33,693 nt of DNA from positions 1 to 33,693 of the forward strand of contig CAADGV010000036.1 in NCBI GenBank assembly GCA_900696645.1. Direction: 5' to 3'. Positions 1 to 33,693 of this stretch are shown here, piece by piece. Both the position numbers and the translations under genes were made by a program. This DNA comes from an uncultured Chlorobiota bacterium. Its GTDB lineage: Bacteria > Bacteroidota > Ignavibacteria > UBA10030 > UBA6906. Positions within the stretch are counted from its first letter, which is position 1. Each line of letters starts with the position of its first letter. Under the pieces are notes generated by a model that saw only the letters and a program-made list of their open reading frames with translations, had not been told where the DNA came from and ran no database searches.

Positions 1-119
1 CCGATGCGTGTGATACACATGTTTCTCCGATAGATTGTGGTGGCTTGTTTCCGGTTACTCAGACTGTCCATCTTACCAAATAACCGCTCTTTTGTCCACC
101 ACCTACCGGAAAGGTTTCC

Positions 120-2264
120 TTATTTCATCAAGACCATCTTCTTTGTGGTTGCAAAATTGCCTGCCTGCATGCGGTACAGATACATGCCACTGGCAACTTT
201 AGCGCCGGATGCGTTCGTGCCGTCCCACGTCACTTCACGATTTCCCGCACTGATGGTTTCATCCAGAACCGTCTTTACCAATGCGCCCGTCACGTCGAAT
301 ACTTGCAACGTAACGCGCTCGTCTTTCGGCAACGAGAAGCGGATATTCGTGGTCGGGTTGAACGGATTCGGATAGTTCTGGTTCAACGCGAACTCTTCGG
401 GCATGCCGGGCAGAGCTTTCACGTTGAGCGGCGTCCAGCCGAGGGCCTTGTAGAGCAGGCGTGCAGCATATTTCGTGTTGTGAACGCCGTAGCTTCTGTC
501 ATACTTCACGAAGTAGTAGTTCCATATTCCCTGAATGAGATCGGGACGGTTCTTCACTCTTAAGCTGTCTTTTCTCATCGTCACCGGTTCGCCTGTAAGC
601 GAATCGAGCGGGAGGCGGGATTTCAATTCGAGGAGCAGACCCTGTATTTCAGTCTGTACGCCTTCTATCACGCCGTTTCGATCAAGATCATAGAACGCAC
701 GGATATCATTAAAATCGTCAATCTGGCCATGGCAGCTCTTGCATGCATCAACGGGCTTGTACACACCAGTACCATGAAGTGTATCCGTCATGCTGAAGGA
801 GTGATTGGGCAGCTTGTTATTACTGCCATCGAGGCGGCTCTGGCGAGGTTGCATATGGCACCCGACACAACCCACGGCGGCATGCGTGTTTTGACCTGTA
901 AATGAATTGTCGCCATATTGGTAACCATTGGAGCCGAGCAACATATCAAATTGCATATTGTAGTGCGGGTAGAACCGGTCGGACCATCCATAATACGGCG
1001 GGACGTTGGTGATGCGAACATTGACGCCATACCGTGAGACATGGCACGGAGCACAGATCATGCTTGGGTTGTTGTTGAACTGCTCAGGAATCCGATACCC
1101 GTTGCGCAGCGAATCGAACCGCGTGATGCGCAATTGATACTGATTGTTGTTGCCGTGCGGATCGTGGCATGCCTGGCAACTGATATGCGTTCCGGCATCC
1201 CGGCTGAGATTCCACCGTGCGGCCAAACCGATCGTATCCAGACTGGCAGGAGCATTGCGAGTGTAGTACAGGAAACCTGCTGCGGTATGGCACGGCTGAC
1301 ATGTTACACGGCCACCAACAGATGCGCCGCCATTCGGCAGCTGAAAATGCTTGGATTGTTCGAAGAAGGTTCCGAGGCTGTGTCGACGCGATCCGTCATG
1401 GCATTGATTGCACATGTCGCTCTTGATCGTGAGACCTGCCTTCTTGGGATCAGCCGTCAGCTTGTGGTCGGTCATCGGGCCGTGGCACGATTCACAACCG
1501 ATGTTAGCCTGATTCTTTTGTCCCTGGCTCAGCATTGTCCATTTGCTGGTATCATTCTGATTGATCAAATAGTAGTTGCCGTAACGGGGCAACCCGATGT
1601 ACCAGCTGGTATCCCATCCGGTTTGTTTAACCTGGTACCCGAAATTGTTGTTGTTTGCCGTGGCATCCCAGCCGGTTGTATGGCATTTGATGCACGCCGG
1701 GGCATATTGACCTTGACCTCGCGAAACATCCACATTGCCGGTAATACCACTCTTAAACAGCGTGGCGTGCTTTGAACTCTGCCACGAAGTCTTGATCGCG
1801 GCGGCCGAAGGATGACAGAAGCAACCGGCTTGAGCATCGGGTGTTACGCCGATGTAGGTACTGGCAAATACTGTGTCGCTTGCAGTTTGTGCTCCGACCG
1901 TTGCGCTGACAACGTACTCGCCGCCAACATCGGCTTTGAAGCTGTTGATGAATCTGCCTGCTGCGCTATCCAGCGTTGTAGTGGAGGCAGGCGGTTTCGA
2001 CACAATCGTCCAGGTGGGGCTGCCAACAGCGCCCGAGCCTGCTGTGTCTACCCTGAAATAGACACGTGACTGTACACCGACAGCTCTCAAACCTGTGGAA
2101 ATATTCCAGGCCGGGGAAGGCGCGCCCGGTACCGGGGCGGTCATGCTGTTCAGCGACCTTCCGATCGTCTTTACCTTGATGGTCTGCGCGGCAACGTCGG
2201 CCAACATTGCCACTCCCATGCTCAAAACGAGCACTGCCAGGCAAATGGTAACGAGTCGTTTCAT
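120..2264 (-). CDS. Exported multiheme cytochrome c with T9SS C-terminal sorting domain
   Basis: The 714-residue protein starts with a signal peptide (about 1-26). Eight CXXCH haem-binding motifs lie at residues 191, 257, 285, 322, 363, 404, 466 and 508. A ninth site at 148-151 reads CFCH, one residue short of the usual spacing. Residues about 525-535 (DLDRNGVIEG) resemble an EF-hand or dockerin calcium loop. Residues about 622-714 form a type IX secretion sorting domain with NYPNPFNP and a final KMVLMK. By family knowledge such proteins are extracellular or surface-bound electron carriers, of the broad cytochrome c554-like multihaem type; the electron partner is unknown. The ATG has AAAGGA about 10 nt upstream. 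It is divergent from the PAP2 gene and appears monocistronic. Exported multihaem redox function is well supported; a specific enzymatic role is not. Confidence 0.9.
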   Translation of the reverse strand: MKRLVTICLAVLVLSMGVAMLADVAAQTIKVKTIGRSLNSMTAPVPGAPSPAWNISTGLRAVGVQSRVYFRVDTAGSGAVGSPTWTIVSKPPASTTTLDSAAGRFINSFKADVGGEYVVSATVGAQTASDTVFASTYIGVTPDAQAGCFCHPSAAAIKTSWQSSKHATLFKSGITGNVDVSRGQGQYAPACIKCHTTGWDATANNNNFGYQVKQTGWDTSWYIGLPRYGNYYLINQNDTSKWTMLSQGQKNQANIGCESCHGPMTDHKLTADPKKAGLTIKSDMCNQCHDGSRRHSLGTFFEQSKHFQLPNGGASVGGRVTCQPCHTAAGFLYYTRNAPASLDTIGLAARWNLSRDAGTHISCQACHDPHGNNNQYQLRITRFDSLRNGYRIPEQFNNNPSMICAPCHVSRYGVNVRITNVPPYYGWSDRFYPHYNMQFDMLLGSNGYQYGDNSFTGQNTHAAVGCVGCHMQPRQSRLDGSNNKLPNHSFSMTDTLHGTGVYKPVDACKSCHGQIDDFNDIRAFYDLDRNGVIEGVQTEIQGLLLELKSRLPLDSLTGEPVTMRKDSLRVKNRPDLIQGIWNYYFVKYDRSYGVHNTKYAARLLYKALGWTPLNVKALPGMPEEFALNQNYPNPFNPTTNIRFSLPKDERVTLQVFDVTGALVKTVLDETISAGNREVTWDGTNASGAKVASGMYLYRMQAGNFATTKKMVLMK

Positions 2265-2561
2265 AATGTGAGAATCCTTTCAGATGAATTAATTTAGTCT
2301 TAGTCCGCTGAATGCGGGATCGTCGGAAAGAACAAGTGAGGCGTTTTGCAACAGAATTACACTTATCATAGAGCCAATACTCGTGCCAACGCACAGGACA
2401 GAACACACGCTGACCGAAATATCCTCAAGGGGGGGGACTGTGCCCAATCATCCCGATCTGATAAATGTGACAAGATCGGTCATGTTTTGCGGGGAGAAAC
2501 AGCCGAAAATGTGTGAATCGGCTTATTAGAATTAGGAACGTGTTTGCAGAATTGAGAAACG
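2265..2561. promoter_or_regulatory. Divergent intergenic region between cytochrome and PAP2 genes
   Basis: This 297-bp stretch must carry the promoters of both divergent genes. It contains a run of eight G (2429-2436), an inverted repeat CCGATCT/AGATCGG (2453-2459 and 2473-2479, 13-nt loop) and a second one AGCCGA/TCGGCT (2501-2506 and 2518-2523). The first is placed like an operator. I did not find a convincing -35/-10 pair for either gene. Confidence 0.4.
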
Positions 2562-3698
2562 TTGAGAATCTACACACCCCGAAAACAGCGGAATCCGGCG
2601 CGTGTCTCCATCATATCACGTATCAAAGGATCTTTGGCTCTGCTTGGTGAGGGCATTTCACTTTTATCACACGCCATGAATCGCTATATTCAGAGGCTGT
2701 TCTTATCACTATCCCCCATAGCCTCGAGACACATGCGATTCCACTCCATCAGCAAGTATCTCCACTCCGCCGACATGCTGTTCATCGGGTTCAATCTCAT
2801 CCTCTCGTGCATCAACATTGTGTTTGCCGACCGGATACCGTATTGGTGGGTGATTGTGCTGAGCAATTTCGCCGGTTCCACTATTATCTGCATCATCGCC
2901 TATGCGCGCCATACCATTGGCTGGAAACCGCTTCGGCTGCTGCATGACTGGTACGTGCCTGTTGCCACGTTCTTTTCATACAAAGCCCTGTATTTCATGA
3001 TCAAGCCGATTCATGGTGGTCGGGATTACGACGATGTTCTGATGGCAATCGACCGGTGGCTATTTGGCGTGAACCCGACGGAATGGATCATGCAGTTCGC
3101 TACACCGTGGCTTACCGAAATTCTCCAGATTGCGTACACGCTGTTCTACCTTCTTTTTCTGATTTTAGGCTACGAATTCTACCGCAGGCACAATCTTGAT
3201 CTCTTTCACTACTTCATGTTTACCTGCGTGTACGGGTTCTTTCTCTCGTATCTCGGCTACTTCCTGCTGCCTGCGGTTGGCCCCCGGTTTACGCTGCACG
3301 ATTTTGCCGCGCTCGATGCGGAACTTCCCGGCCTTCTCTTCACCGAATCATTCCGCTGGTTCGTGAATGCCGGCGGCTCAATCCCGACAGGAGTGCCGAA
3401 CGAAATCGCCATCAAGCTCACGCAGCGTGATGTATTCCCGAGCGGTCATACGATGATGACAATTGTGCTGATGTATTTGAGCGGCAAGTACGGGGCAAAA
3501 TCACGCTATTTCATGTATGTTGTGGGAACGCTGCTTATTATTGCGACAGTGTATCATCGGTACCATTATGTTATTGATTTGATAGCCGGGGCCGTATTTG
3601 CACTCTTCTGCATCACCACATCTTCAAGACTCTACATCTTCCTGAAGCGCAAGTACCGGACAATGGAAAGCAGGTTTCCGGAAAGCTTGATCAAATAG
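2562..3698 (+). CDS. PAP2-superfamily integral membrane phosphatase/transferase
   Basis: The 378-residue protein has several hydrophobic segments (about 73-90, 96-115, 131-147, 186-205, 217-237, 316-331, 338-352). It carries the late PAP2 motifs: PSGHT at 293-297 and a YHRYHYVIDLIAG stretch around 331-343. By family analogy H296 is one catalytic histidine, and H335 with D339 forms the other catalytic pair. The layout resembles the PAP2_3 branch that includes inositol-phosphorylceramide-synthase-like proteins, so it may handle lipid phosphates or head-group transfer; substrate is unknown. The start is uncertain. The longest frame begins with TTG at 2562 without a clear ribosome site. TTG at 2634 has AAAGGA close by, and the first ATG is at 2676. 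All leave the membrane and catalytic parts intact. Confidence 0.8.
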   Translation: MRIYTPRKQRNPARVSIISRIKGSLALLGEGISLLSHAMNRYIQRLFLSLSPIASRHMRFHSISKYLHSADMLFIGFNLILSCINIVFADRIPYWWVIVLSNFAGSTIICIIAYARHTIGWKPLRLLHDWYVPVATFFSYKALYFMIKPIHGGRDYDDVLMAIDRWLFGVNPTEWIMQFATPWLTEILQIAYTLFYLLFLILGYEFYRRHNLDLFHYFMFTCVYGFFLSYLGYFLLPAVGPRFTLHDFAALDAELPGLLFTESFRWFVNAGGSIPTGVPNEIAIKLTQRDVFPSGHTMMTIVLMYLSGKYGAKSRYFMYVVGTLLIIATVYHRYHYVIDLIAGAVFALFCITTSSRLYIFLKRKYRTMESRFPESLIK

Positions 3699-3760
3699 GC
3701 GAGATCACGCTTGGCAGTCAGGGGGATTGCAAGAATGAACGTTTCTTCATCTTGGGCGCG

Positions 3761-3789
3761 TTGCTTCTTTTCGGCTGATTGCTTATTTT
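3761..3789 (+). promoter_or_regulatory. Candidate sigma-70 promoter for rplU-rpmA
   Basis: TTGCTT (3761-3766), 17 nt, TATTTT (3784-3789), about 50 bp upstream of the bL21 start. The match to consensus is moderate, but the 17-nt spacing recurs at other candidate promoters in this window. Confidence 0.4.
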
Positions 3790-3838
3790 ATTCACCCGTT
3801 TATCCACCAGAATCGTATTCTTTAAGACAGGAATCCAG

Positions 3839-4150
3839 ATGTACGCAGTCGTTGATATTGCCGGAAAACAGTTCAAAGTCGCCCAAAATGACAAGCTTCA
3901 TGTTCCCACATTGAAAGCAGACAAAGGCGCAAGCATTACGTTCGACAAGGTGTTGTTGCTTGCAGGCGACAAGGAAGTGAGTATCGGAAATCCGACAGTG
4001 TCCGGCGCAAGCGTTGAAGCGACGGTCCTCGACCACATGAAGGATGACAAAGTTGTTGTGTTCAAGAAGAAAAAACGCAAGGGATACCGTGTGAAGCGCG
4101 GGCATCGGCAGGCGTACACGCAGGTTCAGATTACAAAAATCGGGAAATAG
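3839..4150 (+). CDS. rplU: 50S ribosomal protein bL21
   Basis: The 103-residue product is the usual length for bL21 and starts [14 protein letters not shown]. The family's basic C-terminal signature is present ([18 protein letters not shown], followed by YTQVQI). The protein binds 23S rRNA in the large subunit. The reading frame extends upstream to 3779, but ATG 3839 gives the canonical N terminus and has an AGGAA element just before it. The gene is followed after 2 nt by rpmA, the near-universal rplU-rpmA pair. Confidence 0.97.
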
Positions 4151-4152
4151 TC

Positions 4153-4416
4153 ATGGCACATAAAAAAGGTCTCGGCAGTACCCGCAACGGACGCGACAGC
4201 AACGCGCAGCGTCTCGGTGTGAAACGATTCGGTGGCGAGATGGTGACCGCCGGAAGCATCATCGTGCGGCAGCGCGGAACGGCATTCCGTCCCGGCGCAA
4301 ATGTCGGCATCGGCAGCGACGACACGTTGTACGCCCTCTCCGACGGCGTTGTGAATTTCAAGAAGTTCAGCAAAGCGAAGAAGGTCGTCAGCATTCTTCC
4401 AAAGGTTGCAGCCTGA
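4153..4416 (+). CDS. rpmA: 50S ribosomal protein bL27
   Basis: The 87-residue product begins [16 protein letters not shown] and has the conserved LGVKRFGGE and GSIIVRQRG blocks of bL27. In the ribosome its N-terminal tail reaches the peptidyl-transferase centre. Here the Met-Ala-His-Lys-Lys start is present directly, with no sign of the cleaved N-terminal extension seen in some Firmicutes. It is co-transcribed with rplU, and a strong intrinsic terminator follows 12 nt after the stop. Confidence 0.97.
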
Positions 4417-4428
4417 GTTGTTGATGTG

Positions 4429-4459
4429 AATCCCGCCCCGAAAGGCGGGATTGTTTTTT
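4429..4459 (+). terminator. Rho-independent terminator of rplU-rpmA
   Basis: Perfect 9-bp stem AATCCCGCC / GGCGGGATT (4429-4437 and 4444-4452) with a CCGAAA loop, followed by a T-rich tract (GTTTTTT). Confidence 0.93.
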
Positions 4460-4486
4460 CACGCCCTCCGTTCTTTCCAATCCTAA

Positions 4487-5461
<975 letters not shown>

Positions 5462-5483
5462 AATTTTCTTTCTTATCGATAGG

Positions 5484-5529
5484 CGGGGTTTTGGCCGTAA
5501 AACAAGGCTGAAACCCCGTTTCTTTTTCA
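5484..5529 (+). terminator. Rho-independent terminator of mdh
   Basis: A 13-bp stem CGGGGTTTTGGCC / GGCTGAAACCCCG (5484-5496 and 5506-5518) with two wobble pairs and a 9-nt loop, followed by TTTCTTTTT. Confidence 0.88.
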
Positions 5530-5578
5530 TTATATTTTACAAAGAAAAGTACTTCTAACAACAGGACTAAGGACTCAG

Positions 5579-6286
5579 TTGCGGCGTTTCGTTTTTATCG
5601 TTCTTCTCCTAATCGGCGTTCTCTCATGCCGCGAAGAGTTGCCGGTAAACGGCGGTGGCACTTCTCCATTTCTCTTCCGGCTCAGTCCCGGCACATGGTA
5701 CAGTTTCGATAACTGGAAGCTGGACAGTTTCGGGCAACGCATAGCAAGCTCGTATTTCAGAAACTCGTGGACGGTTGCCGATACGGGGAGAGTTGTGAAC
5801 GGCAGGATGACGGTCACGGTTGTTATCGACAGCACGTTCGACACGACGGGCGTATTTGTACGAAGCGATTCACTGTTATACTCCACCGATCCGAGCGGCG
5901 ATGTGTACCAATGGGGTTTCCTCTCTTCACTTATCGCGGAGCGCGAAACGCTTTTGCTTGCGCCGCAGTGGGATAGAATTGCGGCGTTTTCCCAACCTAC
6001 CGGCAGTTCGTGGGTAATAGCAACGATTGACACAAGCATCGGCGGACGGGCGAACGAAACCGTGTTGGGAAGGATTGGAACATCGAGCGTATACGTCGGG
6101 CCAATCCTGATAAACGGTGAAGAAGGGACGATTCTTTCCTACAGAATAGAAATCACGAAGCCGCGAATGTACTATTCATTTTGGATTACCGAAACACCCC
6201 CCTCCATTGCGCGGGCACTGGACGATTCCGATGCGTTGCGCAACGCCGAGCTGAGGGAGTTGAAAGTGATTCTCACCGGACGTTAA
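5579..6286 (+). CDS. Putative lipoprotein of unknown function
   Basis: The 235-residue product begins with a short basic segment, a hydrophobic stretch and a lipobox-like GVLSC (Cys about 17), so it is likely an outer-membrane or periplasmic lipoprotein. The rest is Ser/Thr-rich with predicted beta character and no cysteines or catalytic motif that I recognise. The start is TTG 5579 with AAGGA 5 nt upstream; no better ATG exists nearby. It follows the mdh terminator and converges on the small barrel-like gene at 6359, so it is probably transcribed alone. No family could be assigned. Confidence 0.75.
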   Translation: MRRFVFIVLLLIGVLSCREELPVNGGGTSPFLFRLSPGTWYSFDNWKLDSFGQRIASSYFRNSWTVADTGRVVNGRMTVTVVIDSTFDTTGVFVRSDSLLYSTDPSGDVYQWGFLSSLIAERETLLLAPQWDRIAAFSQPTGSSWVIATIDTSIGGRANETVLGRIGTSSVYVGPILINGEEGTILSYRIEITKPRMYYSFWITETPPSIARALDDSDALRNAELRELKVILTGR

Positions 6287-6358
6287 CCATATCCCCACCG
6301 ATGCATGGGCCAACACATGCGGCTCTTCAAATACATCCCCCCGACTTTTGATCCCTGA

Positions 6359-6826
6359 TCAGAACGTAGTGCCAATACTCAATCCGCCCGAAAACCGGAA
6401 CTGCTGCCTCGCAGGATCGAAAAACGGCGTTGCAGAAATCCGAATAGTTACTCCGCCGTCACAAGGCTGAAGTCTGAAGCCAACTGTTGAAGAAAAGAGT
6501 AGCGACTTCTCTTTCCCGAAGGAGGCATCGCTTTTCCAAAGCGGAAGAAAAACGAGACCTGCACCCAGTTCAAGCTTGTACTTCTCGCCAAAGTAGAAGT
6601 TTGCCATCAAAGGGATGCTTGTTCCTACTCCGTACAGAGCCCCGAATCCCAAACGCATGGCAAAGTTGTTTGTCAGGAGTTTTTCGTAGTTGATCGAGAG
6701 GGACACACCGTTCCCGCCAAGTTCAACGAAAATCGTATTGGAGGCCGGGTCGGGACACGAATTGCCATTCGCACCAGCGCTTGCACCGATACTGAACAGA
6801 AGTAGGATGATTACCAGTGTTTTCAT
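6359..6826 (-). CDS. Small outer-membrane beta-barrel-like protein
   Basis: The 155-residue product has a clear signal peptide (about 1-20, ending GASAGA). It is followed by alternating-pattern amphipathic strands rich in Gly and aromatics (GVSLSINYEKLL, FAMRLGFGALYG, LMANFYFGEKYKLELGAG) and ends in a terminal phenylalanine (SIGTTF), as expected for BAM-assembled barrels. Two cysteines (in NSCPD and LQPCDGG) could form a disulphide. Similar short Bacteroidota proteins are annotated only as hypothetical or porin-family. No strong ribosome site is visible before ATG 6826. A possible TTGTCA -35 lies upstream but its -10 is poor. Function unknown. Confidence 0.72.
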   Translation of the reverse strand: MKTLVIILLLFSIGASAGANGNSCPDPASNTIFVELGGNGVSLSINYEKLLTNNFAMRLGFGALYGVGTSIPLMANFYFGEKYKLELGAGLVFLPLWKSDASFGKEKSLLFSSTVGFRLQPCDGGVTIRISATPFFDPARQQFRFSGGLSIGTTF

Positions 6827-7082
6827 GTGGGTTGATTACCAGTTCCAGAATGAAAATGATGATGAGGATGTGACAACCGAATGTCACTATTTCGCAGAAC
6901 TGTTTTGCGTTGCGAGCAAAGGCGGGGTGTGGTTGTATTCCTCCCCCATTGTGCCGCCGGAGTCCTGTCCTGAAGTCGAACGCTTCACTCCGGCAAACGA
7001 GGCAGAAGACACGTGCAAAGCGTTACGATTAAATATACACTCGCTTGCGAAAAAGTGTAAACCTCGCAGTAAGAAGGCGGTT
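6827..7082. other. Intergenic region with inverted repeats
   Basis: There is no gene in these 256 bp. They contain GTGACA/TGTCAC (6870-6875 and 6882-6887). They also contain a two-tier structure GCCGGAGT/ACTCCGGC (6956-6963 and 6987-6994) enclosing GAAG/CTTC, and a TACACT/AGTGTA hairpin (7036-7041 and 7054-7059). Read leftwards, the last is followed by AU-rich sequence and could be a weak terminator for the saccharopine operon. Confidence 0.35.
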
Positions 7083-8432
7083 TTATTCGAGTGCTTTCAC
7101 CGTCTCCTTGAACACCAGTCCGTGTTCCGTGAGTTCCTTCAGCACCGGCTCATACACGGCGGGGTGTGTCGGGATATGGCAACCGGTGAGCGGCAGGCGG
7201 TCGGTGAGCACAAGTTTCGTGGCAATGGCCGCCGGCAACCCGACGGTTTTGGAAATGGCTGTATGTCCGCCCGGCTCGCCATACTCGATGAATGTGGAGG
7301 TAATTTGTTCCTTCCGGTTGTTCTCCTTCGGGTAGTAGCATTCGATTTCGTGCACAAGCACAACCATATCCTGCGCGCCGTCGGGCATGCGGAGTTTCTG
7401 CTTCATGAGATGAATCATCACCTCTGCAACCGTCTGCGCGTCAACGCCGATTTTTTCTTTCGAGAAGAGTCCGAGCCATTTCAGGTTGTCCATGATCTTT
7501 CCCGTCGGACTGATACCGAGATAGTTTGCCACTTGCTGCTCGAGCTTTTTGGGTCCCTGGCTTTGCGGCAGAGCCATTTCCGTAAGCTCACGGTAGGTCA
7601 TGTTCTTCAAGTTCGGAATACGTAGAGCTTCGTTGGCAAGGCCGAGATAGACGATCTGCTGCCAGGTCTCGCTCCAACCCGGATAGCGCAGTGTGCCGCG
7701 GATGATTGTGTGATCCATGGTCAGGCCGAGAACGGATTCGTACGCAAGCGAGTCGCGGTTCGGATATGCTTCAAGCGTGCCGACGCCTTCAACTTCGACC
7801 GTCCACGTTCGCTGGAACAATTGATGAAACGGCAGGAGATTTATCCTTCCATCCTCTTTGTACAATGCGCCATCCTCTCCTGCCATTAGCACGTTGCGCG
7901 GGTTCCAGGTAATGCCGTAGTTAAGCGGATTGGGGGCCGCCTTCGGCGCGGGGAGGCCGCCGCCGTACGAGCGGAAGCTGGTAACCACCCCTCCCTGATT
8001 TCTGATTCGCTGAATCAACGACATCCCTTCCATGTGATCAATGCCGGGATCGAGCCCCATTTCATTAAGGATGAGAATGTTTTTACGATGGGCTTCGGTT
8101 TCGAGCTTTCTCACCATCGGGTCTTCGTACGAGGCGGTGATCATGTGCGAGCTGTTCTTCAGGCACTCCAGCGCGACAAGATGCTGGTAGGGCCGCGGCA
8201 GCATGTTCACAACGATTTTCGCCTTCTTGAGAAGGGCTACCCTCGTCGGTTCGTCGTTCACGTCGAACTGCAATGCTTGCCCCCGCGGATGACCCGCCAC
8301 CCGTTGAACCGCAAGGTCGGCGTTGTGATCTCCCACCGTTACGAACCAGTTGTTCGTTTCCGCGTGTTGCAGCAAGTAGGATATCAGATACGATGTACTT
8401 TGTCCAGCACCAAGGACGAGAATGTGTTTCAT
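7083..8432 (-). CDS. Saccharopine dehydrogenase (L-glutamate-forming type)
   Basis: The 449-residue protein has an N-terminal Rossmann segment (HILVLGAGQSTSYLISYLL, residues 3-21). It also has family blocks around NMLPRPYQH, ITASYEDPMV and LNEMGLDPGIDHMEGM, all typical of saccharopine dehydrogenase/LYS9-like enzymes. The reaction oxidises saccharopine to glutamate and aminoadipate semialdehyde. ATG 8432 is preferred because GGAG sits 8 nt upstream; a TTG four codons earlier overlaps that ribosome site. It is the second gene of a pair, 23 nt behind the lysine-ketoglutarate reductase-like gene, which matches the split version of the bifunctional eukaryotic AASS enzyme. The pathway direction is probably lysine degradation, but this cannot be read from sequence. 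Confidence 0.88.
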   Translation of the reverse strand: MKHILVLGAGQSTSYLISYLLQHAETNNWFVTVGDHNADLAVQRVAGHPRGQALQFDVNDEPTRVALLKKAKIVVNMLPRPYQHLVALECLKNSSHMITASYEDPMVRKLETEAHRKNILILNEMGLDPGIDHMEGMSLIQRIRNQGGVVTSFRSYGGGLPAPKAAPNPLNYGITWNPRNVLMAGEDGALYKEDGRINLLPFHQLFQRTWTVEVEGVGTLEAYPNRDSLAYESVLGLTMDHTIIRGTLRYPGWSETWQQIVYLGLANEALRIPNLKNMTYRELTEMALPQSQGPKKLEQQVANYLGISPTGKIMDNLKWLGLFSKEKIGVDAQTVAEVMIHLMKQKLRMPDGAQDMVVLVHEIECYYPKENNRKEQITSTFIEYGEPGGHTAISKTVGLPAAIATKLVLTDRLPLTGCHIPTHPAVYEPVLKELTEHGLVFKETVKALE

Positions 8433-8455
8433 TGTTTTCTCCAATTACCGGTCAG

Positions 8456-9772
8456 TTATTTCGGGAGATGTTTCTTGAGATATGTGAAACAAGGCGTGAG
8501 ATGTCCGTGATGTGTAATCAATGCATCCCGGAACTCGCTCGGTATGTTCAACGTGTTCCAATTCTTCGAGTAGCTTGCCGCGGCGAGTTTCGGAACAAAA
8601 GGCAGCAATCCCGTACCGAATGCTTCCGATGCTTCTCGCGGCAACTCGGTCGGCAGCATGTCAACTGCAAGTACCACCGGGCCTCTCCCTCTCCATCCAT
8701 CAATGGTCTTTCCGGTCCTTGCCTCGAACACGTACAGAGGATTTCTGGAATCCGTCGTCTTGACCGTCAACTCAATCGAGCCTTCAACGTCGCAGGTAAT
8801 ATCACCGATTACCCGCAAGCGTGGCCGCCGCTCTATCGCAAAGAGCGTCTTGATATAGCGCTTTGAGAGAAGGCTGGGAAACTGCGGCTCCCAGTAAATG
8901 CCGTTTACGATAATGCTGAGGAACGGAACGTAACGCTCAAACCGGTTGACGTACCGGTAGGGATAGCGCGTAAATTCCTTCACGTTAAATTTCTTTCCCC
9001 GCACAAGATGCTGGAACATATCCGGCTTCTGGAATTTCACTTTGTACAGCACACGATTCGAGAACTTGCGCCCCTGCATGAACGCGGGCAAATCCTGCGG
9101 CTCCATTTCTTCATAGGGGAGAAGATCAAACACATTCTGCGCAGCCGTCGAAACTCTGCCGTATCCGGTAAACCCGACAACAAACGGAACCAACTCGCGG
9201 GGCAAACCGTTGCGGGCAATGCGTCTTCCAGCCTTGTGAATTGCCGCTGATGCTTCTTCAAGACTTTCGTACTTGTTTGCATACTTGATGCCGGAGAACG
9301 GCGTTCTGATCCCCTCAGAGCTGAGTCTGCGGCCGAGCGCCCACAGCGTGTCGATCATTCCGGCGTAGCCGGCATAATCGCCGAAGAAGACAATGCGTTT
9401 GCCTTCATTATCTTTCACTAACTCGTAATCGAACAGCGAGATGTTCCGGTCGAGAATGGTTTGCAGCATATCCATATTGTACTCCTGCCCTTTGATGGTG
9501 TGGGAGAAGAAACAATAGGCCTTGTGTTCAAGAAGATAGTCGGACGTAACCTCCTTCACGCCGAAGATGATGTTTGCGGACGAGAGGTCGTCAGTAATCT
9601 CGGCGCCCGCCCGTCTGTACTCGGCATCGGGGAAGACGCGTTGCGGCCAGGGTTCGACCAGCACTCTGATGCCGTGTTTGCGTACAAGCGCCCGTACGTG
9701 TGTCGGTGAAAGCGGAGCGCGCCGCTGTGTCTTGTCCTTCGTCTCGCGCCGGATGCCAATGCATTTCAACAT
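8456..9772 (-). CDS. Lysine-ketoglutarate reductase-like protein (LKR half of AASS)
   Basis: The 438-residue protein begins like the AlaDH/PNT N-terminal family (IGIRRETKDKTQRRAPLSP, residues 5-23). It continues with FFSHTIKGQ (about 88-96) and FFGDYAGYAGMIDTLWALG, which correspond to the lysine-ketoglutarate reductase half of alpha-aminoadipic semialdehyde synthase. It would condense lysine and 2-oxoglutarate to saccharopine in the cytoplasm. The start ATG 9772 has GGAG 8 nt upstream, and a good sigma-70-type promoter lies at 9821-9849. It is immediately followed by the saccharopine dehydrogenase gene, so the two products probably act in sequence. The assignment rests on motifs and neighbour. 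Confidence 0.85.
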   Translation of the reverse strand: MLKCIGIRRETKDKTQRRAPLSPTHVRALVRKHGIRVLVEPWPQRVFPDAEYRRAGAEITDDLSSANIIFGVKEVTSDYLLEHKAYCFFSHTIKGQEYNMDMLQTILDRNISLFDYELVKDNEGKRIVFFGDYAGYAGMIDTLWALGRRLSSEGIRTPFSGIKYANKYESLEEASAAIHKAGRRIARNGLPRELVPFVVGFTGYGRVSTAAQNVFDLLPYEEMEPQDLPAFMQGRKFSNRVLYKVKFQKPDMFQHLVRGKKFNVKEFTRYPYRYVNRFERYVPFLSIIVNGIYWEPQFPSLLSKRYIKTLFAIERRPRLRVIGDITCDVEGSIELTVKTTDSRNPLYVFEARTGKTIDGWRGRGPVVLAVDMLPTELPREASEAFGTGLLPFVPKLAAASYSKNWNTLNIPSEFRDALITHHGHLTPCFTYLKKHLPK

Positions 9773-9820
9773 GATGAGTTCTCCGTAATGGGTGAGGCGG
9801 GGAACAAATTGGTATACTTT

Positions 9821-9849
9821 AGACTATGGATTACACGGGGGAAAGTCAA
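9821..9849 (-). promoter_or_regulatory. Candidate sigma-70 promoter of the saccharopine operon
   Basis: Reading on the minus strand: TTGACT (9844-9849), 17 nt, TAGTCT (9821-9826), about 50 bp upstream of the LKR-like ATG. Confidence 0.55.
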
Positions 9850-9874
9850 GGAAAAGTGGAGAGCGGAGTCGAAA

Positions 9875-9904
9875 GTCCAAGCCCCGCATGTGCGGGGCTT
9901 GGAC
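9875..9904 (-). terminator. Strong hairpin terminator at the end of the sigma/DUF4097 unit
   Basis: Perfect 13-bp stem GTCCAAGCCCCGC / GCGGGGCTTGGAC (9875-9887 and 9892-9904) with a 4-nt loop, 21 nt past the stop of the last DUF4097 gene. On the minus strand only a short TTTC follows, so termination may depend mainly on the very stable stem. Confidence 0.7.
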
Positions 9905-9925
9905 AGCACTTCATCAGTTGATACG

Positions 9926-11056
9926 TTATCCCTTCTTTAAGTACACATTCCCGTTAATCGTCTTGATCTTCACTTTGTGCTTGCCGCCGCCGATGGTTCC
10001 TGTCCCGTAAATGTATTTCCGCGGCGAGCCGTTGCGGTGTTCCCATTCCTTTGTCTCTTCTTTCTTCAGATCAAAATCACTGATGATGTTGTAGTCGCCT
10101 TCTTTGCCGCGCGTGTACGCAAGCGTGATATCGACATCCATCGAAAGCGAGGCGGGAACGGTCAGCGTTACATCACCCGACATTGACTCGATTTCAACGT
10201 CACGGTCGCCTTTTGTCGCGTCGCCGACCATTGTCACGCTGACATCTCCTCCCATTGTCGTTGCGGAGATGCGGCCATCAACGGCATCAATTTCGATATT
10301 TCCGCCCATCGTCTTTGCGCGGGCGTACTTGTTGGCTTTCCTGATATGAATATTCCCGCCCATCGTGTGAACGTCCGTTCCTTCGGGGGCGTCGTCGACA
10401 TTGATTTCACCCCCCATTGTTCTGATATGCACTTCATTCTTGATTCCTTCACCCGACCTGCCTGTCACATTCCGCTGAATCACCTTGCCTCCCATCGAAC
10501 TTGCTTTGACCGTTCCCGTCACGTCCTCAACAAGTACTTCGCCACCCATCGTCTTCACTTTACCGTCCACGTCGGAGTTTGTGAGGCGAACCTTTCCTCC
10601 CATTGTGGTGAGGTCGAGATCACCTTGCAGTTTCGTGAGCGTAAGCGCGCCGCCCATGGTCTTGCCCTCGATCGTTCCCTGGACATTCTCAATCGTATAG
10701 CTGCCGCCCATCGATTGCAGGTCAAGATTGAATTTCGTTGGCACATTGATCTCGAAATCAACATTCGTGTTGTAATTCCTTCTTCTTCCTTCATAATACG
10801 ATGAGATGCGAACCCCTCCTCCTTCTTCCACCACCTCTACTACACAGTTTTCAGCATCTCTGCCTTTTATCGTGCCGCTTACCTTGACGACATTCTTCTC
10901 CCAACCGGTGATCTTCAACGAGCCGCCCGTTTTGAGATCGACTTCCAGCTTCTTTCCGGGCGAGACGGTAAATTCTTTCTCGATGGTGTCGGGTTGAGAC
11001 GCCAATCCCAATAAGAGGAGAGCAAGAAAAGGGACAAAGACTTTGAGGCTTATCAT
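9926..11056 (-). CDS. DUF4097-type exported repeat protein with TMGG repeats
   Basis: The 376-residue protein has a signal peptide (about 1-20). Its central repeat region has nine short T/S-MGG steps, such as TMGGALT, TMGGKVR, TMGGEVL, TMGGEIN, TMGGNIH and TMGGDVS, plus one degenerate SMSGDVT, spaced about 20 residues apart. This is the pattern of DUF4097 (putative adhesin) proteins, predicted to fold as a beta-helix with one turn per repeat. The repeats end near residue 280 and are followed by a more mixed C-terminal part. ATG 11056 is preceded by AAGGAG. It lies 55 nt behind the DUF5916 gene and is the last gene of the sigma-factor unit. It is paralogous to the product of 13854-14987. Cellular role is unknown; a surface or periplasmic location is likely. 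Confidence 0.85.
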   Translation of the reverse strand: MISLKVFVPFLALLLLGLASQPDTIEKEFTVSPGKKLEVDLKTGGSLKITGWEKNVVKVSGTIKGRDAENCVVEVVEEGGGVRISSYYEGRRRNYNTNVDFEINVPTKFNLDLQSMGGSYTIENVQGTIEGKTMGGALTLTKLQGDLDLTTMGGKVRLTNSDVDGKVKTMGGEVLVEDVTGTVKASSMGGKVIQRNVTGRSGEGIKNEVHIRTMGGEINVDDAPEGTDVHTMGGNIHIRKANKYARAKTMGGNIEIDAVDGRISATTMGGDVSVTMVGDATKGDRDVEIESMSGDVTLTVPASLSMDVDITLAYTRGKEGDYNIISDFDLKKEETKEWEHRNGSPRKYIYGTGTIGGGKHKVKIKTINGNVYLKKG

Positions 11057-11111
11057 GGTGTGACTCCTTCTAATGAATATATGTTCAAACTCGAAATCCG
11101 TATTTCGACAA

Positions 11112-13772
11112 TCATGGATTTGCCCAGAAACTCAACTTGATCAAAAAGATATTATCCGGTTGCGAGCGGAAGAGATGCGACACATCGCGACCGAACCGGA
11201 AGTTGCCGGGATCTGAGTCATCGGTTCGTTGCTGTGTCCAGACAAAGTAAATGGTCGAGCCGGGCATGTATTCCCATCGCAACACCGCGCTGCCGCGCAG
11301 CGACTTGAAATTGAAATCGGGATTGGAAACCGTGAACGCTTGCGAAGGGCCGGCGCCATCGGGATCGACAACATACTCATCATCCTGTTTGGAAATTGTT
11401 GACGAGCCAACTCCGTATGTGCTGAATTCATACGATTTCGGACGGGCGAGTTCTTTCAGATTTTTGTACTCGCCGACGGAAATCAGCGGTTGGACGTACA
11501 TCTGCAGGCTCAGGTGCGGCGTGAAGGTCCAGTTCAAACGGATGCTTGCAACAACTTCACGCTGATTCAGTTCAGCGAAAATGTAGCGTCTTCCGAAGGT
11601 GTTTGTCGCTTCAACATCTGCAACACTTGTCACCCATTGAGCAGCGGTGTTGTACAAACGGATCGAAGGATTGAAACTGACGGAAATGTTCGGCGCCGGT
11701 TTATACTCAATGCCGAGGTACAGACTTCTGCTTGTGTTGGATTCGTACTTGTAGTTGTTGGTGTTGCCTTCGAGTCTGAAGACCCAGTCTTTTCTGTCGT
11801 CGGTAGATACATAGCCACCCAATTCGTATCCGGGCGGGTTTACGGTAAGCGGGCCGCCGCGTGTCCGCCGGTTGCTCATCGTTTCCGGATTGTAGGCAAA
11901 CCATGTTTGAATGCTGTAGTAGTTGGGGAATTGAATGTAGTTCCCGTTCCAGAATCCGCCCCAAATCTGATTTCCCTCAAAATCATAACTGCGGAAATGC
12001 GAAAAATTCATGGTGATGCGCCGGTACACGCTCGTCGGCTCCGTCCATTTGTAGCCGAGAACAAGATGCCCGTTGAGAATGTCATTCCGCCACATGAAAC
12101 CGAGGTCGTTGCTGTTGAACCTCGGATCAATGAATCCGAACGCCGCGTTAACGTAGAAGTTCCCCTTTTGTTTGTTCAGCGCAACGCGCCCCGCATATCC
12201 CCGCAGCGATGTTGCAGAACTGTCGACACTTACGTGACTTGCGTCGGGACGCTGGAAGTAATGTGAGGCGCTTCGCTGTAACGCAATCATGCGGGACTGA
12301 TTGCCTCGTACATGCGACATCCCTGTCCAGCCCGTAACCACCCAGACTTTGTCCTCGTCAAGGAACGTCCAGCCGTCGATGCCGAAGGTGAGAGAACTGC
12401 TGTTCAATTGATCCCTCATGCGGTTGTCGGAAAAACTCCGCGCTGCAATGCTTGAAATAAACCCGAGCCCCTGCCGTCCGCCGTCGAATTCCTTCTGCCC
12501 GCGGAAAATTCCGTAGTACGTCAATGGCTCAACTTCGTGGCTGAACCGGTGTCCTGCCGAATCGATATCTGCATACTCGCGCTTCGTCAACGCGTTGATG
12601 GAGCCGACGTTCCAACTGTCGCCCAACTTGCCCGTGAGTTTTGCCGCGCCGAGAATGTGTGTGCCCGAGGGAACGTCGGAGAAATCGATGTTCTCGGGAG
12701 TGGCGCCTTGCGGCGTTCGACCGACGCGCCGGCTGTAGAAGAAGCCCGGATTTCCCCAGTTGAATCCCCAGTTGTTGTTCGAGCCGCCGTATCCGAACTC
12801 GAAGATCGTCGAGCCTTCAATGAAGAACGGGCGTTTCTCATTAAAGAACGTCTCCACGTCGCTCAGGTTCACCACAGCAGGATCTACTTCCACTTGACCA
12901 AAATCGGGATTCACCGTTGCATCAACCGTCAGGTTGCTTCCGATGCCGAACTTGATATCGGCGCCCACACCGGGCGTGTAGCGCGAGCCGTTGTTAAACG
13001 GATCGTTGTGTGCACGGCGCGTGTACTCCGCTTTCGTGCTGACGTAGGGGAGAATCTCCAAGCGACGCGGCGGCTCGATATTTTCAAGCCCCACCAAATC
13101 GGCAAAGCGCGACACAAACCCGCTACCGTTCTTGGGCGTATAGACCAGGTACGCCTTTTCGTTCTTGCGGGATATTTCACGGATAAAATTGACACCCCAC
13201 ACTTGTCGTTCGCCGGCTCGAAAACGAAGTTGCGAAAACGGTATGCGCATTTCCAGCGACCATCCGTTATCATTGACTATTGTCTTTCCTTCCCACACGC
13301 CGTCCCACGTATCATCATCCCAATCATCGTTGTACAGAACGCCATCGTACAGCGTTCCGGCGGCGTTGAGTCCGAAATACACGCCGCTTCTGCGATCATA
13401 GTATGGGTCGAGATAGATGCCGAAGTCGTCGGAGCTGACATTCACGTCGCGCCGGGTCAACCGGGCTACTATGGAATCGGGGGCGCTGTCATACAACCGT
13501 GCGGCGACGTACAGCGCCGCATCATCGTACACTATATAGATTTCAGTCCGCTCCGTTGACGGCTTCCCTTCATCGGGCTCGCGTTGGTGGAGTGATGTCA
13601 CTGCCGGCTGCAGTTGCTGCCACACAGGCTCCGAGAGAATACCGTCGATCGTAATGGCGTCCGCAGTTCTGACAGCTTGAACCGTCTTCTGAGTATTTGC
13701 AGGAACGTTCTCGTTGGCTCTTGCGTGCGTGAGCATCGCAAGACAGGCAATGGCACAGAAAGCGGAACGCAT
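11112..13772 (-). CDS. DUF5916 outer-membrane protein with N-terminal CBM9-like domain
   Basis: The 886-residue protein has a signal peptide (MRSAFCAIACLAMLTHARA). A carbohydrate-binding-module-9-like domain follows, with ITIDGILSEPVWQQL near the start and YDDAALYVAARLYD and SLEMRIPFSQLRF further on. The remainder is a long strand-rich region with many aromatic residues, and includes VNPDFGQVEVDP and FFNEKRPFFIEGS, hallmarks of DUF5916. The family is expected to form a large outer-membrane barrel; its substrate is not known. I chose ATG 13772 over the upstream ATG 13838 because it has GGAG at proper spacing and places the signal peptide at the N terminus. The gene lies between two DUF4097 genes in the same direction, suggesting a shared envelope task. 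Confidence 0.88.
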   Translation of the reverse strand: MRSAFCAIACLAMLTHARANENVPANTQKTVQAVRTADAITIDGILSEPVWQQLQPAVTSLHQREPDEGKPSTERTEIYIVYDDAALYVAARLYDSAPDSIVARLTRRDVNVSSDDFGIYLDPYYDRRSGVYFGLNAAGTLYDGVLYNDDWDDDTWDGVWEGKTIVNDNGWSLEMRIPFSQLRFRAGERQVWGVNFIREISRKNEKAYLVYTPKNGSGFVSRFADLVGLENIEPPRRLEILPYVSTKAEYTRRAHNDPFNNGSRYTPGVGADIKFGIGSNLTVDATVNPDFGQVEVDPAVVNLSDVETFFNEKRPFFIEGSTIFEFGYGGSNNNWGFNWGNPGFFYSRRVGRTPQGATPENIDFSDVPSGTHILGAAKLTGKLGDSWNVGSINALTKREYADIDSAGHRFSHEVEPLTYYGIFRGQKEFDGGRQGLGFISSIAARSFSDNRMRDQLNSSSLTFGIDGWTFLDEDKVWVVTGWTGMSHVRGNQSRMIALQRSASHYFQRPDASHVSVDSSATSLRGYAGRVALNKQKGNFYVNAAFGFIDPRFNSNDLGFMWRNDILNGHLVLGYKWTEPTSVYRRITMNFSHFRSYDFEGNQIWGGFWNGNYIQFPNYYSIQTWFAYNPETMSNRRTRGGPLTVNPPGYELGGYVSTDDRKDWVFRLEGNTNNYKYESNTSRSLYLGIEYKPAPNISVSFNPSIRLYNTAAQWVTSVADVEATNTFGRRYIFAELNQREVVASIRLNWTFTPHLSLQMYVQPLISVGEYKNLKELARPKSYEFSTYGVGSSTISKQDDEYVVDPDGAGPSQAFTVSNPDFNFKSLRGSAVLRWEYMPGSTIYFVWTQQRTDDSDPGNFRFGRDVSHLFRSQPDNIFLIKLSFWANP

Positions 13773-13853
13773 GATCAATCTCCTGCTATATCTGTAGGAT
13801 TGTTTCGGATTGTGTGTATGATTAGATGACGTGAGCATCGCGACGGTTGACAG

Positions 13854-14987
13854 TTATTTCTTGAGTTTGCGGATTTCAATATCCGAGTTTACAGTTTCGA
13901 GAGAAATCGTTTCGCCGCCGCCGTTCAGCACATACGTTGCCTCAATCTCACGATCATCTTCGCTGCGGAGAGAAGATTCTTCTTTGAAATCGGAGCGGAT
14001 GGTGTAGATGTCTTTCTTCGAACGCCACCCGCCTCGAATACGAATCCGGGCCGTGATTGTTGCTTTTACGTTTTCCGGAACGAGCAGAGTAATCGTGCCG
14101 GAAGCGGAAACGAGCCTGCTTTTCCCTTTGCCGCTCGGGACCAATTCGGCGCGAATATCGCCGCCGGAGGTTTTTGCATCGACAGACCCGGCAATATTTA
14201 TCAGCTTAATGTTCCCGCCGCTTGTTGTGGCTTTGATGTTGCCAATACCTCCGCTCAGTTCAACATCGCCGCCGGAGGTTGAGAGCGTTACGTGTCCGCT
14301 GACTTTTCCGACTATTACATTGCCTCCTGCGGTGGATGCGCTGGCATCGCCACTTACATCACCGACAATGATATCTCCGCCTGCTGTCCGCGCCCGCATT
14401 GACTTGCCGACGTTGCCGATGCGGATATCTCCGCCTGCCGTTCGGACATCCACTTCATCCGACGACGAGGCAACCTCAATGTCACCGCCGGACGTACTGA
14501 TTGAACTCTTGCCCGTAATCTTGCCCGTCCGAACATCGCCGCCCGATGTCCGCAAATCAATGGTTCCGTCAACATCATCCGTTCTGATGTTGCCTGCCGA
14601 CGTTTCGCAGGAAATGGAGCCGTTGATTCTTCCTCTGACGGAAATATCGCCCAGCGACGTTTTGATGTTGAGATTGAATTGGGAGGGAACGGTAATCGTA
14701 AACGTTCCGCCATCCGACCAGCCCCCGCGGTCAGTGATGCGAATCGTGTTCCCTTGCTGCGTCATGCGAACGTCGCTATCGTCATCGTCGTAGCCGTTGA
14801 CGTTCACCGTCACTTCGTTCTTCTCCCACGTCGAGATCCGGATGTCGCCGCCATCGACCGATACGTCGAGCATGCCGCCTTTGGTCACAGTGAACGATTG
14901 CGTTCCCTTCTGTCGTTGAGCGACGGAAGAAGAGAACAACGCGATAGTAGTAGCCAACAGAAGAAATGCCGTTGTGAAATGTTTCAT
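13854..14987 (-). CDS. DUF4097-type exported repeat protein with TSGG/TAGG repeats
   Basis: The 377-residue protein has a signal peptide (about 1-23, ending SSSVAQ). About ten turns marked by T[SA]GG[DN][IV] follow, such as TSGGDV, TSGGDI, TAGGDI, TAGGNV and TSGGNI, each 18-20 residues apart, then a last SASGTI. The layout matches DUF4097 beta-helix proteins and the paralogue at 9926. Here the step residue is Ser or Ala, whereas the paralogue uses Met. Its ATG overlaps the stop of the anti-sigma gene (ATGA), with GAGGAGG inside the end of that gene, so translation is probably coupled. It is the first exported product behind the sigma/anti-sigma pair. Molecular function unknown. Confidence 0.87.
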   Translation of the reverse strand: MKHFTTAFLLLATTIALFSSSVAQRQKGTQSFTVTKGGMLDVSVDGGDIRISTWEKNEVTVNVNGYDDDDSDVRMTQQGNTIRITDRGGWSDGGTFTITVPSQFNLNIKTSLGDISVRGRINGSISCETSAGNIRTDDVDGTIDLRTSGGDVRTGKITGKSSISTSGGDIEVASSSDEVDVRTAGGDIRIGNVGKSMRARTAGGDIIVGDVSGDASASTAGGNVIVGKVSGHVTLSTSGGDVELSGGIGNIKATTSGGNIKLINIAGSVDAKTSGGDIRAELVPSGKGKSRLVSASGTITLLVPENVKATITARIRIRGGWRSKKDIYTIRSDFKEESSLRSEDDREIEATYVLNGGGETISLETVNSDIEIRKLKK

Positions 14988-15937
14988 TGCTGTTTAACCT
15001 CCTCAAGAACTGCTTGTGCGCGAATGCGAACGTAGCTGTTTTCGTCTGATTGCATTCGTTGTTTGAGTACATTCAGTAGCTCGGCATCGGGACTCTGCAT
15101 GCGTGCGGAGTCGAGAGCGTTGATCGCGGCGATACGCATTGCCGGATTGGCATCCTGCATCAACACATGCAGATATGTTTGCTTGATTTCCTCGTCGAAC
15201 GGAAAGCTCCCCAGGGTTTTCAGCGCCTCCCGGCGAACCGCCGGATTGTTGTCGGTACGGGCGGCGAGAATCAGTGCTGCTTTCACTTCACGATCGGGCT
15301 GCTTCAAATGTTCGGTTTGTGTTGAGAGGGCGTTGACGGAACGGAGCCGAATGCCCGGATTCTGATCATTGACCAAGGCGTGAGCGAGTACCTTCTGCAC
15401 TCGTTCGTCGTTGATGCTTCCTTTGACATGAACGGGGGAGGTCGCATCGAATGTGAACTCGATCATTCCGTCCTGCGCATCAGAATCAAGAAACCGGATG
15501 TTGGAAATACGCGGCTCACCTTCGAGCGCAGACGAGAAATGCCGGTCTGTAACTTGCGGAGTTTCCTGCACGGAAGGAAGGAACATCCGCCCGACGAGAA
15601 TACCTGCCGCAAGCATCGTCATTCCGCCCAGGGCTATCTTGTAGTCCGGCAAAACGTAGTCTGATGCAAAATCTGCCAGTCGATCCCACAGCGACGGGCG
15701 TGTTCGCTCAGCCCGTATCGCTGCACGCAGATTCTGCCGCGCCTCGTTCAACAGCGCATCATCAGGGGCGAACGAGCCGGCTCGGGCGAGAGAGGCGTGC
15801 AGCTTCTGCCATTCTTCCAACTCAATCTGGCATTCGCGGCATTGCTGAAGATGCATGTCGAGACGGGATTTCTCTTCAGAATTGAGTTCTTCGTACAGCG
15901 AAAGCAGAAGCCCTTCCCTGTATTGCTGATGGTTCAT
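14984..15937 (-). CDS. Anti-sigma factor-like membrane protein with zinc finger and HEAT repeats
   Basis: The 317-residue protein carries an N-terminal HxxxCxxC zinc-binding motif (H29, C33, C36), as in ZAS/zf-HC2 anti-sigma factors. One transmembrane segment follows (about 101-120), then a C-terminal region (about 180-317) of HEAT-like helical repeats with recurring NPAVRREAL, NPAMRIAAI and NSYVRIRAQ units. The topology implies a cytoplasmic sigma-binding head and an extracytoplasmic HEAT sensor or scaffold. The gene starts 24 nt after the ECF sigma gene and overlaps the next DUF4097 gene by 4 nt. The HEAT extension is larger than in a typical anti-sigma protein and may sense a protein partner; that is inference. 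Confidence 0.87.
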   Translation of the reverse strand: MNHQQYREGLLLSLYEELNSEEKSRLDMHLQQCRECQIELEEWQKLHASLARAGSFAPDDALLNEARQNLRAAIRAERTRPSLWDRLADFASDYVLPDYKIALGGMTMLAAGILVGRMFLPSVQETPQVTDRHFSSALEGEPRISNIRFLDSDAQDGMIEFTFDATSPVHVKGSINDERVQKVLAHALVNDQNPGIRLRSVNALSTQTEHLKQPDREVKAALILAARTDNNPAVRREALKTLGSFPFDEEIKQTYLHVLMQDANPAMRIAAINALDSARMQSPDAELLNVLKQRMQSDENSYVRIRAQAVLEEVKQQ

Positions 15938-15961
15938 TGTTGTTCTCCTTCCATCGTCACG

Positions 15962-16549
15962 TTAATCATACACAACACGCAGTCTCTTGCGCAACTGTTG
16001 CGTTGCGAGAAACAAATACCGCTTCACCGTTCCTTCCGTACACTTCATCATGTCCGCAATCTCACGCAGTTTGTACCCGTCGAAATGTTTCAGCGTGAAT
16101 ACGAGTCGCTGTTTTGCCGAAAGTGATTCCAGCGCGTGCTGCACATGCCCTCTGATTTCCGAATCCACCGAGTGTTGATCTGTCGGCTCGTCGTTACTGT
16201 GCAGTTCCGCGCCATGTGTCTCCGATTCGCTGTCGTCGTCTCCGTCGATCGGCACGTGAACAAAATTCTTCTTGCGCGAGCGATGTGTCAGGCATACATT
16301 CACCGTTATTCTGTGCAGCCACGTGGGAAATTCACTCTTCATTTCGAAATGCTTCAAGCCGCGATATACTCTGATGAACACTTCCTGATAGATATCCTTT
16401 GCGTCTTCTGAACTTGTCACGTACCGGGCGGCAATGGCCAACACTTGCTTGTCGTGCTTGTGTACAAGCTGTTCGAATGCTGTTATGCTGCCTGATTTGG
16501 CTTGCAGAACAAGTTCCTCGTCTTCGGCATTGATCATGCGGGAATGCAT
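15962..16549 (-). CDS. ECF-type RNA polymerase sigma factor (sigma-70 family)
   Basis: The 195-residue protein has a region-2 domain (about 22-90, with SSEDAKDIYQEVFIRVYRGL and FPTWLHRITVN). A polar, acidic linker (about 100-130) follows, then a region-4 helix-turn-helix (LSAKQRLVFTLKHFDGYKL, then EIADMMKCTEGTVKRYL). There is no region 1 or 3, as in ECF sigma factors. It is paired with the adjacent zinc-finger anti-sigma gene, and the three exported proteins downstream are the obvious first candidates for its regulon. ATG 16549 or ATG 16537 could be the start; neither has an ideal ribosome site. Confidence 0.93.
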   Translation of the reverse strand: MHSRMINAEDEELVLQAKSGSITAFEQLVHKHDKQVLAIAARYVTSSEDAKDIYQEVFIRVYRGLKHFEMKSEFPTWLHRITVNVCLTHRSRKKNFVHVPIDGDDDSESETHGAELHSNDEPTDQHSVDSEIRGHVQHALESLSAKQRLVFTLKHFDGYKLREIADMMKCTEGTVKRYLFLATQQLRKRLRVVYD

Positions 16550-16904
16550 TTCCGTGTACAGGTAATTAGACTTGTTGATGGCAAAATGGTTGTAGCGATT
16601 GAGTATTTAAGGGAGAGAACGGGGAATCTAACCTCTAAAACGCCCGAAAAAGGGGAAAGTTGCGTTTCGTCGGGTTTTCATGGCGGAGAACCTGAAATCC
16701 AGTACAGAAAGCAGAACACAGATAGACACAAATGCAACAGATCGTCGCAGATTGAGAGGTACGATCTCTATGTGCCCTCGACTCACCTGCACTTGGTCAT
16801 CACCATCCGGGTGAAATCGAAGTACAAACGATGGACTTTCACCCATATCCACCATTACGCTCTTCTTCTTTATGTCTGTGAGAATCTGTAGTTTCTGTGT
16901 CGTC

Positions 16905-16923
16905 CCTGCCTGCAGCAGGCAGG
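16905..16923. repeat. Short inverted repeat
   Basis: CCTGCCTG, 3-nt centre CAG, CAGGCAGG: an 8-bp perfect stem. It has no T-tract, so it is more likely a dispersed palindromic element or a regulatory structure than an intrinsic terminator. Confidence 0.6.
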
Positions 16924-16965
16924 AGTGTTCTATCCCAATGTCGGAATTAAAGGAGGAGCCTCTTT

Positions 16966-16994
16966 TTGAAACTCACAATACGTTTGGTTAGATT
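16966..16994 (+). promoter_or_regulatory. Candidate sigma-70 promoter of LD-carboxypeptidase
   Basis: TTGAAA (16966-16971), 17 nt, TAGATT (16989-16994), 38 bp before the ATG at 17033. Confidence 0.55.
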
Positions 16995-17032
16995 GATGCG
17001 TCCGGCAATCGCTTCCAAACAAAACTCATCGC

Positions 17033-17974
17033 ATGACGACAACCTATCCACCCAAACTGAAGAAAGGCGACCTCATCGGGATTATTTCCCCGTCAAGTCC
17101 TATCGCTGATCCGTCTCGAATTGAGAGGGGTGTCAGATACCTCGAATCGCTCGGCTATCGGGCTCTTGTGGGTGAGAATGTCGGGAAGACAAACGGCTAT
17201 CTTGCCGGAACCGACGAGCAACGGGTAGCCGATTTGCATGCGATGTTCTACGATTCGCGGGTCAAAGCAATCATCTGTGTTCGGGGAGGGTACGGCACGC
17301 CGCGGCTTCTTTCTCTCTTCAACTACAGACTTGCAGCCCGTAATCCGAAGATTCTCGTTGGTTTCAGTGATGTGACTGCCCTGCAGCTTGCGCTCTGGAA
17401 GAAATGCCGTCTCATCACGTTTCACGGCCCGATGGCCGGCGTTGAGATGGCGAATCAAATCGATCCTTTCACTGAAGAACTCTTCTGGCGCGTTCTCACA
17501 TCTTCAAAAAAAATCGGGGCGATTCCCTTCCCCTCCGAACCTGCACCGGAATCCCTCGTTCAGGGCAAAACAATCGGACGCTTGCTCGGAGGTAACCTCT
17601 CTCTCGTCGCTTCGCTGATGGGGACGAAATACCAACCCGATTTCACAAACTCGATTCTCTTTCTTGAGGAAATTGCCGAGGAGCCGTACCGGATCGACCG
17701 TATGTTGACACAATTGAGGAACGGATCTGTATTCAGCAAGGCGAGCGGAATGCTGTTTGGACAATTTACGGACTGCAAGCCGCTTGACGGGACGAAGCCA
17801 TCTCTCTCCACGCCACAAGTTCTCGAGGAGGCTGCCCTGAAATTCGGCAAACCGGTTCTTGCCAACCTTCCGTTCGGACATGTGCCGAAGAAACTGACGC
17901 TGCCGTCGGGGTTGAGGGTGAAGATGAATGCAACAACGAATACCCTCCACTTCCTTGAAGCCGCAGTCCGCTGA
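17033..17974 (+). CDS. LD-carboxypeptidase, peptidase family S66
   Basis: The 313-residue protein removes the terminal D-alanine from L,D-linked tetrapeptides in murein recycling (LdcA), or has the related MccF-like specificity. The serine-triad residues are visible: S112 in GFSDVT, E212 in the LEEIAEEPYRIDRML block and H283 in PFGHVPKKLTLPSG. The RGGYGTPRLL motif (84-93) near the active site is also present. There is no signal peptide, so it acts in the cytoplasm. A fair promoter is present, but no strong ribosome site precedes ATG 17033. It lies upstream of purN with an 80-100 nt gap and is probably a separate transcript. LdcA and MccF cannot be told apart here. Confidence 0.9.
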   Translation: MTTTYPPKLKKGDLIGIISPSSPIADPSRIERGVRYLESLGYRALVGENVGKTNGYLAGTDEQRVADLHAMFYDSRVKAIICVRGGYGTPRLLSLFNYRLAARNPKILVGFSDVTALQLALWKKCRLITFHGPMAGVEMANQIDPFTEELFWRVLTSSKKIGAIPFPSEPAPESLVQGKTIGRLLGGNLSLVASLMGTKYQPDFTNSILFLEEIAEEPYRIDRMLTQLRNGSVFSKASGMLFGQFTDCKPLDGTKPSLSTPQVLEEAALKFGKPVLANLPFGHVPKKLTLPSGLRVKMNATTNTLHFLEAAVR

Positions 17975-18017
17975 TAGTTAAAAAGGCTGAAAAATCCCCT
18001 ATTTTGTTGGGCTTTTG

Positions 18018-18046
18018 TTGATTCTCGTTCAGAATAGCATTACCTT
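18018..18046 (+). promoter_or_regulatory. Candidate sigma-70 promoter of purN-purH
   Basis: TTGATT (18018-18023), 17 nt, TACCTT (18041-18046). A start near 18053 would leave about 20 nt before the TTG codon at 18073, supporting that start for purN. Confidence 0.4.
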
Positions 18047-18072
18047 TTCGATGAATTTTGCATCGGGAGTCG

Positions 18073-18693
18073 TTGATTCGTCCACTGAACATTGCAGTTT
18101 TTGGATCGGGCCGGGGTTCAAACTTTCAGGCTGTACTTTCCGCAATTCAGCAGGGCAGAATTCCCAACGCGGATGTTCGCGTTGTCGTCAGCAATAATTC
18201 GTCTGCGGGAATTCTCGCGATAGCGCGTGCCAACGGTATTCCGGCCGAACATATCAGTGAAAAGAAATTTCCGACGCCGGAAGCATTCACAGAACATCTT
18301 CTCGCAACACTCCGTTTGTATGATGTGAACTTCATTCTGCTGGCCGGATACATGAAGCGGGTTCCGGTTCGCATCATCAGCGAATACAGGAATCGCATCA
18401 TCAACATCCATCCGGCGTTGCTGCCGAAGTTCGGTGGACAAGGGATGTACGGGATGCGAGTACACGAAGCTGTCGTTGCTGCCCGTGAACACTTCTCCGG
18501 CGCAACAGTTCACATCGTTGATGAGGAGTACGATAGAGGGAAGATTATTGTGCAGAAGAAAGTCGCTGTTGCGCCCGATGACACCGCCGAATCACTTGCC
18601 GCAAAAGTGCTGGCGATTGAACATGAACTCTATCCCGAGGCCGTGAGAATGTTTGCCGTCGGGGGGGTTCTTCTTGACGAAGTTGTCGAATAG
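18073..18693 (+). CDS. purN: Phosphoribosylglycinamide formyltransferase
   Basis: The 206-residue enzyme transfers a formyl group from 10-formyl-THF to GAR in purine synthesis. It has the N-terminal NIAVFGSGRGSNFQ block and the catalytic triad Asn/His in NIHPALLPKF and Asp in HIVDEEYDRG. There is no ATG. TTG 18073 has GGGAG 3 nt upstream, gives the usual short N terminus and fits the candidate promoter; TTG 18058 is the alternative and would add five residues. purH follows after 20 nt, so the two genes form a purine operon. Confidence 0.95.
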   Translation: MIRPLNIAVFGSGRGSNFQAVLSAIQQGRIPNADVRVVVSNNSSAGILAIARANGIPAEHISEKKFPTPEAFTEHLLATLRLYDVNFILLAGYMKRVPVRIISEYRNRIINIHPALLPKFGGQGMYGMRVHEAVVAAREHFSGATVHIVDEEYDRGKIIVQKKVAVAPDDTAESLAAKVLAIEHELYPEAVRMFAVGGVLLDEVVE

Positions 18694-18713
18694 AAAACAA
18701 ATGAGGAGAGGAC

Positions 18714-20255
18714 TTGCCGCATATTCACCGCGCGCTCATCAGTGTTTCCGATAAACGCGGTCTCACCGAATTTGCCAAAGCGCTCAGCGCCATGAATGTC
18801 GAGATTATCTCGACAGGGGGAACCTCCAACGTCTTGAAAGCTGCCGGTATCCCTTTTCGTTCTGTGTCCGACGTTACCGGATTTCCCGAAATACTCGACG
18901 GACGAGTCAAGACGCTGCACCCGAAAATTCATGCCGGACTGCTCGCCGTTTCGGACAATGAGGAGCATATCCGGCAGTTGGAACAGCTCGGCATTGAGCC
19001 GATAGATCTTGTGGTTGTGAATTTGTATCCCTTCGAGCAGACCGTGTCGAAAGCGGGCGTGACATTGGAAGAGGCGATTGAACAGATTGACATCGGCGGG
19101 CCGACGATGTTGCGTGCAGCGGCGAAGAACTTCAAACACAAAGCCGTTGTCGTCAATCCCGACCGGTATGAAGCCCTGCTTGCCGAAATGAAAGCGCAGC
19201 ATTGCGTGCTTTCCGAAACGACCTGCTTCGAGCTTGCGAAGGAAGTGTTTCGTCACACAACCGCGTATGACTCTGTTATATCGGAATATCTCGATGCGCA
19301 AGGCGGTAGTGAGAGTCTTTTTCCCGATGTTGTGCATTTTGCGATGCAGAAGGATCAGGATTTACGGTACGGCGAGAACCCTCATCAAAAGGCTGTGTTG
19401 TACGGTGGATTCAGCAGGATATTCGAGAAGCTGCACGGCAAGGAACTATCCTACAATAACATCGTTGATATTGCAGCAGCGGCACGGCTTGTTGCCGAGT
19501 TTGACGAACCGACTGTCGCCATCATTAAACATACTAATCCGTGCGGAGTTGGCTCAGCCTTAACGGTGGCGGAAGCGTATGCGCGGGCGTTTGCAACGGA
19601 CACGAAATCCGCGTTCGGCGGCATAGTGGCAGTTAACACTCCGGTTGATAAGGCCGCGGCCGAGTTGATCAACGAAGTGTTCACAGAAGTAATTGTCGCA
19701 CCGCAGTTTGAGACGGGCGTTGTAGAATTCTTGAAGAAGAAAAAAGACCGGCGTCTCATCAAGAACAACGGCGATGCTGGTTCCTTCGGAATGACGGACA
19801 TAAAGAGTGTTCCGGGCGGATTGCTTCTCCAGAATGCCGACGCAAAGCAAGTACAGCAAGGCAGTCTCAAGATTGTCACAAAACGCAAACCGACACAGGA
19901 AGAACTTGCCGCTATGATGTTTGCCTGGCGCGTTGCGAAACATGTGAAGTCCAACGCGATCGTGTACGCCCTTGCCGACCGAACAATCGGAATCGGGGCG
20001 GGACAAATGTCGCGGGTGGATTCGGCACGGCTCGCGGCATGGAAGGCCGCCGAAATGGGGTTGAGCGTACGCGGCACGGCAGTAGCATCCGATGCCTTCT
20101 TTCCGTTTGCGGACGGGTTGCTCGAAGCCGTTCATGCCGGCTCGACTTGCGTGATTCAGCCCGGTGGTTCAGTTCGCGACAACGAAGTAATTGCTGCAGC
20201 CGACCAGCATGATATTGCAATGGCATTCACCGGCATCAGACATTTCAAGCATTGA
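18714..20255 (+). CDS. purH: Bifunctional AICAR transformylase / IMP cyclohydrolase
   Basis: The 513-residue enzyme catalyses the last two steps of IMP synthesis. The N-terminal MGS-like cyclohydrolase domain (about 1-140) has [18 protein letters not shown] and [15 protein letters not shown]. The C-terminal transformylase domain has [14 protein letters not shown] and the catalytic Lys-His in [11 protein letters not shown]. Length is normal for the family. The start is TTG 18714 with GGAG upstream. It forms an operon with purN and ends 25 nt before mreB, so readthrough into the cell-shape genes is likely. Confidence 0.96.
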
Positions 20256-20280
20256 GTAGATAAAGGGACAACAAACGCCT

Positions 20281-21306
20281 ATGGGCTTACTTGCATTCTT
20301 TTCGGCAGACCTTGCCATTGACCTCGGCACTGCAAACACGCTGATCTATCAAAGAGGGAAGGGGGTCGTTCTCAACGAGCCTTCCATCGTTGCGTTCGAT
20401 CGCAACACAAAGAAGATCGTTGCCATCGGCAAGGAGGCCCAAGAGATGCTGGGGCGAACGCACCGTGATATCCGCACAATTCGTCCGATGAAAGATGGCG
20501 TGATTGCCGATTTTGAGATTGCGGAAGGGATGCTTCGCGAGTTCATCAAAAAAATCAACGCCAACTGGATGCCGAGCCGCCGCATCGTGATCTGCGTGCC
20601 GAGCGGCGTGACGGAAGTGGAGAAACGCGCCGTGCGCGATTCGGCGGAACATGCCGGAGCAAAGGAAGTCCACCTCATCGCCGAGCCGATGGCCGCGGCA
20701 ATCGGAGTCGGGCTGGATGTCGAAGCACCCGTTGGCAACATGATCGTTGATATTGGTGGCGGCACGACGGAGATTGCCGTCATCGCCCTCTCGGGGATTG
20801 TGAACGAAGAATCCATCCGCGTTGCGGGGGATGAGATGAATAATTCCATTGTCCAGTTTTTCAAGAAGAATCACAACATCCTTGTCGGCGAGCGGACCGC
20901 CGAGGCAATCAAATGTGAAGTCGGCTCGGCAATGCCGTTGCGGGAAGAGATTACGATTCGTGTCAAAGGCCGTGACCTTGTGAACGGCATCCCTAAAATT
21001 ACCGAAGCAAGCTCGGTTGAAATTCGCGAGGCATTGGCGGAACCCGTACAGGCAATGGTGGATGCAATCAAAGGAACACTCGAACGCACGCCCCCCGAAC
21101 TTGCGGCGGATATTCTCGACCGCGGCATTATGCTCAGCGGCGGCGGAGCGTTGCTGAAAGGCTTTGACGAGCGGCTGCGGCTGGAAACAAGTTTGCCTGT
21201 ACATGTGTCTGAAGATCCGCTCAGCGCGGTTGTGCGCGGAACGGGCAAAGTTCTCGACAACCTGAGTCATTATTCCAAAGTGCTTATCAAGAGCAGGAGA
21301 TATTGA
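20281..21306 (+). CDS. mreB: Rod-shape-determining actin homologue MreB
   Basis: The 341-residue protein has the actin-family phosphate-1 motif DLAIDLGTANTLIY (near 11-24) and phosphate-2 motif VDIGGGTTEIAVI. It also has a GVTEVEKRAVRDSAEHAGA segment and a C-terminal LSGGGALLKGFDERL. It polymerises under the inner membrane and directs elongation-type wall synthesis. ATG 20281 is the only sensible start, although the AAAGGG upstream is rather distant. Its stop overlaps the TTG start of mreC, beginning a tight mreB-mreC-mreD-PBP2-rodA cluster. Confidence 0.97.
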   Translation: MGLLAFFSADLAIDLGTANTLIYQRGKGVVLNEPSIVAFDRNTKKIVAIGKEAQEMLGRTHRDIRTIRPMKDGVIADFEIAEGMLREFIKKINANWMPSRRIVICVPSGVTEVEKRAVRDSAEHAGAKEVHLIAEPMAAAIGVGLDVEAPVGNMIVDIGGGTTEIAVIALSGIVNEESIRVAGDEMNNSIVQFFKKNHNILVGERTAEAIKCEVGSAMPLREEITIRVKGRDLVNGIPKITEASSVEIREALAEPVQAMVDAIKGTLERTPPELAADILDRGIMLSGGGALLKGFDERLRLETSLPVHVSEDPLSAVVRGTGKVLDNLSHYSKVLIKSRRY

Positions 21307-22127
21307 GGCGGTTTCTTGACATACTTTCCCTCTTCAAGGAATATCTTGTTCTTGCCCTCTGTATTCTCATCTCCATTGCGCTGCTGTCGCTGAACGATAC
21401 CCCGCAGATTCGAAACATCCGTGCCGTTGCCGTGGTTGCCGTGGGATTTGTGCAGGATGCGCTCGGCTTCATCCCCAACTACTTTTCTCTTCGAAACGAA
21501 AATGCGATTCTCCGTGAACGCAATGTGAGTCTCGCGTCGGAAGTGAGCTTGCTGCGTGACAGTAGATTGGAGAACATTCGCCTTCGCAAACTTCTCGAAC
21601 TCAAGGAACGTTCGGAGCTTGCCTATGTTGCGGCAAACATCGTCGGCAAGAACCGGCAACCGATGCGTTCTTCCGTGACGATTGACGCCGGGGAGAACCA
21701 GGGAGTACGCTACAATATGCCTCTTGTAACGGACGCCGGACTTGCAGGCCGGATCGTTGCCACAGCGGGAGAGTATGCAATCGGCCAGTTGTTGCTGCAC
21801 AAAGATTTTCGTGCGAGCGTTGTAATTGAACGCGAGCGGGTGGATTGTATCCTGGCCTGGGAGGGTGGCGACTACCTGTTACTCAAGAACGTGCCGCGTA
21901 CCGCCGAAATCAGGATTGGAGATGTGATCGTTACATCGGGGCTGAGCACCATCTTTCCGCCGGGAATAAAGGTCGGAGTCATCGCCTCTGTCGAACTTCA
22001 TCAGGGCGCATTGTTCAAGGATATTCGCGTTCTTCCGGCGGTCGATTTCTCCCGACTCGAGGAAGTCTTTGTTGTTCTCCATAAACCCGATTCAAACCGC
22101 ATTGCCCTCGAACAGCGCGTGAAGTGA
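21303..22127 (+). CDS. mreC: Rod-shape-determining protein MreC
   Basis: The 274-residue protein has a single N-terminal membrane anchor (about 13-31) and a coiled coil (about 62-100, with LRNENAILRERN and LENIRLRKLLEL). A beta-rich periplasmic domain follows, with the MreC-typical INAGENQGV-like segment (TIDAGENQGVRYNMPLV) and DVIVTSGLSTIFPPGIKVG. It links cytoplasmic MreB to the wall synthases PBP2 and RodA. The start is TTG 21303, overlapping the mreB stop with AGGAG just before, so translation is probably coupled. Confidence 0.93.
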   Translation: MRRFLDILSLFKEYLVLALCILISIALLSLNDTPQIRNIRAVAVVAVGFVQDALGFIPNYFSLRNENAILRERNVSLASEVSLLRDSRLENIRLRKLLELKERSELAYVAANIVGKNRQPMRSSVTIDAGENQGVRYNMPLVTDAGLAGRIVATAGEYAIGQLLLHKDFRASVVIERERVDCILAWEGGDYLLLKNVPRTAEIRIGDVIVTSGLSTIFPPGIKVGVIASVELHQGALFKDIRVLPAVDFSRLEEVFVVLHKPDSNRIALEQRVK

Positions 22128-22131
22128 TCAC

Positions 22132-22620
22132 ATGCGGCGTTATCTGTTTCTTTCCTTCATATCCTTTCTTCTGATTGTTTTCTCCACGACGGTCGTGAAT
22201 TTCGTTGCGATCGGGAACGCTATTCCGGATCTGTTGCTGATGTGGATTGTGTACATTGCCATCACACAGGGGCAACTCACCGGCACGCTCTTCGGATTTT
22301 CCATCGGATTGTTTGTTGATGTGATAAGCGGGAACGACGGCATGTTGGGTCTTTCGGCGCTCTGTAAATCACTTGCAGGCTTTGTCGCCGGTTACTTCTA
22401 CCATGAAAACAAAATCGAAATCACTCTCTCGTCTTCCAAGTTTCTCTTTGCCGTGGGGACGAGTGCCCTGCTGCATAATGCCCTCTATTTTGTTATCTTT
22501 CTACGCGGCAGCGATGTTGGTTGGTGGTCGGCGATCGTGGCGTACGGCATCCCATCCATGCTTTATACGACTGCGCTTGCAGTTGTTCCCATGTCATTGT
22601 TTCGAAGGAAATATCAATAA
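22132..22620 (+). CDS. mreD: Rod-shape-determining membrane protein MreD
   Basis: The 162-residue, very hydrophobic protein has about five predicted membrane segments. It has the MreD-like sequence order: a polar loop near TLFGFSIGLFVDVISGNDGM, then a conserved GLSALCKSLAGFVAGY. MreD is poorly conserved, so the call leans on size, topology and position between mreC (4-nt gap) and the PBP2 gene (6-nt gap). Confidence 0.88.
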   Translation: MRRYLFLSFISFLLIVFSTTVVNFVAIGNAIPDLLLMWIVYIAITQGQLTGTLFGFSIGLFVDVISGNDGMLGLSALCKSLAGFVAGYFYHENKIEITLSSSKFLFAVGTSALLHNALYFVIFLRGSDVGWWSAIVAYGIPSMLYTTALAVVPMSLFRRKYQ

Positions 22621-22626
22621 GCATCA

Positions 22627-24501
22627 ATGCCTGTTCTGGAAGAAATACAGGTGTATCAGAAGCGGCGGGTGTTGTATGTCCTGTTCACGCTGCTGTTTGC
22701 CGTGCTTGTTGCGCGTCTCGTCCAGTTACAGTGGATTTATCGTGAAGAGTACGGGAAGCAAGCTTCGGAGAACAGCATCCGGTACATTCCGAAGGAGCCT
22801 ATTCGCGGGTACATGTTCGACCGGCGGGGCCGCCTTGTTGTTGACAACAGGCCATCCTTTACCGTTACGGTGATGCCGTTCGAGTTTGATGCACGGAACA
22901 TTCCCTCGCTTGCGCACATCCTCAACATGACGCCGGACGATCTGCGTGAGCGCATCAGGTCCGGCTCCAAGTATTCGCGCTTCGTTCCCGTGCGCGTAAA
23001 GCGCGACGTTGACAACAGAACTGTTGCTGCCCTCGAAGAGAATCGCGACCATCTGCCGGGCGTTGATTATCAAATCGAATCGATGAGAACGTACACGTCG
23101 AAGGCAAATGCTTCGCACATTCTCGGCTATACAAAGGAGGTGTCCGAGTCACAGCTCAAGACGCTCAAACCCGAACAATACGCGCAAGGGGATATTGTCG
23201 GTGCTTCGGGGTTGGAGGCCCGCTACGAATGGGCTATTCGCGGATTGAAAGGCGCCGACTACAGTATCGTGAATGCCCGCGGGCAGATTGTCGGCAAATT
23301 TGAAGATGGGCTCAAGGACAAGCCTGCGACCGACGGCAACGATCTACATCTTACCATTGATTTCGATTTGCAGGAACTCGCCGAATCGTTGTTCACCGAC
23401 AAGCGTGGCGCGCTGGTTGCCATCGATCCCAACAACGGCGGTATTCTTGCATTTGTGAGCAAACCGGATTATGATCTCTCGCTCTTAAGCGGCGTTACGC
23501 CGAAGGAGTTCTGGCGCCAAATCAACAATGACCCGACCCGCCCGTTGTTCAACCGGGCAACGCTCACACGCTATCCTCCCGGATCCACGTTCAAAATGAT
23601 TCTTGCAATTGCCGCTCTGGAAAAGGGGGTTATCGGTCCGGAAACGCGAATGCAATGCACCGGCGGATTTCAGTTCGGCAACAAGTTGTTCAAAGATCTT
23701 CACGTCCACGGCTCGGTCAATGTGATTGATGCAATCCATCAATCGTGCAATGTGTTCTTCTATAAACTGATGCTGCAAGTGGGGTTGGACGCGTGGTCGG
23801 AGTATGCAGCACAATTCGGGTTCGGCCAGCCGACGGCGTTGGACATTTCCGAGGAGAACGCGGGGTTGTTGCCAACAACCGCCTATATGAACAGACGCTA
23901 CGGCGAAAAGGGATGGACGCGGGGATTCCTCGTCAGTCTCGGCATCGGACAAGGTGAGTTGGGAGTGACGCCCGCTCAAATGGCGTGCTATGCAATGGCG
24001 CTCGCAAACAAGGGGAAACTCTATCAACCGCATACAGTTACGCGCCTTTTTGACCGCGTGAATAATACAACACGAACATTGCAGGACACACTCAAACGGA
24101 CAATCAACCTCTCCGAAAACACATGGTATTTGATTCGCGAAGGAATGCGCCGCGTAGTTGAGGAGCCGCGAGGAACGGCGGCAAGCGCCCGCGTGAAAAA
24201 TGTTGTTTCTGCAGGAAAGACCGGAACGGCACAGAACCCTCATGGACAGGATCATGCCTGGTATGTCGGGTTTGCGCCGTATGATGAACCGAAAATTGCG
24301 ATCGCTGTGATGGTTGAGAACGCCGGCTACGGCGGCTCCATTGCCGCACCGATTGCAGGGAAGTGCATCGAACACTACATTTACGGAAGATTGATTCGTC
24401 ACGACGTGGTGAAGACGGCTGTTGCATCTGCCGACACAACCCGCAAGCGTTCCGCGCAGACGGAGCAATCAACCACCGGGCAACACATTCACGACAATTA
24501 G
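22627..24501 (+). CDS. mrdA: Penicillin-binding protein 2 (elongasome transpeptidase)
   Basis: The 624-residue class B PBP has an N-terminal membrane anchor (about 14-35) and a pedestal/dimerisation domain with RGYMFDRRGRLVVDNRPSF (60-78). The transpeptidase domain carries all three active-site motifs: S320-T-F-K323 (in YPPGSTFK), S373-C-N375 and K531-T-G533. It crosslinks peptidoglycan during elongation as partner of RodA, whose gene starts 2 nt after the stop. A Thr/Ser-rich tail of about 25 residues follows the catalytic domain. The context mreBCD-PBP2-rodA is the classical elongasome order. Confidence 0.96.
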   Translation: MPVLEEIQVYQKRRVLYVLFTLLFAVLVARLVQLQWIYREEYGKQASENSIRYIPKEPIRGYMFDRRGRLVVDNRPSFTVTVMPFEFDARNIPSLAHILNMTPDDLRERIRSGSKYSRFVPVRVKRDVDNRTVAALEENRDHLPGVDYQIESMRTYTSKANASHILGYTKEVSESQLKTLKPEQYAQGDIVGASGLEARYEWAIRGLKGADYSIVNARGQIVGKFEDGLKDKPATDGNDLHLTIDFDLQELAESLFTDKRGALVAIDPNNGGILAFVSKPDYDLSLLSGVTPKEFWRQINNDPTRPLFNRATLTRYPPGSTFKMILAIAALEKGVIGPETRMQCTGGFQFGNKLFKDLHVHGSVNVIDAIHQSCNVFFYKLMLQVGLDAWSEYAAQFGFGQPTALDISEENAGLLPTTAYMNRRYGEKGWTRGFLVSLGIGQGELGVTPAQMACYAMALANKGKLYQPHTVTRLFDRVNNTTRTLQDTLKRTINLSENTWYLIREGMRRVVEEPRGTAASARVKNVVSAGKTGTAQNPHGQDHAWYVGFAPYDEPKIAIAVMVENAGYGGSIAAPIAGKCIEHYIYGRLIRHDVVKTAVASADTTRKRSAQTEQSTTGQHIHDN

Positions 24502-24503
24502 GA

Positions 24504-25721
24504 ATGGCCTCGTACCTTTTTGAACGGATAGATGTTCGGACGCTGGTTGCCACCGTCGGACTTGTGGTTATCGGACTCATCTCGATCTACAGCGCAACAT
24601 ACGATGCGAAGATGTCCGAATTGTACATGCGTCAGTTGGTTTCGGCCGGCATCGGCGTGGTGGCGCTTGTGGTTGCCGTTCTGATTCCCTCGCGTACGCT
24701 GCAACGTATTTCACTTCCGTCGTACTTTCTTTCGCTTCTCCTGCTCGTTACCGTGCTGCTGATAGGGAAACAGGTTTCCGGCTCGACAAGCTGGTTTCAG
24801 ATCGGGCCGTTCAGCTTGCAGCCGTCAGAATTTGCAAAAGTCACAACGGTGCTGGCGCTTGCGGTGCATCTTTCGCGCAGCGACGTAAATCTTTCACGCA
24901 CGAAGGATACCCTCATTCCCGGCCTTATTCTCATCGCCCCCGTCGTTCTCATCCTCCGCCAGCCCGATACGGGAACGGCAATGATCTTCTTCGGCATGTT
25001 TCTTCCGATACTGTTTTGGGGAGGATCGTCGATGTTCACGTTGCTTGCCCTTGTTTCGCCCGGCGTAGTTGCTATTGCCGCGTTGATTGGCCCGACGCCC
25101 TTCTTCATCAGCATACTGGGGTTGGGGGCATTGTTATGGATGACGAAGAAGAACACCATTTCCGCCTCGGTTGTGTTTTCGTTTCTTGTGCTGGTCGGAA
25201 TCTCCGTTCAATCCATTCACGGCGGGCTGAAGCCGTATCAACAAAAACGAATTGAGACATTTCTCGATCCCGGTGCCGATCCGCTGGGGGCGGGCTATAA
25301 TGTGTTGCAGTCAAAGATTGCCATCGGCTCGGGCGGATTGTTCGGAAAAGGATTCCTCGAAGGAACACAGACGCAACTTAATTTCATTCCGGCACAATGG
25401 ACGGATTTCATTTTCTGCGTGCCGGGCGAGGAGTTCGGCTTCCTCGGCGCAGCTATCATCATTGTCATGTTTGCCCTGCTCTTGTTCGGCGGCGTTCGGA
25501 TTGCCACCGTCGTGAAGAATCCCTTCGGAAGTTTTGTCGCGATCGGCGTAACCGGGATCTTTGCAACACATATCTTTATGAACATCGGTATGGCAATCGG
25601 GTTGGCGCCTGTGGTCGGAATTCCGTTGCCGTTCTTAAGCTACGGAGGATCCGCCCTCATCGCCGACATGATCATGATTGGGCTGTTGTTGAACGTGTAC
25701 GCACATCGAAAAGAATACTGA
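24504..25721 (+). CDS. rodA: Rod-shape-determining glycosyltransferase RodA (SEDS family)
   Basis: The 405-residue polytopic protein (about ten membrane segments) polymerises lipid II as partner of PBP2. SEDS landmarks are STSWFQIGPFSLQPSEFAK, the QSKIAIGSGGLFGKGFLEGT loop, FIPAQWTDFIFCVPGEEFG and the C-terminal PLPFLSYGGSALIADM. The open frame extends upstream into the PBP2 gene. ATG 24504 is chosen because it begins right after the PBP2 stop (TAG-GA-ATG) and gives the family-typical N terminus MASYLFERIDV. Confidence 0.96.
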   Translation: MASYLFERIDVRTLVATVGLVVIGLISIYSATYDAKMSELYMRQLVSAGIGVVALVVAVLIPSRTLQRISLPSYFLSLLLLVTVLLIGKQVSGSTSWFQIGPFSLQPSEFAKVTTVLALAVHLSRSDVNLSRTKDTLIPGLILIAPVVLILRQPDTGTAMIFFGMFLPILFWGGSSMFTLLALVSPGVVAIAALIGPTPFFISILGLGALLWMTKKNTISASVVFSFLVLVGISVQSIHGGLKPYQQKRIETFLDPGADPLGAGYNVLQSKIAIGSGGLFGKGFLEGTQTQLNFIPAQWTDFIFCVPGEEFGFLGAAIIIVMFALLLFGGVRIATVVKNPFGSFVAIGVTGIFATHIFMNIGMAIGLAPVVGIPLPFLSYGGSALIADMIMIGLLLNVYAHRKEY

Positions 25722-25799
25722 CAATCGGGAAGCCGCGCGACAGCTTAAACTGTAGTAATGCATCGGCTTCGTTATCCACGCCTTTTCCGGGGAATCTTC

Positions 25800-28226
25800 A
25801 TGGCAAAGAACACTTCATCCAGATCAATGCGAAAAAGAATTTCACGACGGAATAACGGGCTTTCGTACAAACAACTCCGCTGGCACTGCACACCTGCCGA
25901 CCTCGGTGTTTCCAGTATCGAAGATGCCGCGACGGTGCAGGAGGTTATCGGACAGGATCGCGCATTGCGTGCACTGCGTGTCGGTTTGGAGATGGCGCAT
26001 TTCGGGTACAACATTTTTGTGACCGGCGTTTCCGGAACCGGACGAACAACAACCATCAAACGCCTGCTCCGTGAGTTTGAGCATCAACAGGCGCACTTGA
26101 CGGACAAATGCTATGTTCACAATTTCCGTGATCCCGATGTTCCCCGCCTTATTGTTCTCCCGGCAGGACAAGGCGTCGCATTCAAGAAAGACATCAGCGG
26201 CTTTCTGACCGAACTCATCACACAGATTCCCGCCGCGTTTGAAAGCCGGCGGTACAACGAACAGCGGAAAGCAACGCTTGAACATTTCCAGGAACGGCAG
26301 CGAACAGTGTTGCGCGACCTTGAGCGTAAAGTAAAAGAACGCGGCTTCGAAGTCGTGCAAGTGCAAACCGGACCTGTCACCCGCCCGGAAATTGCGCCTG
26401 TGCTTGACGGCAGCCCCGTTACCATGGACCAGTTTCATGCAAAAGTTGAAGCCGGTGACCTGACAGAAGAAGCATTCGTGCGCATGCAGGCAGACCAGGC
26501 TGAACTTGAGCGGCAGTTGGATAGCGTTATGCGGGAAATGCGCAACATCGAGCGGAAAGCAAAGAAATCCGCCGAACAACTCAACTACAAAGTCGTCGTG
26601 CCCATTGTCGAAGAACTTGTGGATGAGTTGGAGTCGAAATATCCCGCAAGCGGTGTGCATGAATATCTTGTTGATATGAAGCAGCATGTGCTTGACAATC
26701 TTCATCGCTTCTATCAGCGCGAGGAACAGCAGCCTACTGTTCTCGGTATCACTATCCAGAAAGAAGATGATCGGTTCACGGAATTCCAAGTGAACGTCAT
26801 TGTCGACAACAGCGCCGTGGAGGGCAGGCCGATAGTCATCGAAACAAACCCGAGATTCAAGAGCCTTTTCGGCACGATTGAACGGGTTGTCGACCGCAAC
26901 GGTGTGTGGCGGGCTGATTTCACCCAGATCAAAGCAGGCTCGTTGCTGAAGGCGGATGGCGGATATCTCGTCGTGAATGCCATTGATGCGTTGATTGAAC
27001 CCGGCGTCTGGACGACGTTGAAGCGCGTGTTGCGCAACAGTTTGCTCGAAATTCAGCCGCCCGATTACGGCAACTACGGCTCCACGTTTTCGGCGTTGAA
27101 ACCCGAGCCGGTAAAGCTGAACGTAAAAGTCATCATGATCGGGGATGCGTACACCTACAGCTTGCTGTATGAATTGGATGATGACTTCAAGAAGATTTTC
27201 AAGATCCGCTCGGACTTCGATATTGAAATGCCGAACATCCGGAAGTCGATCGACAGCTACGTCTCGTTCATCAAAACAGTATGTCACAACGAGAAGCTGC
27301 TTCCGTTCGATATGAGCGGGATAACCGAAACAGTGGAATACGGCGCCCGTCTTGCAGGCCAGCAGAAGAAACTCTCTACACGCTTTACGATCATCGCCGA
27401 CGTCATCCGTGAATCGAATTACTGGGCGACAAAAGATCAGGCGAAGAGTGTCTCAAACATGCACGTTCGGCGTGCCATTGTCGAGCGGATTGAGCGTGTC
27501 CGCCTTCTTGAAGAAAAGATCCAGGAAATGATCACGGACGGCAGCATTCGCATAGATACCGAGGGCGCGGTGGTCGGCCAGGTGAACGGACTTTCGGTGT
27601 ATGAGATGAGCGGCTACGCGTTCGGCAAACCGTCGCGCATTACGGCGAAAACCTCGATGGGCCGGAGCGGCATCGTCAATATCGAGCGCGAGGCAAAAAT
27701 GAGCGGCCCGACACACGACAAGGGCGTGCTGATTCTCACAGGATATATGAGGGATAAGTACGCAAAGAACAAGCCGCTCGTGTTGAGTGCCAGCATCACG
27801 TTCGAGCAATCGTACGGCGGCGTGGATGGTGACAGCGCCTCATCAACGGAAGTGTACGCATTGCTTTCCAGTCTCTCGGAAATTCCCATACGTCAGGATA
27901 TTGCCGTGACAGGCTCGGTTGATCAGCACGGCAACATTCAACCCATCGGCGGCGTGAATCAGAAGATCGAGGGGTTCTTCGATGTCTGCAACGTACGCGG
28001 GCTAACAGGGACGCAAGGCGTTCTCATTCCCTACAACAACGAAAACGACCTGATGCTTCGTCATGATATTGTTGATGCTGTGAAGAGCAAGAAGTTCCAT
28101 ATCTACAGCATCAAAACGATTGATGAAGGGATTGAAATCCTCTTCGGCAAGCCTGCGAGGACTGTACATGCAAAGGTTGACAGGCGATTGCTGCTGTATG
28201 CAAAGAGAGTGAAGAGGTTCGGGTAG
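25800..28226 (+). CDS. LonC-like ATP-dependent (or ATP-independent) Lon-family protease
   Basis: The 808-residue protein matches the AAA_32 plus Lon C-terminal architecture of LonB/LonC-type soluble proteases. The nucleotide-binding loop at 76-84 reads GVSGTGRTT, with Arg at 82 where Walker A usually has Lys. A long helical insertion (about 165-290, many charged residues) follows. The serine-lysine protease dyad is clear: S679 in VDGDSASSTEVYALLSSLS and K722 in GGVNQKIEGFF. The protein has no N-terminal Lon substrate domain and no membrane segment, unlike archaeal LonB. ATG 25800 has GGGGAA 5 nt upstream; an in-frame ATG 14 codons earlier is less likely. It is the last large gene of the plus-strand run, and a toxin-antitoxin pair follows 68 nt after the stop. 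Confidence 0.9.
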   Translation: MAKNTSSRSMRKRISRRNNGLSYKQLRWHCTPADLGVSSIEDAATVQEVIGQDRALRALRVGLEMAHFGYNIFVTGVSGTGRTTTIKRLLREFEHQQAHLTDKCYVHNFRDPDVPRLIVLPAGQGVAFKKDISGFLTELITQIPAAFESRRYNEQRKATLEHFQERQRTVLRDLERKVKERGFEVVQVQTGPVTRPEIAPVLDGSPVTMDQFHAKVEAGDLTEEAFVRMQADQAELERQLDSVMREMRNIERKAKKSAEQLNYKVVVPIVEELVDELESKYPASGVHEYLVDMKQHVLDNLHRFYQREEQQPTVLGITIQKEDDRFTEFQVNVIVDNSAVEGRPIVIETNPRFKSLFGTIERVVDRNGVWRADFTQIKAGSLLKADGGYLVVNAIDALIEPGVWTTLKRVLRNSLLEIQPPDYGNYGSTFSALKPEPVKLNVKVIMIGDAYTYSLLYELDDDFKKIFKIRSDFDIEMPNIRKSIDSYVSFIKTVCHNEKLLPFDMSGITETVEYGARLAGQQKKLSTRFTIIADVIRESNYWATKDQAKSVSNMHVRRAIVERIERVRLLEEKIQEMITDGSIRIDTEGAVVGQVNGLSVYEMSGYAFGKPSRITAKTSMGRSGIVNIEREAKMSGPTHDKGVLILTGYMRDKYAKNKPLVLSASITFEQSYGGVDGDSASSTEVYALLSSLSEIPIRQDIAVTGSVDQHGNIQPIGGVNQKIEGFFDVCNVRGLTGTQGVLIPYNNENDLMLRHDIVDAVKSKKFHIYSIKTIDEGIEILFGKPARTVHAKVDRRLLLYAKRVKRFG

Positions 28227-28241
28227 GCAACGATGAAGTGG

Positions 28242-28270
28242 TTGACTTCGAGAGATTGTTTTGTTACGAT
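28242..28270 (+). promoter_or_regulatory. Candidate sigma-70 promoter of the toxin-antitoxin pair
   Basis: TTGACT (28242-28247), 17 nt, TACGAT (28265-28270). The antitoxin ribosome site AGGAG is at 28282-28286 and its ATG at 28295. The promoter sits entirely between the protease stop and the antitoxin start. Confidence 0.6.
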
Positions 28271-28294
28271 GCAATGAAAAAAGGAGTGTTCAAA

Positions 28295-28537
28295 ATGACA
28301 TCTTCCGACGTACGTGAGGAGTTTCATAAGTTGATTGATACTGTCCAAGACGATAGAATGTTGAAGGATTTCTACGATGCGTTGAATGATGCACGCGGCC
28401 AGAAACGTGACATCTTGGATGATCTTTCAGTTGACCAGCGGGAACGTTTGGAGCAGTCACTCTCCCAGGCAGCTCGTGGCACAACCATTTCTCATGAACA
28501 AATGAAGTCCAAGATTGAAGAATGGCGTACAAAATAA
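28295..28537 (+). CDS. Putative type II antitoxin
   Basis: The 80-residue, highly charged, mainly helical protein (TSSDVREEFHKLIDTVQDD at the start) lies directly upstream of a ParE/RelE-type toxin and overlaps it by 16 nt. ATG 28295 is selected because AGGAG stands 8 nt before it; the open frame extends further upstream without a ribosome site. Antitoxins of this kind neutralise the toxin and usually repress their own promoter. No classical DNA-binding motif is obvious, so the family is not assigned and the role rests on context, size and charge. The C-terminal part (HEQMKSKIEEWRTK) would be the expected toxin-binding region. Confidence 0.78.
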   Translation: MTSSDVREEFHKLIDTVQDDRMLKDFYDALNDARGQKRDILDDLSVDQRERLEQSLSQAARGTTISHEQMKSKIEEWRTK

Positions 28538-28821
28538 CTTGGACGGAAAACGCCGGTTCCGACTTTCAACAAATTCTGACCTACCTGTCCGAAAATTGGC
28601 CGCAAAGCGTAGTAAATGACTTCGTCGAAACGTGCAACCGGAAGATAGGATTGTTGGAAATTGTCCCGCATATCGGCGTCGCCTCCCGGATCAATCCTTC
28701 CGTTAGAAAGCTTCTCATAACCAAACACAATGCGCTGTATTATTCGGTCGTCGGAAACGAAGTGACCCTGCTCGATTTTTTCGACACCCGGCAGGATCCG
28801 TCGAAGGATCCCTTTCAGTAG
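28522..28821 (+). CDS. ParE/RelE-family toxin
   Basis: The 99-residue protein has the ParE/RelE fold signature: an early ITWTENAGSDFQQILTYL strand-helix, a central RKIGLLEIVPHIGVASR segment with the usual N-terminal helix pair, and the terminal strands VRKLLITKHNALYYSV and EVTLLDFFDTRQDP. Members either cleave ribosome-bound mRNA (RelE) or poison gyrase (ParE); the C-terminal FFDTRQDP is ParE/RelE-superfamily typical but does not settle which. ATG 28522 lies inside the antitoxin gene, giving tight coupling. A terminator follows the stop. Confidence 0.87.
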   Translation: MAYKITWTENAGSDFQQILTYLSENWPQSVVNDFVETCNRKIGLLEIVPHIGVASRINPSVRKLLITKHNALYYSVVGNEVTLLDFFDTRQDPSKDPFQ

Positions 28822-28827
28822 ACATTG

Positions 28828-28855
28828 GCCGTACTTAAGTAATCCACGGCTTTTT
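28828..28855 (+). terminator. Intrinsic terminator after the toxin gene
   Basis: GCCGT / ACGGC stem (28828-28832 and 28846-28850) with a 13-nt loop, followed by TTTTT. The stem is short but placed directly after the toxin stop. Confidence 0.55.
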
Positions 28856-28974
28856 CCCTAAAATATCCCTTACTCGCGGTATGTTCCTGCCGCGTGATCT
28901 GACCTATATTTGTCCTCAGTGAACGAGACGCCGTACAGTCTCACAATCTGCAATCAAAAATCACGGAGGATAAC

Positions 28975-30651
28975 ATGACCACGTTTCAAAGACTTCTTTT
29001 CGCTCTCGGAACGCTGTTTCTTGTCGAATTTGCTCTGAGCGACGTTGTGTACAATATCCAGATCAGCCCGAACACCGTTGCGGCTGTGCAATGGAATCAG
29101 AATGTCAACATCACATTCAACTACAAAACATCTGAAGCGGGTGGCGTCAGGATTTTTGCGCGCCCGATGAGCGGCGGCGCGCTGTCGCCCTCGTACGCGG
29201 CTTCAGGCTCGCCGCTGTTTACCGGGAGCGGCTCGGGAAGCCAGTATTTCACAATTACGGCGGGAAATGTTGTCGTAGACAAAATCCGCTTTCAGGTTTG
29301 GAATGCCAATCAAACCTCGCTGATTTTAGAGTTCTACGTTCCGGTGAAGTTCTACTTCGGCACTCACGCCATTACCAACATCCAGATTACGCCGGGAAGC
29401 GCTGCAAGCATGCAACACAACCAGAACGTCAACATTTCTTTCGACTATAAGACAACGCAGGCGAACGGTGTACGCATCTTTCCCCGACCGATGAGCGGCA
29501 ATTCGCTTGCGCCATCGTATGCAGCGTCCGGTTCGCCGTTGTACGCAACAGGAAGCGGCTCGGGGACGGGGTTCTTTACCATCACCAACGGCAACACTCT
29601 TGTTGACGGTATTCGATTTCAAATGTGGGATGCAAACCAGACTGCGTTGTTGTCAGAATTCGTTGTGCCGGTCCGGTTCATGTACGGTGCGCATGCAATT
29701 TCGGACATTGTTGTCTCGCCATCGACACCCAACGGGCTTGTGCTGAATTCCAATGCAAGCATCTCTTTCAACTATCGCACCGGTGAAGCGGGCGGTGTGC
29801 GTATCTTTGCCCGTCCCTTCTCAGGCGGGGCGCTGTCGCCAAGTTATGCGGCATCAGGGTCTCCGTTATATGCCGCAGGAACCGGCAGCGGAACGGGCAC
29901 ATTCACCATTACGAGCGGAAGTGTTTCGGTTGATTCAATCAGGTTTCAGATGTGGAATGCAAACCAGACTGCGTTGCTTCTGGAATGGTTTGTACCTGTC
30001 AGCCTTCATTTTGCATCATCCAGAATCTCCGGCATCAACTTCGATCCTTCATCGCCAGCATACTTCAGCAACGGCGAGCGGGAGAATATGACGTTCAGTT
30101 ACACGAACAATCAGGCGGCTGGCGTGCGGATCTTCGTGCTGCCATTCAACGGCAATGCGCTTGTGTTCAACTCCGGCGTCTCGCCCTCACCCTTGTACAC
30201 CACGGGTTCAGGAGCCGGCTCCGGTTTTGTCACAATCCTGAGCGGATCGGCATTTGTCGATAGAATCCAGTTCAAGATGACGAACGATAATCAATCCACA
30301 ACATATATTGATTGGAAGGTGCCGGTGAAGCTCTACTTCGGCAATCAGACGCTCACGGACGTAAAACCCGTCAGCAGCGAATTGCCGGACAAGTTCACGC
30401 TGGCGCAGAACTATCCGAACCCGTTCAATCCTTCGACGAACATCAGGTTCACTGTGGTCGGGAACGGCCAAACGACACTGAAAGTGTACGACATTCTCGG
30501 CAAGGAAGTGGCAACGCTCGTTCACGGCACTCTGCAGGCCGGAAGCTATGAAGCGACGTTCGACGCCAAGGGTCTGGCAAGCGGCGCGTACATTTACCGG
30601 CTGCAATCGGGAGAGCATGTTGCAGTCAAGCGAATGATCCTGATGAAGTAA
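28975..30651 (+). CDS. Secreted four-repeat protein with T9SS sorting domain
   Basis: The 558-residue protein has a signal peptide (about 1-22) and four tandem repeats of about 108-110 residues (about 25-132, 134-242, 243-350, 351-461). Each runs from a xxIxxSP start through a GVRIF strand, a SYAASGSPL turn, a GSGSG or GTGSG turn, a TIxxGxxxVDxIRFQ strand and an xVPVxxxFG end. The fourth repeat is the most diverged. The last about 90 residues are a type IX secretion sorting domain (LAQNYPNPFNPSTNIRF, ending RMILMK). The repeats look like all-beta, immunoglobulin-like or adhesin-like modules. No enzymatic motif is visible. ATG 28975 has GGAGG upstream. A terminator follows. Probably a surface or released binding protein; ligand unknown. 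Confidence 0.86.
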   Translation: MTTFQRLLFALGTLFLVEFALSDVVYNIQISPNTVAAVQWNQNVNITFNYKTSEAGGVRIFARPMSGGALSPSYAASGSPLFTGSGSGSQYFTITAGNVVVDKIRFQVWNANQTSLILEFYVPVKFYFGTHAITNIQITPGSAASMQHNQNVNISFDYKTTQANGVRIFPRPMSGNSLAPSYAASGSPLYATGSGSGTGFFTITNGNTLVDGIRFQMWDANQTALLSEFVVPVRFMYGAHAISDIVVSPSTPNGLVLNSNASISFNYRTGEAGGVRIFARPFSGGALSPSYAASGSPLYAAGTGSGTGTFTITSGSVSVDSIRFQMWNANQTALLLEWFVPVSLHFASSRISGINFDPSSPAYFSNGERENMTFSYTNNQAAGVRIFVLPFNGNALVFNSGVSPSPLYTTGSGAGSGFVTILSGSAFVDRIQFKMTNDNQSTTYIDWKVPVKLYFGNQTLTDVKPVSSELPDKFTLAQNYPNPFNPSTNIRFTVVGNGQTTLKVYDILGKEVATLVHGTLQAGSYEATFDAKGLASGAYIYRLQSGEHVAVKRMILMK

Positions 30652-30674
30652 TCTCCCCCGCTTCATCAGTCGGT

Positions 30675-30709
30675 GGCTGCCCTGCACCATGGGGCAGCCG
30701 TTTGTGTTT
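30675..30709 (+). terminator. Rho-independent terminator of the four-repeat protein
   Basis: GGCTGCCC / GGGCAGCC stem (30675-30682 and 30692-30699) with a 9-nt loop, followed by GTTTGTGTTT. Confidence 0.8.
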
Positions 30710-30793
30710 GCTGAAGAAGACTATACTCGCGCAACAAATATGACCCACATTGTCATGTATGTGCGTGCAAGATATTCTTTCGTAGATTTTACC

Positions 30794-30822
30794 TTGACTT
30801 TCGCCAAACGATGAGTTATCTT
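30794..30822 (+). promoter_or_regulatory. Candidate sigma-70 promoter upstream of the lipoprotein gene
   Basis: TTGACT (30794-30799), 17 nt, TATCTT (30817-30822): the best consensus match in the window. Confidence 0.6.
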
Positions 30823-30918
30823 GCACCCGTCAAAGACAAAAACGGAATTGCCCACACTGACTAACTGATCGGTTCTTTGATGTAAGGGTGAGTTGAATGC
30901 AGGTGACAAAGCGGAAGG

Positions 30919-30960
30919 ACTCGCCACTCGCCACTCGCCACTCGCCACTCGCCACTCGCG
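30919..30960. repeat. Heptanucleotide tandem repeat (ACTCGCC)n
   Basis: Five perfect head-to-tail copies of ACTCGCC followed by a sixth with one change (ACTCGCG), 42 bp in total. It is intergenic and within the probable leader of the lipoprotein gene at 31083. Confidence 0.95.
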
Positions 30961-31082
30961 AGCGACAGAACCGTCTCTTTTTCTCGAGGAGAAGATGAAT
31001 GTTTGCAACACGCCTTGCTTGTTCTTTGCATATCTTAGCACTACCAGACAAGGAAAAGCGACCATTTTCTAGGAGCAACACG

Positions 31083-32357
31083 ATGACCACGACAATGACG
31101 AGAGCACTACTTCTTCTTCTCACAATTCTTGCGCTTGATTGCAAAGACAAAGGTACAGAACCAACACCCGAGCGTGTGCGCCTGACGCTGATTGACACGG
31201 CAGTACGGGAAGCATACCTGCACATTGCCGTAGCCGCACCTTCGCACAACGAAACACTTGCGCTCCAAAGAAACGGCACAACCGTAATGACGTTTGCCGC
31301 CGTTGCCGATACCAACATTGCCGATACCGCACTCACGCAAACGACAACGTACCTGTACACCGCAACCGTACAAACGCACGAGACGACAGGCAAGAGCAAC
31401 ACCATTGCGGCACAAACGCTTGCGCCGACAAGTCACAACTTCACGTGGCAGACTTTTCTGTTGGGCGATGGCAATGGTAGCGCTCTCTATGATGTTGCTC
31501 TGATTAACGATACGCTGGCGTATGCAGTTGGGGAGATTTACTTGAGCGGGGATCCTCGGCCATACAACCTCGCAAAATGGGATGGACTACAATGGGAGTT
31601 GAAACGAGTGAGCTACATCTTCAGAGGTAATCTTGTTACTGTTCCAATGCGTGGCATCTCAGCATTCTCTGCCACAGACATCTGGTTGGCATCGGGAGAT
31701 GCGGTTCACGGAGATGGCTCGAACTGGATAGGTTATGATATCCGAACTATCGTTGGTAATCAAGGGCTCGCATTCTACCGATGCTGGGGGTTGAATACTA
31801 GTAACATGTACTTCGTTGGTCCACTGGGTTCAATCGCTTATTTCAACGGCACCACATGGCTGCAGCTTGAGAGCGGCACCTCGACCCAGATCAACGATGC
31901 GTGGGGGGTGGTGAACCCTGTGACGGGAAAGGAGGAGGTGTATTGCCCGACAGGGTCGTTCTTCACACCTGGAGATCGTCGAGTTCTCAAAATCAGCGAT
32001 GGCATGCGCGTTGATTCGTTGGCTTCACCTCTGCGAAGGCTTCTTGATGCGGCTTGGACAGGTAGTGGAATCCCGCTGTATGTTGCGGGGGATGGAGTTT
32101 TTCTGCGCGTAGGCGGGAGCTGGAGCGCAGTCGACATCGGCGCGAGCATCTATACGAATGACATTCGCGGGAATACACTCAACGACATTTTCGTAGCCGG
32201 TGATTTTGGGATGATAGGTCACTTCAACGGAGAGAACTGGCAATTGTTCTTTGAAGACATGAATCGTTCATACTACACTATTGCCACAAAGGAAGACGTA
32301 GTGGTGATAGTAGGGGAAGTCAGTTCACGGGGTCTTGTCACAATCGGAAGGAGATAG
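31083..32357 (+). CDS. Putative lipoprotein with N-terminal Ig/Fn3-like and propeller-like regions
   Basis: The 424-residue protein starts with a hydrophobic signal (TRALLLLLTILALDC) whose cysteine at about 17 is followed by KDKGTEP. This is the layout of a Bacteroidota surface lipoprotein, although Asp just before the cysteine is not standard for a lipobox. Residues about 25-115 resemble a fibronectin-III-like module (LTLIDTAVREAYLHI, then TTYLYTATV). From about 120 on, short blocks of the type YDVALINDTLAYAVGE, GISAFSATDIWLAS and IRGNTLNDIFVAGD recur, as in beta-propeller-like proteins that contain an NFTWQTF segment before the first blade. ATG 31083 has AGGAG 8 nt upstream; the frame is open from 30999 but without a start signal. 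Function unknown. Confidence 0.8.
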   Translation: MTTTMTRALLLLLTILALDCKDKGTEPTPERVRLTLIDTAVREAYLHIAVAAPSHNETLALQRNGTTVMTFAAVADTNIADTALTQTTTYLYTATVQTHETTGKSNTIAAQTLAPTSHNFTWQTFLLGDGNGSALYDVALINDTLAYAVGEIYLSGDPRPYNLAKWDGLQWELKRVSYIFRGNLVTVPMRGISAFSATDIWLASGDAVHGDGSNWIGYDIRTIVGNQGLAFYRCWGLNTSNMYFVGPLGSIAYFNGTTWLQLESGTSTQINDAWGVVNPVTGKEEVYCPTGSFFTPGDRRVLKISDGMRVDSLASPLRRLLDAAWTGSGIPLYVAGDGVFLRVGGSWSAVDIGASIYTNDIRGNTLNDIFVAGDFGMIGHFNGENWQLFFEDMNRSYYTIATKEDVVVIVGEVSSRGLVTIGRR

Positions 32358-32480
32358 CCGACCAAGTTGTTGAAGAAATAAATCCCTCTCCCGGAGGTGC
32401 ATCTCCGGAAGAGGGCACAGCAAACGGAGGTGCACTGCATTTGCGCAGCTTGGTCGGCTGCACGGCGCCTTGCCGTTTGC
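32356..32480. repeat. Structured intergenic element with interleaved inverted repeats
   Basis: The element contains AGCCGACCAAG / CTTGGTCGGCT (32356-32366 and 32449-32459) and GCAAACGG / CCGTTTGC (32420-32427 and 32473-32480). These cross in the order A-B-A'-B'. A local hairpin CCTCT-CCGGAG / CTCCGG-AGAGG lies at 32385-32414, and a direct repeat CGGAGGTGCA occurs at 32392 and 32425. It begins at the stop codon of the lipoprotein gene. It could act as terminator, RNA structure or a small dispersed repeat. Confidence 0.6.
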
Positions 32481-32534
32481 ATGTGAATGGTAACCATATT
32501 TCAGTTCTATTTCCATTCATGAAAGGAAGGTACC

Positions 32535-33605
32535 ATGAAACCGACTTTCTTTGTGTTGCTGGCTCTTCTACTGCCCTTCAAAGGGATCGCGCAAGACGCG
32601 GGTGGAAGCATAGCCGTTGACTTCAATGCTTTCACAAGAGTTCCTCCACCATCCGTTTTCGAGTTTCGCGATGAATTGGGAAGGCAGCCGACATTCTATT
32701 GGCACGTGGATTATGATCCGAGTTTCCTCGAAGAGGCGAAACCTGCATTTGAACAGGCAATCCGGATTTGGTCATACTTGCTCCAATCAAGTGTTGCTAT
32801 TCGAATTCATGCAAAACGTGATTCTTTCAGTATGGGCCCAAACATTCTCGCTCAAGCCTATGCGACTAATTTCTTTGTTGATCCCTCCGACTTCACATAT
32901 TATCCGGTTGCACTTGCGGAAGCAAAACGCGTTCAGGAGCTAAATGGTGTGAACTCCGATATCGAAGTGATCGTTGATTCTCGCTACGACGCGCTTTGGT
33001 ACTATGGCTCTGACGGCATCACTCCTCCCGGGAAGTATGATTTTCTCACGGTCATGATGCACGAACTTGCTCATGGGTTTGGATTTGCTCATTCGTTCAG
33101 CGACACTTTGGGAATTGGCCGTCGTGGAGTGGGCCCTCCACCATTACTGCCAATGATCTTTGACAAATTCTGCGGAGTGGGGCCAACCTATCCGAATGCG
33201 AACAATCTTCTGATAAGTCCGAATTACCCGGATTCAAGTGCAGCATTGAGTCAGCAACTGAGATCAAACAACATTCACTTTGTCGGCAGGAACACTTGGG
33301 AAATGCGGGACACCAGTGTGCCGGCTAAACTGTACGCACCGCCCGCTTGGAAAAGGGGGAGCAGCCTAAGTCATTTGGATAGCCTTATGTACGGAACGCC
33401 AGGCAATCGGAATTCACTTATGGTTCCCTATAGAAACAAGGCAGAAGCCGTTCACAGCCCTGGTGAGATTGGACTGGAAATGCTCGAAGATCTCGGTTGG
33501 TGGACGAACAGAATCATAACTTTCACGAAGCCTGTGGCAGGAATAGATATTTCGCTCGGTGATTCGCTGTGTAATGCTTCAACGGAAAATGGACTTTTGG
33601 GGTAG
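32535..33605 (+). CDS. Secreted zinc metalloprotease, metzincin/matrixin-like
   Basis: The 356-residue protein has a signal peptide (about 1-20, ending KGIAQ) and a metzincin zinc site HELAHGFGFAH (H176, E177, H180, H186). A methionine in SLMYGTP about 120 residues later could be the Met-turn. It is probably an exported endopeptidase. ATG 32535 has a strong AAGGAAGG ribosome site. The C terminus ends soon after ITFTKPVAGIDISLGDS with no NYPNPFNP sorting domain, whereas other exported proteins in this window have one, so the 3' end may be truncated. No continuation is seen in the other plus frames before the window edge. Confidence 0.83.
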   Translation: MKPTFFVLLALLLPFKGIAQDAGGSIAVDFNAFTRVPPPSVFEFRDELGRQPTFYWHVDYDPSFLEEAKPAFEQAIRIWSYLLQSSVAIRIHAKRDSFSMGPNILAQAYATNFFVDPSDFTYYPVALAEAKRVQELNGVNSDIEVIVDSRYDALWYYGSDGITPPGKYDFLTVMMHELAHGFGFAHSFSDTLGIGRRGVGPPPLLPMIFDKFCGVGPTYPNANNLLISPNYPDSSAALSQQLRSNNIHFVGRNTWEMRDTSVPAKLYAPPAWKRGSSLSHLDSLMYGTPGNRNSLMVPYRNKAEAVHSPGEIGLEMLEDLGWWTNRIITFTKPVAGIDISLGDSLCNASTENGLLG

Positions 33606-33652
33606 CGTGATTTGTGAACGATGTTCATGACGTTGTAGTTCCAGACTGCCGC

Positions 33653-33674
33653 CGTCGCCTGCAAAGCGGCGACG
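33653..33674. repeat. Hairpin near the right edge of the window
   Basis: CGTCGCC / GGCGACG stem (33653-33659 and 33668-33674) with an 8-nt loop, about 48 nt after the metalloprotease stop. No T-tract follows within the window. Confidence 0.5.
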
Positions 33675-33693
33675 TTGGCCCCTCGTGGTTCCC

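Follow-up and report, generated by a model that had tools for sequence, protein, structure and literature searches.

On the minus strand of the window, i.e., the whole stretch of 33,693 nucleotides that was analyzed, five closely spaced genes raise the question of what a sigma factor, a membrane protein with HEAT repeats and three proteins of the Toastrack and DUF5916 families have to do with each other. A sequence-only reading had regarded them as one operon and as a possible envelope regulon.

The operon and its products

The ORF coordinates (Table 1) agree with the five genes and the spacing described before. The sigma and anti-sigma genes are separated by 24 nt, the anti-sigma gene overlaps the gene of the first Toastrack protein (TRa) by 4 nt, and gaps of 81 nt and 55 nt precede the DUF5916 gene and the second Toastrack gene, respectively. 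The 81 nt were counted from the likely DUF5916 start at 13772; the longest ORF begins at 13838. For the sigma gene, two start codons come into question, ATG at 16549 and ATG at 16537, of which the latter may be the real one. The strong hairpin reported at the end of the operon was also recovered (-31.7 kcal/mol for the region, z-score -5.1). Its 3′ tail is just UUUCGACU, a short and weak U-tract, so that it resembles an intrinsic terminator only poorly; it was absent from the list of the terminator scan. Two long plus-strand ORFs (14008-14793 and 10104-10804) lie antisense over the Toastrack repeats. In relatives, antisense ORFs of this sort led simple gene callers astray, and real Toastrack genes escaped detection.

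Table 1. Positions of the operon genes and associated elements in the window
Feature	Position	Strand	Evidence
ECF sigma factor, 195 aa	15962-16549	-	Pfam Sigma70_r2 and Sigma70_r4_2 above cut-off
Transmembrane anti-sigma factor with HEAT repeats	14984-15937	-	Pfam HEAT_2, 61 bits
First Toastrack protein (TRa)	13854-14987	-	AlphaFold2 fold, LiaG-model match, DUF4097 matches of orthologs
DUF5916 protein	11112-13772	-	Pfam DUF5916, 230 bits
Second Toastrack (DUF4097) protein	9926-11056	-	Pfam DUF4097, 36 bits; hydrophobic N-terminus
GC-rich 13-bp hairpin closing the operon	9875-9904	-	Folding energy, z-score
Predicted ECF promoter CTACAACCATTTTGccatcaacAAGTCTAATT	16564-16595	-	Weight-matrix score 32.6

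The proposed sigma/anti-sigma pair was supported by Pfam, which assigned sigma70 regions 2 and 4 to the first product and, to its neighbor, HEAT_2 and a slightly sub-threshold zf-HC2 domain. The sigma factor matched Sigma70_r2 with 63.8 bits and Sigma70_r4_2 with 53.6 bits, while a Pfam match to region 3 was not obtained. With regions 2 and 4 and without region 1 or 3, the protein of 195 aa is an ECF sigma factor. Its solved relatives are of the RpoE/SigH/SigW type, and in nearly all homologous loci the anti-sigma gene adjoins the sigma gene.

The zf-HC2 match of the anti-sigma factor (20.8 bits) falls just under the Pfam cut-off of 22.2, and 20 of 27 homologs revealed such a match at E <= 1e-3. 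The matches of the homologs and the modelled helices at residues 4-79 identify an anti-sigma domain (ASD) of class I. In the AlphaFold2 model (pLDDT 82.7), residues 97-119 form a transmembrane helix behind this helical domain; after a disordered stretch, residues 145-174 make up a beta-hairpin and residues 178-316 four HEAT repeats. The relative placement of these parts is unreliable due to the low pTM of 0.54. A hydrophobic, transmembrane-like segment is present in 33 of 34 homologs, and the model predicts a single transmembrane helix behind the anti-sigma domain, as in class I. Foldseek and VIA-align searches with the model yielded HEAT/ARM-type matches only; the anti-sigma domain was not represented among them. 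The protein thus resembles class I anti-sigma factors as they are described in PMC7406223, in that an N-terminal ASD is encoded next to the cognate ECF gene, the protein is membrane-bound and the HxxxCxxC motif is mixed within the group. What separates it from them is the HEAT-repeat outer domain, which the available passages of that paper do not mention. In the open literature searched, no paper on HEAT-repeat anti-sigma factors was found.

His29, Cys33 and Cys36 of the anti-sigma factor form an HxxxCxxC motif, and the protein shows a weak match to RsrA. It could therefore be a zinc/redox switch in which the motif senses oxidation, as in RsrA. However, only 18 of 34 homologs have kept all three ligands, though operon and promoter were kept, which speaks against such a sensor. 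Moreover, the occurrence of zinc and non-zinc groups side by side among class I anti-sigma factors points to a structural role of the motif (PMC7406223). A redox switch is therefore very improbable. The genome of the window contains on contig C18 (L074:2575-7889) a second operon with a sigma factor and a zf-HC2 anti-sigma factor, in which the HEAT domain resides on a separate HEAT/TPR protein; the genes behind it encode a double-PDZ protein and a protein with a Por secretion tail.

Both Toastrack proteins had been addressed as DUF4097 members. For TRa, this designation was right with respect to the fold but not with respect to Pfam, which gave no match in this genome. TRa matched the LiaG model with 52 bits (E 5e-14), far under the 285-bit cut-off of this model, and 15 of 26 TRa orthologs matched DUF4097. 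The AlphaFold2 model is a beta-helix (pLDDT 90, pTM 0.84), for which Foldseek listed 4qrk as best match (E 3.8e-6), followed by 3pet and 4opw (E up to 3.5e-4), at TM-scores of only 0.16-0.27 that give support at the family level and do not indicate a close relation. 4QRK and 4OPW are the structures cited for Toastrack in PMC11237479. At family level, the TRa model thus has the Toastrack fold, a beta-helix of the 4QRK/4OPW type. The N-terminal hydrophobic segment ends with SVA-Q, and from this segment and the model TRa is predicted to be an exported beta-helix protein. The second Toastrack protein is a DUF4097 member by Pfam (36 bits, cut-off 22.9) and, with its hydrophobic N-terminus, is likewise predicted to be exported.

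The DUF5916 protein by far exceeded the gathering score of its family (230 versus 22.6 bits). A CBM9-like domain at its N-terminus is weak (CBM9_1, 21.4 bits, under its cut-off). No solved relative was detected by sequence, and the open-access literature searched (subscription journals were not covered) does not mention DUF5916. The protein is a putative outer-membrane barrel.

Conservation of the gene set

Of 296 genomes of the phylum, 52 contained a homolog of the anti-sigma factor (E <= 1e-3), approximately 37 matches being strong. Named relatives in a GTDB-based collection are almost all Ignavibacteriae, Ignavibacteria or Bacteroidetes, and two are labelled Acidobacteria. In all 66 loci with downstream sequence, a Toastrack gene lies directly 3′ of the HEAT anti-sigma gene, and a sigma gene precedes this pair nearly always. 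Two of the 66 Toastrack genes had been missed by the ORF caller and were recovered with tblastn; a few of the loci stem from the same genome via two collections (e.g., L036 and L079). Judged by this adjacency, the arrangement is far beyond chance. The 4-nt overlap of the anti-sigma stop with the Toastrack start recurs in many loci.

The rest of the operon is more variable. The search for the gene neighborhood in relatives, by which the sequence-only reading had proposed to be judged, disclosed the exact five-gene order in L035, L036/L079, L075, L083 and L102, and the same five genes with the last two swapped in L054 and L056. The absence of the gene set from relatives, by which that reading would have been refuted, was thus not observed. 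Loci of family f5 possess two Toastrack genes and lack DUF5916 in the operon, and in L037:5326-9906 the genes between Toastrack and DUF5916 encode two serine hydrolases of the beta-lactamase family as well as a C69 peptidase. In genome G062 (L249:2331-4754), a sigma gene, a gene for a 172-aa protein and a Toastrack gene stand in a row without HEAT repeats, possibly a paralogous cassette.

TRa had been counted among the outputs of the sigma factor. It is indeed encoded in the operon of the sigma factor, but is probably more than an output, since it is present in the core without exception (66/66). TRa may thus be assigned to the invariant regulatory core, while DUF5916 and the second Toastrack protein are optional or unlinked outputs. 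What emerges from the comparison is a conserved core of three genes, with one promoter and one set of recurrent target families.

A common promoter within and outside the operon

To the upstream regions of 54 non-redundant sigma genes, dyad counting was applied, by which CAACC-N17-GTCT and its neighbors were detected in up to 20 sequences, compared to 5-8 shuffled ones. A two-block weight matrix revealed an ECF-type promoter, CCACAACCTTTT-N11/12-RGTCTAA, in 50 of the 54 regions, with scores of 17-36 versus a maximum of 11.7 in shuffles. The promoter of the window, whose score likewise lies far above this null maximum, is the sole minus-strand site above 12 in the 33.7 kb. The distance from the end of its GTCTAA is 16 nt to the ATG at 16549 and 28 nt to the other possible start, 16537. 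A weak plus-strand site (28479-28514, score 18.4) was rejected as a chance match with an unusual spacer, approximately 460 nt away from the next gene. A scan for sigma-70 promoters gave nothing over shuffle level. Within the window, a second promoter was found neither before DUF5916 nor before the second Toastrack gene; L038 and L094 carry a second copy directly before DUF5916, inside the operon. L068-L070, which are more distantly related, have only a weak motif or none. Upstream of the sigma genes of L067, L068 and L070, the -35 block is TGCAAACC and not CCACAACC, which suggests a drifted promoter in distant families. The site in front of the sigma gene and the adjacent anti-sigma gene fit an autoregulated ECF gene, the autoregulation being deduced from the site.

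As the matrix had been trained solely on sigma upstream regions, other genes provided an independent test. At a threshold of at least 17 (99.9th percentile of shuffles, 16.7), 8 of 28 unlinked DUF4097 genes had a site in genomes with a HEAT anti-sigma factor, but none of 21 in genomes without it (Fisher p 0.007). For unlinked DUF5916 genes the numbers were 6 of 25 versus 1 of 24 (Fisher p 0.098), a contrast that is weak if taken alone. The single exception stems from genome G004, in which contig C22 harbors an apparent cassette remnant (L247:5559-6535) consisting of the promoter, a truncated sigma gene, the C-terminal half of a Toastrack gene and DUF5916, without an anti-sigma gene. Part of the cassette seems to have been lost here by deletion, though a collapse of the assembly is also conceivable.

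A strict promoter pattern matched 49 times in the 28 genomes bearing the system, 20 times at the sigma gene and 29 times elsewhere. Ten of the latter sites precede DUF5916 genes by 17-151 nt, six are located upstream of DUF4097 genes and one upstream of a DUF2807 gene. Hence, Toastrack or DUF5916 genes followed 17 of 29 sites of the true pattern but none of 30 sites of the reversed pattern in the same genomes, with somewhat fewer independent events than these counts, because the 28 genomes include congeners (G078/G172, G031/G120). The raw number of matches, compared to the reversed pattern, was dropped as a test since, owing to the AT-richness of the pattern, no clear excess was obtained over 100 genomes of the class; where the sites lie with respect to genes was examined in its place. 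In the genome of the window, the only other clear site is located 46 nt upstream of an unlinked DUF4097 gene on contig C45. The majority of the unlinked DUF4097 and DUF5916 paralogs of bearing genomes have no site and the regulon therefore takes in a subset only; the other DUF5916 gene of the window's genome (contig C5), which is without a site, is probably outside this regulon. In G220, the promoter occurs twice upstream of MacB/FtsX-type permease genes (L269:343-3254, L270:11-2443), one of which stands behind a gene for a PadR-type regulator. These MacB-like permeases, met in one genome, are a weak hint to membrane-active compounds as the signal.

Operons may be maintained for reasons that have nothing to do with a common regulatory circuit, and the locus might on this ground be an ordinary gene neighborhood devoid of regulatory meaning. 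The recurrence of the same promoter at unlinked Toastrack and DUF5916 genes (17/29 versus 0/30 in the control) makes this scarcely credible. It also supports the earlier suggestion that Toastrack and DUF5916 proteins are under the joint control of one regulon. As judged from these sites, the ECF regulon very probably regulates itself and has Toastrack and DUF5916 proteins as its recurrent outputs.

DUF5916 is large, exported and probably a barrel, and it belongs to this regulon and in many cases to the operon itself. This also recalls cell-surface signaling of the FecA/FecR type, in which DUF5916 would be an outer-membrane transducer contacting the anti-sigma factor. However, in many loci (family f5) DUF5916 lies outside the operon downstream of its own promoter copy and thus behaves as an output. 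Furthermore, neither a TonB plug nor an STN domain was found, and by Pfam none of the five proteins contains a Plug, TonB-receptor, STN or FecR domain. Signaling of this type is thus unlikely. Taken as a whole, the locus is with good confidence an autoregulated regulon of an ECF sigma factor and a membrane anti-sigma factor, of the envelope-response type and encountered mainly in Ignavibacteria-related Bacteroidota.

A possible sensing complex and its relation to known systems

The sigma factor of the operon presumably reads the promoter described above, which would drive its own operon as well as unlinked Toastrack and DUF5916 genes. By its cytoplasmic anti-sigma domain, the anti-sigma factor would hold the sigma factor at the inner membrane, and it would project the beta-hairpin and the four HEAT repeats outward, so that the HEAT domain may face the periplasm. 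The invariant TRa is a putative periplasmic partner of this domain, its place beside the anti-sigma factor being comparable to that of RseB beside RseA, and the pair may report the state of the envelope. Loss of contact or proteolysis would free the sigma factor and result in more Toastrack and DUF5916 proteins. Tentatively, the HEAT outer domain and the exported Toastrack protein may thus constitute a periplasmic sensing complex of a kind not described before, which would control the ECF sigma factor and homeostatically tune how much Toastrack and DUF5916 protein the envelope contains.

On the other hand, the HEAT domain could sense the envelope signal directly, in which case TRa would be the first output gene without a regulatory role. 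TRa is predicted to be transcribed from the promoter of the sigma factor, and other Toastrack genes behind such a promoter resemble plain outputs. However, TRa is the sole downstream gene that is never parted from the anti-sigma gene (66/66), often with the 4-nt overlap, while the other outputs vary. Direct sensing by the HEAT domain without TRa is therefore regarded as less likely than not.

In E. coli, the rpoE-rseA-rseB-rseC genes encode the sigma E envelope stress system, an autoregulated operon with envelope proteins as outputs. The operon studied here has in common with it, as deduced from sequence, that an ECF sigma factor, a transmembrane anti-sigma factor and an exported protein are encoded in this order. 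By contrast, the outer part of the anti-sigma factor consists of a beta-hairpin and HEAT repeats, the third gene encodes a Toastrack beta-helix, in which Pfam did not detect an RseB-type domain, the regulon comprises Toastrack and DUF5916 proteins, and the promoter is CAACCTTTT/GTCTAA. The unit may thus work like sigma E/RseA/RseB but, having another outer domain, another regulon and no RseB domain, is not a member of this system.

With the Lia/PSP systems (LiaG, LiaF), the operon shares a Toastrack protein that is co-encoded with a regulator and has a probable envelope role (PMC11237479). The authors of that study also noted Toastrack neighborhoods with an operonically linked sigma factor, and the general pairing is therefore not wholly new. 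PspA, PspC, LiaI/LiaF-TM and LiaRS were not found by Pfam in the operon and three flanking genes. Unlike the domain in PMC11237479, which is predicted to be intracellular, the Toastrack proteins of this operon have N-terminal export signals.

The Toastrack context is thus apparently exported instead of cytoplasmic. Furthermore, a HEAT-repeat outer domain on an anti-sigma factor occurs here in a phylum in which the classical partners are reported to be rare; according to PMC7406223, class I anti-sigma partners were found for only 6% of Bacteroidetes ECFs. DUF5916 and DUF4097 are present in 80 and 67 of 100 sampled genomes of the class, respectively, yet the role of both is unsettled here. If the two families come under a single ECF sigma factor with a defined promoter, they gain a common regulatory context, and their role becomes a testable question.
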